From a virus: a stretch of 64,000 nt of DNA. The notes beneath the pieces were generated by a model. That model saw nothing but the letters and a program-made list of their open reading frames with translations. It was not told where the DNA came from and made no database searches. Numbering within the stretch: position 1 is the stretch's first letter; every line of letters begins with the position of its first letter. The stretch spans positions 1 to 64,000 of IMG/VR virus record IMGVR_UViG_3300008267_010368. One strand, 5' to 3'. Shown piece by piece: positions 1-64,000 of the stretch. The translations under genes were made by a program, and so were the position numbers.

Positions 1-552
1 GTTGATTACGTCAGCAAAATCCATGTTTTCAACGTCTGTGATTTTTAAGAAATGTTCAATCCAATCAGGTTTAGATAATTTATCCCTAAACGTAAGGTAT
101 TTTGATTTGTATTTACCCTTCAAGTCAATAAATGAACTTGTTTCTGGTTTTGAACCACTAAACACTTGAGTTAAAATATAAACATACTTAGCAGCTACTT
201 CATAATCACCAGGGGTTACGCTGAAACCTTCATTAAAAATTTCAGTCTGAAAGCTTAAAAATTGTTCTTTCATCTGTGGTGGTGTAACTTCAACCCCGAA
301 CTGTTGACATTCTATTGAATTAATTACTTTTAATAATTCTGTCGGATTTTGAACACATTTAAAAAGGTTATAGTTCAACGGGTTAAAGTCGTTGTAAACC
401 ACTTTCTTAAGATTTGGGTATTCTTTCAAGTCCATATTAAAGAAACACCAATACATCCCCCCAAATGTTTCTAAATACGTTTCCATATCTTTTGGATAAT
501 AAGGGACTATCCATTTACCTATTTTACTTTTACCACCTATATAACTTAACAT
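1..552 (-). CDS. dam: DNA adenine methylase, D12 class (Dam-like), 3' part beyond left edge
   Basis: The first 184 codons are present and the frame is open at base 1, so the C-terminal part lies outside the window. The ATG is at 552-550. Residues 1-9 read MLSYIGGKS, the SAM-binding start typical of D12-class N6-adenine methylases. ETFGGMY near residue 30 matches the usual E-P-F-G-G motif, and YNDFNPLN near residue 55 matches the conserved ND pair. The catalytic DPPY motif should lie further left and is not visible. The family transfers methyl groups from SAM to adenine in DNA. In a phage this may protect against host restriction or mark its own DNA. It is divergent from the small membrane-protein gene at 646. 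Confidence 0.85.
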   Translation of the reverse strand, partial: MLSYIGGKSKIGKWIVPYYPKDMETYLETFGGMYWCFFNMDLKEYPNLKKVVYNDFNPLNYNLFKCVQNPTELLKVINSIECQQFGVEVTPPQMKEQFLSFQTEIFNEGFSVTPGDYEVAAKYVYILTQVFSGSKPETSSFIDLKGKYKSKYLTFRDKLSKPDWIEHFLKITDVENMDFADVIN

Positions 553-645
553 TTGTTTTTTTATCTAAATATAGTTTATTTTTATGTTCAAATCAAACTT
601 AAAATTTATTCACTTATATAATAATTTAAGATATAATTATTTATT

Positions 646-816
646 ATGGAAAATATAGAAACATTACAACAAGAAACAAAAAAAGAAGGTTGCAAAACTT
701 GTAAAAAAGGGGTTAGTACTTCACAAAAATGGATGATAGTAATTGCCGTATATATGTTAATATCATCTGCTTATGGCACTATTGAATTAATCAGGAACAT
801 TTTCAGTTTGTTCTAA
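646..816 (+). CDS. Small membrane protein with a Cys-x-x-Cys pair (56 aa)
   Basis: This short plus-strand frame starts with ATG at 646 and stops at 814-816. The N-terminal half is polar and has a GCKTCKKG motif near residues 15-22. One hydrophobic stretch, about residues 29-44, probably spans the membrane. Function is unknown. The Cys pair could bind metal or form a disulfide. It is divergent from the Dam-like gene and convergent with dnaJ, whose last 30 bases it overlaps (787-816). Codon use is as AT-rich as in the neighbours. It could be spurious because it is short and on the minority strand, but the ordered domain pattern argues for a real gene. Confidence 0.6.
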
Positions 817-1767
817 CAATCCTTTTAATCCTTCCACAATTTTACTGTTGCTAATTTTATTATTAGTGACAGTAACTTTTATATATAAGTCACCATTTCT
901 ATCAGAATACTTGTATCCTTTATTAGAAACCCTCAACGGTTTTTCACTATCAAACACATCAGGTAAATGTATTTTTAATTTTCCATCAGGATGTGGAATT
1001 TCTATTGGTGTATCCATAAGAATATCAATAGGCGTCACCTTCATTTTGAAAACCAAATCTCTTCCAATTTTTTCAAAGTCGTTATCATTTGCCATAATCA
1101 CCTTTAATATGATATCACCTTTATCCCTTACATTCAAATTATAATCACCCCTTCCTTTTACTCGCATAAAATCACCATTATCGACATTAGAAGGTATTGT
1201 TACATTCAATTTTTCTTTTTTTGGTGTCACACCTCTACCTCCACAAGTGTTACAGGCAACGGATATTACTGACCCCTGTCCTTTACACATAGGACATCCT
1301 GTTTGGATTTGTTGCATAAAATGTCCCATACCAAATCTTTGTGTGATGTAACCCGAACCTTTACAGTGATTACAAGTGTTTCTTTGTCCACCATTACCAT
1401 TACACCCACCACAACAATCAAGTGACGTTACATCGATGTCTTTTTTAACCCCGAAATAAGAATCAAGTGGCGAAATGACTATTTCCATAACTTTATCTGG
1501 TGCCTTTGGTTTTTGTCTCATACCTCCACCCATCATTTGTTCAAACATACTGTTGATGTCAAAACCACCAGATCCACGGTTGTCATACTTTCTTCTATTA
1601 TTTTCATCACCCAATACTTCATAAGCTTCAGTAATATCTTTGAACTTTTCTTCCCCGTTGGGGTTTACATCTGGATGATATTTTTTACTTAATTTTCTAT
1701 AGGCTTTTTTTATATCGTCTTGCGAAGCACTTTCATTAACACCTAATATTTCATAATAATTTTTCAT
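787..1767 (-). CDS. dnaJ: DnaJ (Hsp40) co-chaperone
   Basis: A complete type I DnaJ of 326 aa. It has a J domain at the N-terminus with KYHPDVN around residue 30, a short Gly/Met-rich linker (GGGMRQK), and four Cys-x-x-Cys zinc motifs ([32 protein letters not shown]) around residues 115-180. Two beta-rich substrate-binding domains follow. The J domain stimulates ATP hydrolysis by DnaK, so the phage protein probably recruits host DnaK for capsid folding or replication; that role is inference. The reading frame extends to a TTG at 1776, but the ATG at 1767-1765 gives the canonical start MKNYYEILG. This start shares a CATG palindrome with the divergent gene at 1766. Confidence 0.95.
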
Positions 1768-2410
1768 GGCAAACAATTATTTAATAGTTTTATTTAAGAA
1801 TAAGAAAAAAAGAAAAATTATCAAACGTTATGCAACAGAAAAAAGTGCCAGGGAAAAATTCAATCAATTAATTAAAGAAAATGATAAAATTTGTTTTGAT
1901 AAGAAAATTGAAAATGCAACCCCTGTAGACTACGAATTAGCAATTTTAACAAATAAAACTAAAATACAGACTTCTTTATTTTTAACAGATGACTTAGGTA
2001 GGAACTTACCAGTGAACTTAGATAATCCCGAATTTGTCTTTTTGGATATAAAAAAATATAAAGTAGAAGAACTTCTGTTCGATTGGCAAGAACAAAAAAA
2101 GATTTCGTTCGATGAATTTTTAAAAAAGTATCTGAATGATAAAGAATTTAAAAGTGTCTACACCCTTAATAACAAACTGTGTGTACAGATAGAAACATCA
2201 GTATCCCTTTTTTCATTAAAAGATTCTGATGAATCTGAAAGGTTTTTAGATATACTTCAAAGTCATTTTATGGAAAATAATAGAATGGATGGGTTGTTTG
2301 TACGTGATATTTCTATAACACAAAGAAAATGGATATATAGCGTTTTAGAAGAAAAAGGATTTGACAAAAAAAGACTATACAGACTTAAGACTACTTTTTC
2401 GAAAAGGTAA
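1766..2410 (+). CDS. Conserved-looking hypothetical protein (214 aa), plus strand
   Basis: One of only two plus-strand genes supported here. It encodes a soluble, lysine-rich protein with no signal peptide or membrane segment, and I recognise no family. The N-terminus ([15 protein letters not shown]) looks like a small beta strand followed by a basic segment. The C-terminus is basic ([14 protein letters not shown]). The ATG at 1766-1768 lies within the same CATG as the dnaJ start, so its promoter must sit inside dnaJ coding DNA. The 3' end overlaps the convergent gene 2391-2609 by 20 bases. Continuous codon-like composition over 214 codons supports a real gene. Confidence 0.75.
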
Positions 2411-2609
2411 AATTAACTTTTCCAATAGAAATTATTATTCTATCACTTGATTTTTCATTAACATAATCTTTAACGTTAGAAAAATCACTTTCGTCTAATG
2501 ATACACTTATTTCAATATTGTGTTTACCGATAAAACTATTTTCTAATATTTCGACGGACTCTGCAAGTTTTATCAGTTCATTCCTAAAACTCTCTTGATT
2601 CTCCCCCAT
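2391..2609 (-). CDS. Small hypothetical protein (72 aa)
   Basis: A soluble 72-aa protein, acidic in the middle, with alternating charged and beta-prone residues. No family is recognised. Its 5' end overlaps the preceding gene (2573-2785) by 37 bases and its 3' end overlaps the convergent gene at 1766-2410 by 20 bases. Tight overlaps of this kind are common in the block 2391-3535, which seems to be one transcription unit of small genes. Support is coding continuity and gene packing only. Confidence 0.55.
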   Translation of the reverse strand: MGENQESFRNELIKLAESVEILENSFIGKHNIEISVSLDESDFSNVKDYVNEKSSDRIIISIGKVNFTFSKK

Positions 2610-2785
2610 AAACTAATCTTCTTTTCTTCTTTAATTGTATTTTTAATTTCTTTAGGGTTCATCTTTTTCAGTTGTTCTGAAAAAATCATTTTATTTTTTT
2701 CGTTAATTTTTTCTGACATCATTCTTTCTTCCATCAGACTTTCAAGCTCTTTCTTCAACTTCGGCGTCAAGTTTTTCTGTTCCAT
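2573..2785 (-). CDS. Small charged helical protein (70 aa)
   Basis: A lysine- and glutamate-rich 70-aa protein predicted almost entirely helical, with a basic amphipathic C-terminus (WGRIKRVLGMN). Function is unknown. It overlaps the upstream gene (2742-3164) by 44 bases and the downstream gene by 37 bases, so translation may be coupled. The opposite-strand frame here (2595-2792) is a hydrophobic shadow and was not called. Confidence 0.55.
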   Translation of the reverse strand: MEQKNLTPKLKKELESLMEERMMSEKINEKNKMIFSEQLKKMNPKEIKNTIKEEKKISLWGRIKRVLGMN

Positions 2786-3164
2786 TTTCTAAAAGTTTTG
2801 TAAATTCTTCGATATCAAATTTTAAACCTTTAAGGTTTTCAAGTTTTTCTTTATCAAAAATACTTTTAAGTTCTTGAACTTTACTTTTGAAAAGTTTTTC
2901 TTTTTCTTCCCTTTCTATATTAGTTTTGACAAGAGTGTCTATCAATTTTTCAATTGAGTCAATCAAATCATTGGTGTTTTCTGAAACAAATGAATGAATA
3001 GTTGCTTCATCATTTTCATTAACTAAAACTTCGATTCCTTGTGGATAATTTTTTGGAAATACCCAAGTCTTAGGGAAAATCATATCAAAACTTACATAGT
3101 TTTTCAATACTCTTACTGACTTCAAATATTTAGTTGTTTTATTTATAAAATTACTGTAAACCAT
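2742..3164 (-). CDS. Hypothetical protein with C-terminal coiled coil (140 aa)
   Basis: The first 65 residues look globular (SFDMIFPKTWVFPKNYPQG). From about residue 70 the protein is a charged helical region, probably coiled coil (DSIEKLIDTLVKTNIEREEK). No family is recognised. The ATG at 3164 follows the membrane-protein stop at 3169 by only a few bases. The downstream gene begins inside its 3' end. A structural or assembly role is possible, but nothing in the sequence settles it. Confidence 0.65.
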   Translation of the reverse strand: MVYSNFINKTTKYLKSVRVLKNYVSFDMIFPKTWVFPKNYPQGIEVLVNENDEATIHSFVSENTNDLIDSIEKLIDTLVKTNIEREEKEKLFKSKVQELKSIFDKEKLENLKGLKFDIEEFTKLLENGTEKLDAEVEERA

Positions 3165-3168
3165 GTTT

Positions 3169-3360
3169 TTATATAAAAATTAAATACGTTATTATGTATG
3201 ATACAAATACCCCGTATATCGTTGTTTCTAACAATGACAATTCCAAAGGTTTTGGAGGTGCCGAAAAAAGAGCCCTAATAAAATTAAAAACTAATCTTAA
3301 AAGGGCTATTATTGAAAAAACGAAAAGGAAACAAGTAAATGCGGGGAAGAAATTATGCAT
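3169..3360 (-). CDS. Small membrane protein (63 aa)
   Basis: The protein has a hydrophobic N-terminal segment (about residues 8-32) and a second at the C-terminus (about 47-63, ending YIITYLIFI), so two membrane passes are likely. The start ATG overlaps the stop of the H1-like gene in an ATGCATAA arrangement, typical of coupled genes and the main reason to prefer this strand. A plus-strand frame of equal length (3194-3385) encodes a soluble basic sequence and cannot be fully excluded. Function unknown; small phage membrane proteins can be holins or exclusion factors, but no specific sign is present. Confidence 0.6.
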   Translation of the reverse strand: MHNFFPAFTCFLFVFSIIALLRLVFNFIRALFSAPPKPLELSLLETTIYGVFVSYIITYLIFI

Positions 3361-3535
3361 CCTTTTCTTTTTTACTTTCGTTTAAAATTTCAGTTCTTAA
3401 TTTTTGTGCTGCCGATTTCAATTCTTGTGAAAGTTTTCTTGCTCTAACACCAGCAGACTTATTTCCATTATAAAATTTAGTTGCATCAACTACTAAAGTT
3501 TCAACTAAAGATTTGATTTGTTCAAGTGTTTCCAT
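3353..3535 (-). CDS. Histone H1-like (Hc1-type) DNA-binding protein (60 aa)
   Basis: A 60-aa, lysine-rich, wholly helical protein. The central segment (NGNKSAGVRARKLSQELK, about residues 23-40) matches the signature of the bacterial Hc1 histone H1-like family common in Bacteroidota, where the pattern is roughly GNKAAGTRARKxSxEL followed by a Lys/Arg helix. Members bind DNA without strong sequence preference and compact the nucleoid. A phage copy could package or remodel phage or host DNA; that is inference. It lacks the long Lys/Ala tail of chlamydial Hc1. The gene heads the small-gene block and overlaps the next gene by 8 bases. Confidence 0.7.
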   Translation of the reverse strand: METLEQIKSLVETLVVDATKFYNGNKSAGVRARKLSQELKSAAQKLRTEILNESKKEKDA

Positions 3536-3602
3536 TTTTATTAATATTATTTTTTATTTTGTTTTAAACATAAATTATTAAAGTTTAATAGTAAATAAAC
3601 TT

Positions 3603-4094
3603 TTATACTGTTTTCAAAGATCTTTCCAAAAGTTTATAAATGTCTGTGAATATTTCAATGTCTGATTTTGTCTTTTTACCATGACGTTCAAATATTTGTC
3701 TGAAAAATTCATCCATCGTTTCTTTTATTTTGTTATCGGTTTGATTATAAAAAACTTCAAAGAAAAACCCTTCAAAAAATTCCACATCACCATTTGTAAA
3801 ATTAAAGTTGATACTTTCTTTTTTGAAGTTTTCTATGTTTTTATTCCAACACCACAAAAAATGTCCTTTTTTTTGTTCCAAAGTCATTCCAACTTTTGTT
3901 TGTGTGTTAGTATCAAAGTCATCACCTAAGTATGTGTCTTTAAGTAACGTGATAAACGAAAAACAAAAATCTCTGAAAAGTTCGGTTAATTCGGGTGTAA
4001 TGTTATTTGCTAAATTCCAAGCTATAACATCGTCATCATTCATTGGTTTGACTAACCAATCGAAAAAACGACCCATATTACTATCTAATGTCAT
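3603..4094 (-). CDS. Hypothetical protein (163 aa)
   Basis: A soluble, acidic, aromatic-rich helical protein, notably rich in Phe and Trp (RFFDWLVKPMNDDDV near the N-terminus; a Phe-rich stretch around residues 105-116). No motif is recognised. It stands alone between small gaps (3536-3602 and 4095-4133), neither holding a clear terminator. The plus-strand frames within it are shadows. It lies beside probable structural genes, but its role cannot be told from sequence. Confidence 0.7.
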   Translation of the reverse strand: MTLDSNMGRFFDWLVKPMNDDDVIAWNLANNITPELTELFRDFCFSFITLLKDTYLGDDFDTNTQTKVGMTLEQKKGHFLWCWNKNIENFKKESINFNFTNGDVEFFEGFFFEVFYNQTDNKIKETMDEFFRQIFERHGKKTKSDIEIFTDIYKLLERSLKTV

Positions 4095-4133
4095 ACTAAA
4101 TAATAATACGGGTCGTAATAAATCTAAACTATT

Positions 4134-5231
4134 TTATTGTGTTTTTTTGTGATACTCCATCAAATTTTTCATTTTTTCGATGTCGCTAATTACTTTTGTT
4201 TCTTCTTTAGATTCTAATTTCATCAAAATTTTAGATCCAGCATCTGTTTCACTACCACTCTTGTCACCAACCACTGGTTGTGCTGACTTGTTGTACGCCT
4301 TTCTTTTAATCTTTGCAAGTAAGTTATCTTGTCTGATTTTATTACGTTTTTTGTTTGCTGGGGTTTCAACAGCATTTGCCCATTCAGGATTATTTCCTGT
4401 TCTTGATGCACCTACCATTAAATCATCTACCCAATCTTCGTTTGGTGAAATACCATCGTAATCTAAATTTTCCAAACTAGCCGCTGTAAAATTATCAACG
4501 TAATCTTGTACCGCATTTGATGGTATGTAAGCCATTTTTTCCATCTTTTCAATTTCACCATTACCTCTTGGGAAATCTTTTGGATTCATTTCATATTTTC
4601 CTTTAGAACCATCTTTAAGATAATCTTTCATTTTTTTGATGACACTATCAATGTAATCTTCATTTTCTTTACCAGACTTAGAAATATTATCTTTTGTTAA
4701 TTTGATTGGATCTACCGTTTTCTTTTTTGTTGTTGTTTTCTTCTTCTTCTTCTTTTCTTCTAAAACAATATTTTCAATAACATCAACCATTTCGTTTTCA
4801 TTGAAAAAGTATTTTTCCCCGTCAATGTCTATTCTATATACCGATTCTTTTACTGGAAATTTTTTACCCCCAACTGTAAATGTTTTTTTATTTTCTTCTC
4901 TTGCCCTTTCTAGTGCACCTGTAAATGCGTTTCCTTCTTCAACGTCACCTTCATTAGTGTGTCTTTTCTTTTTTCTTCTCAATAGTTTGAAATCTTCAGC
5001 ATCTATTTTATTATTTTTGTTTAAATCAATTTTCTTTTGTTTGCCATGTAATTTTTCTTGCATTTCACCTTCCATATAACCACATTCATTACACGCACCT
5101 TCATTCATTGCTGAACCACATTGTTCACACATTTTTTTACCTTCGTAAATTTTTCTTTTTACATTAGAAATTTTACCAGACAATTCTTCTGACAAAACTT
5201 TATTTACTATATTTAATATTTCTCTGTCCAT
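4134..5231 (-). CDS. Probable virion-associated protein with zinc ribbon and EF-hand-like loop (365 aa)
   Basis: Near residues 35-52 are two Cys-x-x-Cys pairs (CEQCGSAMNEGACNECG), a zinc ribbon. At about 69-81 the sequence DLNKNNKIDAEDF fits a calcium-binding EF-hand or dockerin loop. A lysine-rich linker (about 158-172) precedes a globular C-terminal domain with NPEWANAVETPANKKRNKIR, ending MKNLMEYHKKTQ. The N-terminal helix resembles the start of the next gene upstream. I recognise no named family. The modular, charged layout suggests a prohead or virion component, which is inference. A TATTTATA motif (coding strand, 5236-5243) lies 4 bases before the ATG. Confidence 0.75.
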   Translation of the reverse strand: MDREILNIVNKVLSEELSGKISNVKRKIYEGKKMCEQCGSAMNEGACNECGYMEGEMQEKLHGKQKKIDLNKNNKIDAEDFKLLRRKKKRHTNEGDVEEGNAFTGALERAREENKKTFTVGGKKFPVKESVYRIDIDGEKYFFNENEMVDVIENIVLEEKKKKKKTTTKKKTVDPIKLTKDNISKSGKENEDYIDSVIKKMKDYLKDGSKGKYEMNPKDFPRGNGEIEKMEKMAYIPSNAVQDYVDNFTAASLENLDYDGISPNEDWVDDLMVGASRTGNNPEWANAVETPANKKRNKIRQDNLLAKIKRKAYNKSAQPVVGDKSGSETDAGSKILMKLESKEETKVISDIEKMKNLMEYHKKTQ

Positions 5232-5235
5232 AACC

Positions 5236-5243
5236 TATAAATA
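5236..5243 (-). promoter_or_regulatory. TATTTATA start-proximal motif
   Basis: The coding-strand octamer TATTTATA lies 4 bases upstream of the ATG at 5231. It is one of a set of such motifs found next to gene starts. Whether it acts in transcription or translation is unknown. Confidence 0.3.
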
Positions 5244-5259
5244 TCAACAATTTTATAAA

Positions 5260-5733
5260 TTACCGGTTTATCACCGATAATATTATGTTTTTTATTTCCT
5301 GTTCAGATAATCCCGTTTTCAAAGAAACATTGTGAATTGCTTCATCTAAAGGTCTCTTTTTTTTGGGTTTTCTTTTCGTTAAATTTTTTATTGCTTTAGT
5401 TTTACTATTAGAAAATTCAAGGGCACCTATTCCTTGGTTACAATAAGGGAAAGTTTTACATTTTTCTTTTACTGAAACAAACTGTCCACCAGGTATTTGT
5501 GTTCTTTTTGAAGGTCCCCAATTCTTTAAATCTTTTGCTAAAAACGATGCAGTTTCATAAGAACCTGAACTACTTGATGATGTGGCTTCGGTGAACTCTT
5601 CTTCATTATTTTCTTCTTCAACATCACCAAATAATGGTTCAAATGAACCTGAAGAACCTGTTGATGTTGCTTCAATTGTTTCTTTGAATGCTTCTGAAAT
5701 TAAATTTTGTATAAACTTTTTGGTGTACATCAT
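5260..5733 (-). CDS. Hypothetical protein with repeated EATS-S/T-SSGS motif (157 aa)
   Basis: The N-terminal 15 residues form a helix (YTKKFIQNLISEAFKE). Two near-identical Ser-rich motifs follow: EATSTGSSGSFE near residue 22 and EATSSSSSGSYE near 48. The middle contains KCKTFPYCNQG and a basic KRKPKKKRPLDEAIH segment. The C-terminus (KTGLSEQEIKNIILSVINR) is helical. No function is recognised. The Ser/Gly spacers look like flexible linkers of a virion or scaffold protein. The gene overlaps the next by 4 bases. Confidence 0.65.
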   Translation of the reverse strand: MMYTKKFIQNLISEAFKETIEATSTGSSGSFEPLFGDVEEENNEEEFTEATSSSSSGSYETASFLAKDLKNWGPSKRTQIPGGQFVSVKEKCKTFPYCNQGIGALEFSNSKTKAIKNLTKRKPKKKRPLDEAIHNVSLKTGLSEQEIKNIILSVINR

Positions 5734-5978
5734 TTTATATTTTTAATTGAATTTTCCCAAGTGGAACGTTTACTCCAAAGGAAATAATAAAATTCAACAA
5801 ACGCCTTTCTGATATACTCGTTAATGTCTCCTCTTAAATTACCTTTTTCCATATCTTTTTTAATTTTTTCTATAATACTATCTTCAAATTTTTTTACAGT
5901 AGGAGCATTAAGGAAACTTTTGATTTCTTTTCTAATAATCGACTCTATTTCTTTTTTGTCTGAACTTGAAAGTGCCAT
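5730..5978 (-). CDS. Small hypothetical protein (82 aa)
   Basis: An 82-aa charged helical protein. The N-terminus (MALSSSDKKEIESIIRKEIKSF) is an amphipathic helix similar in style to the starts of neighbouring probable structural proteins. The C-terminal part is aromatic (FVEFYYFLWSKRSTW). It starts one base after the stop of the spanin-like gene and overlaps the downstream gene by 4 bases, so it belongs to the same operon. No family recognised. Confidence 0.6.
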   Translation of the reverse strand: MALSSSDKKEIESIIRKEIKSFLNAPTVKKFEDSIIEKIKKDMEKGNLRGDINEYIRKAFVEFYYFLWSKRSTWENSIKNIK

Positions 5979-6386
5979 TTATTTTAATATTAATATTCCT
6001 CCTAATGTACCAATTACCGCTCCTCCAAATATTTCCAAAAAGGTTCTTCTTCTTCTTACCTTTGTTAACTCATCTCTTAAGTTAGTGTTTTGATCGTCAA
6101 CAATTTTGAACTTTTCTCTTTCTTTTGTGATAATTGTTTCATAATTGACTTCTTTTTCTTTCATTACCGTAATAATACTATCCTTATATATTACTTTTCT
6201 TTCTGTCTGCTTTAATTCTTCATTTGTCAAATTGTTGATTTCAATAATGGAATCCAACTTATTCAAATCCAAAGCAACTTGTTTTGCCACACTATATGGT
6301 AAACAAACCATAGATGTGTCTTTTTTTACCTGACTCAAAAGTGGAAAAGGTAAAATCATTATTAGAATGTAAATTAATTTTTTCAT
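5979..6386 (-). CDS. Spanin-like protein: signal peptide, coiled coil, C-terminal membrane segment (135 aa)
   Basis: The N-terminus (MKKLIYILIMILPFPLLSQ) is a clear signal peptide. A segment with VCLPYSVAKQVALDL follows, then a long coiled coil (about residues 45-108), a basic patch (KVRRRRTF), and a C-terminal membrane helix rich in Gly and Ile. This plan, exported with a C-terminal anchor, is often seen near lysis genes in phages of Bacteroidota and fits a single-protein spanin linking membranes. It could instead be a chain-length or envelope-remodelling protein. The gene lies 1 base after the companion gene 6388-6741, which has an N-terminal anchor and coiled coil. Confidence 0.6.
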   Translation of the reverse strand: MKKLIYILIMILPFPLLSQVKKDTSMVCLPYSVAKQVALDLNKLDSIIEINNLTNEELKQTERKVIYKDSIITVMKEKEVNYETIITKEREKFKIVDDQNTNLRDELTKVRRRRTFLEIFGGAVIGTLGGILILK

Positions 6387-6387
6387 A

Positions 6388-6741
6388 TTAATAACTATAT
6401 CTTTTATGGAACAGACTATCTAACTGTGAAGATGTCATTGTATCAATTTCTTCACCTTTTCCTTTGTAATATTCCTTAATTATTGTTTTTTGATTTCTAA
6501 CTTGTGATATGGTTGAATCAATTTTTGTTAATTCGTTGTTATAATTTTGAATAGTACTGTCAAGTTTCTTTTGATTATCTGTAATATCTTTTATGTTTTG
6601 ATTCAACTGATCTAATTTGTATTTGTCAAGTTCACTCATATCAACTTTTGGATTCATCCACACTGAAATAAGATAAAAACCCAAAATGGCTATCAACCCG
6701 TAAATTACGTATCTGAAGTTTTCTGTTAAAAATTTTTTCAT
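6388..6741 (-). CDS. Inner-membrane coiled-coil protein, spanin-like partner (117 aa)
   Basis: One hydrophobic N-terminal segment (about residues 10-28, YVIYGLIAILGFYLISVW) is followed by a coiled coil (about 35-90) and a short charged tail ending FHKRYSY. This matches the topology of inner-membrane spanins (Rz-like): a cytoplasmic N-terminus, one anchor, and a periplasmic coiled coil. It is directly coupled to the signal-peptide protein at 5979-6386 and overlaps the 181-aa gene upstream by 4 bases. Together the two could form a lysis pair. No endolysin with intact catalytic residues is adjacent. Confidence 0.55.
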   Translation of the reverse strand: MKKFLTENFRYVIYGLIAILGFYLISVWMNPKVDMSELDKYKLDQLNQNIKDITDNQKKLDSTIQNYNNELTKIDSTISQVRNQKTIIKEYYKGKGEEIDTMTSSQLDSLFHKRYSY

Positions 6742-7283
6742 TTTTCTTGTTCTTTTGTTTTCTTTCTTAATCCTATAACTTTAGCCCACTTTGTTTTGAA
6801 CTTTTCATAAAAAGTGGTTAGTTTGTTTATTAATTCTACTAATTTATCATCAAGTTTTATCATATCTCCATTGATATAAACACCTGTTTCTTCACCAATA
6901 GTATAGAAAAATTCGATGTCAGCGTCCATTATTTTACCACTCCATTCAACTGAATTTTCATAAACATTAAGTTTTCCAAATTCCGTTAGATTGGATACAT
7001 CTTCAACAAAATCATCCATAGTTTCCTGAAACGCACTTTTTTCTTCTGATGTAAGTTCCAAATCTTTTTTGTCTTTACTATAAAGACTTAGTAACCCACC
7101 TGATATTCTATACGTTTTACTTTTTTCTTTTTTTACTTCTTCTGGATCGACTTCTTTTGTGTCTTGTGTGTCTGATTCGATTTCATCTTCAATACTTTTA
7201 GCCATGTTAATTGGACCTGTTTGCTCCATTAACATTCTAGACCTTTTAAGTAAAGATTTTATTTCGTCATATTGATTCATCAT
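6738..7283 (-). CDS. Conserved-looking hypothetical protein (181 aa)
   Basis: The first 55 residues are charged and probably disordered after an initial helix (YDEIKSLLKRSRMLMEQ). From about residue 58 a compact acidic domain follows (YRISGGLLSLYSKDKKDLEL, then FYTIGEETGVYINGD), ending in a basic helical tail (KFKTKWAKVIGLRKK). No family is recognised. The position between the spanin-like and amidase-like genes, with overlaps on both sides (4 and 17 bases), suggests one transcription unit. The domain order resembles small virion proteins of T4-type phages, but this is only a resemblance. Confidence 0.65.
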   Translation of the reverse strand: MMNQYDEIKSLLKRSRMLMEQTGPINMAKSIEDEIESDTQDTKEVDPEEVKKEKSKTYRISGGLLSLYSKDKKDLELTSEEKSAFQETMDDFVEDVSNLTEFGKLNVYENSVEWSGKIMDADIEFFYTIGEETGVYINGDMIKLDDKLVELINKLTTFYEKFKTKWAKVIGLRKKTKEQEK

Positions 7284-7878
7284 TTTGTATTAATTTTTTT
7301 AAAAGTTTAAAATCAAAAGATGGGTTAACATCTTTATATGTTATATCAAAATTACTTTTACTTGTAATTCCTTTTATGTTTTCAACACCATCACAAATCA
7401 CATTTGTTTCTACCATATTCTTTGGTAAACTGAACTTTTCACACAATGTTAAAATAAGTTCAGATAGTGTTTTTATTTGTTTTTTATTATAAGGTTCCCA
7501 AAAAATTTCATCTCTCCATCTTTTTTCGAAAACTTCCTTTTTATAAATATCACCTAACCAATTTGTATACGTATTGTCCAATGGATTTTTTTTGAGCCAA
7601 CCCATATTTTCCAAAACAATAATTATAGACTTTTTGTCAATAGATTCTTTTTCCATGTAATTGGAATAAGCATTTGGTGGAATTACTTGAAAAATTTTAC
7701 CATTTTTGGTAATGACGTAGTTTGGTAAATAAGGATTTTTCTTGTTATACCTATACTTTAATGAATTGATATAATTTTTGTAATCTCTTCTTGTGTCCCC
7801 AAGAATAATTTGTGTTTTCTTATCGTTTAAACCGATTGATTTAAAATCTGTCAATTCGTAAAGATTTTCCATAACCAT
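7267..7878 (-). CDS. Amidase_2/PGRP-fold protein lacking all histidines (203 aa)
   Basis: The order of segments follows N-acetylmuramoyl-L-alanine amidases of the Amidase_2/PGRP fold. A strand KTQIILGDT stands where IVIHHT is usual, then LPNYVITKNGKIFQ for the HYLID-G-I-Q motif, then SIIIVLENMGWL for the IGIELEN motif, and a C-terminal GITSKSNFDITYKDVNP where SH-D-KxDPG is usual. Every zinc-ligand histidine is replaced; the protein contains no histidine at all. It is therefore unlikely to be a zinc amidase and may bind peptidoglycan or act structurally. It overlaps the membrane-protein gene upstream by 38 bases. ATG codons at 7878 and 7872 are both possible starts. Confidence 0.6.
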   Translation of the reverse strand: MVMENLYELTDFKSIGLNDKKTQIILGDTRRDYKNYINSLKYRYNKKNPYLPNYVITKNGKIFQVIPPNAYSNYMEKESIDKKSIIIVLENMGWLKKNPLDNTYTNWLGDIYKKEVFEKRWRDEIFWEPYNKKQIKTLSELILTLCEKFSLPKNMVETNVICDGVENIKGITSKSNFDITYKDVNPSFDFKLLKKLIQNDESI

Positions 7879-8995
7879 CTCTGTTAAGGTATGATAATTT
7901 TTTAGGTTGATTATCGATTGATTCTTCTATTATTACCTGTTTTGTGTCTTCAGTTTTTATTTCGTCTTCTTGTATTTCTGTAACTTCAACACTTTTAACA
8001 ATTGTATCTTCAATTACTTGCTCGGTACTTGTTTGGTAGTTAGTCGGTGCTTGTTTGGTTTCTTTTTCGTGGGGGACATCAATGTCCACCTCAACTTGTG
8101 GGGTAACTAGTGGGGTACTTACGGGGTAATCAGGTGTATTTACGGGATAAATCTCTTCCTCTTGGGTTGATGTTGGTTCTGGTTCTTCTTTTACTTTTCT
8201 TCTTGATTTAAATGCTTGATTTGTAGCAATAACTAAAGTAATGGCAAGTGGATCGAATACAAATATAAGAATCAATATAAATAAGTTTGCAGTTCTTTTG
8301 ATGTCCCAATCCAATATTTCACTAACATACTTAATAGCACCAAGTTCACTACCTGAAATTTCTTCTGACTCCATGTTTAGTATTTGGACTTCAAGATTTG
8401 TGATACTATCATTCATTGCATCAATTCTTTTTGCAATTGTGTCACGTCTTACTTGTGCTTCTTTTAATTGTCCTTCAAATGATTTTCTATTTGCATTATT
8501 TGCCTTAGTGATAACCTGTCCAGTTTTTCTATCTACAGTCTGTGTTGTTGTGTTATTCGATAAACCATCCCTCAACTTAGTTATGTCACCATCCAAGATT
8601 GTTTTTTCTTTTGTTAATTCGATTTTAATTTCATCAAATCTTTTTTTCTTTACTTCGACATTTTTTACTTGTTTTTCATTTATTTCAAGTTTTGCAATGT
8701 TTCCTTGAAATCCTGTACTTAAAAGCCCATAAATCCCTAATGAAGTAATAATAGAAAGTGTTACAAGCGCAATTGTCATATAAATTTTCAAGGCACCATA
8801 AGTATTTTTCCAATTTTCGTGTAGATATGTGGCAATTGCAATTTTAGAAATTTCCAAAAAACTTCCCATTATTATTACTGGTATTGCCACACCAACAAAT
8901 ACAATACTTAAACCTACAACACTATAGTAAGCGGCAGTCCCCGAAAGTCCAAGAGCACAAAATAAAAGAAACCACGGTAAGAATTTTTCATTCAT
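7841..8995 (-). CDS. Multi-pass membrane protein with coiled-coil domain (384 aa)
   Basis: Three hydrophobic segments lie in the first 95 residues (about 5-25, 28-48, 72-95). A long coiled coil follows (about 100-215), then a fourth hydrophobic segment (about 235-258, FILILIFVFDPLAITLVIA). The C-terminal 110 residues are rich in Pro, Thr and Glu and probably disordered. The coiled coil is thus placed between two membrane parts. The family is not recognised. It heads the cluster with the amidase-like and spanin-like genes, so a role at the host envelope is plausible. Two terminators separate it from the RNA upstream, so it should have its own promoter in 8996-9072. Confidence 0.75.
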   Translation of the reverse strand: MNEKFLPWFLLFCALGLSGTAAYYSVVGLSIVFVGVAIPVIIMGSFLEISKIAIATYLHENWKNTYGALKIYMTIALVTLSIITSLGIYGLLSTGFQGNIAKLEINEKQVKNVEVKKKRFDEIKIELTKEKTILDGDITKLRDGLSNNTTTQTVDRKTGQVITKANNANRKSFEGQLKEAQVRRDTIAKRIDAMNDSITNLEVQILNMESEEISGSELGAIKYVSEILDWDIKRTANLFILILIFVFDPLAITLVIATNQAFKSRRKVKEEPEPTSTQEEEIYPVNTPDYPVSTPLVTPQVEVDIDVPHEKETKQAPTNYQTSTEQVIEDTIVKSVEVTEIQEDEIKTEDTKQVIIEESIDNQPKKLSYLNRDGYGKSLRIDRF

Positions 8996-9012
8996 AATAG
9001 TAAAATATAATC

Positions 9013-9020
9013 AATAAATA
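9013..9020 (-). promoter_or_regulatory. TATTTATT motif upstream of the 384-aa membrane-protein gene
   Basis: Coding-strand TATTTATT, one base from TATTTATA, lies 17 bases before the ATG at 8995. It is downstream of two tandem terminators, where a new promoter is expected. This is the best transcription-signal candidate in the gap. Confidence 0.3.
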
Positions 9021-9072
9021 TCAAAAAATAAAACAAATAGGGATTTTTTAAAATAAAACATCATCTTAACAA

Positions 9073-9106
9073 AAAACAACCATAGTATTCTGACTATGGT
9101 TGTTTT
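9073..9106 (-). terminator. Rho-independent terminator
   Basis: A perfect 14-bp stem (AAAACAACCATAGT with its complement) closes a 6-base loop. On the minus strand it is followed by a run that extends the terminal T stretch to six. It is the second of two hairpins after the putative small RNA and isolates it from the gene at 8995. Confidence 0.75.
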
Positions 9107-9143
9107 GATGTATTCTGACACCAAAATATTATTATATAAATAT

Positions 9144-9169
9144 AAAAGGGTGGGAAAACCCACCCTTTT
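9144..9169 (-). terminator. Rho-independent terminator of the putative small RNA
   Basis: An 11-bp perfect stem (AAAAGGGTGGG with CCCACCCTTTT) closes a 4-base loop. The A and T flanks give T-rich tails on both strands, so it could work in either direction. With no gene converging from plus, it probably ends the minus-strand RNA that starts near 9293. Confidence 0.8.
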
Positions 9170-9293
9170 AATTTTTTTCGGTCCGATTCGAGGAATTTAA
9201 ACCCGACACACTAACCGCGGTGTCACGACGACTTACGACTCCAGGAGTAAGCTTCCCGTTACAAATTATGATTGACTAATCTCTCATCGTTTG
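9144..9293 (-). ncRNA. Putative promoter-driven structured small RNA, about 150 nt
   Basis: The region lies between a strong Bacteroidota-type promoter (9299-9330) and a terminator (9144-9169) and holds no open frame of note. Its core, 9181-9258, is much more GC-rich than its surroundings. On the minus strand I can pair CTTAC with GTAAG (a D-arm-like hairpin, 9232-9250, loop containing GG), GACAC with GTGTC (about 9203-9224), and a TCGGG/CCTCGA hairpin whose loop TTTAAAT is like a T-loop. The arms are spaced somewhat as in tRNA, but no 7-bp acceptor stem or 7-base anticodon loop can be formed, so I do not call it tRNA. Regulatory RNA, degenerate tRNA or tRNA mimic are all possible. Confidence 0.5.
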
Positions 9294-9298
9294 TGATA

Positions 9299-9330
9299 CA
9301 AAGATATGATAGAGATTTTAATCTGCCAAA
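9299..9330 (-). promoter_or_regulatory. Bacteroidota-type promoter for the small RNA (TTTG-N20-TATCTTTG)
   Basis: On the minus strand TTTG (9330-9327) is followed after exactly 20 bases by TATCTTTG (9306-9299), matching the published Bacteroidota consensus of TTTG at -33 and TAnnTTTG at -7. The start of transcription is expected near 9293. The -33 box overlaps the last codons of the gene at 9318-9710. The core is nearly identical to the promoter at 9735-9766. Confidence 0.8.
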
Positions 9331-9710
9331 ATTTCTTCCAATTTTTTTACACGATTTTTGAAAGTTGTGTTGTAAAACTTTTCAAAATCATTTTTAAGAT
9401 AATTAAACCTGATTTCAGTTCCGTTAGTTAACGAGTTGTATGCGGTTCCCCAATTCATTCCATTATTTACCATATCAATAACAGAAATTCCTACGGACAT
9501 ATTTGAAATATTACCAACATGAATTGACACTTTCAATTCAGGATTATATAATCCTCTTTCAAACCCTTTACCTCGTGGATCAGTTACAAAACCTCTTTTT
9601 TCGAACTCCCCAATAATAAAATTGAACATATCAGTTTTGAAGTTGTTTTTGATTGAACCAATTTCTTTGTTCAACTCTTGAAGTTTTGTAATTTTTTCAG
9701 TCATCGTCAT
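9318..9710 (-). CDS. Hypothetical protein (130 aa) with its own promoter
   Basis: A soluble protein with a helical N-terminus (MTMTEKITKLQELNKEIGSI), a central beta-rich part (LYNPELKVSIHVGNISNMSVG), and a helical C-terminus ending KNRVKKLEEILAD. No family recognised. It is the only gene here with both an individual host-type promoter (9735-9766) and a Shine-Dalgarno-like AAGG about 10 bases before the ATG. That combination suggests strong, early expression, for example of a host-takeover protein; this is inference. The small-RNA promoter begins inside its final codons. Confidence 0.7.
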   Translation of the reverse strand: MTMTEKITKLQELNKEIGSIKNNFKTDMFNFIIGEFEKRGFVTDPRGKGFERGLYNPELKVSIHVGNISNMSVGISVIDMVNNGMNWGTAYNSLTNGTEIRFNYLKNDFEKFYNTTFKNRVKKLEEILAD

Positions 9711-9734
9711 ATCTTACCTTTTTTGTTTGTGATA

Positions 9735-9766
9735 CAAAGATATGATAAAGGTTTGATTCTGCCAAA
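9735..9766 (-). promoter_or_regulatory. Bacteroidota-type promoter (TTTG-N20-TATCTTTG) for the 130-aa gene
   Basis: On the minus strand TTTG (9766-9763) is followed by a 20-base spacer and TATCTTTG (9742-9735). The expected transcription start is near 9728, giving a leader of about 18 bases before the ATG at 9710. A 23-base segment including the -7 box is repeated exactly at 9290-9312. Confidence 0.8.
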
Positions 9767-9771
9767 TTTTT

Positions 9772-10587
9772 TTATAAATAATCAAATAATTCAGAACATT
9801 CGTTTCTTAACTTGCGAAGTGCCTTTTCTTTAATTTGCCTTACCCTTTCTTTTGTTAAACCAAAGTCCATACCAATGTCTTCTAATGTTCTTGGTGTTCC
9901 TGACAAACCATAGTAATCTTCAACTATTGTTCTTTCTCTTTCATCCAAAACAGACATAATTGACATCATTTTTTCTTTTAAAGTATCTTGTGTAGAAAAA
10001 ATTTCATCAGGGGATTCAACATTTTCATTTTTTATAACATCAATCAATGTATCACCATCTTCATTGATGTGCATATCCAAATCTATAATTTTAGGTAGAT
10101 TTGCAAACTTACTAGACAATTCTTTATTTGTATTTTCGATTTGTCTTTTTTCTTTTTGCATATCTTGAACAACGTTCACTGGTAGTCTGATTGTTCTTGA
10201 ATTTTCATTAAGTGATTGTAAGATAGATTGTTTAATCCACCAAACTGCGTATGAAATAAAACGATTCTTTTTACTCCAATCAAAGTTTTTGATAGCCTTC
10301 ATTAAACCAAAATTACCTTCAGCAATTAAATCAGATAAATCAATTCCTTGATTTTGATATTGTTTAGCAACAGTAATCACGAATCTCAAATTACCCTCTA
10401 ACAGTTCTTTATAGATAAGTTCCCTTTCTCTTGCTGTACAATTATTTGACGTGATTCTTTCTGAAAGAATCTTTTCCCTTTCAGGTGTCATTACTTTTAA
10501 CTTTCGAATGTCTTTCAAATAAATTTGGATTTCATCCTGATTTAAAGGATTACTGTTTTTTACTTCTTCAATTCTTTCTCTTTCCAT
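9772..10587 (-). CDS. RNA polymerase sigma-70 family factor, primary-sigma-like (271 aa)
   Basis: Region 1.2 is visible near residues 17-45 (DEIQIYLKDIRKLKVMTPER). Region 2 spans about 60-140: NLRFVITVAKQYQNQG, LIAEGNFGLMKAIKNFD, FISYAVWWIKQSIL, then RTIRLPVNVV. Region 4 has DERERTIVEDYYGL, TLEDIGMDFGLTKERVRQIKEKALRKLR near the C-terminus, the helix-turn-helix that contacts -35 elements. The length and lack of region 1.1 match the short primary sigma of Bacteroidota. It could redirect host core polymerase to phage promoters, or keep host-type promoters active during infection. The upstream gene overlaps it by 20 bases and shares its promoter at 11182-11212. Confidence 0.92.
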   Translation of the reverse strand: MERERIEEVKNSNPLNQDEIQIYLKDIRKLKVMTPEREKILSERITSNNCTARERELIYKELLEGNLRFVITVAKQYQNQGIDLSDLIAEGNFGLMKAIKNFDWSKKNRFISYAVWWIKQSILQSLNENSRTIRLPVNVVQDMQKEKRQIENTNKELSSKFANLPKIIDLDMHINEDGDTLIDVIKNENVESPDEIFSTQDTLKEKMMSIMSVLDERERTIVEDYYGLSGTPRTLEDIGMDFGLTKERVRQIKEKALRKLRNECSELFDYL

Positions 10588-11158
10588 AATTCTCTAAAAT
10601 TTCTGTTTCTCTTTTTGTTAATGAATCTATTCCTCTCTCTGATATTTTATCTAAAATGTCGTCTATTGACGGTTCTTCTTCTACTATTTCTTCTGTTATG
10701 TTTTCAAAATTTTGATTGATTACCGGTAATAAAAAATCAAAAGTAATAATTTTTTTCTCATCCCAATTAAATTTAGGTTTTTCTTCTTTCGAAATAGAAC
10801 CCGCAATTGGTATATCGTTACTTAATTGGTTGTCTATGTTCAAGAAATCTTTTTTCATCTTTCTTGGCATTTTTATTTCAAAGTTTTTTGTTGTTTCTAA
10901 TAAGAAGTACTGGTCGGTTAAATCTGAAAGAGCCATATCAACATATTCTTTCAAGTCATCGAATGTTTCATCACTTCTAAAGTTGAAAACAATTCCATAT
11001 TCACCATAAGTATATTTCAAAAACTGTGAACTAACAATTGTAAGTAATTGACTAGAAATGTATTGTGTAACCTCACTTGATTCGGCTAAATCCCCAAAAA
11101 CAAATAACATATATTGGGGGTCTTTTTTTTGTTTTGTATTAGTTTTTTTTCTACTCAT
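10568..11158 (-). CDS. Hypothetical protein (196 aa) upstream of the sigma gene
   Basis: The reading frame is open up to an ATG at 11215, but a well-formed promoter (11182-11212) lies inside that extension. The ATG at 11158 (MSRKKTNTKQKK) is therefore the likely start. After a basic tail the protein has a globular part (YMLFVFGDLAESSEVTQYISS) and an acidic linker. The C-terminal motif ILDKISERGIDSLTKRETEIL resembles the short helical motif seen at C-termini of several Bacteroidota proteins (DUF6576-like). It overlaps the sigma gene by 20 bases, which suggests co-translation and perhaps joint function. Confidence 0.7.
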   Translation of the reverse strand: MSRKKTNTKQKKDPQYMLFVFGDLAESSEVTQYISSQLLTIVSSQFLKYTYGEYGIVFNFRSDETFDDLKEYVDMALSDLTDQYFLLETTKNFEIKMPRKMKKDFLNIDNQLSNDIPIAGSISKEEKPKFNWDEKKIITFDFLLPVINQNFENITEEIVEEEPSIDDILDKISERGIDSLTKRETEILENYGKRKN

Positions 11159-11181
11159 TTTCTTTGTTGTTAACCACAAAA

Positions 11182-11212
11182 CAAATTTACGTATAATTCT
11201 ATTAACCACAAA
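11182..11212 (-). promoter_or_regulatory. Bacteroidota-type promoter for the sigma operon (TTTG-N19-TAAATTTG)
   Basis: On the minus strand TTTG (11212-11209) is followed by a 19-base spacer and TAAATTTG (11189-11182). Transcription should start near 11176, leaving about 18 bases before the ATG at 11158. It fits the Bacteroidota consensus exactly and decides the start of the downstream gene. Confidence 0.7.
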
Positions 11213-11223
11213 CATATTCTATA

Positions 11224-11231
11224 TATAAATA
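11224..11231 (-). promoter_or_regulatory. TATTTATA motif between methylase end and sigma operon
   Basis: Coding-strand TATTTATA follows the methylase stop (11233) and precedes the sigma-operon promoter. If it is a phage promoter it would give the operon a second start later in infection. Confidence 0.25.
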
Positions 11232-11232
11232 T

Positions 11233-12129
11233 TTAAATTTCTTTTTTACTTTTTCTTTTCAACAATGCATCCTGTTTAGATAATATAAATTTAACCTTTG
11301 GATTTATATTTTCTTCAGTGTATGGTACTACCGATTCTACTCTTTTTTCTGACAACTCAACATACTCAACATTGATGTCGATTCCAACATAATTTCTGTT
11401 ATTTAATTTTGCCATTTTCAATGTTGTTCCACTGCCACACATCGGATCCAATACCAAATCACCTTCATTACTCCAAGATAAAATGTGATCTTCGGCAAGT
11501 GATTCAGGAAATATTGCAGGATGTTGAAATGCGATATCGTCTTTGGATGAAAACCCTTTTCCATTATTTATATACCAAACATTATACCTTGTTCCAAATT
11601 CAGCAACAGTAAACTTATCAACTTTTTTCAAGTTTCCATCTTTTTCCCTTTTTGACGGATCACCAAAGTTTGAATGCCCTGCCCATCTGTTTGGTTTATC
11701 TTTTAAAAGATTAACGGTTTTTGGTTTACCCTTTGTTAATATGAACATATATTCAAAAACTTGTGAATATCTACCCGTTTCAGGAAATGGTGCACCATTT
11801 TTATGATAAATCATCGTATCATACAATGTAAATCCAATTTCCATAAATTTAAGAGCCTGTTTGAATGAACTACCAGTTTCACCTCCGTTTTTTACTTGAT
11901 CGTTTACAACCCAAACCACAACACCTCCTTTTTTGGTAACTCTATATAGTTCACGAGCCATTTCAACAAAGGGAAAACTAAATCCATCTTCAAAAACGAC
12001 TTCATCCTTAATTTTCCCGTTATACGTTCTTAAGTTATCGTAAGGTGGTGACGTTACCGTCAAATCAAACGTGTTATCTTCATATCTTTGTAATACTTCA
12101 ATAGCGTTACCTAATATAACTTCATTCAT
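11233..12129 (-). CDS. Site-specific DNA methyltransferase, beta-type motif order (298 aa)
   Basis: The catalytic motif TSPPY lies at residues 26-30, and the SAM-binding motif DPMCGSGTT lies near residue 225, followed by NYVGIDINVEY. This order, catalytic motif first, defines the beta group of amino-methyltransferases (N4-cytosine or N6-adenine); TSPPY leans towards N4-cytosine but does not settle it. SAM is the methyl donor and DNA the substrate. The start ATG overlaps the stop of the endonuclease-like gene by 4 bases (ATGA). As a pair they look like a restriction-modification system, with this enzyme protecting phage DNA. Confidence 0.9.
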   Translation of the reverse strand: MNEVILGNAIEVLQRYEDNTFDLTVTSPPYDNLRTYNGKIKDEVVFEDGFSFPFVEMARELYRVTKKGGVVVWVVNDQVKNGGETGSSFKQALKFMEIGFTLYDTMIYHKNGAPFPETGRYSQVFEYMFILTKGKPKTVNLLKDKPNRWAGHSNFGDPSKREKDGNLKKVDKFTVAEFGTRYNVWYINNGKGFSSKDDIAFQHPAIFPESLAEDHILSWSNEGDLVLDPMCGSGTTLKMAKLNNRNYVGIDINVEYVELSEKRVESVVPYTEENINPKVKFILSKQDALLKRKSKKEI

Positions 12130-12821
12130 ATTTTTTCAAAAATTATCTTTTTATTAACTTTATTTTTTTTGAGTTTACCACAAATAATATTTTCATCATG
12201 ATTATCCTTTGATAATAACTTAAATGAGCTAAAACTACTCGATTTTTTAGGTTCCCCCTTCCATTCTGTTTTTTCTAAATTAATCAACATTGCAAATGCC
12301 CCATCAATATATTTTTCATCTATTATTACTTTTTTATTTCTGTTAACTTTTAAAGAAATTAAAAGATAAGTATTAGCCTTTGATGTTGTGTGTGTTGCAC
12401 CTGTAAATCCTGAATCACTTTGTGTTACTTTTATCTCAATTATGATAATATCACCATTAAAATCAAATATAGCGTCAAAAGATTTATGTTTAATTTCTTC
12501 ATTATCGGTACTTTCAACTTCAGCAATTTTGAGTACTTTAATATTCGCATCTTTATATGATGATAAGATTTTATTAAATCTATACACTAAAAATGATTTA
12601 ACACCATCGTATGATATTCTAGTAGTCGTCAATACAGTATGTTGTTTTGTATCATCCTCAACATCCTTAACCCATTCATTTATCGTTAACCCTTCTCTTT
12701 TTGCAATAGGAAAGATAGTTAAAGGAATTTCGTTGTTGATATAATCAACCATGTGTTTTACAAAATCCATTCTTTTTAAATGAACAACTAAATCCTTAAC
12801 CAAAATTTTTTTATCTGTCAT
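12126..12821 (-). CDS. Probable type II restriction endonuclease, PD-(D/E)XK-like (231 aa)
   Basis: Residues 115-131 carry FDAIFDF, a hydrophobic strand, then EIK (Glu129, Lys131). This is the D-(x)n-ExK arrangement of PD-(D/E)XK nucleases, with Asp116 or Asp120 as the candidate metal ligand. The downstream motif GFTGATHTTSKANTYLLI resembles the SxxGxxxxKxxxYLLI segment after the active site in several type II enzymes. The N-terminal 100 residues are helical and unrecognised. It overlaps the methyltransferase by 4 bases and precedes it. I infer a cognate nuclease; an alternative is a nuclease for host DNA breakdown. A TATATTTG box at 12835-12842 may be part of its promoter but lacks a good -33 partner. 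Confidence 0.65.
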   Translation of the reverse strand: MTDKKILVKDLVVHLKRMDFVKHMVDYINNEIPLTIFPIAKREGLTINEWVKDVEDDTKQHTVLTTTRISYDGVKSFLVYRFNKILSSYKDANIKVLKIAEVESTDNEEIKHKSFDAIFDFNGDIIIIEIKVTQSDSGFTGATHTTSKANTYLLISLKVNRNKKVIIDEKYIDGAFAMLINLEKTEWKGEPKKSSSFSSFKLLSKDNHDENIICGKLKKNKVNKKIIFEKI

Positions 12822-12857
12822 TTTACTTTTTTTTCAAATATACAATAAAAAACAATA

Positions 12858-15191
12858 CTATTGATAAACTTTTGAAATATTATCTTCTTTTTTAATTTTA
12901 ACTATACTATCAGCCCATTGATTTACCATCGGATTATGTGTAATCAAAAATATCTTTTCGAAGTAATCTTTTATTTTGACAAAAAATTCAGACACTAATT
13001 CCAAATTGTCATTTGATATTTTTCCAAATACCTCATCGAAAACTATAACATTTGGTTTAGGTAAAGAACAAATTTTACTTAAAACCGATCTCAATGCCAA
13101 TGATGCTATCGTTCTTTCATAACCTGAACCTGACGCCATTAATTTTTCAACACCAGTACCATTATCTATCATAATGAATTCTACTTCATTTTTGTCACTG
13201 ATTCTAACTTCCAATTTGAAATAACAACTATCTTCCATCAATCTTTGAAGTTCTGAATTGATAAGTGGCATCATTGTTTTCATTATGATTTTGGATATTC
13301 CGTTCTTACCATATGCATCCAAGAAAATCTTATGGATTTTTTCTTTTTCTTGCTCTTCTGCAATTTTGATAATGGTGTTCAAATTATTTTTGATGTTTTC
13401 CTCTAACGTTTTGATGGTGTAATTACTATTATTAATTGTTTGAACAGTATTGGTTTTACTTGTTTCTAAATCGGATAACCTTATATCCGCTTTAATCAAC
13501 ATACTATCAATATGTTCATTTTCTTTAATTTTATCCAACATCTTATCATACTCTGTCAACTTTGATTGAAGTCCGTCAATTTTTAACTGATAATTTTCAA
13601 TAGTTGCATCATACTTTTCTTTGATAAGTTTGTTTTTTTCATATTCATCAAACTCTTTTTTCAACCTAACAAAAGTTTGTTCTATGCCTGATAAAACCTG
13701 CATCGTAGTCCAAACATTATCTTTTTGACTGATATAACCATCAAGTTCGGATATCTTTTGTTGTGTAATACTAGCATTCATCAAATCAATCCCACAATGT
13801 TCACATTTGATTCCACCCTCAACAGAACTCTTTAGTTTTTCAACCTCTTCTATTTTTGTTTCAATCTGAATTAACTCTTTATTAAGTTTTGAATATTCTT
13901 CTTTAGTCTTGTCGTGTTCAGTTTCTTTATAAAACTCAGTTGGTTCAACAACGTTAAGTTCTCCAAGTTTTACTTTTGTCTGTTCAATTTGATATTCGTG
14001 TCCTTCAATTTCTTGTTTTACTTGACTTGGGTTCAATCTACTTAATTCATTATCAATATTGGTATGTTTTTTCTTTAACATATCATCACGATATTGTTTT
14101 CCCTTTGTTATGTTGTCTTCAATTGTTTCAAGTTCTTTTGTCTTTTCTTCAACTAATGTTTTTTGTTCTTGAATTTGGTTTTCATTATCAACGTTTTTGG
14201 ATTTAAGTTCTTCGGTGTTGTAAAGATTAGATAACATTGACTTTGAAAAATCAGAGTAGATTGATTTTGCAATATCTTCTTTTCTTTTCAAAAATTCAAG
14301 TCCCATAAATCTTGATAAAACCTGTCCTCTTGCGGTTGGTTTTGAATCTATTAGTTCTTCAAGGTTTGTTGCGGTAGTCAAAATTGTCATCAAGAAATCA
14401 TCTTTTGTACCTATAGAATCTTTGATAAACTTTTCAGTTTCCCTTCTTTGTTCACCTGTGAAGTTTTGAAGACTACCATCTGATAATTTCTTAAAGAAGT
14501 CCAATTCAGTTTTGACATTCCATTCACCTTTTTTGGACATCTTTCTTTCAATGTTTCTAATAATAACGTATTCTTCACCATCAATAATGATTTCACCTTT
14601 TACTGAAACTGTATCTGCATCTGTAAACCTGTTAAATATTTCTTCCGCCTTTGTTGTTTTTGTGGTTTCATTGAAGAACAAAAACAATAATAAGTCGACA
14701 CTCAATACAGTTTTACCACCAAAGTTAGGTGGATTGGATTCAATAACCGTGATTCCGTTACACTTTTCAAAATCCAACTTTTGATTTTGTCCATACGAAA
14801 GAAAGTTTGAAAACTCAATGTTTTTAATATACCACTTTTTGAACACAGACGAATCTGTTTCATTTTCTTGCATTTTATTTTCAACAATTCTATTGTGATT
14901 TAATACTTTTTCAGTATATTCTTCTAATCCCTTACTTTTTAAGTATTGTTTTAGTAAATCAACTTGATAGTTTCCGTCCATAATATTTACAGAAACATCT
15001 ACGGTTTGTTCACCATCTTCTTTAACGTTCTTAACTTTTGTTAAGATATTCACATTAGGTGTGTTATACTTTTTTTGAAAATAATGTTTAACACTTTTTA
15101 TTTTATCTTGTGTAAAGTTTTCAGCATAGTCTTCCCAAGTCACCTGAATGACTGGGTTGACAAATTTAGAATAATCTAAATCTTTATTCAT
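12858..15191 (-). CDS. 46: Recombination endonuclease subunit, SbcC/Rad50-like (T4 gp46-like)
   Basis: An SMC-type ATPase. From the ATG at 15191 it has about 777 residues. A P-loop region with NPPNFGGKT lies near residue 150, coiled coils flank a zinc hook CEHCG near residue 465, and the C-terminal lobe carries the signature LMASGSGYERTIASLALRS and the Walker B strand VIVFDEVFG. With gp47 it resects DNA ends for recombination-dependent replication. The P-loop lacks the usual first glycine. The frame extends to an ATG at 15281, but that would overlap the 84-aa gene by 71 bases, so 15191 is preferred. The gp47-like partner is at 16538-17317, separated by three small genes. Confidence 0.9.
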   Translation of the reverse strand: MNKDLDYSKFVNPVIQVTWEDYAENFTQDKIKSVKHYFQKKYNTPNVNILTKVKNVKEDGEQTVDVSVNIMDGNYQVDLLKQYLKSKGLEEYTEKVLNHNRIVENKMQENETDSSVFKKWYIKNIEFSNFLSYGQNQKLDFEKCNGITVIESNPPNFGGKTVLSVDLLLFLFFNETTKTTKAEEIFNRFTDADTVSVKGEIIIDGEEYVIIRNIERKMSKKGEWNVKTELDFFKKLSDGSLQNFTGEQRRETEKFIKDSIGTKDDFLMTILTTATNLEELIDSKPTARGQVLSRFMGLEFLKRKEDIAKSIYSDFSKSMLSNLYNTEELKSKNVDNENQIQEQKTLVEEKTKELETIEDNITKGKQYRDDMLKKKHTNIDNELSRLNPSQVKQEIEGHEYQIEQTKVKLGELNVVEPTEFYKETEHDKTKEEYSKLNKELIQIETKIEEVEKLKSSVEGGIKCEHCGIDLMNASITQQKISELDGYISQKDNVWTTMQVLSGIEQTFVRLKKEFDEYEKNKLIKEKYDATIENYQLKIDGLQSKLTEYDKMLDKIKENEHIDSMLIKADIRLSDLETSKTNTVQTINNSNYTIKTLEENIKNNLNTIIKIAEEQEKEKIHKIFLDAYGKNGISKIIMKTMMPLINSELQRLMEDSCYFKLEVRISDKNEVEFIMIDNGTGVEKLMASGSGYERTIASLALRSVLSKICSLPKPNVIVFDEVFGKISNDNLELVSEFFVKIKDYFEKIFLITHNPMVNQWADSIVKIKKEDNISKVYQ

Positions 15192-15210
15192 TTTATTAAA
15201 ATTAAATGGT

Positions 15211-15465
15211 TTACTCTCCTTGAACAGGTTCAACTGACTCGGATTCTTCTTGTTGGTTTTCTTGTTGTAAATGTTCCTCATCTTCTAATAATCCTACAAG
15301 TTCTTCCATAGTGTCACCAGACATGGTTTCGAACTTTTCTTTTAACACTTCCATTTGTTTTTCAAACGCTTCTTGCCAAACCTTTTGAATATACTTTTCT
15401 TGTTGTTTAATGTTAGCATTTCTTTTTGCCACTCTTTTTCTGTGTTCTTTTGCCTTTTTTCCCAT
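15211..15465 (-). CDS. Small basic-to-acidic helical protein (84 aa)
   Basis: The N-terminus is strongly basic (MGKKAKEHRKRVAKRNANIK), the middle helical (KYIQKVWQEAFEKQMEVLKEK), and the C-terminus acidic and Gln-rich (EEHLQQENQQEESESVEPVQ). It ends 19 bases before the preferred gp46 start, within one operon. No family recognised; the charge layout could fit a small recombination or DNA-binding accessory. Confidence 0.65.
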   Translation of the reverse strand: MGKKAKEHRKRVAKRNANIKQQEKYIQKVWQEAFEKQMEVLKEKFETMSGDTMEELVGLLEDEEHLQQENQQEESESVEPVQGE

Positions 15466-15476
15466 TTTATAAATTA

Positions 15477-15890
15477 TTAGTCGTTTTCTTTTCCTTGTAT
15501 ATCTTTTGATGGTGGTAAAATTATTGGTTGATTTGATGGTCGATTTTCTTCAAACCACTCAATAACCGAATTTATTGCCCACACAAATCCAGCAGATAAC
15601 ATACCATCAAAGAATACAGATAATATTTTATTAAGTCCAATTATTTCAACATTTGGTGAAAAATAAGCCATGGATAGAAAAAACCCAACCCAAGTGCTTG
15701 TACATAATACACACCCAATCAATCCCGATAAAAATTTACCTAAAAAATTAAATCGTAAATATTCATCATTACCCCATTTATGTATTCCGTTTCTTAAACC
15801 ACTAAAAATAGATCCATAAACTAAAATGTTTGTCATTCCGTAGGCAACCATTGCCCAAATTACTAAATTCATATTATTTGTATATATCAT
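15477..15890 (-). CDS. Membrane protein, DUF1360-like (137 aa)
   Basis: Three or four hydrophobic segments are visible (about residues 7-25, 50-75, 80-97, 100-115). The motif CVLCTSTWVGFFLSM resembles the C-x2-C-x2-W-x-G signature of small DUF1360-type membrane proteins found in phages and bacteria, whose function is unknown. The C-terminal 25 residues are polar and Pro-rich. The start may be the ATG at 15890 or that at 15872, which directly follows the stop of the upstream gene. It sits between gp47 and gp46 genes without obvious relation to them. Confidence 0.65.
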   Translation of the reverse strand: MIYTNNMNLVIWAMVAYGMTNILVYGSIFSGLRNGIHKWGNDEYLRFNFLGKFLSGLIGCVLCTSTWVGFFLSMAYFSPNVEIIGLNKILSVFFDGMLSAGFVWAINSVIEWFEENRPSNQPIILPPSKDIQGKEND

Positions 15891-16566
15891 CGTTTAGGTT
15901 AGAACTACCATAGAACTTGGCGGAAATGTCGCCAGGTTGACTTGGGGTTTCTAACAATTTTTTTTCTAATTCTTTATTTATTTTTTTTAATTCCCTTATT
16001 TCATTATTCAAATTTTGTATAGTTTGTTGAAGGAGGTTTGTCTTTTCATTATTTGATTGTTCAGCTAAAGTTTGTCTAGAAATGTCTAAAGTACGTCTAA
16101 ATTCGTCTAACTTTTCATCTTTTTTAGACATTTCATCTTGTAAACTATTCAACTTATTGATTAGTTCTTCTTCGGTACTTTTGTCACTTACATACTCTAT
16201 TTTTGTGACAATTTTTTCAACAGGAACTTCTTTTATTACCTCTTTTTCTATTACTATTTCTTTCACAACTTCAACTGGTACTTCAATTATTTTTTCAACT
16301 TCTTTTATTACTTCAACAGGAATTTCCACTCGTTTTTCAATAATTACCTCCTTTTCCACCCATTTTTCTCGAATCCCGTCTATTTTTAAGTCTTTTTCAC
16401 CTTCATTAAGTGGTTTTCCCAAAAGCCCGTACTTTTCAATATTGAACCCATCTGTAAAACATTTTTTTACAAACATTTCATAATCTTCGATTTTATTTAA
16501 TTTACAAAATGCAGACACCGCCTGCATTATTTTTTTATCAAAGATTTTTGAGAAGTTCAGCTCCAT
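15874..16566 (-). CDS. Coiled-coil protein with EVPVEVxKE repeats (230 aa)
   Basis: Residues about 65-125 consist of repeated Val-Glu-Lys units (for example VEIPVEVIKEVEKII and IEVPVEVVKEIVIEKE), followed by a coiled coil (about 130-210) and a short Ser-rich tail. The first 45 residues look globular (KKIMQAVSAFCKLNKIEDYE). EKxVEVPVEV repeats occur in many unrelated filamentous proteins, so they say little about function. The gene overlaps gp47 by 29 bases; an internal ATG at 16527 would avoid this. Confidence 0.65.
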   Translation of the reverse strand: MELNFSKIFDKKIMQAVSAFCKLNKIEDYEMFVKKCFTDGFNIEKYGLLGKPLNEGEKDLKIDGIREKWVEKEVIIEKRVEIPVEVIKEVEKIIEVPVEVVKEIVIEKEVIKEVPVEKIVTKIEYVSDKSTEEELINKLNSLQDEMSKKDEKLDEFRRTLDISRQTLAEQSNNEKTNLLQQTIQNLNNEIRELKKINKELEKKLLETPSQPGDISAKFYGSSNLNDDIYK

Positions 16567-17317
16567 TTTCTATGTCTTCAAAACTATTTATTGTGAACTT
16601 TAAAAAAGGTTTTGGATTTTCCAAATCAGTATATGTATATTGTTTGGTTTCAAAATCGTAAGTTCCAAAACCATGATTTCTGATACTTTCCCCAATATTC
16701 TGTTGAATTGGACTACCAATCATATAACCTTTTCCTGTTTTGAATTTAAACTCTTGTCTTTTGTGAATATCACCACATAATACGATATCAAGTCCGTTGA
16801 ACTTTTCAACATCATACGCTTCTTCACCAAAATCGAACCCCAAATCCGTTTTCATTCCCTGAATCGGTCCATGAAACAACCCAACTTTTATACCTTTTGC
16901 ATCGTTTAAGTCAGGTGGTACATTACCTTGGTATTGTGAATAAACACACCAACTGATATTATCATCTTCATATACCCCTCTGTCTTTGTAATAAACTATG
17001 TTTTCATTATTTAACGAACTTATGACAGGTGTAAGTGCGTCTAACCTTTCAACATTATTTACAAGAAAATCGTGGTTACCCGGTATAATGATTGTTTTTG
17101 CAATAAAAGAACATTCCAAAAGTAACCATCTAACCATTTCAATTAGTTCAGGAGTCATTTGGTTTTTAGAATGAACCAAATCTCCCGTAAATACAATCCT
17201 ATCAGGGTTTATTTCTTTCCATTGGTTGATTGCAGTCTCTAAGATTGACTTGTACAAGTCGTGATCTTTATAAAGACGAATGTGTAAGTCAGAAAAGTGT
17301 ATAAGTTTTTTAATCAT
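16538..17317 (-). CDS. 47: Recombination nuclease subunit, SbcD/Mre11-like (T4 gp47-like)
   Basis: A calcineurin-type metallophosphoesterase of 259 aa. Metal-binding motifs come in order: FSDLHIR (residues 8-14), VFTGDLVHSK (about 41-50), IPGNHDFL (about 79-86), VGLFHGPI, and LCGDIHKR with GSPIQQN. Mre11-type enzymes cut DNA ends using two manganese ions and pair with the gp46/Rad50 ATPase, here encoded at 12858-15191. The protein lacks the long C-terminal cap of SbcD, as expected for the phage version. It overlaps the small gene upstream by 8 bases. Confidence 0.92.
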   Translation of the reverse strand: MIKKLIHFSDLHIRLYKDHDLYKSILETAINQWKEINPDRIVFTGDLVHSKNQMTPELIEMVRWLLLECSFIAKTIIIPGNHDFLVNNVERLDALTPVISSLNNENIVYYKDRGVYEDDNISWCVYSQYQGNVPPDLNDAKGIKVGLFHGPIQGMKTDLGFDFGEEAYDVEKFNGLDIVLCGDIHKRQEFKFKTGKGYMIGSPIQQNIGESIRNHGFGTYDFETKQYTYTDLENPKPFLKFTINSFEDIENGAELLKNL

Positions 17318-17549
17318 CTAATTTATTTTTGTTTCCACAATATATTTCATAAGGTGGTTTGTATGGGTTGTCCTGTATTGGGAATGGATTTACAGGTATA
17401 GGTACTCTGTATGGTTCAGCAATACCAAATTTTGTTTCGTCTTTAACTTGTCCCATTTTTTCAACAATAGGTGAAATGTCTATATGTTTATTTTCAAGTT
17501 TACCATAAAGATATCCTTCTAACCAAATATAAAATTCTTTGTGTGTCAT
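17310..17549 (-). CDS. Small hypothetical protein (79 aa)
   Basis: From the ATG at 17549 the protein starts MTHKEFYIWLEGYLYGKLE. It is followed by a Pro-rich C-terminal half (YRVPIPVNPFPIQDNPYKPP). A TTG four codons upstream is in frame, but the ATG overlaps the stop of the next small gene as ATGA, which makes it the better start. Function is unknown; the aromatic first helix and Pro-rich tail suggest a short protein-protein interaction module. Confidence 0.65.
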   Translation of the reverse strand: MTHKEFYIWLEGYLYGKLENKHIDISPIVEKMGQVKDETKFGIAEPYRVPIPVNPFPIQDNPYKPPYEIYCGNKNKLDD

Positions 17550-17692
17550 AATGTGTTCCAATAAAATTGGTTAATGAATATTTTCCTTACCATATCAAAT
17601 TCCTTAACCCTGTTTAACCTGAATCCGTACATATCCGCAATCAGTTTTAAATGTGGATAAATTTCTGATATGGTTAGTTTTCCAAAATTCAT
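17546..17692 (-). CDS. Very small hypothetical protein (48 aa)
   Basis: A 48-residue frame starting MNFGKLTISEIYPHLKLIAD and ending in an aromatic basic helix (VRKIFINQFYWNTL). It begins with an ATG that shares bases with the stop of the zinc-ribbon gene (TAATG at 17690-17694) and ends in an ATGA overlap with the next gene. This exact fit fills the only gap in the run and is strong evidence for translation. No family recognised. Confidence 0.6.
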   Translation of the reverse strand: MNFGKLTISEIYPHLKLIADMYGFRLNRVKEFDMVRKIFINQFYWNTL

Positions 17693-17907
17693 TACTTGTT
17701 AAATATTTTAAAATCTTCATTGATATGTCCACATTCTGAACATGAATATGTTGGGAATGGTACAATTGTATCTTCGCCACCACCTGTTAGGATTTTTGAT
17801 ACTTTTTTCAAAATTACAACTTCTTTGAAAAAGATAGACTTACAACCTTCACATTCAACAGTTGGTTGTTGTCTTAAATCTATTTTAGGTTTTATAATTT
17901 CATCCAT
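17692..17907 (-). CDS. Zinc-ribbon protein (71 aa)
   Basis: Two Cys-x-x-Cys pairs, CEGC near residue 19 and CSEC near residue 55, are separated by about 32 residues in a classic zinc-ribbon layout. A glycine-rich turn (ILTGGGEDTIVPFP) lies between them. Such small ribbons in T4-type phages may bind polymerase or nucleic acid, but no specific role is indicated. It is in the tightly packed run between the nuclease gene and gp47. Confidence 0.7.
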   Translation of the reverse strand: MDEIIKPKIDLRQQPTVECEGCKSIFFKEVVILKKVSKILTGGGEDTIVPFPTYSCSECGHINEDFKIFNK

Positions 17908-17909
17908 AA

Positions 17910-18158
17910 TTAAAATTTAACGATTTCTTCTTCTTCGTTAGTATATTTTTGTTTTATCATTTCAGTATTAAACTGAAACTCATCAACCAATGTGTCTTCA
18001 CTCCCATTCTTAATGTTTTCTTCATACATAATACTGTTTAAGTATTCCAATACATCTTCTTCTGTTTTTCCTTCTAATTCAGGATAGTCTTCTAAATTAA
18101 CTTCTAAAGGTCCATATGATTCATAAACCTCATAAGTTTTTGTCATGTAAATTTTCAT
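17910..18158 (-). CDS. Small acidic hypothetical protein (82 aa)
   Basis: An acidic protein with MKIYMTKTYEVYESYGPLEV at the N-terminus and a Glu-rich tail (KYTNEEEEIVKF). No cysteine, signal or membrane segment. The ATG at 18158 overlaps the stop of the tiny upstream frame by 4 bases (ATGA). Unknown function; the acidic composition could suit a DNA-mimic or inhibitor, but that is speculation without a fold. Confidence 0.6.
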   Translation of the reverse strand: MKIYMTKTYEVYESYGPLEVNLEDYPELEGKTEEDVLEYLNSIMYEENIKNGSEDTLVDEFQFNTEMIKQKYTNEEEEIVKF

Positions 18159-18244
18159 TTTAATATATAATTAACTTTTATTTTTCCAATTTGTTTATCC
18201 CATGTGGTATTATACCACCATGCAAATTCAATTTCCGATTCCAT
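18155..18244 (-). CDS. Possible micro-ORF (29 aa)
   Basis: A 29-codon frame (MESEIEFAWWYNTTWDKQIG and so on) starting at 18244. Its stop overlaps the next ATG as ATGA, the same coupling seen for neighbouring genes. It may be a real microprotein or a leader peptide. It contains a 15-base palindrome, so the region may instead be regulatory. Confidence 0.35.
   Translation of the reverse strand: MESEIEFAWWYNTTWDKQIGKIKVNYILK
18204..18218. repeat. Perfect 7+1+7 inverted repeat
   Basis: GTGGTAT and ATACCAC flank a single T, with CAT and ATG continuing the symmetry after one extra C. The size and symmetry suit an operator for a dimeric regulator or a small RNA hairpin near the start of the 82-aa gene. 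Confidence 0.4.
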
Positions 18245-18266
18245 AATTCAATATAATTTATTTTAT

Positions 18267-19124
18267 TTATAATTTCAAGTACTTACTCATGTCCATTTTC
18301 AAAATTGTATCAATCACATCCCTTGATACTCTGTGTTCAGTAAAATTGGTTTCTTCATCTAAGTGTACAATGACACAACCATAGTAACTAATACCTTCAT
18401 ATTTTGTACCTTCTAACATTTTAAGTAATAATTTTCCATAGAAAGGTAATTGAGTATTATAGTGTCCAAGTGCATTATTTGGTAAGTATTCAAAAGGATT
18501 TTTCATTGGTTTTGTGAACCCGTTTTTTTCAAAGTTTTTTTTCTTATTTGTTTTCCAATCCGTTGTTACTATACCAAATCCGGTTCTGTTTTTATTAAAC
18601 ATCAACCAATTTTTGTCGGGTTGTCCTGTATACCCTAATTCAGGGTGTCCTAAAACTGTTTCAGTATCAAGTAATACCGCACCTCGTTCTTCCATCAAAT
18701 CCAAATATTTTTTACCCGCTTTAATCATTTTATCTCCCTTCATCAAAAGTTCCAAATCACATTCATATAAAGGTTGTCTAACTTCTTTATTTAATTTGAA
18801 CCTTTTTAAGGTTTCAATTTCTAATTCATAGTGAACCCTACTTCCCATATTTGTTGAATTCTTACCCGCAAGAGCCCATTCTTCCATTAATCTTTCCGCT
18901 TCATATGGATCACCTTTCGCTTTATTATATGCCGCCTCCTCTGTTGGAAATTCATCATAGAAAAGTTTCATTACTTTTGACACAGACGGAAAATCGTCAC
19001 GTATTTTCCCTTTCGAATCAACCATAGTATATTTATGTTTGTCTTCTTCGAAAGTTAATTGAAACTCTTTTTGTTTTTCAAATAGTATATTTCTTATTTC
19101 TTCAGCAATTAATTTTAAATTCAT
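18267..19124 (-). CDS. PD-(D/E)XK exonuclease, RecB/Cas4-like (285 aa)
   Basis: Motifs of the RecB-type nuclease superfamily appear in order: GSRVHYELE near residue 93 (the usual G-x-x-x-H-x-x-x-E), GYTGQPDKN near 165 (metal-ligand Asp), TTDWKTNKK near 188 (the D-x-K motif), and QLPFYGKLLLKM near 225 (the Q-x-x-x-Y motif). These enzymes degrade DNA ends with magnesium. In the phage it could act with gp46/gp47 in recombination or in host DNA breakdown. Its start overlaps the primase gene by 23 bases, so it belongs to the replication operon. Confidence 0.8.
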   Translation of the reverse strand: MNLKLIAEEIRNILFEKQKEFQLTFEEDKHKYTMVDSKGKIRDDFPSVSKVMKLFYDEFPTEEAAYNKAKGDPYEAERLMEEWALAGKNSTNMGSRVHYELEIETLKRFKLNKEVRQPLYECDLELLMKGDKMIKAGKKYLDLMEERGAVLLDTETVLGHPELGYTGQPDKNWLMFNKNRTGFGIVTTDWKTNKKKNFEKNGFTKPMKNPFEYLPNNALGHYNTQLPFYGKLLLKMLEGTKYEGISYYGCVIVHLDEETNFTEHRVSRDVIDTILKMDMSKYLKL

Positions 19125-20040
19125 CTTTTTCTTCCAATATGTATTGGTTTATTTCACCTTTCAAATCGCAAACATCCTTGTCTTTCGGTAGTTTAGCAAG
19201 TTTTACTCTATTGTACAAAGTACCCCCATTTAATTTTTGATATATATTTTTAGCATCTTCAAACGCATCACCATCAAGACACACTATTATATTTTTTTTT
19301 GCTTTTGAATACAGTTTTTCCCATAAATTATCATTTACGTATTTACCTAACAACGCAATTGAGTTATCTAAGAAAAATGAATCAAACACCCCTTCTACAA
19401 GATAAATGTCTTTTTTCCAATCTATGTGACTTTCATTGAAAATCAAAAAGTCTTTTGCCGCTTCAGGATTTTTATATTTCAACTTTGATTTTGGGTTCCA
19501 AGATCTTGAAACAAAAAAATTTAATTCACCTTTTTTATTATATGATGGTACAATTATTCTTCCAGCATAATCACCTTCAACACAAAGTCCAATATTATAC
19601 TTATCTATAATTTCTTGTGTGATTCCTCTTTTTTTCAAATAATTAAAAGCCTCTTTTCTTGGAATATGAACGGGATGAATATCTTCAAACTTTTTGTATT
19701 CTTTTGGTAGTTCTAATTTCTTGTAGACTTTTTCTTTCTTTTCAAACTTGTCAGGACGAATTAACTTGTATGTTTTTTTATCTTTTTTTGAACCAAACTG
19801 ATCGATTAATTTTCCTAAATGTCCATGTGTTCCATGTGTTTCTGCACATGCCCAACATTTATAAACGTGTTGTTGGTAGTTAATTTCTAGATTACCCTTA
19901 CCATCAGTTTTACTTAATCCTTTGATTTCATATGAACAAACAGGGCAATCTACTGAAATTTGTCCACTGTACTCGTTCACACTTTTTGGTTCACCAAAAA
20001 TGGTTTCAATTAAATCAATTAACAGTGAATCTTCTTTCAT
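19102..20040 (-). CDS. DNA primase (DnaG-type zinc finger and TOPRIM), T4 gp61-like role
   Basis: An N-terminal zinc-binding element is formed by CPVC near residue 33 and YKCWACAETHG near residue 59. The TOPRIM catalytic core has DIYLVEGVFDSFF near residue 211 and IIVCLDGDAFEDA near residue 243, which supply the metal-binding Glu and DxD. The family makes RNA primers for lagging-strand synthesis and works with the replicative helicase, here at 53066-54445. At 312 aa it is short, like phage primases. A weak promoter-like pair (20045-20075) lies just before the ATG. Confidence 0.88.
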   Translation of the reverse strand: MKEDSLLIDLIETIFGEPKSVNEYSGQISVDCPVCSYEIKGLSKTDGKGNLEINYQQHVYKCWACAETHGTHGHLGKLIDQFGSKKDKKTYKLIRPDKFEKKEKVYKKLELPKEYKKFEDIHPVHIPRKEAFNYLKKRGITQEIIDKYNIGLCVEGDYAGRIIVPSYNKKGELNFFVSRSWNPKSKLKYKNPEAAKDFLIFNESHIDWKKDIYLVEGVFDSFFLDNSIALLGKYVNDNLWEKLYSKAKKNIIVCLDGDAFEDAKNIYQKLNGGTLYNRVKLAKLPKDKDVCDLKGEINQYILEEKDEFKINC

Positions 20041-20044
20041 ACAT

Positions 20045-20075
20045 AAAAAATAAGAATTATGAATGAAATGTCAAT
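20045..20075 (-). promoter_or_regulatory. Weak promoter-like pair upstream of primase
   Basis: On the minus strand ATTG (with TTGACATTT, shared with the SSB promoter) is followed by 19 bases and TATTTTTT, one base from TAnnTTTG. The predicted start lies at or next to the ATG, which weakens the case. Confidence 0.3.
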
Positions 20076-20123
20076 TATCGGGGATTTATACGATATTTTT
20101 AGTTATCGTTTATTATGATGATA

Positions 20124-20729
20124 TTACCAAATTTTTTCTTGTTTCATATACCCCAAAACACAAGTATAAGAATCTGCCATGTCGAAACATTCTTTTTTCA
20201 GTGTGTTATTTTTTGTATATAACCAAGTAATTTGTGGCTCCTTGTCTGATACTTTTTTCCAAACAATTTCTTTTTTGTCGATATCTTTTGGTAACCCACC
20301 AAACAAAACTCTTTTACCTTTATCGTTTTCTTGTACCAAATCAGGCCAAGCAAACTTTCTTGAATTGTATGTAGAAATGTAGTTAGGTACAATCCCTAAA
20401 ATATCATAAATTGATTTGGTAATCATTGAATTGTATCTTAACAATGTTCCGACTGTCCAAATATTGTTTGAATTTAATAATGGTTCTTCTATAATCACTT
20501 TTGTAATACCAAGATTTTTATAACCTTGTAATTTTTCCTCAAAGGCATGAACTTTCAATATAAGTTCTTCAATTTTATCTTCAGGTTTAGGTTTGATTAC
20601 AGGTGAAAAGTGTGTTAATTCTAATAAATCTTGTGTTTGAATTTCAAATAAAGACCATCCTATAGTTTTAGTCGAAATATCAAGACCTAACACTTTTGGT
20701 GAATTCTTCAAATCGGTTTTTTCTGCCAT
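20124..20729 (-). CDS. RuvC-like Holliday junction nuclease (201 aa)
   Basis: An RNase H-fold nuclease of the RuvC type. The first strand VLGLDISTKTIGWSLF (residues 13-28) supplies the first catalytic Asp, VIIEEPLLNSNN near 78 supplies the Glu, and ECFDMADSYTCVLG near the C-terminus supplies the last Asp. RuvC-type enzymes cut four-way junctions and can resolve phage DNA before packaging, a role played in T4 by the unrelated gp49. The stop lies about 85 bases upstream of the primase start. The stretch 20041-20123 holds no gene. Confidence 0.8.
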   Translation of the reverse strand: MAEKTDLKNSPKVLGLDISTKTIGWSLFEIQTQDLLELTHFSPVIKPKPEDKIEELILKVHAFEEKLQGYKNLGITKVIIEEPLLNSNNIWTVGTLLRYNSMITKSIYDILGIVPNYISTYNSRKFAWPDLVQENDKGKRVLFGGLPKDIDKKEIVWKKVSDKEPQITWLYTKNNTLKKECFDMADSYTCVLGYMKQEKIW

Positions 20730-20734
20730 AATGA

Positions 20735-22936
20735 TTAAAAATCAAGTTTAACTGGATACTGTTGGATTCCCTGTCTTTTTTCAGGGGATTGTATCTTTGA
20801 AATAACCATAAGTTCTTTATTTTCATTGTAAAGAGCAACTTCAGTGATGTACGGTGGTGTCCCATCCCAAGTCGGATTGGTTGAACTTAAAAACTGTGTT
20901 TGTCCCAAATTACATAGATAATTCATCACATATATTGTTGCTTGAATATCCGTTTGAATTGAACCGTAGAAAAAGTATTCACCCCCAAAATTAAGAGTAA
21001 TTCCACTTAATGCCGCTGTTGGTAAATCAATATAGTTATTCAAGTTGTATGTTGGTGCAGTATCATACATATCTTTGGTAATTTGTATAGTTGCTCCTGT
21101 CAAACCTGATAGTGTTAAAAAATTGTTACTAGTAGTTGCCGATAGTTGTGACATTACATCAATTTCTTTCCATTGTGTAGGATTAGGTCTTGTTGTACCT
21201 GATGCCACTTTTTGTACCAATACTTTCATTTCATTTGCGGTATATCCAGTTGGTATAGTACTAACGTCCGAAACTAAAAACGGAAATTCGTTTCCAAATT
21301 TTAAAAATATATTGTAGGTTGTTTGAATAGGATCAACTAACTGTGGTGAAATATTAGTGTAATAATTACAATGTAATGAATTTGTAAAAGCACTATTATT
21401 AAATCTATACGTAACGAATGCGGTTTGTGTGTTAGCACTTAATAAACCCTCATCTAATCCAAGAACACCTTCACAAGCATTTGGAATTATTGTACCTATT
21501 TTAGGTGCTGGTAATGTCCAACTTCTGTTTGATTTATATGACATTGCTGCAACAATTTCATCATCATCAAAAATTACCATTTTCAAGTCAGGGAAAACTT
21601 TACCAACTCTGTTTGGGTATCCATCGATGTTAGCATGTGTATCCCAAAGATAGTAATATCTAATACCAGGGTTGTTGAATTCCGCATCTTTTTTAGATTT
21701 GATATAATAAACTTGAAATAAGTCAATTGAAGTAAACCCACTTGGATCAGTAAAAAATTCTTCTCCAATTGTGCCATTTGAATTTTTATGCCACATCAAC
21801 CAAGGAATACTTATTTTAAAGTTTCTTGCTTGTCCTGTTCCACCCGGATTTGATGAATCATATTCTTGTTGAGCGAACTTTTCACCATAAAAATTATCAA
21901 TAGCTTGGTTTGTATAGTGTAATATTGCAACTGCCTTTGAATCTGATGGATTTAACGTTATTTTTTGTCCAAGAGAGTTCACAAAATAAACACCTCCAGT
22001 ATCCACTTGTCCTGTATCACTATTGTAACCAAAATATTCTTTAGAACCCGTATATCCTGTAGATTTGAACGAATTGTAATCCAAATTTTGACTGACAAAT
22101 AAACCAGCTGGCGATTCAGTCCATGGAATGTTCATATTCCATATTTTAACGTCAGCTTGTGATACGTCACAATTTGTTTCGAAATTAATTACATTTGTAG
22201 CCCAATAAGGTGCAGGTGTCACGGAATCATAAAGAGCAGTCATTCCAGATGGGTAGAAAATGGCAATAGAATTTCCTGTGTAACCCATATTCAAAAAGTC
22301 AGGTAATTGTCTATCAACTTCAACTGTAACTGTGTTTGCCGAATAGGTATCACCAGTTATTCCAACAACAACATAAGTAAATAATGGTGCGTTTCCACTT
22401 AATGGTGTGACAGAATTATTTGTAAATAAATTTAATATCATACCAGGAGTTACTGTTCCTGAAACGGTAACATCTAAAGTGTTAGCAGACAATACTAAAG
22501 TAGTCCCTGAATTTAAAGTTGTGTTATCAACAATAAAATTAGGTGTAATTGTATATGCCGATGATGTGTACGCACTGTAAGTCAAACCATTACCACTAAA
22601 AAATCCTCTTGGTGCTGCAGTATTATAGATGTTATCAACAAATGATGAATCAAAAGGTATACCGTAAGTACTTCCTGATGTAGAGTCTACGTAAAGTGGA
22701 TACTTTACTTGTAAACGATTACTTTCAGGTGCCGGTGTTGTGTTTTGTGCGTTATATTGTGGCATCAAAACATTTAGATTGGTTGGTTTCAATCCTGTAA
22801 TACAATCATAACACACTTCACTATCACCTACTTGAAAATAAGAAATCTTAAAGTTTCCTTGCGATATTTTTTTCCTAGCAGCGTCTGTTAGAATTGTATT
22901 TATTAAACCACTTGTTGTTTTGATTATGTATGACAT
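20735..22936 (-). CDS. Tail or baseplate structural protein (733 aa)
   Basis: The N-terminus (YIIKTTSGLINTILTDAARK) resembles the baseplate-attachment start of tail-collar or tail-fibre proteins. The body is rich in Thr, Ser, Gly and Tyr with many short beta strands. The C-terminus has PYITEVALYNENKELMVISK followed by ending residues VKLDF, again like collar-fibre proteins in which a strand reports a parameter of state. It is therefore probably a virion tail component, but the exact role cannot be assigned. It begins the 30 kb structural run; the ATG is only 4 bases from a TATTTATA motif. Confidence 0.7.
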   Translation of the reverse strand: MSYIIKTTSGLINTILTDAARKKISQGNFKISYFQVGDSEVCYDCITGLKPTNLNVLMPQYNAQNTTPAPESNRLQVKYPLYVDSTSGSTYGIPFDSSFVDNIYNTAAPRGFFSGNGLTYSAYTSSAYTITPNFIVDNTTLNSGTTLVLSANTLDVTVSGTVTPGMILNLFTNNSVTPLSGNAPLFTYVVVGITGDTYSANTVTVEVDRQLPDFLNMGYTGNSIAIFYPSGMTALYDSVTPAPYWATNVINFETNCDVSQADVKIWNMNIPWTESPAGLFVSQNLDYNSFKSTGYTGSKEYFGYNSDTGQVDTGGVYFVNSLGQKITLNPSDSKAVAILHYTNQAIDNFYGEKFAQQEYDSSNPGGTGQARNFKISIPWLMWHKNSNGTIGEEFFTDPSGFTSIDLFQVYYIKSKKDAEFNNPGIRYYYLWDTHANIDGYPNRVGKVFPDLKMVIFDDDEIVAAMSYKSNRSWTLPAPKIGTIIPNACEGVLGLDEGLLSANTQTAFVTYRFNNSAFTNSLHCNYYTNISPQLVDPIQTTYNIFLKFGNEFPFLVSDVSTIPTGYTANEMKVLVQKVASGTTRPNPTQWKEIDVMSQLSATTSNNFLTLSGLTGATIQITKDMYDTAPTYNLNNYIDLPTAALSGITLNFGGEYFFYGSIQTDIQATIYVMNYLCNLGQTQFLSSTNPTWDGTPPYITEVALYNENKELMVISKIQSPEKRQGIQQYPVKLDF

Positions 22937-22940
22937 ATTT

Positions 22941-22948
22941 TATAAATA
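22941..22948 (-). promoter_or_regulatory. TATTTATA start-proximal motif
   Basis: Coding-strand TATTTATA continues as AAAATATG into the start at 22936. At 4 bases from the ATG it is too close for an ordinary promoter leader, so it may act in translation or give a near-leaderless RNA. Confidence 0.3.
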
Positions 22949-22962
22949 CTTTTTATCTTATT

Positions 22963-24612
22963 TTATCCACTCACATTTACATTACTTCCAACTATTCCAG
23001 GTGTTCCCGTTTTAGAAACACCGAAAGACACGGGTTGAACGGTTGTGTTCACCAATTCACACGGTGCTTGGTTTACCAATTGTATATTTGTTATTGAAAC
23101 ACTATCATTAATATTACCGAATACTGCACATGGTGTTCCACCATTTATAACAGTTACACTTTGTGTGACGTTACCAAAAACACTATCCGTTCCAAATGTA
23201 CCTGTTATCCTTGCGTTATATTGTCTTATGGTTGTAGTTGTTACGTGTTGTGTGTAATTATTTAATGTGGTACATGCAACAGTTGTTGCTGAAGTAGAAG
23301 TGGTTGTTGGTGTTGTACTTGTTAAGTATTGTCCACCACCTGTAGTTCCTGTTGATTGGGTATAAGATAATACAGGTGAACCATTGTTGGTTGTTCCATA
23401 AATTGATGTTGATACGTGTGTTATATCAAAATTGATCTGTTTACCTATTGGAAGTGCTGGTGATACTGTAACTTGGTAAGTCCAATTTCTAGTTTGGTTT
23501 GTTGTCGAGTTGTTACCAAGATTTACTTGTTGCACAACTAAATTCAACGTATATAATGTTGGGCTAACTAAAGAATTCAAATTAACTTGACTTATAGTGA
23601 TATTTCCAAAAACGTCTTGAACATATACTGTATAACCACCTTCTGACAAACCATTGAATATATTTGATATTTGATAAAAATTTTGATCATTCACTAATGA
23701 ATATGTATATGGTGGTGTACCGCCAATAACCGATGTTACATTTATATAACCATCGGTTGCACCTTCACAACTTGGTGGTGTACTACTGATATTTGCAACA
23801 ATTACTGCTTGACAATCCCCTTGTGTTACGGCAACCGCAGTATTACCTGCCAATAACTGTGGTAACCCTACTACAGTCCAAGCTCCGATTGGTGGACTTT
23901 GTATTGATTGAAGTTGTGGGATACCTCCACCCGTCCATCCAGAAACTTTCCATTTAGATTGTGTGTTATCAAAATAAATAACTTCATTCGATGTGTTGGA
24001 TGTCCATGACGGATATCCATTGATTGTACCTCCTGAATAATATTGTGTTTGTGTTACAACATTAAAAGATGTTAGTGTCAAACACAATCCAGAAGTATTA
24101 AAAATCACAGGTACTGTTGGTAAACATTCAGGACAAGTATCAAAAGGTCCCGAAACCGTTGTTGCTGTAAAATTACTATATGTTTCAGCACTATATAAAA
24201 GTAAACCTTCACTAATCCAACATCCAAGTTGTGAACTTAAAGAATAAACTTTATCAACTTGGTATTGATTATTAATATTTGCTAAAAAATAAATTTGATT
24301 GTTTGAATCCAAACAATTTGTGAATTTTTCTAAATAAAAAGTATCAAATCCAACATTACAAGTAGTTGTTGCTGTAAAATCCCCATAGTAATCAATTACC
24401 GTGGCAGTGTAATTTCCTGATTGTAAGTTTGTTAAATTTTGTGAATGAGCACCATTACTCCAATTTATTGTATACGGTGGTGTACCTCCTGTAATATACA
24501 ATGTTATCGCACCATCATTTGTAAATGGAGTATACGCATTTGTTGAACTACAAATCAAACCCATTGGGAAGATGGTTAAAATATCACAAGTATTTCCAGT
24601 ATATCCTGCCAT
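22963..24612 (-). CDS. Tail adhesin with SprB-like repeats (549 aa)
   Basis: Two SprB-type repeats are visible: one near residues 30-75 (ITGGTPPYTINWSNG, ending GNYTATVIDYYG) and one near 285-345 (IGGTPPYTYSL, ending GGYTVYVQDVFGN). The repeat is known from the gliding adhesin SprB of flavobacteria. Between them is a Trp- and Gly-rich part, and the C-terminal third is rich in Thr and Val. No membrane segment or signal peptide. The layout suggests a distal tail fibre or adhesin that touches the host surface; target unknown. Confidence 0.7.
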   Translation of the reverse strand: MAGYTGNTCDILTIFPMGLICSSTNAYTPFTNDGAITLYITGGTPPYTINWSNGAHSQNLTNLQSGNYTATVIDYYGDFTATTTCNVGFDTFYLEKFTNCLDSNNQIYFLANINNQYQVDKVYSLSSQLGCWISEGLLLYSAETYSNFTATTVSGPFDTCPECLPTVPVIFNTSGLCLTLTSFNVVTQTQYYSGGTINGYPSWTSNTSNEVIYFDNTQSKWKVSGWTGGGIPQLQSIQSPPIGAWTVVGLPQLLAGNTAVAVTQGDCQAVIVANISSTPPSCEGATDGYINVTSVIGGTPPYTYSLVNDQNFYQISNIFNGLSEGGYTVYVQDVFGNITISQVNLNSLVSPTLYTLNLVVQQVNLGNNSTTNQTRNWTYQVTVSPALPIGKQINFDITHVSTSIYGTTNNGSPVLSYTQSTGTTGGGQYLTSTTPTTTSTSATTVACTTLNNYTQHVTTTTIRQYNARITGTFGTDSVFGNVTQSVTVINGGTPCAVFGNINDSVSITNIQLVNQAPCELVNTTVQPVSFGVSKTGTPGIVGSNVNVSG

Positions 24613-24613
24613 A

Positions 24614-25141
24614 TTATCCGAATGTTCTTATTGTATACCAAATTTTAAGTAGTATTTCACCATCACCTGTAGTTGGATCCGCGACTTCTGTGAAGAAATA
24701 CAAAGGATTGTTTGGTTGCATTTTTGCGGGTTGTAAGGTTTCAATACTTTGCACGATATTTACGGTATCTGTAACAAAATTTGCCAAATCACCCAAAGCA
24801 TAAACACTATTTACTCCGTCTGAAATAACACTTTCAGCACCCGAAACGTATCCTGTTGTATTATACGTATATTCCATAATAAATTTAGCATCATAGTAAC
24901 TATTAGCACCAGGATTAGGTAATATTTCAAAAGGAACTGAATTAGAAGTTAATATATCTGAAGATGTAATTGTTACGGCACTATAATATTGATACCCGCC
25001 AATCGCATTTGCTACTTGTCCTAAATCGGCTCTATACGATGAACCCGCACTATTTTGTGTAACATCATTAGTATTCACAATGTGAATTAAACTACTTTGG
25101 GTTACTGCAGTTGCTGTTGTTTTATCTGTTAATCTTGCCAT
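24614..25141 (-). CDS. Putative tail-fibre-associated protein (175 aa)
   Basis: The N-terminal 45 residues (LTDKTTATAVTQSSLIHIV, then NDVTQNSAGSSYRADL) closely match those of the 337-aa protein at 30215-31228, which suggests a shared virion-attachment module. The rest is a compact beta-rich domain ending ILLKIWYTIRTFG. No enzyme motif. It stops 1 base before the SprB-repeat gene downstream. A role as fibre component or fibre-tip protein is inferred from context. Confidence 0.6.
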   Translation of the reverse strand: MARLTDKTTATAVTQSSLIHIVNTNDVTQNSAGSSYRADLGQVANAIGGYQYYSAVTITSSDILTSNSVPFEILPNPGANSYYDAKFIMEYTYNTTGYVSGAESVISDGVNSVYALGDLANFVTDTVNIVQSIETLQPAKMQPNNPLYFFTEVADPTTGDGEILLKIWYTIRTFG

Positions 25142-25161
25142 TTAATTAATATATATAATGT

Positions 25162-25461
25162 TTATTGAAATTCATAAGTTGTGCCGTCCATGAAAATAAA
25201 TGGATCACCATCTTGGAATTGTTTATAAGTCGAATAAGCATCACACACTTCACATCCTAAACTGTCAATAAATTTGATGGAATATGAAAGTGCTGTTTCA
25301 TAAATTGTTGGTAGTTGAAATGTGAACGGAATTTCACCAACATTATCAATTGTGTCTATGTATTGACAAATATTTGTAGCCCCCGTGGTACAATCATTAC
25401 AAACCCAAACATTTATTGGGAACTGTCCTGTTGCTGTGTTTACTGTAACAAATGTCGCCAT
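25162..25461 (-). CDS. Small Cys-containing virion protein, paralog 1 of 3 (99 aa)
   Basis: The protein shares a pattern with those at 31257-31541 and 31563-31850: an N-terminal strand, INVWVCNDC, then SIKFIDSLGCEVC, and a short C-terminal strand (PFIFMDGTTYEFQ). Its ending is close to that of the 94-aa paralog. The size fits one immunoglobulin-like or SprB-like repeat domain. Placement immediately next to Pro-Thr adhesins suggests a decoration or chaperone role for them. Function unknown. Confidence 0.6.
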   Translation of the reverse strand: MATFVTVNTATGQFPINVWVCNDCTTGATNICQYIDTIDNVGEIPFTFQLPTIYETALSYSIKFIDSLGCEVCDAYSTYKQFQDGDPFIFMDGTTYEFQ

Positions 25462-25462
25462 A

Positions 25463-27091
25463 TTAACAATTACCGTTTACTATACAAAATTCTGTTATCA
25501 TACCATTACTATCAACACTGTATATTTTACCACCGTACTTAATGTATGATAATATTACAGGTATGGTAAGTGCAGTATCTTCATAAATATAATCCCCTGT
25601 CTGTAAAGATAAAGTACTATAAGACCTATAGAAAGTCACATTTGTACCACCATTTGTCAATTCACAAACAGGACACGATACTCCGAATTCACCTTTACCG
25701 TTATATGTATTGAATAATGGTGTAGGTGTTGGTGTTGGTGTCAAACACTCTAAACAAGTCGTGTAAGTTGTTGCAGTAACACCCGTAAATGAATTTATAG
25801 TCGACCAAATAAACCCAGATGGTGGAGTATAATTCACAAAATAACCAATATAAGTGAAACAATTTCCTGAACTATTTTTTACAACGTTACCAACAGAAAT
25901 GTTAGTAGGTGGAATCAAACTTTGAATTATCATCGAATTTGATGTACAAGATGTAAACACGAATGATGTGTTCGCACTATATGTTGGTGTCGGTGTAGGT
26001 GTCGGTGTAGGTGTCGGTGTTGGTGTTGGGCTTGGTGTAGGTGTTGGAGTTGGTGTTGGCGCGATACATGAACTACAATCCCCACTGTATGTAAGTGATA
26101 TAAATGTTAACAAATCGGATGGACTTCCCAAAACATCACCCACATATGTTACACACTTGAATTCTCCATTTATAGCGCCCAAGAACGTAGTGCCTGTGGT
26201 TATTGCCGATAATTGGAAAATTAAAGGATCGGCAACTAAATATGTTTCACCATTATCACAATCCTGTAATTGTTTTATTGAAACACAATTAAAATAACCT
26301 TCGTCAATAACAAAAGTCACACTTTGTCCAGTTATTGGATAAGGATAAACCGTAGGCGTTGGTGTAGGTGTTGGTGTTGGTGTTGGTGTAGGTGTTGTAG
26401 CACTAAAAGATATTGACACAGAAAATCCTGAACATAAATTAGGTGTTGGACTTGGTGTGGGAGTCGGTGTAGGTGTTGGTGTCGGTGTTGGTGTTGGAGT
26501 TGGTGTTGGTATATCACAAGCAACTAAAACATCAAAATCAAATGCACCACACGGATCGAATGGTGTTGGTACAGGTGGACAAATTCCTGTATTATAAACT
26601 GAAGTATCTAAATCAGGGCAAGTTGATAATGTTGGGTTCGACCCATAAAAAATACAAGTTCCGGTTAGTGAATCAGAAAGACACCAATTTGTACCATTGA
26701 ACCCAATATACCCAGGTTGTGTTGCACCTGTCCAATAAGGGTAAGAATTATAACTTCCAGCAACAACATAATTACCGCTATACGCACTATATGTTGAAAC
26801 CGAAATGTTAATGCAAACATCATTACTACAACAAACACCTGTCAAACACAAAGAATCGGTACATCCTGTTTGTGTTGTATAAACACCATCTAAATTTGTA
26901 AATGATACAGATGTAAAACCTGATGTGAATGCCGATACTATAGTATAACAACCATCGGGAACTATTGGGTCACCTGAAAAATGATATGTTTGTCCTGTAG
27001 TCGCGGTTCCACCAGTTGCAATCCAAGCTGCTTCATCAGTGAAATACTGATAACCCTCGTAACAACAACCTTCAAATAATAAATTTGGCAC
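25463..27091 (-). CDS. Tail adhesin with Pro-Thr linkers (542 aa)
   Basis: Several Cys-containing beta domains are separated by (Pro-Thr)n linkers near residues 195-215, 231-247, 343-370 and 447-456. Each globular segment is roughly 80-100 residues, with motifs such as [13 protein letters not shown] and TYTTCLEC. The frame starts with GTG at 27091; no ATG is available upstream. (PT)n linkers are known as stiff spacers in surface proteins, so this is probably an extended fibre or adhesin. Its repeats match those in the 31852-34548 protein, so recombination between the two is possible. Confidence 0.7.
25982..26061 (-). repeat. Pro-Thr-coding 6-bp minisatellite
   Basis: Degenerate tandem GGTGTX units (hexamer period) encode alternating Pro and Thr on the minus strand. 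Similar tracts occur at 25716-25743, 26351-26398, 26441-26511 and 32162-32252. Confidence 0.85.
26351..26398 (-). repeat. Pro-Thr-coding 6-bp minisatellite
   Basis: Short tract of the same hexamer family as 25982-26061. It codes for a (Pro-Thr)n linker between two globular segments of the same adhesin. Confidence 0.8.
26441..26511 (-). repeat. Pro-Thr-coding 6-bp minisatellite
   Basis: Tandem hexamers with a few variant units (Pro-Ser in place of Pro-Thr). It codes for the linker after the first Cys-rich domain of the adhesin at 25463-27091. Confidence 0.8.
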
Positions 27092-27102
27092 TCTTTTTTA
27101 TA

Positions 27103-27110
27103 TATAAATA
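27103..27110 (-). promoter_or_regulatory. TATTTATA motif upstream of the GTG-start adhesin gene
   Basis: Coding-strand TATTTATA lies 11 bases before the GTG at 27091 and is followed by a TATAAAAAA leader. Confidence 0.35.
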
Positions 27111-27138
27111 ATTGAAAATCTGATTTGCATAAATTTTT

Positions 27139-27936
27139 TTAAAAATCTATTTCAATATCTTCAGGTTTATAACAATAATAATGTTTATACGCATGAATAA
27201 AAGCAACATTAGGTTGTTCTTCCATAGGAACCGACCAACCACTTTTATCCCACCAATTACCTATATTTTTACTATCGTATTGTGCCCAATCTTCCCATAC
27301 CCCACTAGTAAATCCAAAATACTGAAATAAAAACGAAAGCGTTGCATCACACCACTCAATCGGTCTGGTATCCAATTTATAGATATAATCCCACGGAACT
27401 TTGTCGATATTTTCAAATATGTAGATAAATTTTTCTCTATTAAAAATAGCACCACCACAGGCACCGTAACTTTGTAAAGAACCATTTTCACTCCAATGAT
27501 GTCTTGACTCATCGTAAACATCAAATCTATTTTTTAAATATGAATATAATTCATTTGTATATAATGGACCATTGGCTCCTGAAATATCAAATTTTGGTGG
27601 TTTGGTTATTTCAAACCTACACCAAACGTCGTCTTCGTAGTGTACCACCCATTCAACATCTTTTAGTGTTGTCAAACAAGCATCATAGATTCTTCGTAGC
27701 CAATCAATTTGCCCACCTTCTTTAACAAAAACCCTTCCAGATGTAGGGTGGTTTGTCCCTTGTTGTTCAATCCATTTATAATCACAATTAAATTTTTTTG
27801 CTACCTGTTCCAATATTTTAGAACCGTCTTCATATAAAGCAACAGGTATATTAGGATATACTTTTCTTAATTGTTCCAATGCTTTATAACACGCAACTAA
27901 CTTGTGTCCTGACTGATAAAATGCTCCTATTTTCAT
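27139..27936 (-). CDS. Glycosyltransferase-like protein (265 aa)
   Basis: The N-terminal 65 residues (MKIGAFYQSGHKLVACYKAL, then PNIPVALYEDGS) look like a GT-A type nucleotide-sugar fold. VEWVVHYEDDVWCRF near residue 95 gives a DxD-like acidic motif for metal and sugar nucleotide. A Gly-rich turn (SYGACGGAIFNREKF) near 154 fits the acceptor side. I cannot name the family or the sugar. It overlaps the next GlcNAc-transferase-like gene by 4 bases, so the two act in one pathway. Likely targets are phage fibre or virion proteins, or host surface glycans. Confidence 0.65.
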   Translation of the reverse strand: MKIGAFYQSGHKLVACYKALEQLRKVYPNIPVALYEDGSKILEQVAKKFNCDYKWIEQQGTNHPTSGRVFVKEGGQIDWLRRIYDACLTTLKDVEWVVHYEDDVWCRFEITKPPKFDISGANGPLYTNELYSYLKNRFDVYDESRHHWSENGSLQSYGACGGAIFNREKFIYIFENIDKVPWDYIYKLDTRPIEWCDATLSFLFQYFGFTSGVWEDWAQYDSKNIGNWWDKSGWSVPMEEQPNVAFIHAYKHYYCYKPEDIEIDF

Positions 27937-29129
27937 AAATTTGTATCTACCCTATTAATCCAATTCCCATCGATATCGTTTACCCAATAAATCCATTTGT
28001 GTGGTTTGGAAAAACTTTTAATTGTTATGTCTAATTTATTTTGATATTCTAATAAATCTTGTCTGTATAAAACATCACCTTTTTCATTTTCTATACCAAT
28101 ATATATGAATTTAAAATTTTCAGTTTTGGGTATTTCTAAAGTATAGGTATATGTTTTTTCTTCTTCCAAATACCATTCTGTAGTATCATTAATTGGTGGA
28201 TTTGTACCTTTTAACGTTTCGGGGTGAAGTTTTTTAAGTCTAAAATTTATACCAGCATAATCTTCGTATTCTTTATGTGTCCTTTCATTTCCTAACCCAT
28301 AAATTCCAAGATCAATATTATTATCTTCTTCTTGCAACATATGTCTCAATCTTCTTTTGGATTCATTATCCATTTCCCACCATTGTTTTTCAACAACACC
28401 TTTATTTTTATTTTCCTCATTGAAATCCGACCAGTGTTTTGTTCTACCTTCCCTTGTGTATTCGTGCCAAATAATTGTCTTATATGGGTGAAATAAATCA
28501 TAACCTAATGTAAATGAACGAATCGATAGACTAATTTCATCACCAGCAAAATATATGTTTGGATCATATTTATATTCTTCACAGTGTTTACCAATTGTGA
28601 AAAAAAAGTGTCCACTGACAAATCTTGCAGGTATTGGTTTTTCCAATGTTTCCCAGTTTGGGATTGCGTGAGGTCTAAAAAGTATAGTACCACCTGGTGT
28701 GAAATTAGATGCCACCATTTTATAAGGTTCAAAATTTAATAACTTGTCGTCTGATGGTTGATACATTCCAGCATATGTTGAAATTATTGGTTTTTTCGAA
28801 CCTGTCATGTTCATCATTTCGATTAATTCTTCATCCCAATTTTTCAAAAACCTATGATGTGAATCTAATTGTAGAGTATATTCTTCCCCTTTCCAAAGTT
28901 TTTGTATTTCACTTCGAGCCCAACACAGCCCTTTACTTTCACTCCAATGATAATCTAATATTCTAAATCTATAATCATTTAAAAATTCTTCCAAAGTTTC
29001 TGTTTCGTCACGTTGCCAACAGATACCAAAAGTTAAATTTTCAGGGTATTTTGCCTTATTGATACAATCCCTAATAGTTGGTAAAAGTTCAGGATCACGA
29101 TAAGATGCAATTTGTACAAATATTTTCAT
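27933..29129 (-). CDS. Glycosyltransferase, GlcNAc family (PF11397-like), 398 aa
   Basis: Matches the pattern of the GlcNAc-transferase family related to Skp1 glycosyltransferases: VQIASYRDPELLPTIRDC near residue 4, SESKGLCWARSEIQKLW near 63, and EYTLQLDSHHRFLKNWDEEL near 82, where D-S-H replaces DxD. FVSGHFFFTIG and AGDEISLSIRSFTLGYD follow near 165-205. The family adds N-acetylglucosamine to proteins; substrate here is unknown. The C-terminal 100 residues form an extra beta-rich domain. Its neighbours are Thr/Ser-rich adhesins, which are plausible acceptors (inference). Confidence 0.8.
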   Translation of the reverse strand: MKIFVQIASYRDPELLPTIRDCINKAKYPENLTFGICWQRDETETLEEFLNDYRFRILDYHWSESKGLCWARSEIQKLWKGEEYTLQLDSHHRFLKNWDEELIEMMNMTGSKKPIISTYAGMYQPSDDKLLNFEPYKMVASNFTPGGTILFRPHAIPNWETLEKPIPARFVSGHFFFTIGKHCEEYKYDPNIYFAGDEISLSIRSFTLGYDLFHPYKTIIWHEYTREGRTKHWSDFNEENKNKGVVEKQWWEMDNESKRRLRHMLQEEDNNIDLGIYGLGNERTHKEYEDYAGINFRLKKLHPETLKGTNPPINDTTEWYLEEEKTYTYTLEIPKTENFKFIYIGIENEKGDVLYRQDLLEYQNKLDITIKSFSKPHKWIYWVNDIDGNWINRVDTNL

Positions 29130-29192
29130 ATTAGAATGTTATGAAAATAGAAAAATTAATAAATGTTAGATTGTATAAAGAAATATATAATT

Positions 29193-29927
29193 TTATATTC
29201 CGTATCTATCCCTATCAGCATTGAAGTTTGATAGTACTTGATCAGCGGAAAGAGCCGCATGGTAAACCCTTATAATACCCATTTTACCTTCAAATAGTTC
29301 ACCAGAACTACAAAATCTACCAAAATGTAATACACAAGCTATACTCGTTGGGTTTAATATGTCGGGTAAAAATGGTTGTGAATTTGATGCCTGCAGCACT
29401 CCATTTACATAAGCAAAAAGACCCGACTGACTAAAAACCGCAACAACATGAACCCATTCATTTGGGTTTATCAAATTGGATGCGGTTTGAATGTTATTAA
29501 TACTAGCACCACTAGAAGAATATAACCAAAATCTTTGATCAGACGTAAATCTACATCTATATCCTAAATTTGTACCTTTACCTATTATGTTAGGTTGACT
29601 AGTAAACGATGTTGGTTTTACAAACGCCTCTAATGTTACTTCATCAGTAAATAAATAGGAGTCAGTTTCAGCACTATTAGTAATACCTACACTACCATAT
29701 GTAAAAACACGAATACTATCATCTACACCATCAAAAATTATACTACCACCACCGTCACTCGGATCGAAGTTATTATTTGTATCAAAATTTTGAAAAACGG
29801 CTTTTGCAGCAAAACTAGACAAATCATAATATGTTGTACCACTTGGTTGATATGAACTCGTGTTTGCAGGATCCATAAAACATACCAATCCTTCTTTTAC
29901 TATTTCTTTTGCTCCTACTTTTATCAT
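29193..29927 (-). CDS. LamG/concanavalin A-like domain protein (244 aa)
   Basis: A single domain of the laminin G/lectin-like type. Typical strands are visible: GGGSIIFDGVDDSIRV near residue 55, FTDEVTLEAFVKP near 92, WVHVVAVFSQSGLFAYVNG near 158, and a final MGIIRVYHAALSADQVLSNF. Such domains bind glycans or act as surface decorations of virions. The N-terminal 15 residues (KVGAKEIVKEGLV) resemble the start of Bacteroidota phage decoration proteins. It lies between glycosyltransferase and fibre genes. The gap 29130-29192 shows nothing. Confidence 0.75.
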   Translation of the reverse strand: MIKVGAKEIVKEGLVCFMDPANTSSYQPSGTTYYDLSSFAAKAVFQNFDTNNNFDPSDGGGSIIFDGVDDSIRVFTYGSVGITNSAETDSYLFTDEVTLEAFVKPTSFTSQPNIIGKGTNLGYRCRFTSDQRFWLYSSSGASINNIQTASNLINPNEWVHVVAVFSQSGLFAYVNGVLQASNSQPFLPDILNPTSIACVLHFGRFCSSGELFEGKMGIIRVYHAALSADQVLSNFNADRDRYGI

Positions 29928-29938
29928 TTTCTTAAATA

Positions 29939-30205
29939 TTACCTAATTCTTGGGGTTTCGGAGTTATCAGTCCATTCATCACTAACCATAATCGTAACAA
30001 TATCTTTGTGGGTATATGGTCCGTCTTTATATATCAATGATTCAACTGAACTTGGTGTGTCCCCGTCCCATTTAATTACAGTTTTTGTACCATCTAACGA
30101 TAGTCTTAATTCGTCTTTGTAAGTTTGAAATATTTGACTAAAATCTACACTATCGATTTCACTATAGTTTATAATCATATATCTTCTGTTTTCAAAAATG
30201 TCCAT
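29939..30205 (-). CDS. Small hypothetical protein (88 aa)
   Basis: A short acidic protein with an N-terminal MDIFENRRYMIINYSEIDSV and a middle LSLDGTKTVIKWDGDTPSSV. No family recognised. It lies between the LamG-like gene and the 337-aa fibre protein with close spacing on both sides, so it is probably a minor virion component. Confidence 0.6.
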   Translation of the reverse strand: MDIFENRRYMIINYSEIDSVDFSQIFQTYKDELRLSLDGTKTVIKWDGDTPSSVESLIYKDGPYTHKDIVTIMVSDEWTDNSETPRIR

Positions 30206-30214
30206 AATTCAAAA

Positions 30215-31228
30215 TTAAATACTTCTTATTATTGTTTTGACTTCCCACCCCAAAGTGGTTGCCGATGTTTGTAATATACAGTTTGTTGAATTTGCAGACA
30301 AACTCAAAGTAATTGCCGATGTAACTCCAATACTACTTGTTGTTGATTCTACATAGTTTACTGTATTTGCACTAAAAATTGCCATAATTTGTCCCGCCCT
30401 GGCACTTGGTGTTATTGCATTTACAACAGTATAGTCAAACCACGCCCCCGTATTTCCACTAATATCAATAGAAAAGACATCAGTTAAACCTGTTGTTGGT
30501 AAAAATTTCACTGTAGTATATGATGCTGGTGAAGAAAATGAACCCAACTTCATTTTATTATTATCATAAACTTCCATAATAGGGATTCCTGAAATGTTGT
30601 TTACTGAAAACAAATTTCCCGTCAAACTATCTTTTACTGAAAATAAGTCACCACTACTTCCTGAAACACTCATAATAGGTTCACTAGTACTATTTCCAGA
30701 AGCAACTACTTTCAGAGGATTTTTACCCGGACTATTTGTAAGTACTGTAACACCACTTACAGTGAAAGTTGTTGTACATGGTTTTATTCTACCCACAAAA
30801 AGTTCAGTTATACAATTTGCCGATGAACTACCAGGTAAATTTTGATATGTTGTTGCACTTATTGTAGTTGCGGTAACTCCCGTTAAATTTATGGTATTAT
30901 TCAAATTAATAACAGTAGTAGAACCACTTATAATTGTATTAATATTTGTACCACCAGTTGATGCCAACGTAAATCCTGTTACATTGAATGTTCCTCCAGT
31001 ATTATTTGTGAATGTTGCAGTTCCTGCAGAATATGTTCCACCTGTTACGAATGTGTCACCACTTGAACCAAATATGGATGTTAAATTTGTTAATTCTACT
31101 TTATATGACGAACCGTCTGGGTTTTGTGAAATGTCATTAGGATCTACAATATGAATTAACGCATTAGGTGTAATTGCACTTGATGGTGCAAAAGTTCTAT
31201 CGGTTAAATATTGATAAGTTATTGGCAT
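30215..31228 (-). CDS. Tail-fibre-like protein sharing an N-terminal module (337 aa)
   Basis: The first 50 residues (ALIHIVDPNDISQNPDGSS) match the N-terminus of the 175-aa protein at 24614-25141. The remainder is low-complexity Thr, Gly and Ser-rich beta sequence (for example GGTYSAGTATFTNNTGGTF), as in trimeric fibres. There is no signal peptide. The C-terminal 120 residues are more globular (LLPTTGLTDVFSIDIS pattern). It is probably a tail or capsid fibre. A TATTTATA motif (31236-31243) lies 7 bases upstream of the ATG. Confidence 0.65.
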   Translation of the reverse strand: MPITYQYLTDRTFAPSSAITPNALIHIVDPNDISQNPDGSSYKVELTNLTSIFGSSGDTFVTGGTYSAGTATFTNNTGGTFNVTGFTLASTGGTNINTIISGSTTVINLNNTINLTGVTATTISATTYQNLPGSSSANCITELFVGRIKPCTTTFTVSGVTVLTNSPGKNPLKVVASGNSTSEPIMSVSGSSGDLFSVKDSLTGNLFSVNNISGIPIMEVYDNNKMKLGSFSSPASYTTVKFLPTTGLTDVFSIDISGNTGAWFDYTVVNAITPSARAGQIMAIFSANTVNYVESTTSSIGVTSAITLSLSANSTNCILQTSATTLGWEVKTIIRSI

Positions 31229-31235
31229 TTTATTT

Positions 31236-31243
31236 TATAAATA
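31236..31243 (-). promoter_or_regulatory. TATTTATA start-proximal motif
   Basis: Coding-strand TATTTATA followed by AAATAAAATG. The downstream bases nearly match those at 38451-38458. Confidence 0.35.
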
Positions 31244-31256
31244 GTATCAAAATAGT

Positions 31257-31541
31257 TTATTGAAACACAAAATAAGTATCATCCATAAATGCAAAACCAA
31301 AATCGTCTTGGAAAATTTTTCCACCACAAACAACCGTTTCTGTTAACGTGCAACCAAAAACATCAATCAACTTGACATAGACAATATTTTCATAAGGAAA
31401 AAATAAATCACTATCAATAGTTACAGTTGGTGGTATCGCTGTACTCCCTGATACCAAAAAACACCCTGTATTTGTTGGATCACAAATGTAGACATCATAA
31501 GGCGACGTTCCACTTGTTACTCCTGTGATTTGAATTATCAT
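31257..31541 (-). CDS. Small Cys-containing virion protein, paralog 2 of 3 (94 aa)
   Basis: Related in pattern to the proteins at 25162-25461 and 31563-31850: SPYDVYICDPTNTGC, a central strand, VKLIDVFGCTLTETVVC, then a C-terminal FAFMDDTYFVFQ close to that of the first paralog. One domain of about 90 residues. It is followed by the fibre gene at 30215. A TATTTATA motif (31546-31553) lies 4 bases before its ATG. Confidence 0.6.
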   Translation of the reverse strand: MIIQITGVTSGTSPYDVYICDPTNTGCFLVSGSTAIPPTVTIDSDLFFPYENIVYVKLIDVFGCTLTETVVCGGKIFQDDFGFAFMDDTYFVFQ

Positions 31542-31545
31542 ATAA

Positions 31546-31553
31546 TATAAATA
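31546..31553 (-). promoter_or_regulatory. TATTTATA start-proximal motif
   Basis: Coding-strand TATTTATA 4 bases before the ATG at 31541, in the short gap between two paralogs. Confidence 0.3.
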
Positions 31554-31562
31554 TGATAAAAT

Positions 31563-31850
31563 TTAGAATAAAATTCCGTCACCGTCTTCTGTTGTAAGAA
31601 CAAAACCATCTTCAGTTGTAAGTAAAAATGTTTCAGGTCCTGCACAAACTATTACTTGAAATAATAAACAACTATTACCGTCTATTGCTTGAACAATTAA
31701 TGTCGTTGCAGGTTGATAGAATGCGGGTAATATATAAACACCTGTAGTATTACCTAGAAAAGAACAATTATTACCATTTTCATCACAAATGAAATAACTG
31801 ACAGGTGCTGACCCACCACTCATAGAAGTTATGTCTATAGAATATGGCAT
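31563..31850 (-). CDS. Small Cys-containing virion protein, paralog 3 of 3 (95 aa)
   Basis: It shares the strand-Cys pattern of its two relatives (PVSYFICDENGNNC, VQAIDGNSCLLFQVIVC). The C-terminus carries an internal duplication (LLTTEDGF and LTTEDGDG), which differs from the other two. The three-gene spread, one copy beside each Pro-Thr adhesin and one more, suggests pairing with those proteins. Confidence 0.6.
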   Translation of the reverse strand: MPYSIDITSMSGGSAPVSYFICDENGNNCSFLGNTTGVYILPAFYQPATTLIVQAIDGNSCLLFQVIVCAGPETFLLTTEDGFVLTTEDGDGILF

Positions 31851-31851
31851 C

Positions 31852-34548
31852 TTAACAAGTTTGTATGTCTAATATTTCACCATTACTTCTTAATTGTACG
31901 AGGTAAATTGTACTTGATATAGGACAGGTATCTGTTAGATATATCCATCCCCAACCACCACCAAATGGTCCATAATTTACCGCAACATTTCCAGAATCAT
32001 TAGTCAGTAATGGATCATCATATAAAATATCACCAACATTTAAACTCACTGAACTTGTATAAAAATTCACATTACAATCATCAGGGAATGTTAAACAATG
32101 ATTTGTTGCGTTTGCAGTACTAAACACAACAGAATTAGAATACCACGTTGTTGATGTATAAGTAGGCGTTGGCGAAGGTGTTGGTGTAGGTGTTGGCGTA
32201 GGTGTAGGTGTTGGCGTAGGTGTTGGCGTAGGTGTAGGTGTCGGTGTAGGTGCAATTTCAGCACAACTAATGTCATAATCTACAACCAATTCTAATGTAA
32301 AATCAGTTTCACCTAATGGATCAATTCCTCCCTGACAATTTGACTCTATATATAAAGTATTATTTAATAAATTAACTTCGTACTGTCCTATTTCAGGAAT
32401 ACTACCTAATATTGTTTCTATTGCACTTTGCCATGATGCGTCATTCCAAAAAACTATTGTTTGTGTAAACGCACTTCCGTTCAATGTAATTTGACAAGTC
32501 ACGGACGCTGAATTTAAAATACAATTAGTGTACCCTGTCGTTAAATCCAAGAAACCTTCACTTACCATTTCCGGTATTCCTCTTTTAGTTCCACTTGTTG
32601 TGATAAAATCTCTTTCACATATAAGATATGTTGTCGACCCACTATAACTATTGAAACCACATACTATTGTAAAATTATGAAAGTTTGTACATCCACTAGC
32701 ATCTGTAACCGAAACAGTGTAAGTACCACCACTTAAATTTGTAACAGTAGAACCTGTTTGAGCGGATAATACTCCTTGCCAACTATAAGTAAAAGGCGGC
32801 ACCCCATCATATATGACGACTTGAGCAATACCATCTTGTCCTGAAACACAGTTTGTTGTAATCACGTTACTGACAAAATTTGAACCAGCACCTACTGTGA
32901 CAGGAATTGATACGGTACAGTTATTACCATCAACTACTTGGACTGTATAATTTCCAGGTAGAATAGATGTGAAGGTAAAAGATGAAAAAGGATAATCGAT
33001 TATAGATTGAGTATTTTGATTGTCAATAAGGTAATAATCAAGAGGTGACGTGTACCCTGTTCCGACTTCTATAATAACCGATCCAGAAGCACTTCCACAT
33101 GAACTATCAATTGTCGTTGCTGTAACTTGGAAATTCTGTTGATTTTGAATAGTTATTGGTTGTATAAATTCACATCCACTTGATTGCCCTGAAATGGACA
33201 ATAAATAATTTCCCGAATTTAAATTACTAAATGTAGTGTTTAAATTTGAAGAAAATTGCGTTGATATCGAATTGTTTGTAAGCGCTGTTAATTGAAATAA
33301 GAATGGAGGTATTCCAGTTAAAACAATATTCACTTCACCGTCATTACCATTACACGTTGTATTTGTAATGTTTGTACTTATAATGTCAAAACCATTTACG
33401 GTTGTCAAAGAAGCGTTTACTAATAAAGGACAAAGATTTGCATCTTTAACCAAAATGTTATAGGGACCTGTAGGTAAATTTGGTACGGTAAATGTATCAC
33501 TTAAGGTAAAAGTTTGATATCCTGTATTAGCGGATATCGTATAAGGAGCGGTTCCTCCTGTAAGTTGAACAGTAATCGAACCATTTGAATCAAAACAAGA
33601 CGGGTTAACTGAAGTAATTAAACCTACACCTAAAGGATTAGCAACACCAACCGTTTCAGACGCAACAGTTTCGCAACCATAAAAATCAGTGACAGTAACT
33701 GTGTAAGTTCCGACAGTAAGTCCAGTAATAATTTGTGTTGTTTCACCATTAGACCATAAAAAACTATAAGGTCCATTACCTGTCAATCCAGTAACCGCAA
33801 GTTTTCCTGAATTAGGTACACAGTTAGATGTATTAACTTTCCATATACCAAATGTAGTTCCACTACTTGGGTTTATAACAACATTATCCGTCACGGCACT
33901 TACCATACCATAATCAAAAACAGTTGCATAATATATTCCTTCATCTAATGATGTAACATTATAAGGAACCGTGTTTGTTAAAAATGTCGAAAATATTGCA
34001 TTATTTTTATAAAGAACTATATTATATGGTGCGGCAGTAGAAGTTACATCTATAGAAAAACTACCATTTTGGCTACCACAAGTTGTTCCATCTGTATTAT
34101 TTATTGTCGCAACAAAACAATCAGAAATTTCTACATTAAATAAAATTTCATTATTTTGTATACCTAATGAGTCATTTAATCTAAAGACATAAGTACCACC
34201 TGTTAAACCAGTAAAAGTGATATCTGATGAACTTGTTTGTGCTGATAAACTTCCAGGAGTAATATTATCAATAGTATACGGAGGTATACCACCAAAAGAT
34301 TGAATAGTTACAGTCCCTGATGGGTTACCACAAACCCCAGTTACAGTAAACACATAACTTAAAGGTCCTTGATTACAGTTTTGCGTACAGGTTGAACCGC
34401 TATCAAGTAAAACCCCAATTGATGTTCCTGAAGTTGATGCACTTACACAAACATTTTCAAGTCCAGGTGAAACCCCCGCCTGAACCAAACCACAACAATC
34501 TACATAACTATAATAACCACCAAGTGTAAATCCCGAAATACAAGCCAT
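31852..34548 (-). CDS. Large tail adhesin with SprB-like repeats and Pro-Thr linker (898 aa)
   Basis: At least six repeats of about 80-90 residues can be seen, each with a G-x-PP/PY-T strand and a G-x-Y-x-V-x-V-x-D end. Examples are SFGGIPPYTIDN, SFLWSNGETTQIITGL with TYTVTVTDFYGCE, LTGGTAPYTIS, IVLTGIPPFLF, and VIYDGVPPFTYSWQG with TYTVSVTDASGC. This is the SprB repeat of flavobacterial gliding adhesins. A (Pro-Thr)n linker follows near residue 770, then a C-terminal Cys domain. The frame also reads from a TTG three codons earlier, but the ATG at 34548 sits in a TAATG overlap with the gene upstream. It is probably a host-contacting fibre. Confidence 0.75.
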   Translation of the reverse strand: MACISGFTLGGYYSYVDCCGLVQAGVSPGLENVCVSASTSGTSIGVLLDSGSTCTQNCNQGPLSYVFTVTGVCGNPSGTVTIQSFGGIPPYTIDNITPGSLSAQTSSSDITFTGLTGGTYVFRLNDSLGIQNNEILFNVEISDCFVATINNTDGTTCGSQNGSFSIDVTSTAAPYNIVLYKNNAIFSTFLTNTVPYNVTSLDEGIYYATVFDYGMVSAVTDNVVINPSSGTTFGIWKVNTSNCVPNSGKLAVTGLTGNGPYSFLWSNGETTQIITGLTVGTYTVTVTDFYGCETVASETVGVANPLGVGLITSVNPSCFDSNGSITVQLTGGTAPYTISANTGYQTFTLSDTFTVPNLPTGPYNILVKDANLCPLLVNASLTTVNGFDIISTNITNTTCNGNDGEVNIVLTGIPPFLFQLTALTNNSISTQFSSNLNTTFSNLNSGNYLLSISGQSSGCEFIQPITIQNQQNFQVTATTIDSSCGSASGSVIIEVGTGYTSPLDYYLIDNQNTQSIIDYPFSSFTFTSILPGNYTVQVVDGNNCTVSIPVTVGAGSNFVSNVITTNCVSGQDGIAQVVIYDGVPPFTYSWQGVLSAQTGSTVTNLSGGTYTVSVTDASGCTNFHNFTIVCGFNSYSGSTTYLICERDFITTSGTKRGIPEMVSEGFLDLTTGYTNCILNSASVTCQITLNGSAFTQTIVFWNDASWQSAIETILGSIPEIGQYEVNLLNNTLYIESNCQGGIDPLGETDFTLELVVDYDISCAEIAPTPTPTPTPTPTPTPTPTPTPTPTPSPTPTYTSTTWYSNSVVFSTANATNHCLTFPDDCNVNFYTSSVSLNVGDILYDDPLLTNDSGNVAVNYGPFGGGWGWIYLTDTCPISSTIYLVQLRSNGEILDIQTC
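32162..32252 (-). repeat. Pro-Thr-coding 6-bp minisatellite
   Basis: About fifteen hexamer units of the GGTGTX/GGCGTX family, the longest such tract. It codes for the (Pro-Thr)n linker in the SprB-repeat adhesin. Confidence 0.85.
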
Positions 34549-37529
34549 TATGCACAAACAATATTAATGTCCAAACCTATTTTTAGATTTAGTAGTTTAT
34601 CCGTGAAATCCGCATAACAAGAAGAATTACTAATTATTAGTGAACCACCACTAAAATAGTAATTCAATCCGTATTGATATAAATACTGTAGTTTATTGTC
34701 TATTGCATTTATAACATCAAAGTATGTCAATGGGTTACCGTTTATATTATCTATAGCATTCGGACCATATCCTGTATAAAAATATTCATTAATTAAAATA
34801 TCTTCTTGATTAGTAACCAAATTCGTTAATGATACTATAACATACCAATTGGATTCCAAGTTATTGAAATTACAATTTGTTAGATTATTGGTAACTTGTA
34901 AAGTACTTTCTGTCAACACGTCTATTGGATCGAATAATGGTAATTCACAAGTAGTAGTTTGATCGATGCAATCATATGTGTATGGTTCACCATTATATGT
35001 ACATGGAAAACATGGAACAACAAGAGGTGTGACGGTACACCCTCTTTGTCGTCTCCAAACATATTTTTGTCTGTGAAAAATAGAGTTATCCATTTTTTGT
35101 CCAGTATTCCACAAAGTGGTTGCCGGAACAAATTGTTCAACTAATCTAACCCAATAGTCACCCAAACTCAAAGTAAAATCAATCATTTTTTGATATGTGA
35201 ATTCGTTGTTTGGAATATTCAACGACTGATCACTGTTGATGTATTTCCAAAATATTGACTGTAGTGTTGGGTATCCGCCTGTTTTACCATCGGATATATA
35301 TTGTCTATTTCTTACATTAATGAAATTATTAAAGAAATTTTGAGCAAATTCAAAAAATGTTTTTTGATTCGGTTTAGGATCAATGTATGTCCAATCGATA
35401 TTTCCTGGTGATGGATATGGTGAAGTAAACCCACTGTTTGGTATTGGATAACCATATGTGGAAGACATATTCCAAATGTCATACGTTATACCTTGTCCCA
35501 TATTCAAATAAACTTCCATGTTTTTAACATTTATTGCAAGTCTATCATCTTCAATTATATAATTTGTAGCCGCTAAATCTTGAAGATTTTTTCGTAAACC
35601 AACTTGATTTGTTACCCAACTTTTCTTGTTATCAATTACTTTTGTAATGTTGAATCCTAAATCCATAAATGGAAAAGACCGATACCTATCTAAATATTCT
35701 TTTCCATAGGTAAATGGTGTAAGGACAGAATTTATGACAGGTATTTGTGAATTTAAATCAGATGTAGAATAACTTATTTCTTCAGGTGAACGGTGTTCAG
35801 GTGTCACTTCAAACCACCCTGACCCTTTTTGAAAGAAATAATCATCAGTGTAAACAGCTCTTTGAGGGAAACCAGTATCAGTATCTATTGGGTAGTCAGG
35901 TAAATCTGTATTTACATTGAAAATTTGCCCATTTGTTGTAAATGCAGTATATTGAACTCCCCATATTTTAAAAGTATTATTTGATAAAAGTGCAGGTGTT
36001 TCAACATATTTAGTACCACCCGATATTGTAATGTATTCTTCGAAAAATTCATCCGTTGAAATTTTCTGATCAGCAATGTAAATATATTCATTGAATTCAA
36101 TTAATGCTTCAGGCGCACCTACCATCCTTAGAATGTATTCAATTGATTTTCTCGTTCCTTTAGATTTGAATAAAAAAGCAGAATTTAAAATTAAGTTTCT
36201 ATAATACTGATAATTTAATTCTGCGGGTGTTTGTTCTTTAGATTGTCCAGGATAAATTACATCATTTGTTGTTGTAAAAATTGACTCCAATAACTTTTCA
36301 TTAGTTATTGGTGAAATGTCGGTGTTCCATCCTAATGTTTTCGCTAAATTACTTAACAATTGTGATGGAATATCGTTTCCAACAATATAATTTACTGATG
36401 TAATATTACTTAAAGAATCAATAAACTTTTTTGTTTCATCAAAACTTCTACCATAAATTTGAAGGACTTTTTCCAATCTTTGATCGGGAGTATCAAATTC
36501 TTTCAAACTACCTGAAGTTAAAAACCTACTTATCAAATTGGTTTTAAACTGATCTAACCTTTCTGAAATATCTTGAAGTGTTGTTAAATAATTGTCAAAA
36601 TTCGATGTGACAATATCCAAGTTCCAAACACCATCTAACTTCCATGTAACAATATTATTAATCATAATATAGTTCCCATTACTATCGTAGTCAGGATATT
36701 TGAATTTCGCACTATATTTAGGAAACCCATTCCTATTTAACAAATAATCTTCAACTTCATCAAACGCATCTTGAAATATTTTTTCAGTGTTCAAGTTATT
36801 TGGTTTCAATATTAACGTTTGGGTTGTGGTTGTTGATGAAAATGGTTTACCCTTAACAATAATAGGAATTGTTCCAGCAGTTAATGTTTGTGTTGGAACA
36901 AAATCTAAAATTTGATATTCTGTTGTTAAATCTGTAGTGTATAATGAATACCCTTCGTAGTTTTTTGTAAGGTTTCTAAAATCACTAATTTTAAAAGGTC
37001 TTGTGGATATATTTTGTGCAGCGTTTATACTGTAATCAATATCGAATGGATTTTTAAAAAACTGTACGTCAACTTCAAATGACGTTTCATCTGCTACCCC
37101 ATCATAAACTATATTAAAAGCGGTGTAACCAGTATTTAAACTATAGTTTTGTTGATCGATTTGAATTGCTGCAGGAAAAAAATTAATTATTTTTGTTACC
37201 GATGCTGAAATTCTTTTTTGAAGTGAACCATATAAAGAAAAACTTGTTATTTGTGATAAATCAAAGTTAGGATAAACACTAAAATTTTTTTTTATTAATA
37301 ACTTCGTTTCTTCTATTGTCCCTATGTTCAGGTTTTCTAAGTTGAACGGTTCTGAAAAAATTCCAGTCCCAAAACTTCGATTAACCTTGTCAAAAACTGC
37401 CGTAGTATACTGAAAGTTTCCTTGCGTCAACCCTCCACCAGCAACCACTTGAAATCCAACTAAATCATCAGAAAAAGTTCCTGAACCAACTGGTGCGGGT
37501 TTTGGACATATGAATTTATTTTGAGCCAT
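34548..37529 (-). CDS. Baseplate/tail protein, gpI-like segment (993 aa)
   Basis: The central segment FLFKSKGTRKSIEYILRMVG near residue 455 resembles the P2 gpI-type tail proteins, in which a helix with G-T-R-x-S-I/A-E is conserved. The same region contains SNLAKTLGWN near residue 392. The C-terminal third includes CTVTPLVVPCFPCTY and a Cys-containing domain. No enzyme motif. gpI-like proteins form part of the baseplate wedge of contractile tails, so together with gp6 and gp25 homologues nearby this supports a myovirus. Assignment is from segment similarity only. Confidence 0.65.
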   Translation of the reverse strand: MAQNKFICPKPAPVGSGTFSDDLVGFQVVAGGGLTQGNFQYTTAVFDKVNRSFGTGIFSEPFNLENLNIGTIEETKLLIKKNFSVYPNFDLSQITSFSLYGSLQKRISASVTKIINFFPAAIQIDQQNYSLNTGYTAFNIVYDGVADETSFEVDVQFFKNPFDIDYSINAAQNISTRPFKISDFRNLTKNYEGYSLYTTDLTTEYQILDFVPTQTLTAGTIPIIVKGKPFSSTTTTQTLILKPNNLNTEKIFQDAFDEVEDYLLNRNGFPKYSAKFKYPDYDSNGNYIMINNIVTWKLDGVWNLDIVTSNFDNYLTTLQDISERLDQFKTNLISRFLTSGSLKEFDTPDQRLEKVLQIYGRSFDETKKFIDSLSNITSVNYIVGNDIPSQLLSNLAKTLGWNTDISPITNEKLLESIFTTTNDVIYPGQSKEQTPAELNYQYYRNLILNSAFLFKSKGTRKSIEYILRMVGAPEALIEFNEYIYIADQKISTDEFFEEYITISGGTKYVETPALLSNNTFKIWGVQYTAFTTNGQIFNVNTDLPDYPIDTDTGFPQRAVYTDDYFFQKGSGWFEVTPEHRSPEEISYSTSDLNSQIPVINSVLTPFTYGKEYLDRYRSFPFMDLGFNITKVIDNKKSWVTNQVGLRKNLQDLAATNYIIEDDRLAINVKNMEVYLNMGQGITYDIWNMSSTYGYPIPNSGFTSPYPSPGNIDWTYIDPKPNQKTFFEFAQNFFNNFINVRNRQYISDGKTGGYPTLQSIFWKYINSDQSLNIPNNEFTYQKMIDFTLSLGDYWVRLVEQFVPATTLWNTGQKMDNSIFHRQKYVWRRQRGCTVTPLVVPCFPCTYNGEPYTYDCIDQTTTCELPLFDPIDVLTESTLQVTNNLTNCNFNNLESNWYVIVSLTNLVTNQEDILINEYFYTGYGPNAIDNINGNPLTYFDVINAIDNKLQYLYQYGLNYYFSGGSLIISNSSCYADFTDKLLNLKIGLDINIVCA

Positions 37530-38437
37530 TAACTAATAATATTTGTAAAGTTTTTACTAAAATCAATGTTAGCACCTCTATCTTGTCTAACTTCATAAAG
37601 TAGTTCATTAAAGTTATCCCTAACTTCAAATAAGTTGTATTGTTTGTATATATTTCCAGCAGTGTCGTATAATGTATAAATCCCATCATCAATACTTTTA
37701 GTTTGGTTACCATACAAAGCAATCGCCAATGTGTCTATATCATAATTAGCAATTTGAACCTCCATAGTCACTGGATTAAAAAATGTATTTGTAATTATAA
37801 TATTTTGATTTGGTTGTCCAATAAATGGTGTCGCATTTGGTTTGTTTGTTGGTGATGAACTAGGCGAAAGTGTTAAAAATATTAAATCACTGTTTCCTTC
37901 AACATATCGGTATCTTATAGCCTTCTGTGACGTGTTAGTTTGATCCGAAATTACAGGTTCACAAAAGAATGCAGACGTTACGATTCTATAAAAATTAGGA
38001 ATTTTTGTTCCATCTGAATTTAAGTACTCTATTCTAAAACCTACTAAACCTTGGTTGACAAATTTATTTCTGAACTGTTGTGGAACATCATTAACATCTA
38101 TGATAATTCCTTTTACGTTTGGAAGTGCCGATAACACACCACAATCCGTAATCGATGTTCTGATTTCTGCGGGACGAATATACAAGGTATAAATTCCAAC
38201 ATTTGTGAATTCACTAGCAGGTAATCTTAAGTTGTATAAACCACCTAAGATTTCAACATTTGCATTACCTCCTGTATTTGAATTGTGAAAATATGGTGTT
38301 AAGATATTTGCTGCATTTAATTTTTTTAATACGAAATTTGTAGTTACATCCCTTGATGGTGTGTAATGCAAAATTATTTCAACGTCCTGTGGTGAAACAT
38401 CTGCCGGTCTAACTATACCATAAGCTCCAAGTGCCAT
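37529..38437 (-). CDS. Structural protein, probable baseplate component (302 aa)
   Basis: A beta-rich protein (MALGAYGIVRPADVSPQDVE at the N-terminus) with SVR-free, Asn-rich loops and a C-terminal LLYEVRQDRGANIDFSKNF. No named family recognised. It overlaps the next gene by one base and lies in the tight run of baseplate genes 34548-50813, so a virion role is likely. A TATTTATA motif 13 bases upstream of its ATG marks a gene-group start. Confidence 0.65.
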   Translation of the reverse strand: MALGAYGIVRPADVSPQDVEIILHYTPSRDVTTNFVLKKLNAANILTPYFHNSNTGGNANVEILGGLYNLRLPASEFTNVGIYTLYIRPAEIRTSITDCGVLSALPNVKGIIIDVNDVPQQFRNKFVNQGLVGFRIEYLNSDGTKIPNFYRIVTSAFFCEPVISDQTNTSQKAIRYRYVEGNSDLIFLTLSPSSSPTNKPNATPFIGQPNQNIIITNTFFNPVTMEVQIANYDIDTLAIALYGNQTKSIDDGIYTLYDTAGNIYKQYNLFEVRDNFNELLYEVRQDRGANIDFSKNFTNIIS

Positions 38438-38450
38438 TATTGTTTTATTT

Positions 38451-38458
38451 TATAAATA
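38451..38458 (-). promoter_or_regulatory. TATTTATA motif
   Basis: Coding-strand ACTATTTATAAAATAAAA, 13 bases before the ATG at 38437. It closely matches the copy at 31236-31243 over 16 bases. Confidence 0.4.
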
Positions 38459-38473
38459 GTTTATGTGGTTTTT

Positions 38474-39556
38474 TTAAGTTGTATTAATTCGGAAAAAACC
38501 ATATCCATATCTTTCCATGTCTCCAATATTATCTACTTCACCCAATCTTAATAAAGATTCTAATGCAGAATATCTACCACGTTCAAGTAGAATGTCTGTT
38601 TGTATTTCAGGATCCATAACAAAATCCAATAGATATTCATTTTTGGTTAACCCAGAAACCACAATATCGTTAGACGTAAATCCTGAAGAGTTTAATAGAA
38701 AAAGTGTTTTCCCATTACTTAAATCATAATATAATATATTATCAATTGTATAGGCAGTATAAGAACTATTAATTTCAGTCACATACCCAATACTTCCATT
38801 ACCTAATGTTTGTATGTATCCAACAGTATATGATTGAGGTCCGTACCTTCTTAATTGGTTTAAACTTGAAATGGTATATCCTGAAACTAAAAAAGGAACA
38901 GGTGTATAATAACTTGAAACTTGTTGGTTTATATTGTTATTAGAATCACCCGTGAATATATAATTGTAACTAATTGGTGTAGCTGACCAATTTCCACCTA
39001 ACTGATTGAAAGTAACATTACCTAATTGATTATCTATTGTAACACCAGTAAAAGGTAGTGATACTGTTTTTTCAACTTGTGTGATTCCCCAAGAATTTGT
39101 TTGTGTTAGTGTTATTGTGTATGTTTGACTAACAGTATTATATGTGTGTTCTTGTAAGTTGTTTGTTATATCCAAAACCGAAGTTTCGTTTCCGTCACCC
39201 CAATTAATTTTATATGTCGAATTATTCAAAAAACTCGATGTATTATAAGATGATGAATTAAATATTTTAACGTTGTATGGGTTTATCGGATTACCTGAAT
39301 ATATAAAATTTGTCACTGTGTCTATCTGATCCAAAAAACCTTCAAATGGTGAATAATAACCGATGTCATTTATTTTTTGGGTAAGTAATACGGGAATAGT
39401 CAAACCCGTCAATAACGAAGTATTTCCCGTCCCACCACTTAAAATGTAGGACAATCCTTCATAAACACCAAAATTGTTATTTTTATATGTTTCTTGAACG
39501 ATGTCTGAAGAAAGAACTTCAGGTGAAATTACAATATTTATTTTTTCAGGTGTCAT
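38474..39556 (-). CDS. Structural protein with PKD-like domain (360 aa)
   Basis: Near residues 95-165 the sequence STYKINWGDGNET, then HTYNTVSQTYTITLTQTNSWG fits a PKD/Ig-like domain, with the typical W-G-D-G and the x-Y-T-I-T-L strand. The C-terminal segment LLERGRYSALESLLRLGEVD is helical. The N-terminus (EKINIVISPEVLSSDIV) is beta. PKD domains often mediate surface contacts. It is placed among baseplate genes and overlaps the gene upstream by one base (TAATG). Confidence 0.65.
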   Translation of the reverse strand: MTPEKINIVISPEVLSSDIVQETYKNNNFGVYEGLSYILSGGTGNTSLLTGLTIPVLLTQKINDIGYYSPFEGFLDQIDTVTNFIYSGNPINPYNVKIFNSSSYNTSSFLNNSTYKINWGDGNETSVLDITNNLQEHTYNTVSQTYTITLTQTNSWGITQVEKTVSLPFTGVTIDNQLGNVTFNQLGGNWSATPISYNYIFTGDSNNNINQQVSSYYTPVPFLVSGYTISSLNQLRRYGPQSYTVGYIQTLGNGSIGYVTEINSSYTAYTIDNILYYDLSNGKTLFLLNSSGFTSNDIVVSGLTKNEYLLDFVMDPEIQTDILLERGRYSALESLLRLGEVDNIGDMERYGYGFFRINTT

Positions 39557-40443
39557 TACGGATTTACATATTCATACCATCTTATGGGATTAAAAACAGT
39601 CCCCCTTCTATTTAATGTACCATTTGCAGTTTCAGTATACGCAGCATATTCATACGTATCATAATTTAAAATGTACTTGTAGTAAAAATTCAATTGTTTG
39701 TTAACATTAAAAACATTTGGACCAACAAATGTTGATTGCGGAACATTAATCATTCTTATAAACTGTCCCTTTTTAGCATTAAAAAACTTTGCACCTACAT
39801 AAAATTCATTAGGTGGAAAATAGTTTTTATCTTTCAACCAATAAACATAAAAACCTTCTTTATCTGCCCCTTGTGAATCCAAAACAAATTTAGGTTTTTT
39901 TACTTCCACACTAATTTGATTAGAAACTGGTCCAACCAAACCAGGTTCTTTTAGTCCTTGTTGTGTTGGAATTATTACTGAAAGAAGTATTCTTTGTGTT
40001 TCTGATTCGTAAGTGTCATAAAAATCTAATTTGAAAAAACTTCCTTTAAAATTGTTTGCAAAATAATAAATTTCACTATCAGTGAAAGAAGCGTTTTGGT
40101 AATCTATTGCCCAATTATTGGTAGTTGATGCACTTACTTCTGATAAAAAATCATAAAAAAAGAATTCATAATTAATTGAAGTTCTTAGTTGTTGTATTGT
40201 GATTTGGTTGTTTTGTCCAATAGTAATGTTTGTGGTATAGTCTTGGTGTGCAAATCTTGTTATTTCAAAATCCTGTGGTGGATTTATTATTTCCCTTAAA
40301 ACTTCACTTTCATATTCAGCAATTGCTTCACTTCTACCATCAAAATCAAAAGTTAATTCTAATGGAATATTAACAAATTCATCGTTTATTGTTACTATTT
40401 TTCTATAATTATTATTCACAATCGTCAGTTGTTGGATCTTCAT
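39556..40443 (-). CDS. Structural protein, baseplate region (295 aa)
   Basis: A soluble beta-rich protein with FVNIPLELTFDFDGRSEAIA near the N-terminus, FKGSFFKLDFYDTYESETQR in the middle, and a Tyr-rich C-terminus. No family recognised. It overlaps its neighbours at both ends (1 and 32 bases). Position implies a baseplate or tail protein. Confidence 0.6.
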   Translation of the reverse strand: MKIQQLTIVNNNYRKIVTINDEFVNIPLELTFDFDGRSEAIAEYESEVLREIINPPQDFEITRFAHQDYTTNITIGQNNQITIQQLRTSINYEFFFYDFLSEVSASTTNNWAIDYQNASFTDSEIYYFANNFKGSFFKLDFYDTYESETQRILLSVIIPTQQGLKEPGLVGPVSNQISVEVKKPKFVLDSQGADKEGFYVYWLKDKNYFPPNEFYVGAKFFNAKKGQFIRMINVPQSTFVGPNVFNVNKQLNFYYKYILNYDTYEYAAYTETANGTLNRRGTVFNPIRWYEYVNP

Positions 40444-42115
40444 ACCCTGATGTTGTAGGTGCGTTCACATCTCTAATAACAGGGTAATTCAAAAAGTTTA
40501 TAGTTTTGAAAGGGTAATGAGCGTCATTCGTAAACGGTATGTTTAACCCCAAATTTTCACTATCCACATATCCATAACTATAGAGATCTCTCCAAATAAA
40601 TTGATTTGTCTTTTCTGAAAAATACGAATAAAATGGAACGTTAGCCACGTTTTCTGCGTTTTGTGATTCTACATAATCACTAAAAACCCTTATAGGAATA
40701 CTATTATGTGGTTGATACACATAACCTGATGGATAATCGTTTGTTGAATTGTCAAAAAATACATTTGTATTTATTGAATATTTGTGGTATATTGGTGACA
40801 GAACATATTCTTTTTGTTCATAATCATTATACTCACAAAAATCACCTTTTATGACATCATCTTTCTTTAAAAATTTGTTATAATAAAAAGTATACCCCTG
40901 ATTAATATAAGATGCCGTTGTAATATTATCTTTATTATTCAAAGAATTGTGATTCCACCAAGTATCTATACTATTTTTTTGAAAGTTAAATCCCCATCCA
41001 ATATCTATTGCCTTATTTGTGTTTGGTGCAGGTTTATTGAACCAACCAGCATAACCCCTGTTTACTATTGTAAGAAATAGTTCAGTTATTGGTTTTCCAT
41101 TGTTGTCAATTAAATTTGTTACATCAATGTCAGGATTTACCGTGAAAGCATATGACTGCGTACCTGTTTTAACTGAAACTCTTTGTACATTGTTTGGTGT
41201 TAATGCCGAATATTCTAACTTTCTTTTATTTGGAAATGGGTTATTTTCAAAACCCATTTTTGTAATAAAAGTTTCAGAATTTTCAGTTAAAACTTTATGT
41301 AATCTAACGTAGTATTTTGATTTTGTTTCTCCACTGTTATTAATATCTCTTATTCTTTTGAAATTTCCCGTTTTCCCGTCAAATACTTCTGTACTAACAA
41401 AAGATAAATCGAATAAAGAAAAAACAGTTTCATTTGACTTATAAGTACCATCACCAACACTATAAATTGAATAAATTCTTTTCCCATTAATAGGGTCACT
41501 TAATTCAATTGATTGTCCATTAGTTAAATTATGGTTTGTTGCACAATAAAAATAAACTAGTTTTTTACCATTTAAACTTCCTTTTTTCATGACAAAAGGA
41601 ATCCCATCTGACACGTTAAAAACATTAGTTTGTGAATTAATGTTTTCATTTGTATATGACATTGTTTGTGCGGTAGTACTACTATACGCATATGTCGCAT
41701 AAAACATCCAATTATAACTTGTGGCACTTTTAGGAATGTAATTTAGGTGATTAGTAATACCCCTTTCCCTTATCAATGTAAATTCGTCATATTGTGGAAA
41801 ACCTCTCCATACATTTGTATTAATCGATTGTTCAGCGTCTATTAAAAATAAATTATTTTTAAATGGTGTATAAATAGACGTTCCTGATATAGTATTGTCA
41901 AAAATATTTACAATTTTTCCACTCAATCTGAATATATTGGATGCTTGTCTTTCTTCTTCAAAAATACTTTCAATATTCACTAAAGATGCTCTATCACCTT
42001 GTACTAAGTTGCGTCTATCACCCGATAGATTAATTGATATTTGTTCATCTACGTTAGCTGATCCGGCAAATCTTTTAGACCCCAAAACTATTCTTATGTC
42101 ATCTTGTTTTCTCAT
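40412..42115 (-). CDS. Structural protein, baseplate region (567 aa)
   Basis: Starts MRKQDDIRIVLGSKRFAGSA, then a beta-rich body with many Asn and Tyr. Segments such as KYYVRLHKVLTENSETFITK and YVLSPIYHKYSINTNVFFD look like large virion protein folds. No motif was recognised. It overlaps the 2106-aa gene by 4 bases and the next gene by 32, so it is part of the same operon. Confidence 0.6.
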   Translation of the reverse strand: MRKQDDIRIVLGSKRFAGSANVDEQISINLSGDRRNLVQGDRASLVNIESIFEEERQASNIFRLSGKIVNIFDNTISGTSIYTPFKNNLFLIDAEQSINTNVWRGFPQYDEFTLIRERGITNHLNYIPKSATSYNWMFYATYAYSSTTAQTMSYTNENINSQTNVFNVSDGIPFVMKKGSLNGKKLVYFYCATNHNLTNGQSIELSDPINGKRIYSIYSVGDGTYKSNETVFSLFDLSFVSTEVFDGKTGNFKRIRDINNSGETKSKYYVRLHKVLTENSETFITKMGFENNPFPNKRKLEYSALTPNNVQRVSVKTGTQSYAFTVNPDIDVTNLIDNNGKPITELFLTIVNRGYAGWFNKPAPNTNKAIDIGWGFNFQKNSIDTWWNHNSLNNKDNITTASYINQGYTFYYNKFLKKDDVIKGDFCEYNDYEQKEYVLSPIYHKYSINTNVFFDNSTNDYPSGYVYQPHNSIPIRVFSDYVESQNAENVANVPFYSYFSEKTNQFIWRDLYSYGYVDSENLGLNIPFTNDAHYPFKTINFLNYPVIRDVNAPTTSGYEDPTTDDCE

Positions 42116-45100
42116 ATTTGTCCAACAACATATTTTTTAATATATCTATTTAGTGAACTTTTTCCTTTGAAAAGTCCAAAATAAAAATGATAAGGAGCAC
42201 TAACAACAAAATCAGGGTTTGATTGTAATGTCGATGGATCGAAAGTAGGGATACCGTTATTATCATAGTTGTAAATGTACCCTGTATTTTGTCCATTTGT
42301 TGCTTGAAAATATTCTGTAGTAACAAATGACATTTCTTGATATTTTGTTTCATAGATACCACCTAAAGAAGTATACCAATTGTTATTCTGATCACCCAAT
42401 ATTGAAACATAACCCCCATTCAAATCATTTCTTAACCACTTATACATCGGAACATTTTGTGTTTTAGGATAACCGTTATATTGTAAAACATTACCAAAAG
42501 TTAAAATACCAGGAGTTAATTGTCTTCTTTTTTCTATGTCACTTTCATACAAAACCCCAATAACTGCGTTTCCATTTGTTGTTGATAAGTATACGTCGTT
42601 ATCATCATAAAATTGATCATTAAATGGTAAAATCCCATATTCAGAATTTATACTGAACATTTGAGCAACATCACCGTCAATTCTTAAACCGCTCCTACTA
42701 AATAGTGCAAACACGGACGCATTTCCTTCCCCTAAATACAAATCAGAAGTACTTGTACTTAAAAGTCTCGATAAAAAGAAAAATAATAAAATTGTATCAG
42801 TTGGATTAAACGATGTTGAACTTAATGTCTCAACTAAATACCCATCCAATTGTGGGTTAAAACAAACTTCTTTCGCAAATTGATCTCTAGGACCTAAATC
42901 CATTATTGTCGTAGGAAAAAATATATTTCTATTGTTCAACCCAGGATATTCATTTGGATCATTACCGCCCGCATCTTCCCAAACACCTGTTAACCATGAT
43001 TTTTTTCTAGGTATTTGTCCAACAAATCTAGATTCTGTATGACTATACGGTGTGGATCGATAAAAGAATGAATTTGATGTACCTGAAGCATAATAAACAG
43101 GACCTTGATATGGTGCATTTGCACTGTCTTTAGCCCCACAAAATTTATAAATTGGTTGATTATTTTGATCGAATATAACTCTTTTTTGGAACGCAAATGT
43201 ATACAACCCACCATTAACCCAATTGTTTTGGAACGTGTGCGAAAATATTTCTCTACAGGCTGCAAATGAAAATATAAATCTAGCTTTCCATTCCGCTAAG
43301 TTGTTAGCATCTTTTTCTAATTCTTCATTAGACAAATATTCTTTAGATACAAAGTAATAACATCCACCAACAACAATTTGTTTTTCTAAGTTACCATCAT
43401 AATTGTTAGTGCAAGGAGCGACAACACCAAATGTATCACCATTACCACTATAGCACGATAGTAGTGTCATACCTTCACAAGATAGACTGTTTATGACTAA
43501 ATCACTTACAGTACTTCCTGAAGGTCTATCTTGAAAATCTTGCGATACACCAATATCTAATGGTATATACGGTGAAAAATTTATAGCAGTTGTAATTCCC
43601 CCTTTCAATACTTTGTACATTTGAAAGTTATCGTTAAAATACATTGCATATGATGAATTACCACTAACTTGGGTTTGTGTTGACGTAGGTAATCTATCAC
43701 TTCTAAATACTAACCTTCCAGGGTTATTAATTTCACAATCATAATTATATGTCAAATTTAAATGATATGCTGGTGAATAAACTCTTGCAAAAATCTGCGA
43801 TGAAACATTTACATTGAAAAGTTGTCCTGTTCGCGTACTTGACGCAACTAAAGTCGAACCTTCAATAGTTCCTATCGGAAGTGACGAAGCAGTAATTTCC
43901 GCATCACTTAAATTTAGTGGTGGGTCACCTACAAACCATGTTTGAGCTATTGTATTATATCCAGGAGACCAATCCCACTTTAAAGGAGAACTAACACCTG
44001 CAGGTGTTGTAAAATCCGATACATTATAACTATCACCATTGTATGAAACAAATCCAGATTCTGATTTATCTAAAGATGAATAATATTTTAAGGAATTATT
44101 TGTAAATGCAGTAAAATTTGTAAATATAGGAATATAATTAGTTTGATTTAAAATAGGTATAGATATTACGGGTGAACAAAATGGAAAATGAAACAATCTT
44201 GGATTTGAATTATTGATAACCAAATGACTTTCAGGTGTCAAAGCGTTATTTCTCCAAGTTCCATTTGTAACCCCAGGTACTTGCCATGTTTGTGTTGCCG
44301 GTAAGTTTCCAGTATTTGGTTGTACCGGTACATTCAAATAATAGTCACCTAAAATTTTAACACTATTTAATGGTTGCCCAAAGTAATCAGACAAATCATA
44401 TTCAATTCTTTGTTTTTCTGTATATGGATCAACACCTCTAGTTAAAAATATAATTTCTTTATCGTCAAAATATCTTACAATATTTTTGGGAATCGCATTG
44501 AATGTTCTATCGACATTATACCAACCCCCCGGTTGATTGGTTGGGTTATAAGGACCTGTTGGGTAAGAAAAGGTACTAGTAATAGTAATATCATCATCCC
44601 CGTTGTCTAACATTCTTTTAATTCTTTCACCCACAACAGAATTATTAAAACTACCACAAGCAGTCACTTTATAAGGAGCGACTGAACTTCTTATTATGGT
44701 AGTTACCACTGTTCCCGCACCTGCAACATTCGGCCAGCTTTGTGATGTGTTAAAAGTTGTATCCCTTTGTCCTGTGTTAAGTAATCTTACTAATTGATAT
44801 GCCGCATTTCCATATCCATTATTATTTACATAAATGTTGAATCCTCCTCCCACTAAAAGTTTTTCTACACCATTAGCATCTAAATAATTAAGTATTGTAA
44901 ACACAGGCCCACCTTCAAAATCTTTGTAGATTCCATTTAATGTTACATTATTAAAGGATGCAATCCTAATACCTGTAGATGTTGTTTTAACAATTCTTCC
45001 AACATCGGCACCCTGATAACGTGTAAATTCTCCTCCCATGTATATATCCCCTGAACCATCAACGGCTTGTGTTATTGTTAACACTTGATCATTAATATTA

Positions 45101-48100
45101 AAAATAGGATTTGTATTTAATGGATTTACCGTACTAAATGTACTATCTAACGTTCCAGTAGTATTCAATCTAACAGCATATAATCTTGTTGCCGAATTAA
45201 ATTCAGTGAACATACCTGCAACTAATATTTTATTATCTGTTTGTAATGATATGTCATAAACCCTATTGTTAAAACCATTACCTATGAGTAAAACATCATT
45301 AGCCCCAAGTGTTGTTAAACGTGCTAATTTTTTTGTTACACCACCATTATAGTTGTCGAAATCACCACCAACTAAAACTTTACCATCAAATGGTTGTATT
45401 TTTATTTTCCAAACCACATCATCGAATCCAGTGCCGGTGACAAAAGTCCCGTCAGGTGTTCCGTCGGTATTTAACCTAATAATTCTAATGTTAGATGCTC
45501 CATTATATGTTGTAAAATATCCACCAACAATCAATTTACCATCAGATTGTATATCTATTGCGGTTGTTATTAAATCAAATCCAGAACCACCAACATTAAA
45601 AGATGTGTCAATATCACCATTAGTTAATAATCTAACTATGTATCCGTTGATTGGTGTTCCACCATATGATGTAAACCCACCTACACAATATAGTCTACCT
45701 TGTGAATCGTATACCATATCCGCAACAGTATCATTAAATCCTAACCCAAAAGGTTGTTGATTTGTAGTTGCCAAACCTCTACCCCATCTAAATTTCATTC
45801 CATGTTCATATACAAAATTTTGTAACAAACCATATGATGAAAAATCTATCAACCCTTCAAACTGTGACATAGTGCCACCAGTAATCATCTGAAAATATTC
45901 AACACCCGCTTTGTAGTCGTAACTTTTTCCTTGTTGGGTAAGTTTTAAATATATTTGTGATGTTGACTGTGTTCCGTTTTGATTTAAATATGATACAGTC
46001 CTTGTAACTAAATTAGTTGAATTTGATGTAGAGTTTCCTGTAATAGAAACTGTTCCAAATTGATTTACAGTGTTTCCTGTTATATTTGGATCATAGATAT
46101 CTTCTATTTTAGTAAACGATAGTAATGTTCCAGGACTACCAATGTTAGATATTGTTCCTTGATCACAAACTAAAATCAAAGGTTGATCTGTAAAAGGTAT
46201 TGACGGTGTTTCAATATTTGTAACAGGATGTAAATTTTTCACAGTTGTTACCATTTGAGCAGTTGTGAAGTATGTGTCTCTAGAATTCATCATGTTTAAT
46301 CTTTGAGACCAAGGGACTGTGAACGATAAAACACCGTTTGGGCTAAACTGCGTTGGGTAAGTTACCACAGGTGTTTTATATAGTTTGTATTTATCATTCG
46401 ATTTATCCCCCACATACCCAGCGAATCCTTGTCCAATTGCTGCGTTCAATGTTTCATCTGTAAAATCATAATTACTATTCGATGAACCAGGATTTGGGTC
46501 ATAAGAACGAATTAAATTCGCTAAATAATTTTCTTCATAGTTACTAAAAGTTCTTACACTATTACTATCAATTAGTGGACTAAAATTTCCATTGTCTTGA
46601 TATATTTCTATAAGTTCGTCTGTTATGGTTAATACTTCACAAGAACAATTATCACAATCAGGGTAAGATATCATCGGTAATGAGTATCTTGCAAATGGGT
46701 TTTGCGGATTCATGTATTCTAATAACCAATTATCACAATTGAACCCTGTCCAATTAAAAGTATCTAACACGTCATTTATTTGATAACATAACCTAACAAT
46801 ATTGTCATTCCAAAAATCCGCTAGTTTATTCCACAACCTTACTACAATATCGTATAACCAAGCAAGTACGTGTAAAACAACTATAAAAACATAAATTAAC
46901 GGATAAAATAACCCTAAAGTGAAGTACACAACAAAAAATATAATGTCAAATTTGAATTGAGCGTCGTTTGTTGGAAATCTATTTGTGGTTGCCGTACAAG
47001 CTCTTTCTGTGATTTCTTTAATACCAAGAATTCTAGATGGTAAATACCCCCATTTCCATCTATCTATGTGTCCTGATACTGTATATACCCTATTATAGTT
47101 AAACTCAAAAAACTTATCATCACAATCAACAGCTTCTTGTATTATTTGTAAACCTAAAGTAGTTCCAGTATCTCCATAATCGTTCCAATCTAAACTAAAG
47201 GCGTATGATTTTTTTTGTAAATCTTCGTTGTCAGGTTCGTTAATACTACTTGTCGACCAACCATATTCTTTTAGATTCGGAACTAAATAGTCCGCTCGTA
47301 TCACATTAGAACCTTGTATATCCTCATTTTGATACTGTATTCTAAACCTATATTTTCCTTTTGTTGGTATCCCGATTGTCGGATCGTTAGAAAAAATTTG
47401 TTCACCAAATTCATTTGTTGTAATGTAATCTAAGTTCATGGGTACTTCAGCAAGCCACGTACCATTATCATCTATGATATTTCCACCGTCTTCAAATTTA
47501 TATTCTTCCAATACAGGAAACCCTAATGTATCACTGTAAATTGTCTGTCTTATTGCTAATATTTTTCCTGATTGTGTAACCATGTCACAAAGAGCACCTG
47601 TATTAAGACTTGGTTTACAACTAACTTTTAACTCATCTTGATCTGAATTACTGAAAATGGAACCCATAAAAATAGCCTGTGGTGATATTTCAATTCCCGA
47701 ATCTCTTAAATCAAAATCAACCCTTGTTATTCCTATTGTACAGTATTCATCATCACCCCAAAATGGATCAACTTCTACTTCTTTTGCAAGATTAATGATT
47801 TGAGGAAGCATGGCTAAATTTGAATTTGCCCTAAACTGCGAACCAGCAAATTGTCCTTCAACACCGAGTCCCATTCTTATTAAGTCGGAAGGTCTTTGTG
47901 AAAAACAACCAATGTTAGACAAATCTAAATCCATCACAACAGTTTGCATACCCAAAGGAACACCAACAATCATAAAGTCACCACTGTCATTTGTTCTTAC
48001 AGTAAATCTATAATATTTTTCGTATATTTCTAATACTTCGGTTCTTGTTAGTAAATCATTTCTATCAGGAAATGTTCCTGTTGGTGTGTGCCCACCGTAT

Positions 48101-48432
48101 TCTTGGATATATGGCAATAAATTGTATCTATAACCGTCTTCATTTTTGTCCGAAATTGTTTTATATGGGTAAAGTGTAGAAATTACAGGATCAACTTCAT
48201 CTTCAGTTGATAATGGTACGAAAACAGAAATACTAACGTTTGGTACACCATACCCACCATTAGCAATGACTCTTCCTGCCACTACACCATAATCGGCACA
48301 AAATTTTGTATATAAATCTTCTTGTTTAAGTTTTAAAGATAAAATTTCTATCAAGTCAAAATCCTGATCGATTTTCAATCTTATATTTTTGTCTGCACCT
48401 GGATTTGCCTTAATTCTATAGCTTTTAAACAT
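42112..48432 (-). CDS. Giant baseplate-associated protein with membrane-like segment and delta-60 propeller (2106 aa)
   Basis: Domains in order: an N-terminal basic part; a carboxypeptidase-regulatory-like beta domain (VAGRVIANGGYGVPNVSISV, about residue 51); a hydrophobic helical segment at about 494-527 (FDIIFFVVYFTLGLFYPLIY); a Cys cluster (YPDCDNCSCEVL) near 590; and at about 890-1265 a run of delta-60 repeats (DUF5122) with the motif GG-F-x-x-Y-x-G, LN-DG-x-D-x-x-F. The rest is beta-rich. DUF5122 repeats form beta-propellers in secreted proteins. A hydrophobic hairpin in a tail protein could be exposed during infection to enter the membrane. It lies between gp6 and other baseplate genes. 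Confidence 0.7.
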   Translation of the reverse strand: MFKSYRIKANPGADKNIRLKIDQDFDLIEILSLKLKQEDLYTKFCADYGVVAGRVIANGGYGVPNVSISVFVPLSTEDEVDPVISTLYPYKTISDKNEDGYRYNLLPYIQEYGGHTPTGTFPDRNDLLTRTEVLEIYEKYYRFTVRTNDSGDFMIVGVPLGMQTVVMDLDLSNIGCFSQRPSDLIRMGLGVEGQFAGSQFRANSNLAMLPQIINLAKEVEVDPFWGDDEYCTIGITRVDFDLRDSGIEISPQAIFMGSIFSNSDQDELKVSCKPSLNTGALCDMVTQSGKILAIRQTIYSDTLGFPVLEEYKFEDGGNIIDDNGTWLAEVPMNLDYITTNEFGEQIFSNDPTIGIPTKGKYRFRIQYQNEDIQGSNVIRADYLVPNLKEYGWSTSSINEPDNEDLQKKSYAFSLDWNDYGDTGTTLGLQIIQEAVDCDDKFFEFNYNRVYTVSGHIDRWKWGYLPSRILGIKEITERACTATTNRFPTNDAQFKFDIIFFVVYFTLGLFYPLIYVFIVVLHVLAWLYDIVVRLWNKLADFWNDNIVRLCYQINDVLDTFNWTGFNCDNWLLEYMNPQNPFARYSLPMISYPDCDNCSCEVLTITDELIEIYQDNGNFSPLIDSNSVRTFSNYEENYLANLIRSYDPNPGSSNSNYDFTDETLNAAIGQGFAGYVGDKSNDKYKLYKTPVVTYPTQFSPNGVLSFTVPWSQRLNMMNSRDTYFTTAQMVTTVKNLHPVTNIETPSIPFTDQPLILVCDQGTISNIGSPGTLLSFTKIEDIYDPNITGNTVNQFGTVSITGNSTSNSTNLVTRTVSYLNQNGTQSTSQIYLKLTQQGKSYDYKAGVEYFQMITGGTMSQFEGLIDFSSYGLLQNFVYEHGMKFRWGRGLATTNQQPFGLGFNDTVADMVYDSQGRLYCVGGFTSYGGTPINGYIVRLLTNGDIDTSFNVGGSGFDLITTAIDIQSDGKLIVGGYFTTYNGASNIRIIRLNTDGTPDGTFVTGTGFDDVVWKIKIQPFDGKVLVGGDFDNYNGGVTKKLARLTTLGANDVLLIGNGFNNRVYDISLQTDNKILVAGMFTEFNSATRLYAVRLNTTGTLDSTFSTVNPLNTNPIFNINDQVLTITQAVDGSGDIYMGGEFTRYQGADVGRIVKTTSTGIRIASFNNVTLNGIYKDFEGGPVFTILNYLDANGVEKLLVGGGFNIYVNNNGYGNAAYQLVRLLNTGQRDTTFNTSQSWPNVAGAGTVVTTIIRSSVAPYKVTACGSFNNSVVGERIKRMLDNGDDDITITSTFSYPTGPYNPTNQPGGWYNVDRTFNAIPKNIVRYFDDKEIIFLTRGVDPYTEKQRIEYDLSDYFGQPLNSVKILGDYYLNVPVQPNTGNLPATQTWQVPGVTNGTWRNNALTPESHLVINNSNPRLFHFPFCSPVISIPILNQTNYIPIFTNFTAFTNNSLKYYSSLDKSESGFVSYNGDSYNVSDFTTPAGVSSPLKWDWSPGYNTIAQTWFVGDPPLNLSDAEITASSLPIGTIEGSTLVASSTRTGQLFNVNVSSQIFARVYSPAYHLNLTYNYDCEINNPGRLVFRSDRLPTSTQTQVSGNSSYAMYFNDNFQMYKVLKGGITTAINFSPYIPLDIGVSQDFQDRPSGSTVSDLVINSLSCEGMTLLSCYSGNGDTFGVVAPCTNNYDGNLEKQIVVGGCYYFVSKEYLSNEELEKDANNLAEWKARFIFSFAACREIFSHTFQNNWVNGGLYTFAFQKRVIFDQNNQPIYKFCGAKDSANAPYQGPVYYASGTSNSFFYRSTPYSHTESRFVGQIPRKKSWLTGVWEDAGGNDPNEYPGLNNRNIFFPTTIMDLGPRDQFAKEVCFNPQLDGYLVETLSSTSFNPTDTILLFFFLSRLLSTSTSDLYLGEGNASVFALFSRSGLRIDGDVAQMFSINSEYGILPFNDQFYDDNDVYLSTTNGNAVIGVLYESDIEKRRQLTPGILTFGNVLQYNGYPKTQNVPMYKWLRNDLNGGYVSILGDQNNNWYTSLGGIYETKYQEMSFVTTEYFQATNGQNTGYIYNYDNNGIPTFDPSTLQSNPDFVVSAPYHFYFGLFKGKSSLNRYIKKYVVGQI

Positions 48433-48445
48433 TTTTTTCTTTGTT

Positions 48446-48453
48446 GATAAATA
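48446..48453 (-). promoter_or_regulatory. TATTTATC motif upstream of the giant gene
   Basis: Coding-strand CTATTTATC, one base from TATTTATA, lies 13 bases before the ATG at 48432. Confidence 0.25.
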
Positions 48454-48505
48454 GTTATTGACTCACTTTTAAAAAGTAATATCATATCAAACAAAATAAA
48501 CAATC

Positions 48506-50347
48506 TTATGAAAAGTCTACCGTTGAAAGGTTTTTAACTCTAACCTTTATATCCCTATTTGGGAATCGAATTTGATATATTTGATCAGGTTCAGCAAATA
48601 TTGTACTATCAATAAGTTCAATTTCTTTTGTCGTTACCGAAACGTATCTTTGTGATGTTTCAGATGATGAATACTGTCCACCAACTTTATTATATATTTT
48701 CAAATCTGTAAGAGCATTAACTCCAGAAATGTTTTGAACAAGTTGTCTAACTTCCGATACATTAACATTTTGTCCAAGTTCTCTAGTTGAAGGTAACATA
48801 TAATTACTTACTGTATTGATGACTTGTGTTATTACGTCACCTTGAGCACCTGGGTTATCAAGAACAATATAAAACTCAAACTCCAAATCAATTACTTTTG
48901 CAACTTCAATTGAAATGTAGTCATTTATCATTCTATATTTAGAAAGATATGTTGCCAAATTTGTTTTCAAATTATTAGATACCGTTTGTGTTAATACCCC
49001 CGTACTATCATAAGACAGGATTTTAACTGAAATTTTGTTATTAGATTCTGATATTGCAACTTTAGCAGGTGCACCAAAATTACCAGGCATTGTATCAATC
49101 AACGACTTATAATCATTTATTGTAACTGCTCTTTTTTGTGCTGCAAAGTTATACGTCACCATATTTCTTACTTCTTCAACTGAAGGTTGATTTGCACCAC
49201 CTATAGCAGCAGTAATGTTATTAACTTTCAATGATTGTATTACATTATTGTTAGTAATTTCTGAAGGTCCGTTCACCACAAAATCAGCAAGTGCAACTTG
49301 ATTTATTGCTCCTACACCAATATTACTTGACAATCCACCACCTGTTCTATATTGAACAAAAAGTGTTGTATTTGGTTTTACTGTTAAACCAAGTCCAATA
49401 TTATTTTGGAAGTTCTGTAACTTTAATGGTACTCCAGTCGTTGTAAATTGTCTTAATTGTTCATCAGGTGTTACAGTACCTCCACCAAATTGTACTTTTA
49501 AAAAACCTTCAGGTGTGTATTCAGTTATGAATCTGTTATCTGTTTTTATGTACCTACCAACTTTAACTCCCGCTTCATCCACAGGTTTTGTTGGATCTTC
49601 AATAAAAACGGTATCTTCAACCAATGCATCTACTTCATACCATCTGTTTGTTGATGTTGCAAATTCTGAAAAGGACGGTGTTGCTTGATATGTTGTACCT
49701 TCTTTTTGAATTATCGATGTTACACCCAAAACATTCTTATCAGGTAAAAAGAAATTATAAAATGGTATTACATCTTGTGGATTGATTACTTTTTTGAACA
49801 CTTGTGTGGTTCCATTAACAACAACTTCTCTTTTTGTAATAATATAACTTCCTACAGAATTGTTGTTACTTGAAAATACTGGAACTTTTGTTCTGTTTAT
49901 AAACCCTTCCCTATTAAATTGTGAAGAAAAATCAATATCATAAACAGTTTCAAATGTTGTTCCACCACCATTAAACTGTGCACCTGCCCTTAATATACCC
50001 AAATATCTCACATCTTCCGCATCCCCAAAAGCATCCACTGTAATTGAAATGTCAACAACAGCAACTGATGGACGAAACCCCGGAACTTTTAATCCGTAAG
50101 TTCTTGCAATGTTGAAAATTGATGATCTTTGTTGCGCATATTGTAATATTGTTTCTTGTAAACTTCTATCAATGTGAAAATTTAAATTATCACCAATCGC
50201 AGCATTTAAGTCCATCAAAACAGAAAAAACCGATGCATCGTTAAAGTTTTGAATTAAATCGGGATAATATTGTCTTGTATAGTCAATCAGATCATTTCTT
50301 AATCCTTCAAAGTCCCTTTCAGTATATGATATTTTTCTATTAGCCAT
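48506..50347 (-). CDS. 6: Baseplate wedge protein gp6-like (P2 J family), 613 aa
   Basis: The N-terminus YTERDFEGLRNDLIDYTRQYYP and NDASVFSVLMDLNAAIGDNL are typical of gp6/J proteins. The middle carries VDISITVDAFGDAEDVRYLG, and the C-terminal third has ITINDYKSLIDTMPGNFGAP and LKTNLATYLSKYRMINDYIS, the signature of the J-type core that clamps the tail tube end. The protein builds the wedge ring of contractile tails. It is adjacent to gp25 in the usual gene order. Length 613 aa compares well with T4 gp6 (about 660). Confidence 0.9.
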   Translation of the reverse strand: MANRKISYTERDFEGLRNDLIDYTRQYYPDLIQNFNDASVFSVLMDLNAAIGDNLNFHIDRSLQETILQYAQQRSSIFNIARTYGLKVPGFRPSVAVVDISITVDAFGDAEDVRYLGILRAGAQFNGGGTTFETVYDIDFSSQFNREGFINRTKVPVFSSNNNSVGSYIITKREVVVNGTTQVFKKVINPQDVIPFYNFFLPDKNVLGVTSIIQKEGTTYQATPSFSEFATSTNRWYEVDALVEDTVFIEDPTKPVDEAGVKVGRYIKTDNRFITEYTPEGFLKVQFGGGTVTPDEQLRQFTTTGVPLKLQNFQNNIGLGLTVKPNTTLFVQYRTGGGLSSNIGVGAINQVALADFVVNGPSEITNNNVIQSLKVNNITAAIGGANQPSVEEVRNMVTYNFAAQKRAVTINDYKSLIDTMPGNFGAPAKVAISESNNKISVKILSYDSTGVLTQTVSNNLKTNLATYLSKYRMINDYISIEVAKVIDLEFEFYIVLDNPGAQGDVITQVINTVSNYMLPSTRELGQNVNVSEVRQLVQNISGVNALTDLKIYNKVGGQYSSSETSQRYVSVTTKEIELIDSTIFAEPDQIYQIRFPNRDIKVRVKNLSTVDFS

Positions 50348-50351
50348 TTTT

Positions 50352-50813
50352 TTATAAATTAATAATTATAAATTCCCTCGATCCGAATGGGTTGTTTTCA
50401 TCTATATATTCTATTCGTACCTTTGCCGTATATTCTTCAGTATTCGCACCAGGGACACGATAAACAGGAATGTCAAATTGTTCAGGTTTCAAATCACCTT
50501 TTGACATTTCAGATTCAGTATATGGTTCTACAATTATATTTTGTATTGTCAAATTTGGTATAAACTGCTTTACAGAATCTTCTATTTCTGACTTTATTCC
50601 ATCAAAAGTATCACCATCAAGTGGTTCAAAGATAAATTCATACAACCTAGTACCAAAATTAGGAAGATAGTATCTACTCCCCCTTCTTGTTAATAAAAGG
50701 TGTACCAAGTCTGTTCTTATTTCTTCATCAGTAGTTTCAGATAAAGAAAGGTATTTACCAACTTGACTTTGCCTGAATGGAAAGTTTATACCGTATGTAA
50801 TACCGTTTGCCAT
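50352..50813 (-). CDS. 25: Baseplate wedge protein gp25-like (lysozyme-like fold), 153 aa
   Basis: A short protein with the gp25/GPW signature: GITYGINFPFRQSQVGKYLSL, then IRTDLVHLLLTRRGSRYYLPNFGTRLYEFIFEPL, where the conserved R-G-x-R-x-x-x-P-x-F-G-T-x-L is clear. The C-terminal strand is KVRIEYIDENNPFGSREF. gp25 binds gp6 in the wedge. The frame begins at a TTG (50819), but ATG at 50813 fits better. It stands just after the terminator at 50857, so transcription starts afresh; a TATTTATA motif at 50844-50851 is well placed. Confidence 0.9.
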   Translation of the reverse strand: MANGITYGINFPFRQSQVGKYLSLSETTDEEIRTDLVHLLLTRRGSRYYLPNFGTRLYEFIFEPLDGDTFDGIKSEIEDSVKQFIPNLTIQNIIVEPYTESEMSKGDLKPEQFDIPVYRVPGANTEEYTAKVRIEYIDENNPFGSREFIIINL

Positions 50814-50843
50814 ATTCAATAAATATAATATCTTGGTATTTTA

Positions 50844-50851
50844 TATAAATA
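50844..50851 (-). promoter_or_regulatory. TATTTATA motif upstream of the gp25-gp6 group
   Basis: Coding-strand TATTTATA lies directly after the terminator and 30 bases before the gp25 ATG, a position suited to a promoter -10 element. A second, partial copy (TATTTATT, 50818-50825) lies 4 bases before the ATG. Confidence 0.45.
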
Positions 50852-50856
50852 AAAAA

Positions 50857-50878
50857 AATCACTACTTTCGTAGTGATT
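50857..50878 (-). terminator. Rho-independent terminator after DUF5522
   Basis: A 9-bp stem (AATCACTAC with GTAGTGATT) and a 4-base loop are followed on the minus strand by eight Ts. It overlaps the end of the DUF5522 gene and separates the metabolic/replication block from the baseplate operon. Confidence 0.85.
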
Positions 50879-51092
50879 CTTTTAGGTTTGTGTTTCCTTT
50901 TTCATGTTTGGGTTCGTAGGGACAGTGTAGACATCCATTACCACAACAACTACCTCTTCTTTGATGATAATTTTCAGTCATAACCATTCTTCCTTGATTA
51001 TCATAATAAAAATCTGTTGGTTGTAGTTTAGGTCTTACAAACTCTTTCACAAATAATTCTTGAACCCAATCTTTAGACGCTGACTGTAACAT
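50862..51092 (-). CDS. DUF5522-like cysteine-rich protein (76 aa)
   Basis: A 76-aa protein whose middle has YYDNQGRMVMTENYHQRRG followed by SCCGNGCLHCPY. This is the DUF5522 signature (G-x-x-V-x-T-x-x-Y-H-x-x-R-G-x-C-C-G-x-G-C-x-H-C-P-Y), found in bacteria and eukaryotes without a settled function. Five cysteines and two histidines suggest metal binding. It follows the ribonucleotide reductase gene by 87 bases; its 3' end is in the terminator. A link to cobalamin or iron-sulfur chemistry is possible but unproven. Confidence 0.75.
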   Translation of the reverse strand: MLQSASKDWVQELFVKEFVRPKLQPTDFYYDNQGRMVMTENYHQRRGSCCGNGCLHCPYEPKHEKGNTNLKESLRK

Positions 51093-51179
51093 ATTACCCG
51101 TTTTGTTTTCTGATATTATAAAAAGCCATCAAAACTTGATGTGTTAACGTTATATTATTTCCCCAACTTACTTTCATAA

Positions 51180-53039
51180 TTATACGATTTCACACGCACC
51201 ACCAGCACACGCAGCTTCACCTCGTAGGTCGGTGTTATCTTGTAACTCAATTACTTTTGTAAGATCAACATCTGACAATGTTTTAACCAATCTTTCAAAA
51301 TCTTCTTTTGTACAATCTTCAAAAGGTGCCTGGGTATATGTGCCTCCGTTATAAGGTAGTACAGATAAACCATTATAGAAATCTCTGTTATTCCACATCC
51401 ATTCACCTACCAAGTCCCACTCATCTTCTTTAATTGAAACCGTAGCGGATACGTTATGAGTGTTTTGTCCGTTTCTATGTCCTGGTTTAATCCATTCTTG
51501 TGATACTTTCTTAACACGTTCCAACATTTGAAATACAGATTCGTGTCTTACAATTGAACCTTCAGGCGCTTTTTGTGGGATAGTAATTACCGCAGTGTCG
51601 TGAGGACGGAAAAACTCATCTTCAATTAACTCAGGGTGATTAATCGCCAAGTATGAATATATTGATTCGTTTTTACCTACACGGATTCTTCTTAAATAGA
51701 AGTCATTATGCCAAGCGTGAATTCCTGATGATGTTCCCAATACCAAAGATGATGTTCCTGATGGTTTTACAGTTGTTGTTCTTGCCGATTTATTAATACC
51801 AATCAGTTTAGCAACTCTTTCATTTTCTTCTTTAACCATTTTTGCTGCTTTTTTCATGTCGTAACCTAATACAACACCAGAACCGATACCCGTCATTCCA
51901 ACACCAATAAGTGCGTCTTTTTCTGTTGTTCTTTTCCAAATGTCTCTTAAGTAATGAAAATCAGTATATCCCGCTTGTAGTGTACCAATAAATGATGCAG
52001 CCTTAACTCTTGCATCAAAGTCTTCTTGTGATTCAATATCAGATGCGTTTACTTCACATAGATTACAGAATTGAAACGGACGAAGTGCGATTTCACAACA
52101 AGGATTTGTTCCCCAATCTTTATCATTAGAAAGATAAATTCCTGGTTCACCTGCTCCTGATAGTTCAATACGTTTCCATAAATCCATAAAGAACTCTTTT
52201 GTAATTTTGTGACGAAGAAGTACTGCCGAATTGTTTGCTCTACCTCTTTGAGCATTTTGTTCCCACCAATTACCTGATTTACAAGAAATCATTTCTTCAT
52301 CATCCGCACTGAACAATGAAATAAGTGCCGCTCTTCTAATACCACCAGCAAGTACCGCATCGGCAATATGACATACGATGTCATGTGTTTCAATAGGTGT
52401 AAGTTTTTCACCATCTTTTTTATTATCCAAAACTTTTGTAATGTTGTGGATACAATCTTTTAATGGTTGAGGTCCAGGTGCTTTTCCACCTGAAGTAACT
52501 AGATTTGCACCTTTTTGACGAATGTCAGAAAAATCAAATACAGGTGTCGATGACTTATACCCTAAATAAGATTCCATTAATACTTTTATCGCATCTGCCC
52601 ATCCTTCGATTGAATCACCAATAAGGTATCTTCTTGTTCTTTCAGGATTTGGTTTTTTGATGTCTGGTAATTTTTCTACGTGATGTTTTTGTACCGAATA
52701 ACCAACACCTGTACCACCTAAAAGTAGAAACATTGTTTCAGAAAAAGAATCAACGTGATCGATTGGCATATATGCACAATTATAAACCCTATTTGGTGAA
52801 ATTTCAATTGGTTTTCCACCAAATTGTAATGATCTCATTGATGGTAATACTTTCTTGTCGTATACCATTTCATATACCTCTTCAATTTCATTTTTGATGT
52901 GTGGGTATTTTCTTTGATGCATTTCTTTGTTACGTGTAACAAGTTCTTCCCAAGTCTCTCTCCGATTCAATTCCGGTTGAAACTTTGCGTATTTCATAAA
53001 GACAGTAATGTCACTTAATATTTTTTGAGAAATATCCAT
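51180..53039 (-). CDS. nrdJ: Adenosylcobalamin-dependent ribonucleotide reductase, class II (619 aa)
   Basis: Reduces ribonucleotides to deoxyribonucleotides for phage DNA synthesis. Visible features: MRSLQFGGKPIEISPNRVYN near residue 65, the loop LLLGGTGVGYSV near 105, NPCCEIALRPFQFCNLCEVN near 315 with the N-x-C-x-E active-site triad, and a C-terminal EAACAGGACEIV carrying the redox cysteines. The pattern resembles monomeric RTPR (Lactobacillus type), which uses triphosphates and B12. Because class II needs no oxygen and no partner subunit, it is self-sufficient when the host supplies cobalamin. Confidence 0.9.
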   Translation of the reverse strand: MDISQKILSDITVFMKYAKFQPELNRRETWEELVTRNKEMHQRKYPHIKNEIEEVYEMVYDKKVLPSMRSLQFGGKPIEISPNRVYNCAYMPIDHVDSFSETMFLLLGGTGVGYSVQKHHVEKLPDIKKPNPERTRRYLIGDSIEGWADAIKVLMESYLGYKSSTPVFDFSDIRQKGANLVTSGGKAPGPQPLKDCIHNITKVLDNKKDGEKLTPIETHDIVCHIADAVLAGGIRRAALISLFSADDEEMISCKSGNWWEQNAQRGRANNSAVLLRHKITKEFFMDLWKRIELSGAGEPGIYLSNDKDWGTNPCCEIALRPFQFCNLCEVNASDIESQEDFDARVKAASFIGTLQAGYTDFHYLRDIWKRTTEKDALIGVGMTGIGSGVVLGYDMKKAAKMVKEENERVAKLIGINKSARTTTVKPSGTSSLVLGTSSGIHAWHNDFYLRRIRVGKNESIYSYLAINHPELIEDEFFRPHDTAVITIPQKAPEGSIVRHESVFQMLERVKKVSQEWIKPGHRNGQNTHNVSATVSIKEDEWDLVGEWMWNNRDFYNGLSVLPYNGGTYTQAPFEDCTKEDFERLVKTLSDVDLTKVIELQDNTDLRGEAACAGGACEIV

Positions 53040-53065
53040 TTTATACTAATTTAATTAATTTTATT

Positions 53066-54445
53066 TTAAATTTCTTGCTGTTTTTGTCTTTTTTTCTCTA
53101 ACAGTTCTTTAACTCTGTTACGATTTCTTTCTTCTTTTTGTTCTTCAAGACCCAAGAACGTTACACTTTGTTCAGTGTCAATTTCCAACATACCATTGTC
53201 AAACTTACAGTTTTCAAATATAATTCCATCTTTACCTATTCGGGATTTTGTAATTGCTATTGTTGCCAAATTCATTTCTTTTTGTTGTAACGATTTTGCC
53301 ACTGTAATAATTACGTGTCCTACTTGTGCTTTTTTAATTGAACCCCCCATTTGATCGGTTGTAACAACATCTGATGATATTGAGTTTCTGTTCCCTTGTG
53401 TTGCAGTCCAACCAGCGATGTCTAATTCATGACACATTGCTTCGAATCCACGCATAACCGAACCTTCACTTTTCCATTCGTCACCTAAAACCTTGTCAGG
53501 AACAACACAATCAATGTAATCAAGAATAATCATATCAACCCTGTTTCCTTCTGCCATCATTTTCCTAACTTGATTTTTAATTTGATTCATAGTTACAGTG
53601 TCTGATGGTAATTTTTTCAAAATCAATTTGTTTTTTCTTGACGACTGAATTTGTTTTACTTTATTCATCACTTCTTCTCTGTTTTCAGATAAGTCGTCAG
53701 GATGAACTCCTGTCCAAAGGGTAAAGTGTTTTCTTTGGATAATTTTTGGGTTGTCTTCGAAAAATATTTGAAGTACATTATACCCTAAGTTAAAAGCGTG
53801 ATTTGCAATTTTGGTTGTAAATGTTGATTTTCCTACACCTGTTGGTGCTAATATAACACCAATTTCACCTTTAGCCAACCCACCTTTTAATAGGTTATCT
53901 ATACCAGCAACTCCGATTGGAATTGGATGTCTGAAATCATCATTTAATACCTCATCAAGGTTAAAGAATACATCACTTGTACCTTTATCTGTTTCACCAA
54001 CTTGTAGAGCCCCTCTTACCATTTCTTCTAACTTATCATAACTTTCGAAATCACCTTTGTCGATGATCGATTGGGCTTTTGTCATTACTTTTTGAAGCTC
54101 TTGTTGTTTACAGAATTTTAAGGCTTTTTCTTGAACAAAAATTGAACCTTCGTCTGAAACGTTCTTAACCTGTTCCAACATATCTAAAATGCTCTTTTGA
54201 GCCATAGGTGAACTGATTTCAGACTTAGTTAATTGTTCAAGAGTATCAAATGTCGGTGTGTGTTCATACTTTGAATAGTATTCTTTAATCATTTGACAAA
54301 TGATTTTGAAATACTGGTTATCAAAGTAATGGGAGTCAATAACTTCAATGATGGAATTAGAAAAATCTTTGTATAAAATAATGTTGTTTAATAATTGAAT
54401 TTGAAAAGTATTTCCTAAATATCCGAAGTTTTTTTTGTCTGACAT
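53066..54445 (-). CDS. 41: Replicative DNA helicase, DnaB/gp41-type (459 aa)
   Basis: An N-terminal helical domain precedes the RecA-like motor. The Walker A motif ILAPTGVGKSTFTTKI is near residue 200, Walker B MIILDYIDCV near 305, and TQMGGSIKKAQVGHVIITV near 370 is the arginine/sensor region. Hexameric helicase of the DnaB/gp41 family that unwinds the fork and works with primase. It is in order with SSB, UvsX and the 5' nuclease. A segment SAFATQG-like in other DnaBs reads WTATQGNRNSISSD here. Confidence 0.9.
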   Translation of the reverse strand: MSDKKNFGYLGNTFQIQLLNNIILYKDFSNSIIEVIDSHYFDNQYFKIICQMIKEYYSKYEHTPTFDTLEQLTKSEISSPMAQKSILDMLEQVKNVSDEGSIFVQEKALKFCKQQELQKVMTKAQSIIDKGDFESYDKLEEMVRGALQVGETDKGTSDVFFNLDEVLNDDFRHPIPIGVAGIDNLLKGGLAKGEIGVILAPTGVGKSTFTTKIANHAFNLGYNVLQIFFEDNPKIIQRKHFTLWTGVHPDDLSENREEVMNKVKQIQSSRKNKLILKKLPSDTVTMNQIKNQVRKMMAEGNRVDMIILDYIDCVVPDKVLGDEWKSEGSVMRGFEAMCHELDIAGWTATQGNRNSISSDVVTTDQMGGSIKKAQVGHVIITVAKSLQQKEMNLATIAITKSRIGKDGIIFENCKFDNGMLEIDTEQSVTFLGLEEQKEERNRNRVKELLEKKRQKQQEI

Positions 54446-54482
54446 ATTGATTGTTTTAAGTATGATTCAATAATAAATACCA

Positions 54483-54935
54483 TTAAGCAAGTGAATAATT
54501 TAAATAATCATGAGTTAAATTTTTGTCTGATAAAATGTCAGTAATGTTCCTCAAAATGGTTTTTATGGATGGGCGTATATCCAGCGTATATCTTACCTTT
54601 GGTGGGTATATTTTAGCGTCTAAAATTCTATGACAAATTGTCTCATTTCCAACTTTTAAAATAATGTTAAACACTTCAGGACCTTCAGTGTTTGATGTTT
54701 CCAATACAGTTGCATCTTCTTCAATTTGAAAACGATTTTCCAACATATAAAACACACACTTGTTTCTAAGTTTTGTTTTAAGTTCGTTAGACAGATTCTT
54801 GATGTACTCATACAAGTCCACACTGTTTTTTGCTTTTGGGTTGTACCCTTTAACATTGAAGAATCTTTGAACGACGAAATTGTCATTGAGCGTAATTAAA
54901 AATTCTACTTTTGTTACATCATTTTGCTCTTTCAT
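54483..54935 (-). CDS. Hypothetical protein of the replication block (150 aa)
   Basis: A soluble mixed alpha-beta protein with VEFLITLNDNFVVQRFFNV near the start and KVRYTLDIRPSIKTILRNIT near the end. No family recognised. It sits 37 bases before the helicase gene and 4 bases after the 5' nuclease gene, in the slot where helicase loaders such as gp59 might occur, but I see no gp59 motif. Confidence 0.65.
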   Translation of the reverse strand: MKEQNDVTKVEFLITLNDNFVVQRFFNVKGYNPKAKNSVDLYEYIKNLSNELKTKLRNKCVFYMLENRFQIEEDATVLETSNTEGPEVFNIILKVGNETICHRILDAKIYPPKVRYTLDIRPSIKTILRNITDILSDKNLTHDYLNYSLA

Positions 54936-54939
54936 AATT

Positions 54940-55947
54940 TTAATTGTTTGTTTTGAATTTTGATTTTTCTTTTCTTGTTAGTTTTAAAAATGGTTTTAAG
55001 AAATAAACCCATTGTTCGTCTACCTTTGGTAAAAATTTGAATAATCCATCTTCCATCATCATTCGAATCAGATTTTTATATCCTCTTCCGTCTGGATCTA
55101 ACGATTCAGTATAATACAACTCAACGAGTTCTTTTCCTTCATCATTAATTAATGGGTTAGACAAATCGACTATCTTTTCATTTATTTCAAAAAATTCATT
55201 TCCAAAAATACCTTCTTTTGTTTTACCTGTTAATAAATTTTTTAATACTGTATTATCTTTTTGTTCTTTTAGGATTTCTTCACCCTTTTGTAAAATTTCG
55301 GTAAAAGAAACTTCTTTTTCAAGGATCTCAGGAAATAATTTCAAAAAAGTTTTTTCACCAAGATAATATATTCCATCAATATTATCTGATTTATCACCTG
55401 ATAATATTTTGAATGTTTTGATATTGTAATGTGGGATTTCAATATTGTGTAATTTTACAGTATCACCGTTCTTATAGTACTTTTTAGTGTTTGGCGAATA
55501 TAATGTAACCTTTTCTGAAATAAGTTGTGTTAAATCCCTATCAGAACTAAAAATTGTTTTGTGTTCTTTTTCCGATATTTTACAATAATAAGCGATTAAA
55601 TCATCGGCTTCTGAAGTTTGAAACTCAACTTGCCTAACAAACATTTCTTCTAAATATTGTTTTACACGTTGTCTTTGTTTGTCAAAAGACTCTTCTTTAA
55701 TTTGGTTGTCTAACGGTTTCCTATTCAGTTTATATTTTGGATATATCTTTCTTCTTAAAGTTGTGCTTTCTTCACCATCCCAAAATACAATTATCTTATC
55801 AAAATTTGATTCTTCTAAAAATCTTCTAAGTGTGTTCAAAAAATGCCAAATAGCACCTACGTGTTCACCATTATGAAAATAATCTTTTACTCCGTGAAAA
55901 CCTATTTTAAGTAAGTTGTTACCGTCAACTAATAACGTTTTTGTCAT
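54940..55947 (-). CDS. rnh: 5'-3' exonuclease/RNase H (FEN-like, T4 rnh-like), 335 aa
   Basis: Metal-binding motifs of the FEN family are in order: TLLVDGNNLLKIGFHG (residues 4-19), KIIVFWDGEES near 54, YPKYKLNRK, QTSEADDLIAYYC near 108, IFSSDRDLTQLI near 126, and LSGDKSDNIDGI near 170 (helix-two-turn-helix region). It removes RNA primers from Okazaki fragments. The length is close to T4 RNase H (305 aa). It lies between UvsX and the helicase operon partner. Confidence 0.9.
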   Translation of the reverse strand: MTKTLLVDGNNLLKIGFHGVKDYFHNGEHVGAIWHFLNTLRRFLEESNFDKIIVFWDGEESTTLRRKIYPKYKLNRKPLDNQIKEESFDKQRQRVKQYLEEMFVRQVEFQTSEADDLIAYYCKISEKEHKTIFSSDRDLTQLISEKVTLYSPNTKKYYKNGDTVKLHNIEIPHYNIKTFKILSGDKSDNIDGIYYLGEKTFLKLFPEILEKEVSFTEILQKGEEILKEQKDNTVLKNLLTGKTKEGIFGNEFFEINEKIVDLSNPLINDEGKELVELYYTESLDPDGRGYKNLIRMMMEDGLFKFLPKVDEQWVYFLKPFLKLTRKEKSKFKTNN

Positions 55948-55967
55948 TTGACTATTTTAAATTGTTC

Positions 55968-56975
55968 TTACTCTACTTCTTCTTTTTCTGTTTTCAAATC
56001 AAAATCACCGTCAACTCCAATGATTTCTTTCCAATATTCAGCATAATCTTTTTTGTATTGTTCGATTGATGCCTTTTCTTCGGATGCTTCTTTACCCGGT
56101 AAAAATCCATGTGGTGTAACAATAATTTTACCATCTTCGAAACCAAGTCCGTTAATGTGGTTTTTCATTACAGATACTTTAGTCCTTGATGCAAACTTAA
56201 CCGTTCTTTTGTCTTTTGTTGCTGTAATCTTTGTTGTCCCTGCACCTTTTTGATTGCCAAACAAGAAAACTAAAGATGAATTCAACCAAATCGCTTCACC
56301 ACCTTTTGCTTTGATTTTCGGTTGTCCGAAAGGATTATCAGGTAATTCAACCCATGGTTGGTTAACAATTATTAATGTGTTTTCGTATTTGGAATCAGCC
56401 TTACGTGAACCCGAAATTCTTTGGTTTATACCCATTCCAATTTTGTCAGCCAAAACACTTGCATTGTGTTGTTTACCACCTTTTCCTTCATAAGTCATTT
56501 TACAAGGAACAGAGCCAACAGAATCCCACATAATACAAAGTGAATAATCTAAATCACCTTTTTCTTGTGCATCTAACAAACTATTAATGTAATCTGTAAT
56601 TTGTTCAATATAATCAAAGTTATTATTAAAGATGTAAAAACCATCCCATTCTAATTCTCCTGTTTCAGTATCGACAACTTCTTCACATTCAAATCCCATA
56701 AGTTTTGCGTGTTCAAAACTCCATTTTTGTTCAGTGATGATAAATACAGGAAGTATTCCTTTCTTCTGTGCGTCAACAGCGGTTTTAACAAGTGCAGTAG
56801 TTTTTCCTGTATCAGAATGTCCCAAAAACATATTGATGTGTCCCATCGCAGGCCCTGGTAATCCAACAGCATCTAAAAATGGTTCACCCAAGTCAAAAAA
56901 TCTTTGTGGTTTGTATTTTGCAGATGTGGAAAATTTCTTTTTTAATGAACTAAAATCATTTTTCTTTATTGCCAT
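55968..56975 (-). CDS. uvsX: UvsX/RecA-like recombinase (335 aa)
   Basis: A RecA-fold strand-exchange protein. Walker A FLGHSDTGKTTALVKTA is near residue 47, Walker B LCIMWDSVGSVPCKM near 142. NIVNQPWVELPDNPFGQPK-like loop 2 and a KGGEAIWLNSSLVF segment follow near 210-230. The acidic C-terminal tail (about 25 residues) suits regulation of DNA access. With SSB it catalyses pairing in recombination-dependent replication. It has its own start 27 bases after the hairpin at 56999-57024. Confidence 0.88.
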   Translation of the reverse strand: MAIKKNDFSSLKKKFSTSAKYKPQRFFDLGEPFLDAVGLPGPAMGHINMFLGHSDTGKTTALVKTAVDAQKKGILPVFIITEQKWSFEHAKLMGFECEEVVDTETGELEWDGFYIFNNNFDYIEQITDYINSLLDAQEKGDLDYSLCIMWDSVGSVPCKMTYEGKGGKQHNASVLADKIGMGINQRISGSRKADSKYENTLIIVNQPWVELPDNPFGQPKIKAKGGEAIWLNSSLVFLFGNQKGAGTTKITATKDKRTVKFASRTKVSVMKNHINGLGFEDGKIIVTPHGFLPGKEASEEKASIEQYKKDYAEYWKEIIGVDGDFDLKTEKEEVE

Positions 56976-56998
56976 ATTTTTTTATTTGAATGTAAAAC

Positions 56999-57024
56999 AA
57001 ACTTGGGCTTTTACACCCAAGTTT
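56999..57024 (-). terminator. Hairpin between SSB and UvsX genes, probable terminator or attenuator
   Basis: A 9-bp stem (AAACTTGGG with CCCAAGTTT) closes an 8-base loop. The minus-strand tail is only moderately T-rich (TGTTTTAC), so partial read-through to uvsX is likely. Confidence 0.5.
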
Positions 57025-57034
57025 TAAAATTAAT

Positions 57035-57883
57035 TTAGAATGGTAGTTCTTCTGAAGGTTCGTCATTTGCTTGTGGATCAACAACAGACACTTCTTCTTT
57101 TTTGTTTCCACCTAGTGAAATTTCTGCTTCTTCACCGTAAACATACTTTTTCAAATCTGAATTCCAAATTGGTGTTTCTCCGATTGCAACTGCTTCCAAA
57201 TATTCTACAGGTTTTTTTGAATATACATCAGACCAAGAAAGCTCATCATTTACCCATCCATCCATGATGTCCTTGTCAGTGTGAATTGGTGCAGGATCAT
57301 CATACATAATAGTTTGAACTACAGTGTATTCTTTACCCTGTGGTGTTTTTGCTTTTGTTAATTCGATGATGAGATCACGTCCGTTTTCAGGATCTGTGAC
57401 ATTTCCCTTTGCTTTCCAAATAGGAAGTATTTTATCAAGTACACCTTCTTGTTTATAATTGTGTTTGAATCTCCAAAACTTTACACCATCTTGTTCGTTA
57501 TCTCTATCAATTACCTTAACAATGTAAAACAATCGTGAACGATATTGTGAAGCAAGTTCTTTGTCTTCTTTTTTACCTGTTGAAATAAGTTCGTTGTATA
57601 CTTCCGTAAGTGGTGAACGTTCATTGTCATTTTTTTCAGGATCATAAAGTTTTACCCATTGTCCGTTAACTTGGATTTCGTGATACCAAACTTCTACAAA
57701 TGGTGAAGAACCATCTTTTGTAGGTAGGATACGAATTCTTCTTTGTGCTGATTTTTCATTTTTTTGAAGTACTGCCGAAAAATATCTTTTCATTCTGTCT
57801 TCTTGTGAAATGTTTTGTCTTTGTGTACTCGGTGTTGAGTTTTTTTCGTACTGCGCAAGTACTGCATCGATTGAATTTGCCAT
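57035..57883 (-). CDS. 32: Single-stranded DNA-binding protein, gp32-like (282 aa)
   Basis: An OB-fold core is suggested by RRIRILPTKDGSSPFVEVWY near residue 47 and VKLYDPEKNDNERSPL near 77, matching the pattern of T4 gp32 relatives. The acidic tail ends VDPQANDEPSEELPF, as in SSBs that recruit replication partners. The protein has no cysteine, so the zinc site of T4 gp32 is absent. The N-terminus (NSIDAVLAQYEKN) may mediate cooperative binding. It is first in the replication transcription unit and follows a strong promoter. Confidence 0.8.
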   Translation of the reverse strand: MANSIDAVLAQYEKNSTPSTQRQNISQEDRMKRYFSAVLQKNEKSAQRRIRILPTKDGSSPFVEVWYHEIQVNGQWVKLYDPEKNDNERSPLTEVYNELISTGKKEDKELASQYRSRLFYIVKVIDRDNEQDGVKFWRFKHNYKQEGVLDKILPIWKAKGNVTDPENGRDLIIELTKAKTPQGKEYTVVQTIMYDDPAPIHTDKDIMDGWVNDELSWSDVYSKKPVEYLEAVAIGETPIWNSDLKKYVYGEEAEISLGGNKKEEVSVVDPQANDEPSEELPF

Positions 57884-57920
57884 AGATTTTTGTTTTTAAT
57901 TTATACTCTTTTATCTATAA

Positions 57921-57951
57921 CAATTATAAGTAATTTTTGTAAAATGTCAAA
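57921..57951 (-). promoter_or_regulatory. Strong promoter for the SSB/replication unit
   Basis: On the minus strand TTGACA (57950-57945) is followed by a 16-base spacer and TATAAT (57928-57923), a full match to the general sigma-70 consensus. The same stretch reads TTTG-N19-TATAATTG, one base off the Bacteroidota consensus TTTG/TAnnTTTG. It lies just after the terminator 57959-57977. The leader to the ATG is about 35 bases. Confidence 0.7.
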
Positions 57952-57958
57952 TAAAAAA

Positions 57959-57977
57959 GGGGTGTCATAAACACCCC
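57959..57977 (-). terminator. Rho-independent terminator upstream of the SSB gene
   Basis: A 7-bp stem (GGGGTGT with ACACCCC) with a 5-base loop, followed on the minus strand by TTTTTTATTT. It ends the unit that includes 58007-58678. Confidence 0.85.
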
Positions 57978-58006
57978 CATTTGTATCATTTATTAATATT
58001 AAATTT

Positions 58007-58678
58007 TTACATTCCTTCTTCAGTATCGTAAGAATTAAATGTTTTTTTAACTTCATTAGGTGAAAAATTTTCTATTTCATCTGAAGTTAAAATATATTCA
58101 TTTTTTCCTGTTGCTTCTAAATCTTCTTTCTTATCATCAAAGAAATCTGTTAATTTTTGATTGTATGGGTAGGAATCAAGTGAACGTAACATAAGTTTTT
58201 CTTCAGGTGTTTTTTGACGGTACTTATCAAACTTAGTTTCCAAAGAATTAATCTTGTTCATAATCTGATCCATATGTTGTAATTTTTGCTCCAAGTCATC
58301 AAGTTTAGCAAAAATATTATCCATAAATTCATCTTGTTTGTCTTTGATTTCTTTTTGTGATGTAACAAGATCAGTAATATCGATTTCTTCGGTTTCTTCC
58401 TCACCTTCACCACCTTCTTTATCTACTTCTTCTACGTCAGGATCATTTTCAATGTCGATTGGTTCAGGAACTTCTTCTGCCGCTCCTGCATCTGCTGGTG
58501 GTGCTCCTGCATCTGCTGGCGGTGCTCCTGCATCTGCCGGTGGTGCTCCTGCGTCCATAGGTGGTGCACCTGCGTCTGCGGGTGGAGCATCTGCGGGTGG
58601 TTCTTGTTCACTCAAAACGTAACGATTAATTTCATTAAATCTTTTTAATTCTTCCAATATTTTGATGTCAATTTTCAT
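58007..58678 (-). CDS. Structural-like protein with Ala-Gly-Pro-Asp repeats and coiled coil (223 aa)
   Basis: After a helical N-terminus (MKIDIKILEELKRFNEINRY) there are about six copies of a PPADAGA-type heptad (residues 25-65). An acidic stretch (EEVDKEGGEGEEETEEI) and a coiled coil (about 105-165) follow, then a Tyr- and Asp-rich C-terminus. The composition suggests a scaffold or linker-bearing virion protein; no family named. It precedes the terminator at 57959. Repeats are encoded by 21-bp units. Confidence 0.65.
   Translation of the reverse strand: MKIDIKILEELKRFNEINRYVLSEQEPPADAPPADAGAPPMDAGAPPADAGAPPADAGAPPADAGAAEEVPEPIDIENDPDVEEVDKEGGEGEEETEEIDITDLVTSQKEIKDKQDEFMDNIFAKLDDLEQKLQHMDQIMNKINSLETKFDKYRQKTPEEKLMLRSLDSYPYNQKLTDFFDDKKEDLEATGKNEYILTSDEIENFSPNEVKKTFNSYDTEEGM
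58484..58600 (-). repeat. Imperfect 21-bp tandem repeat (AGAPPAD heptads)
   Basis: About five imperfect 21-base units, differing mostly at third codon positions, code for the Ala-Gly-Ala-Pro-Pro-x-Asp heptad. Copy number may vary by replication slippage. Confidence 0.8.
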
Positions 58679-58682
58679 TTTT

Positions 58683-58907
58683 TTAACCGTTTAATAAAGT
58701 TTTTATCCCAGTAGGTGTTTCAACTCTTAGGGTTCTATTTGTTTTAACGGTATTATCAAATCTTTCAATCAATCCGTCTTTCATTCTTACAGTATAACAA
58801 TCACCCGTATCTAAGTCACACACTTGTTTGTAACCATTGTCCATTTCTTTTTCAGTGATTCTTGTGTCTTTTTTTAAATAATCGTCTAATAATAATTTTA
58901 CGTTCAT
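58683..58907 (-). CDS. Small hypothetical protein (74 aa)
   Basis: A 74-aa protein with helical N-terminus (MNVKLLLDDYLKKDTRITEK) and a beta-rich C-terminal half (YKQVCDLDTGDCYTVRMKDG), resembling a small SH3- or OB-like domain. Two cysteines are spaced six apart. No family known. It is placed 4 bases before the 223-aa gene. A TATTTATA motif (58920-58927) is 12 bases upstream. Confidence 0.6.
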   Translation of the reverse strand: MNVKLLLDDYLKKDTRITEKEMDNGYKQVCDLDTGDCYTVRMKDGLIERFDNTVKTNRTLRVETPTGIKTLLNG

Positions 58908-58919
58908 AACTTTTTTTTA

Positions 58920-58927
58920 TATAAATA
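58920..58927 (-). promoter_or_regulatory. TATTTATA motif
   Basis: Coding-strand GTATATTTATATAAAAA, 12 bases before the ATG at 58907 and just after the end of the giant gene at 58945. Confidence 0.35.
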
Positions 58928-58944
58928 TACGATTCAATCAAAAA

Positions 58945-61900
58945 TTACGCAAACAAACTAAAACCAATTTTACATGAACCAATATAACCTTGGTAACTCG
59001 CATTCAAAATGGTGTCGTTGTTAATGTTGAATTCAACAAAATCTTTAACTTCTTGTGGTGTTCTAGGTGGTATTGGAGGCGATGCCGCAGGATCACCATA
59101 TATGTAAGGTGTATCTATACTTGAAATAATTAGTTGGGCAATTGCCTTTTCGTACTTTTCTTGTTCTGTATTTCCAACATTTAAATCTTTTAATTGTGTC
59201 AAATAAGGTGACATAATAACATATTGATTATAAATAAAAGTGATTGGACCTTTAAAATCACTAAAGGCAAACAAAGGAATATTGGAATCTCTGATTTGTG
59301 TACAAATAACACTTCCACTGAAAATAGGATCGTCGGGATATAAATTTATTGGTGAAAATTCAAATAGGTTGTAATTTGGTGGTTGTAATATATTGTTTTC
59401 AAACCCATTAGATACTCTTGTCGCAGCTATTGCAAAAATTGTTGTCGCAATATATCTATCATAATTTGGTAACGCCAAGACTTCAAAGGCAAAATCACTG
59501 AATGTTATTGGTGTTCTACTAATACTAACAAAAGGGAGTGTTTGATAAACAGGATCAGTTATTAATGCACTACATTCTGATTCAGGACTTGTCGTTATAC
59601 CAACACTTGTTGTATCATCTAAACCTGTTGTTACATCGGTAACAATAGTGTTCGGGTTTTTAGTATTTAATATATCAGCTTTATATTTTTCTAAATAATT
59701 TGTTTTAACATATGTTGCGATTACGTCAGGTTGCGGTAAAGCATACTTTGGCATTCTTGTACCTTCAAATGATGTATCAAAACCATCGGGACTAATCGAA
59801 TGTGAAACTTTGGTAATTAAATAAGGTCCGTAAAATAATGGAACGTGTTTTAAATTGAAATACATCATAGGTTGTATCATTGCATTACCTAACGATCTAA
59901 TGGTACAACTATAAGATTGTGTTTGATAAAAAGAATAAAGTGATGTTGTTTGTTGTGCAATTTTGTCACCGTTAACACCATTAGCCAACTGATCGTTTAC
60001 CAAAAATGTCGCCGCAGTTTTTTTCTTATCATCCATACTAACTTGTATAGACTTAAACATATTTTGATTTCTAATACCAAAATCAACATTAAATCCAACA
60101 ACTTTGTTTGACAAAGAAAAATTATATTGTCCTGCCGTTGACACCCTAATTGGGTTAGTTGATGGGTTTCTGAAATCGTAACTATCATCCCCATAAAAAA
60201 CAAAGGCATTATCTTCTTGTGCTGGTTTATCAGATGGTTTACCAACATATACTATCAAAAACTTAGGTCTCGAATCTAAAAAGTTTACTTCTTCATATGT
60301 ACCAAAAAGAGAATTTGGTACATCGATGTTTTTAGGCTCAGAACTTTTAAGTGGAGTATTGTTACCATAAAAATTAGTAAATGATGGTAGTGCAAAAAAT
60401 AACGAATTTTTGTCTATTGATTGTATAAAACCAATCACATCTAAAATAGAAATATTATTATCACCTTTTAAAATATCAGAAACCGCCATTACATCAATTT
60501 GTAAACTATTACCAACATCAGTATTAGATGTGTCTTGAAATAAAAAGTCTTCAAATATTGTTCTTGTGGTTAAATCACTACCAGAAATCCATTTATCATT
60601 AAATGCTTGAAAAGTATTATAAGTACTTAATTTTGTAACAACACCTTCAACCTTACTTCTAGTTGCATCCAATTTATTTATAACGGTAGGTAGATTTGTA
60701 TTCAAATAAGATGAAACTTCTAAAACCATTTCTGACATCAATTGGTTTTGTGAACTTAAAAACGAATTATATCCTTGATAAAATAGGTTACTACTCCAAG
60801 TACCCCCTGATTGTGTTGTTAAGTATTTTTCTTTTGCGTATATCTTTATGATTTGATAAAGTGATTCAACATTTTCTTTTGTAAATTTAATATTTAAATC
60901 AATAAAAAAGTCAGTAATTGTAGAACCAGTATCAGTATATGTAAAACCGTCTAAATTCACAAAACCAACGTACAATTCTAATGCCCTCCATGCCAATATG
61001 TTATTTGCTTGACTTAATAATAATGTGGTAGTTTGCCCTGATCCCGGTAATGAATTATAAACGTATGGTTCATATGGTGTAACAATTGCTGGTTGTAAAT
61101 TGGAATCGTTCGAAAAATTATAAAATACTTTCCTGTTGAAGTTTCCTGGATTTCCAATTTTTAATATACAATCATATTTTAGAAACTTTTCAGCTTTAAG
61201 ACTAAAATTTGTAATTTGTGATTGTGCTATACTTCTTGAATCTTGATCTTCCGAACCCGTAATAGTTACACTATCTTCTTTGACTTTAAAAATATTTAAA
61301 ATTTGATCTCTTAATCTTCTCTGTTCAATATTTTGTATTTTGTTAGTATCCGTTGATGTTGGATTTAACTTTTCACCTTGTAAAATTAGTAGTTCAGATG
61401 CGGATGCATTTGGATTACAAAATCCTAAAAATGCTTTTTCAAAATCATCTAATATATCTTTTTTGAAAGTCGAAAAAAAGTATTGAATAGAGCTATTTGA
61501 ATTATTGCTTGGACCAATTTTATATCTTGTTGGTTTTGTTTTATCTATATTATTTAAATCAAAATATCCAAAATTTGGTAACCCCCACATTGTTCTTACG
61601 GATCCATTGTAAACTGATGGGTTATTAGAAACCGGTATGGTTTCTTGTTTTATATCATTAAAACATTCATAAGCCGATTGGTTTACAGGAACACTACCTA
61701 ATGATGGTATAGGTACATAAATTTTATTATTTTTATCAACAAGTGGATTTTTATCAAAAACAAAATATTGAAATGTCGAATTAATAATAGTTCCTTTACT
61801 TGGATTAGTACTGTCGGAACCCGGTAAATTAACAAATGTTGCAGACGTATTATTTCCAATTTTAAGTTTACCAGAATCATATGCCCTTGTAAATTCTTCT

Positions 61901-64000
61901 TCGGTATAATTTGTAAAAATGTCTTGTTTTGTAAAATACCAATGTAAATCATTAATCAATTTTGGATAGAATCCTAGATTATATTTATCGGTAAATTCAG
62001 TACCTGATGGATTAAAAATTGTTTCAAATGCTCTAAATTGTGTAGTACCTCCTGTGTAGTTTTTGATAATATATTCTTTTGACAAATTGTTACTTATAGG
62101 ATCATAATAATTTGTGTAATCAAAATCTTGCCAAACGTCATCAAGAATATCAAATGTTTTGTTTGATTCAATCCATGTTTTATATCTATGCCAAACAGCA
62201 CCAATGTATAATAAATAATTGTAAGGTACTTGATTTATTGCTGAGTATTTACTTAAGATCCATCCTATATCACTATCAAGATAATTTAACTTTGTAACAT
62301 TTACTAATGAGCTGCTCAAACTTTTTTGCGAAAATGAAGATAAATATATATACCCTAAAGCAATGTATGGATTAGTATCACCATTTTTTTCTTTTTCTAT
62401 ACCTTTAAACAACGCATTTGTAAAAATTGGTGAATTCAATATTGTGGTAAATTGAGTTTCGATAACATTACCTGAATAAGAAGAATAATAAAATTCATCA
62501 TTTGTTAAAAAGTTTTTTGATATATCTTCACCATAATTGACGTATGATTCTCTAAAGTAATCAATTAATGTTTGTCTATTTATTATTGGTGTTATTGTTA
62601 TAGGTGTAACAAAAATTAAATTGTTATAGTTTTTGTAAGTGTCATTTATATCATAATCGTAATATGAAAGTTTTTCCCCTTTTGAATTTTCTTTTAAATT
62701 TGCTAAAGTCTTTTTTTCATCTAAAAAAATTGTAATGTTTGTTGTATCGTTAAAGTATTCCGCTTCAAATTGAATTTTAGGAAAAACATCTAAATAATTA
62801 TAAGGTGTTGTTTGAGTACTTTCTAAATATCTTTGAAAATTTTCTACAAGTGGTATTGCTGTTTCAATTTTTATTGAATTTCCAGCAATTGTATCCAAAC
62901 TATATAATCCGTAATCTTTTTCTACTAAACTTTTTATATAGTCTTTTGTATAATAATCGTTATCAAAAAGTGCCCAATTATCAGTAGTTCCACTATTAGA
63001 TATTGATTTTATGTAATCAATTAATGTTGTGTAGTTTAATTTTATGTTTTTTAATGTTTCAAGTAATGTTGGGTTATCTGTACAAACTTGCACAATGTTT
63101 TGTGCTTCCATGTCAGATATAAATTTATCTACTTGTTCTGTTTTATAGTCACCTCTAAATATATTTGTATAGTGTGAAGTTAAAAACAATCTTTCAAAAA
63201 ATTCATAAAAGAAAGAAACTTCTGATGTGTCTTCATATGGTTGTGTTTCAAAAGGAAATTCCATAGCATTACAAGACGCATAGTTTGTATTTAGTTTTGG
63301 ATTTACGTAACTTGATAATAGAGTCAATGGTATTTTTCTAATCGAAGCATCCAAGTATTCTTCAGTAAAAAACACTTCAGGCCAAATCGAATAATTGAAT
63401 GCGTTTGTGGCACTTGCAAATTTAGGATCAGCCAAATACTGAACAGTATATTGTTGTCTACCATCCGCTAATTTTTCTAAAGTAAAGTACGTCGGCCAAG
63501 GATAAACTATATTTCTTTCATTCAATTCACCACTATAGTTTACTACATTTTTTGCTTCAGTACTAAAATTCTTATCAGGTGGTATTATTGATGTCAGTCT
63601 CTTGGGATCAGTTCTTTTACTCCAAGAATCTAAATGTGTTCTTTCCATTAATCGAAAAAACGTATCAACACCAGCAAGTAAGATAGCATAAACATTTCTA
63701 ATAGTAGGTACAAATCCTAAACCCGCATCATTTGCAATCAATTCTTGAGCCAACAATGTAGAAAAATTTTGTTCGATTTCTTCTTGTTTGGTTTTGAGTG
63801 TTGATAGTAAATTATTAATTTTATCTAAAAAACTATCCGTTTTGTAATTTGTTGTACCGACTTCTTTTTCTCCGTACTTAAAAAGTGTGGGAATTGAATT
63901 GACAAAAGTACCTGTTCCCTTGTCTAACCTTTTTGTATACAATTCAAAATCTTTTGTCAACTGCGCTTTAAATAATGCAATTTCATCATCTGTTGCACTT
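58945..64000 (-). CDS. Giant tail/baseplate protein with gpD-like C-terminal domain, 5' end beyond right edge
   Basis: The frame is open to base 64000: at least 13 codons precede the TTG at 63960, so the true start is outside the window. About 1684 residues are visible. Near residue 1445 the segment SYSCTIRSLGNAMIQPMMYF, followed by FYGPYLITKVSHSIS, resembles the beta-barrel of late-control/gpD-type baseplate hub proteins. The rest is beta-rich with Asn- and Tyr-rich loops. Function inferred: baseplate hub or tail spike carrier. At the C-terminus a short domain ends KIGFSLFA. Confidence 0.65.
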   Translation of the reverse strand, partial: SATDDEIALFKAQLTKDFELYTKRLDKGTGTFVNSIPTLFKYGEKEVGTTNYKTDSFLDKINNLLSTLKTKQEEIEQNFSTLLAQELIANDAGLGFVPTIRNVYAILLAGVDTFFRLMERTHLDSWSKRTDPKRLTSIIPPDKNFSTEAKNVVNYSGELNERNIVYPWPTYFTLEKLADGRQQYTVQYLADPKFASATNAFNYSIWPEVFFTEEYLDASIRKIPLTLLSSYVNPKLNTNYASCNAMEFPFETQPYEDTSEVSFFYEFFERLFLTSHYTNIFRGDYKTEQVDKFISDMEAQNIVQVCTDNPTLLETLKNIKLNYTTLIDYIKSISNSGTTDNWALFDNDYYTKDYIKSLVEKDYGLYSLDTIAGNSIKIETAIPLVENFQRYLESTQTTPYNYLDVFPKIQFEAEYFNDTTNITIFLDEKKTLANLKENSKGEKLSYYDYDINDTYKNYNNLIFVTPITITPIINRQTLIDYFRESYVNYGEDISKNFLTNDEFYYSSYSGNVIETQFTTILNSPIFTNALFKGIEKEKNGDTNPYIALGYIYLSSFSQKSLSSSLVNVTKLNYLDSDIGWILSKYSAINQVPYNYLLYIGAVWHRYKTWIESNKTFDILDDVWQDFDYTNYYDPISNNLSKEYIIKNYTGGTTQFRAFETIFNPSGTEFTDKYNLGFYPKLINDLHWYFTKQDIFTNYTEEEFTRAYDSGKLKIGNNTSATFVNLPGSDSTNPSKGTIINSTFQYFVFDKNPLVDKNNKIYVPIPSLGSVPVNQSAYECFNDIKQETIPVSNNPSVYNGSVRTMWGLPNFGYFDLNNIDKTKPTRYKIGPSNNSNSSIQYFFSTFKKDILDDFEKAFLGFCNPNASASELLILQGEKLNPTSTDTNKIQNIEQRRLRDQILNIFKVKEDSVTITGSEDQDSRSIAQSQITNFSLKAEKFLKYDCILKIGNPGNFNRKVFYNFSNDSNLQPAIVTPYEPYVYNSLPGSGQTTTLLLSQANNILAWRALELYVGFVNLDGFTYTDTGSTITDFFIDLNIKFTKENVESLYQIIKIYAKEKYLTTQSGGTWSSNLFYQGYNSFLSSQNQLMSEMVLEVSSYLNTNLPTVINKLDATRSKVEGVVTKLSTYNTFQAFNDKWISGSDLTTRTIFEDFLFQDTSNTDVGNSLQIDVMAVSDILKGDNNISILDVIGFIQSIDKNSLFFALPSFTNFYGNNTPLKSSEPKNIDVPNSLFGTYEEVNFLDSRPKFLIVYVGKPSDKPAQEDNAFVFYGDDSYDFRNPSTNPIRVSTAGQYNFSLSNKVVGFNVDFGIRNQNMFKSIQVSMDDKKKTAATFLVNDQLANGVNGDKIAQQTTSLYSFYQTQSYSCTIRSLGNAMIQPMMYFNLKHVPLFYGPYLITKVSHSISPDGFDTSFEGTRMPKYALPQPDVIATYVKTNYLEKYKADILNTKNPNTIVTDVTTGLDDTTSVGITTSPESECSALITDPVYQTLPFVSISRTPITFSDFAFEVLALPNYDRYIATTIFAIAATRVSNGFENNILQPPNYNLFEFSPINLYPDDPIFSGSVICTQIRDSNIPLFAFSDFKGPITFIYNQYVIMSPYLTQLKDLNVGNTEQEKYEKAIAQLIISSIDTPYIYGDPAASPPIPPRTPQEVKDFVEFNINNDTILNASYQGYIGSCKIGFSLFA

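Follow-up and report, generated by a model that had tools for sequence, protein, structure and literature searches.

What is a GC-rich element without an evident reading frame doing behind a sigma factor gene in an AT-rich phage genome, and with what does it work? The window, a stretch of 64,000 nucleotides (positions 1 to 64,000 of IMG/VR record IMGVR_UViG_3300008267_010368), is part of a 142,668-base phage record. The phage carries SbcC-like, SbcD-like and primase genes, which we take to be T4-like. Its ribonucleotide reductase gene (51180-53039) has a match to a B12-dependent-type insertion domain. The element, hereafter RNA-A, and its neighbours are all on the minus strand.

9772-10587, minus: phage sigma factor gene (sigma-70 family), conserved neighbour upstream of RNA-A
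9318-9710, minus: 130-aa gene between the sigma gene and RNA-A
9299-9330, minus: host (sigma-A) type promoter TTTG-N20-TATCTTTG, exact match, partly overlapping the 3' end of the 130-aa gene
9141-9294, minus: predicted RNA-A transcript of 154 nt, its start placed from the TAnnTTTG position
9143-9170, minus: intrinsic terminator, 12-bp stem with 6 G-C, loop of 4; the arms vary yet pair in relatives
9135-9142, minus: TATTTATA box, in relatives 11-12 nt upstream of a gene's ATG, here without that gene
9073-9106, minus: second hairpin with a T-run, common to L005 and L006, both of which are without RNA-A
7841-8995, minus: 384-aa gene with a hydrophobic N-terminus, conserved neighbour downstream of RNA-A

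Promoter, terminator and coding capacity

An earlier, sequence-only reading of this DNA proposed a minus-strand small RNA of the phage, served by a host-type promoter and a terminator of its own. Our analysis supports this proposal, and comparison of the sequences establishes promoter, terminator, conservation and base pairing of RNA-A in relatives. The GC-rich island that it placed at 9181-9258 of an AT-rich genome was found as described, with 53.8% GC against 31.2% for the window, and equally rich 78-nt stretches amount to 0.27%. The absence of an open frame also held, since the longest start-initiated ORF in the transcript has 13 codons. A protein-coding reading was considered and rejected. 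Several relatives have one sense frame that runs uninterrupted through the core. In L043, however, this frame contains a stop codon and a 1-nt deletion, and in the window it lacks a start codon up to a GTG 13 codons from its end.

The TTTG box is an element of the Bacteroidota sigma-A promoter. The exact TTTG-N20-TATCTTTG promoter of the earlier reading was confirmed at 9330-9299 of the minus strand, and it has both the TTTG and the TAnnTTTG boxes of Bacteroidota sigma-A promoters at the right spacing. The Bacteroidota TAnnTTTG consensus sits at -12 to -5 in the section of PMC9723704 that deals with it, so the predicted start is A9294, which is the first base of the 5' hairpin of RNA-A. The pattern TTTG-N18-22-TATCTTTG has three matches in the window against 0.2 expected. 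For the less strict TTTG-N18-22-TAnnTTTG, the 142.7-kb record has 17 matches where shuffled sequence averages 13.5, which is no enrichment, so the real evidence for the promoter is its conservation in relatives: the TAnnTTTG box is kept in 12 of the 14 RNA-A types and is missing in L025 and L043. In L025 (2600-2680), RNA-A is without the TATCTTTG box and the 5' hairpin, as if they were deleted between TATC repeats. RNA-A is probably transcribed, and early expression would fit the promoter type.

The promoter of the 130-aa gene (9766-9735) resembles that of RNA-A, with 90% identity over 42 nt, so that similar promoters at 9735-9766 and 9299-9330 stand on either side of this gene. It looks as if the gene was inserted between the sigma gene and RNA-A with a promoter copy. 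A search for further RNA-A copies in the record matched only the 42-base promoter stretch 9766-9725.

The terminator had been described with an 11-bp stem; a terminator is present, but its stem has 12 pairs. It may be bidirectional, because the prediction gives the hairpin for both strands, with the longer T-run on the plus strand.

Conservation and distribution of RNA-A

Exact-pattern scans of viral contigs found RNA-A in 14, 17 and 18 contigs, and in 20 with the loosest pattern; the chance pattern matches L028, L029, L031 and L032 were removed by eye. Among the 10 types with the following gene, the 78-nt core has a mean identity of 89%, compared with 67% for the DNA of that gene and 66% for the DNA of the next one. 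When L052 and L053 were left out of its building, a covariance model still detected RNA-A immediately before the gene in both (E 4.2e-4 and 1.7e-4), L052 being missed in pooled searches and found only when its own record was searched. It is well supported by these comparisons that RNA-A is a conserved and undescribed RNA family.

Outside these viral contigs, one 22-letter pattern of the RNA had no exact match in bacterial genome contigs, and no protein relatives of the following gene were confirmed there among 191 candidate stretches. Against annotated phages, the DNA searches gave just six short matches (E 7) and the protein searches none at E up to 0.1. We found no description of RNA-A in the literature, in a search that was not exhaustive.

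Secondary structure and identity

The structure drawn for RNA-A consists of the following elements.

9261-9294, minus: 5' hairpin ACAAA/UUUGU (9294-9290 with 9265-9261); ACAAAC/GUUUGU in most relatives, by eye
9231-9258, minus: H-type pseudoknot, S1 CGGGA/UCCUG (9258-9254 with 9246-9242) and S2 GCUUAC/GUAAGU (9252-9247 with 9236-9231)
9205-9224, minus: hairpin 2 GACAC/GUGUC (9224-9220 with 9209-9205), with covariation
9184-9217, minus: possible long-range pairing CGGUU (9217-9213) with AAUCG (9188-9184), weak

S1 shows double compensatory changes at two pairs (L030, L043), and one S1 pair breaks in L016. In hairpin 2, both sides of one pair change together (AACAC/GUGUU in L047), and two further pairs change on one side. 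Five of the six S2 pairs never vary and are therefore uninformative on pairing. In the long-range pairing 93% of the cells are paired, with no double change and with L043 out of register there, and we regard it as weak. Counted over 12 distinct types, the pseudoknot, hairpin 2 and the long-range pairing have 98.0% of cells paired against 27-42% in slid controls, over which the structure has an advantage by having been drawn from the same sequences. Double changes occur at three pairs, a number that 4 of 500 shuffles reach; further pair types, one of five measures, were no better than in shuffles (173 of 500).

The two distant homologues L052 and L053 differ in sequence, yet the pseudoknot re-pairs in them (GGUA/UACC, GAUAC/GUAUC). 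The same pseudoknot class, whose limits were set after the sequences had been seen, was given by 7 of 1000 and 2 of 1000 shuffles of the L052 and L053 stretches and by 92 of 1000 of the window's own, so the sequence of the window alone would not prove a pseudoknot. The nested fold of the 88-nt core was no better than shuffles (z +0.99), and nested-fold energy was thus rejected as evidence of structure; the 153-nt fold has z -2.5 with the terminator included. Taken together, the compensatory changes and the re-paired distant homologues support a fold of RNA-A made of an H-type pseudoknot and a hairpin.

Conserved structure in relatives had been named as a check on the earlier reading, and the covariation supplies it, for a pseudoknot and hairpin and not for the D and T arms that had been drawn, which are unsupported. 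That reading had also suggested a tRNA mimic or a degenerate tRNA, and it had noted the missing acceptor stem, of which we likewise saw none. An ~85-nt GC-rich core and a GGGUUUAAAUUCC motif that is T-arm-like by eye speak for such an RNA. Against it, ARAGORN reported 0 tRNA or tmRNA genes, Rfam gave 0 hits at the gathering cut-off in the window and in 16 loci, and tRNA or tmRNA models made up 0 of 19 among the matches listed at E up to 10. With the covariation favouring another fold, we consider such an RNA extremely improbable. The window's best sub-threshold Rfam matches, Termite-leu (0.00022) and sraA (0.0015), both align to the terminator hairpin and were taken as chance; in the sub-threshold lists for L034 and L053 the best E-value was 0.0063.

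Linkage of RNA-A to a downstream gene

The order in relatives is sigma gene, in some cases other genes, RNA-A, terminator, TATTTAT box, a gene of 178-179 aa, in some cases a further element, and a 384-aa-type gene. By the loosest scan, the 178-179-aa gene and a late-promoter-like box follow the terminator in 18 of the 20 RNA-A contigs, although counts of this kind are biased, since loci were collected via the RNA or the protein. The remaining two contigs, one of them of 229 kb, belong to the window's own species; they keep RNA-A, lack the gene and carry a 130-aa gene identical to that of the window. The gene family that follows RNA-A in relatives was not found in the window's record and had no match in those two contigs or in G000, records that may be incomplete. 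Gene-first scans gave 11 distinct types at the sigma locus, all with RNA-A upstream, and in L005 and L006 neither RNA-A nor the gene was matched. The gene is also flanked upstream by a diverged RNA-A in L052 and L053, where the proteins are ~39% identical and the neighbourhood is unrelated.

The 384-aa-type gene is present in 5 of 14 records searched. Four of the five have the sigma gene, a second element called RNA-B (see below) and the 384-aa-type gene; no RNA-A was seen at their sigma locus, and they carry a second branch of the protein elsewhere. Two of these records are near-identical. The Fisher value obtained for the counts treats two near-identical records as separate and is no fair test. 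The fifth record, G011, keeps the promoter and the two ends of RNA-A, which meet at a GTCGGG repeat in place of the deleted core; RNA-B is present and there is no 178-179-aa gene there. Because other phages keep the same locus without RNA-A and the gene, the two resemble a single inserted cassette.

In 15 contigs, which carry the second branch of the protein, no RNA-A is seen immediately upstream of its gene. The covariance model, run on 13 of the 15 records, gave no match at E up to 1 in 10, only weak matches in G016 and G022 (E 0.05-0.9), and one in G011 (E 0.6) that is the RNA-A remnant. A tree of 20 proteins places L052 and L053 with the branch lacking RNA-A (support 100/97); with the root at the midpoint, RNA-A is therefore found to either side of the deepest split. 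Presence and absence of RNA-A need one change on this tree.

This history could also be that of an independent early RNA, which would act on a host factor such as RNA polymerase, the ribosome, an RNase or a defence protein, its adjacency to the gene reflecting only a shared cassette. RNA-A has its own host-type promoter and terminator, and the window's species, including the 229-kb record, keeps it whole in the absence of the gene. Its core is 97% identical between this species and L018 while the downstream proteins share 58%, and parallel divergence of RNA and protein was not significant (Mantel r 0.25, p 0.12; r -0.20 for the RNA against the downstream protein). Such independence is harder to reconcile with the gene in 18 of 20 contigs, the recurrence of the pair in an unrelated neighbourhood, the deletion of the core in G011 where the gene is gone, and the loss of the promoter box in 2 of 14 types. 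We consider it somewhat unlikely.

The protein encoded downstream and its late-type box

A structure of the L052 protein was modelled from 20 aligned members (pLDDT 81, pTM 0.76). Foldseek against the PDB gave nothing below E 0.4, and the hit at E 0.4 is unrelated. The top VIA-align match is CdiA-CT of Yersinia kristensenii (Z 6.0), followed by the toxins RelE, HigB, YoeB, BrnT and ParE (Z 2.9-4.6); RelE, HigB, BrnT, YoeB, ParE or like toxin folds account for 41 of the best 50 rows as read from their titles, and VIA-align warns that such Z values may mean a common arrangement only. The Pfam model matched by most members was MuF_C, below threshold in 5 of 20 (best E 0.0055), which we take to be part of the barnase-EndoU-colicin-RelE nuclease group. 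For one member the best Pfam E-value belonged to TssO (0.00025), also below threshold. BFVD at E up to 0.001 gave two matches, an uncharacterised phage protein (5.7e-15) and another with a low TM-score (1.3e-4). On modest scores, the modelled protein may resemble RelE-like nucleases.

All 20 members have L/I/V-x-E near the N-terminus, a short motif counted with no control set. The T4 head-protease signal is given as L/I-x-E in the relevant part of PMC9026906. A gp21-like protease (Peptidase_S77) is encoded in G004, G011 and G016, three of five records, and was not found in the other two, G000 and G005, the latter the 57.7-kb record of L018. The N-terminus of the protein could be a capsid-targeting signal.

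The TATTTATA box that remains in the window is the commonest 8-mer upstream of the record's genes (18 of 119, against a shuffled mean of 1.9), and every one of the 20 members, including those without RNA-A, has a TATTTAT that begins 11-12 nt ahead of the ATG. By analogy with the T4 late box, the TATTTATA/TATTTAT box is probably the phage late promoter. The TATTTATA box was seen as a probable late promoter in the window and in L007-L010.

This box bears on whether RNA-A is a cis-acting leader, an attenuator or riboswitch, of the downstream gene. The terminator ends within ~30 nt of the ATG in relatives, and the conserved, pseudoknotted core is aptamer-like, as a leader would be. A gene with its own box in every member, even without RNA-A, and a box so frequent in the record argue otherwise, as do the intact core of the window where the gene is gone and the lack of any Rfam riboswitch above the cut-off. 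A leader therefore appears quite unlikely to us.

We give a similarly low chance to RNA-A being no inhibitor but an activating cofactor or guide of the protein, or an RNA packaged with it. The linkage of RNA and gene counts for this reading as well, and conservation extends past the paired bases; on the other side stand the second protein branch without an adjacent RNA-A, and an RNA promoter of early type against a gene box of late type.

Proposed role and significance

The reading that we favour, tentatively and at somewhat less than an even chance, is that RNA-A is a stand-alone, trans-acting, pseudoknotted phage small RNA, the partner or antidote of the 178-179-aa protein in a type III toxin-antitoxin-like pair, and that it is orphaned in the window. 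It is favoured by the linkage in two neighbourhoods together with the decay of RNA-A in G011. The 15-contig branch without an adjacent RNA-A, the orphan RNA of the window and the lack of significant co-divergence speak against it, and so does the gene's seeming possession of its own promoter, compared with the single operon of type III systems.

Under this partnership, the host RNA polymerase would make RNA-A from the Bacteroidota sigma-A promoter and stop at its own terminator, and RNA-A would accumulate early. Like a type III antitoxin, it would bind the protein encoded directly downstream in relatives and keep that protein inhibited. We infer that the protein is a late, perhaps packaged, nuclease held in check by RNA-A; it would be made late under RNA-A protection, packaged and injected into the next host. 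The window's phage, without the protein gene, may keep RNA-A as a young relic or as an antidote to protein from co-infecting relatives. A narrower version, which we think unlikely, has RNA-A as the antidote of a virion-packaged RelE-like nuclease, made at once on infection and shutting off the injected weapon of the phage itself and of its competitors; the window's phage would then retain the antidote alone as superinfection immunity against relatives still carrying the nuclease.

A second conserved GC-rich element, RNA-B, was picked by a shared 20-base segment, GGGTTGAACCGAGATTACCC, and has 11 copies.

RNA-B copies: L034:3537-3676, L047:2645-2784, L036, L041, L042, L045, L049, L087, L093, L095 and L096

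An H-type pseudoknot whose outer pairs covary by eye can be drawn in RNA-B, with a hairpin, a GGTGxAAxTCC-like motif and a terminator. It comes immediately behind either the sigma gene or the partner gene, and in L047 it precedes RNA-A. RNA-B had no Rfam hit and no match in G000 or 8 other records.

RNA-A adds a pseudoknotted RNA family absent from Rfam, with a Bacteroidota-type promoter, in large phages with T4-like genes. If the partnership is true, RNA-antitoxin systems would come to include a RelE-like protein, perhaps a virion-delivered effector, and there would be a case of a phage that drops the toxin and keeps the RNA.

Comparison with known systems

In type III toxin-antitoxin systems, as described in the part of PMC5086642 concerned with them, the RNA antitoxin consists of repeats and the toxin gene comes after a terminator. 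RNA-A resembles ToxIN, CptIN and TenpIN (PMC5086642, same part) in that a pseudoknotted non-coding RNA is followed by an intrinsic terminator and then by a possible RNase gene, here of 178-179 aa. The arrangement of RNA, intrinsic terminator and putative toxin gene was found in 18 of the 20 RNA-A contigs and not in the window, where the gene is missing; the pseudoknot is seen at the level of sequence, in the double changes of S1 and the re-pairing of L052 and L053. Unlike these systems, RNA-A has no tandem repeats, and Tandem Repeats Finder reported no tandem array inside it. The gene of the relatives apparently has its own late promoter, all 20 members having TATTTAT between the terminator and the ATG (read-through is possible), the modelled protein appears RelE-like with a capsid-targeting-like N-terminus, and one branch is without adjacent RNA. 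The protein had no match to the ToxN, CptN or TenpN families in Pfam or PADLOC. Since repeats are absent and the protein is seemingly of another kind, we do not file RNA-A as a type III member.

AvcID is called type III in the portion of PMC10511110 consulted, although its toxin is a deoxycytidylate deaminase and its antitoxin an RNA, so other proteins can pair with RNA antitoxins. It differs from RNA-A and its gene in being a bacterial defence system with another protein, and PMC10511110 predicts no terminator between its two genes.

The T4 internal head proteins differ from the relatives' protein, which has a putative RelE-like body and whose packaging is only predicted. They may be like it in the short N-terminal segment ending in L/I-x-E, as given in the head-protein part of PMC9026906, and in the gp21-like protease of three of the five related records here.

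The pseudo-ToxI of phage PhiTE is reported, in the relevant part of PMC3475682, to be a non-coding RNA of the phage that mimics a type III antitoxin and thereby neutralises a toxin. It has ToxI-like repeats, unlike RNA-A, which has none and whose linked gene is in phages; it is an earlier example of an antitoxin RNA standing alone in a phage.
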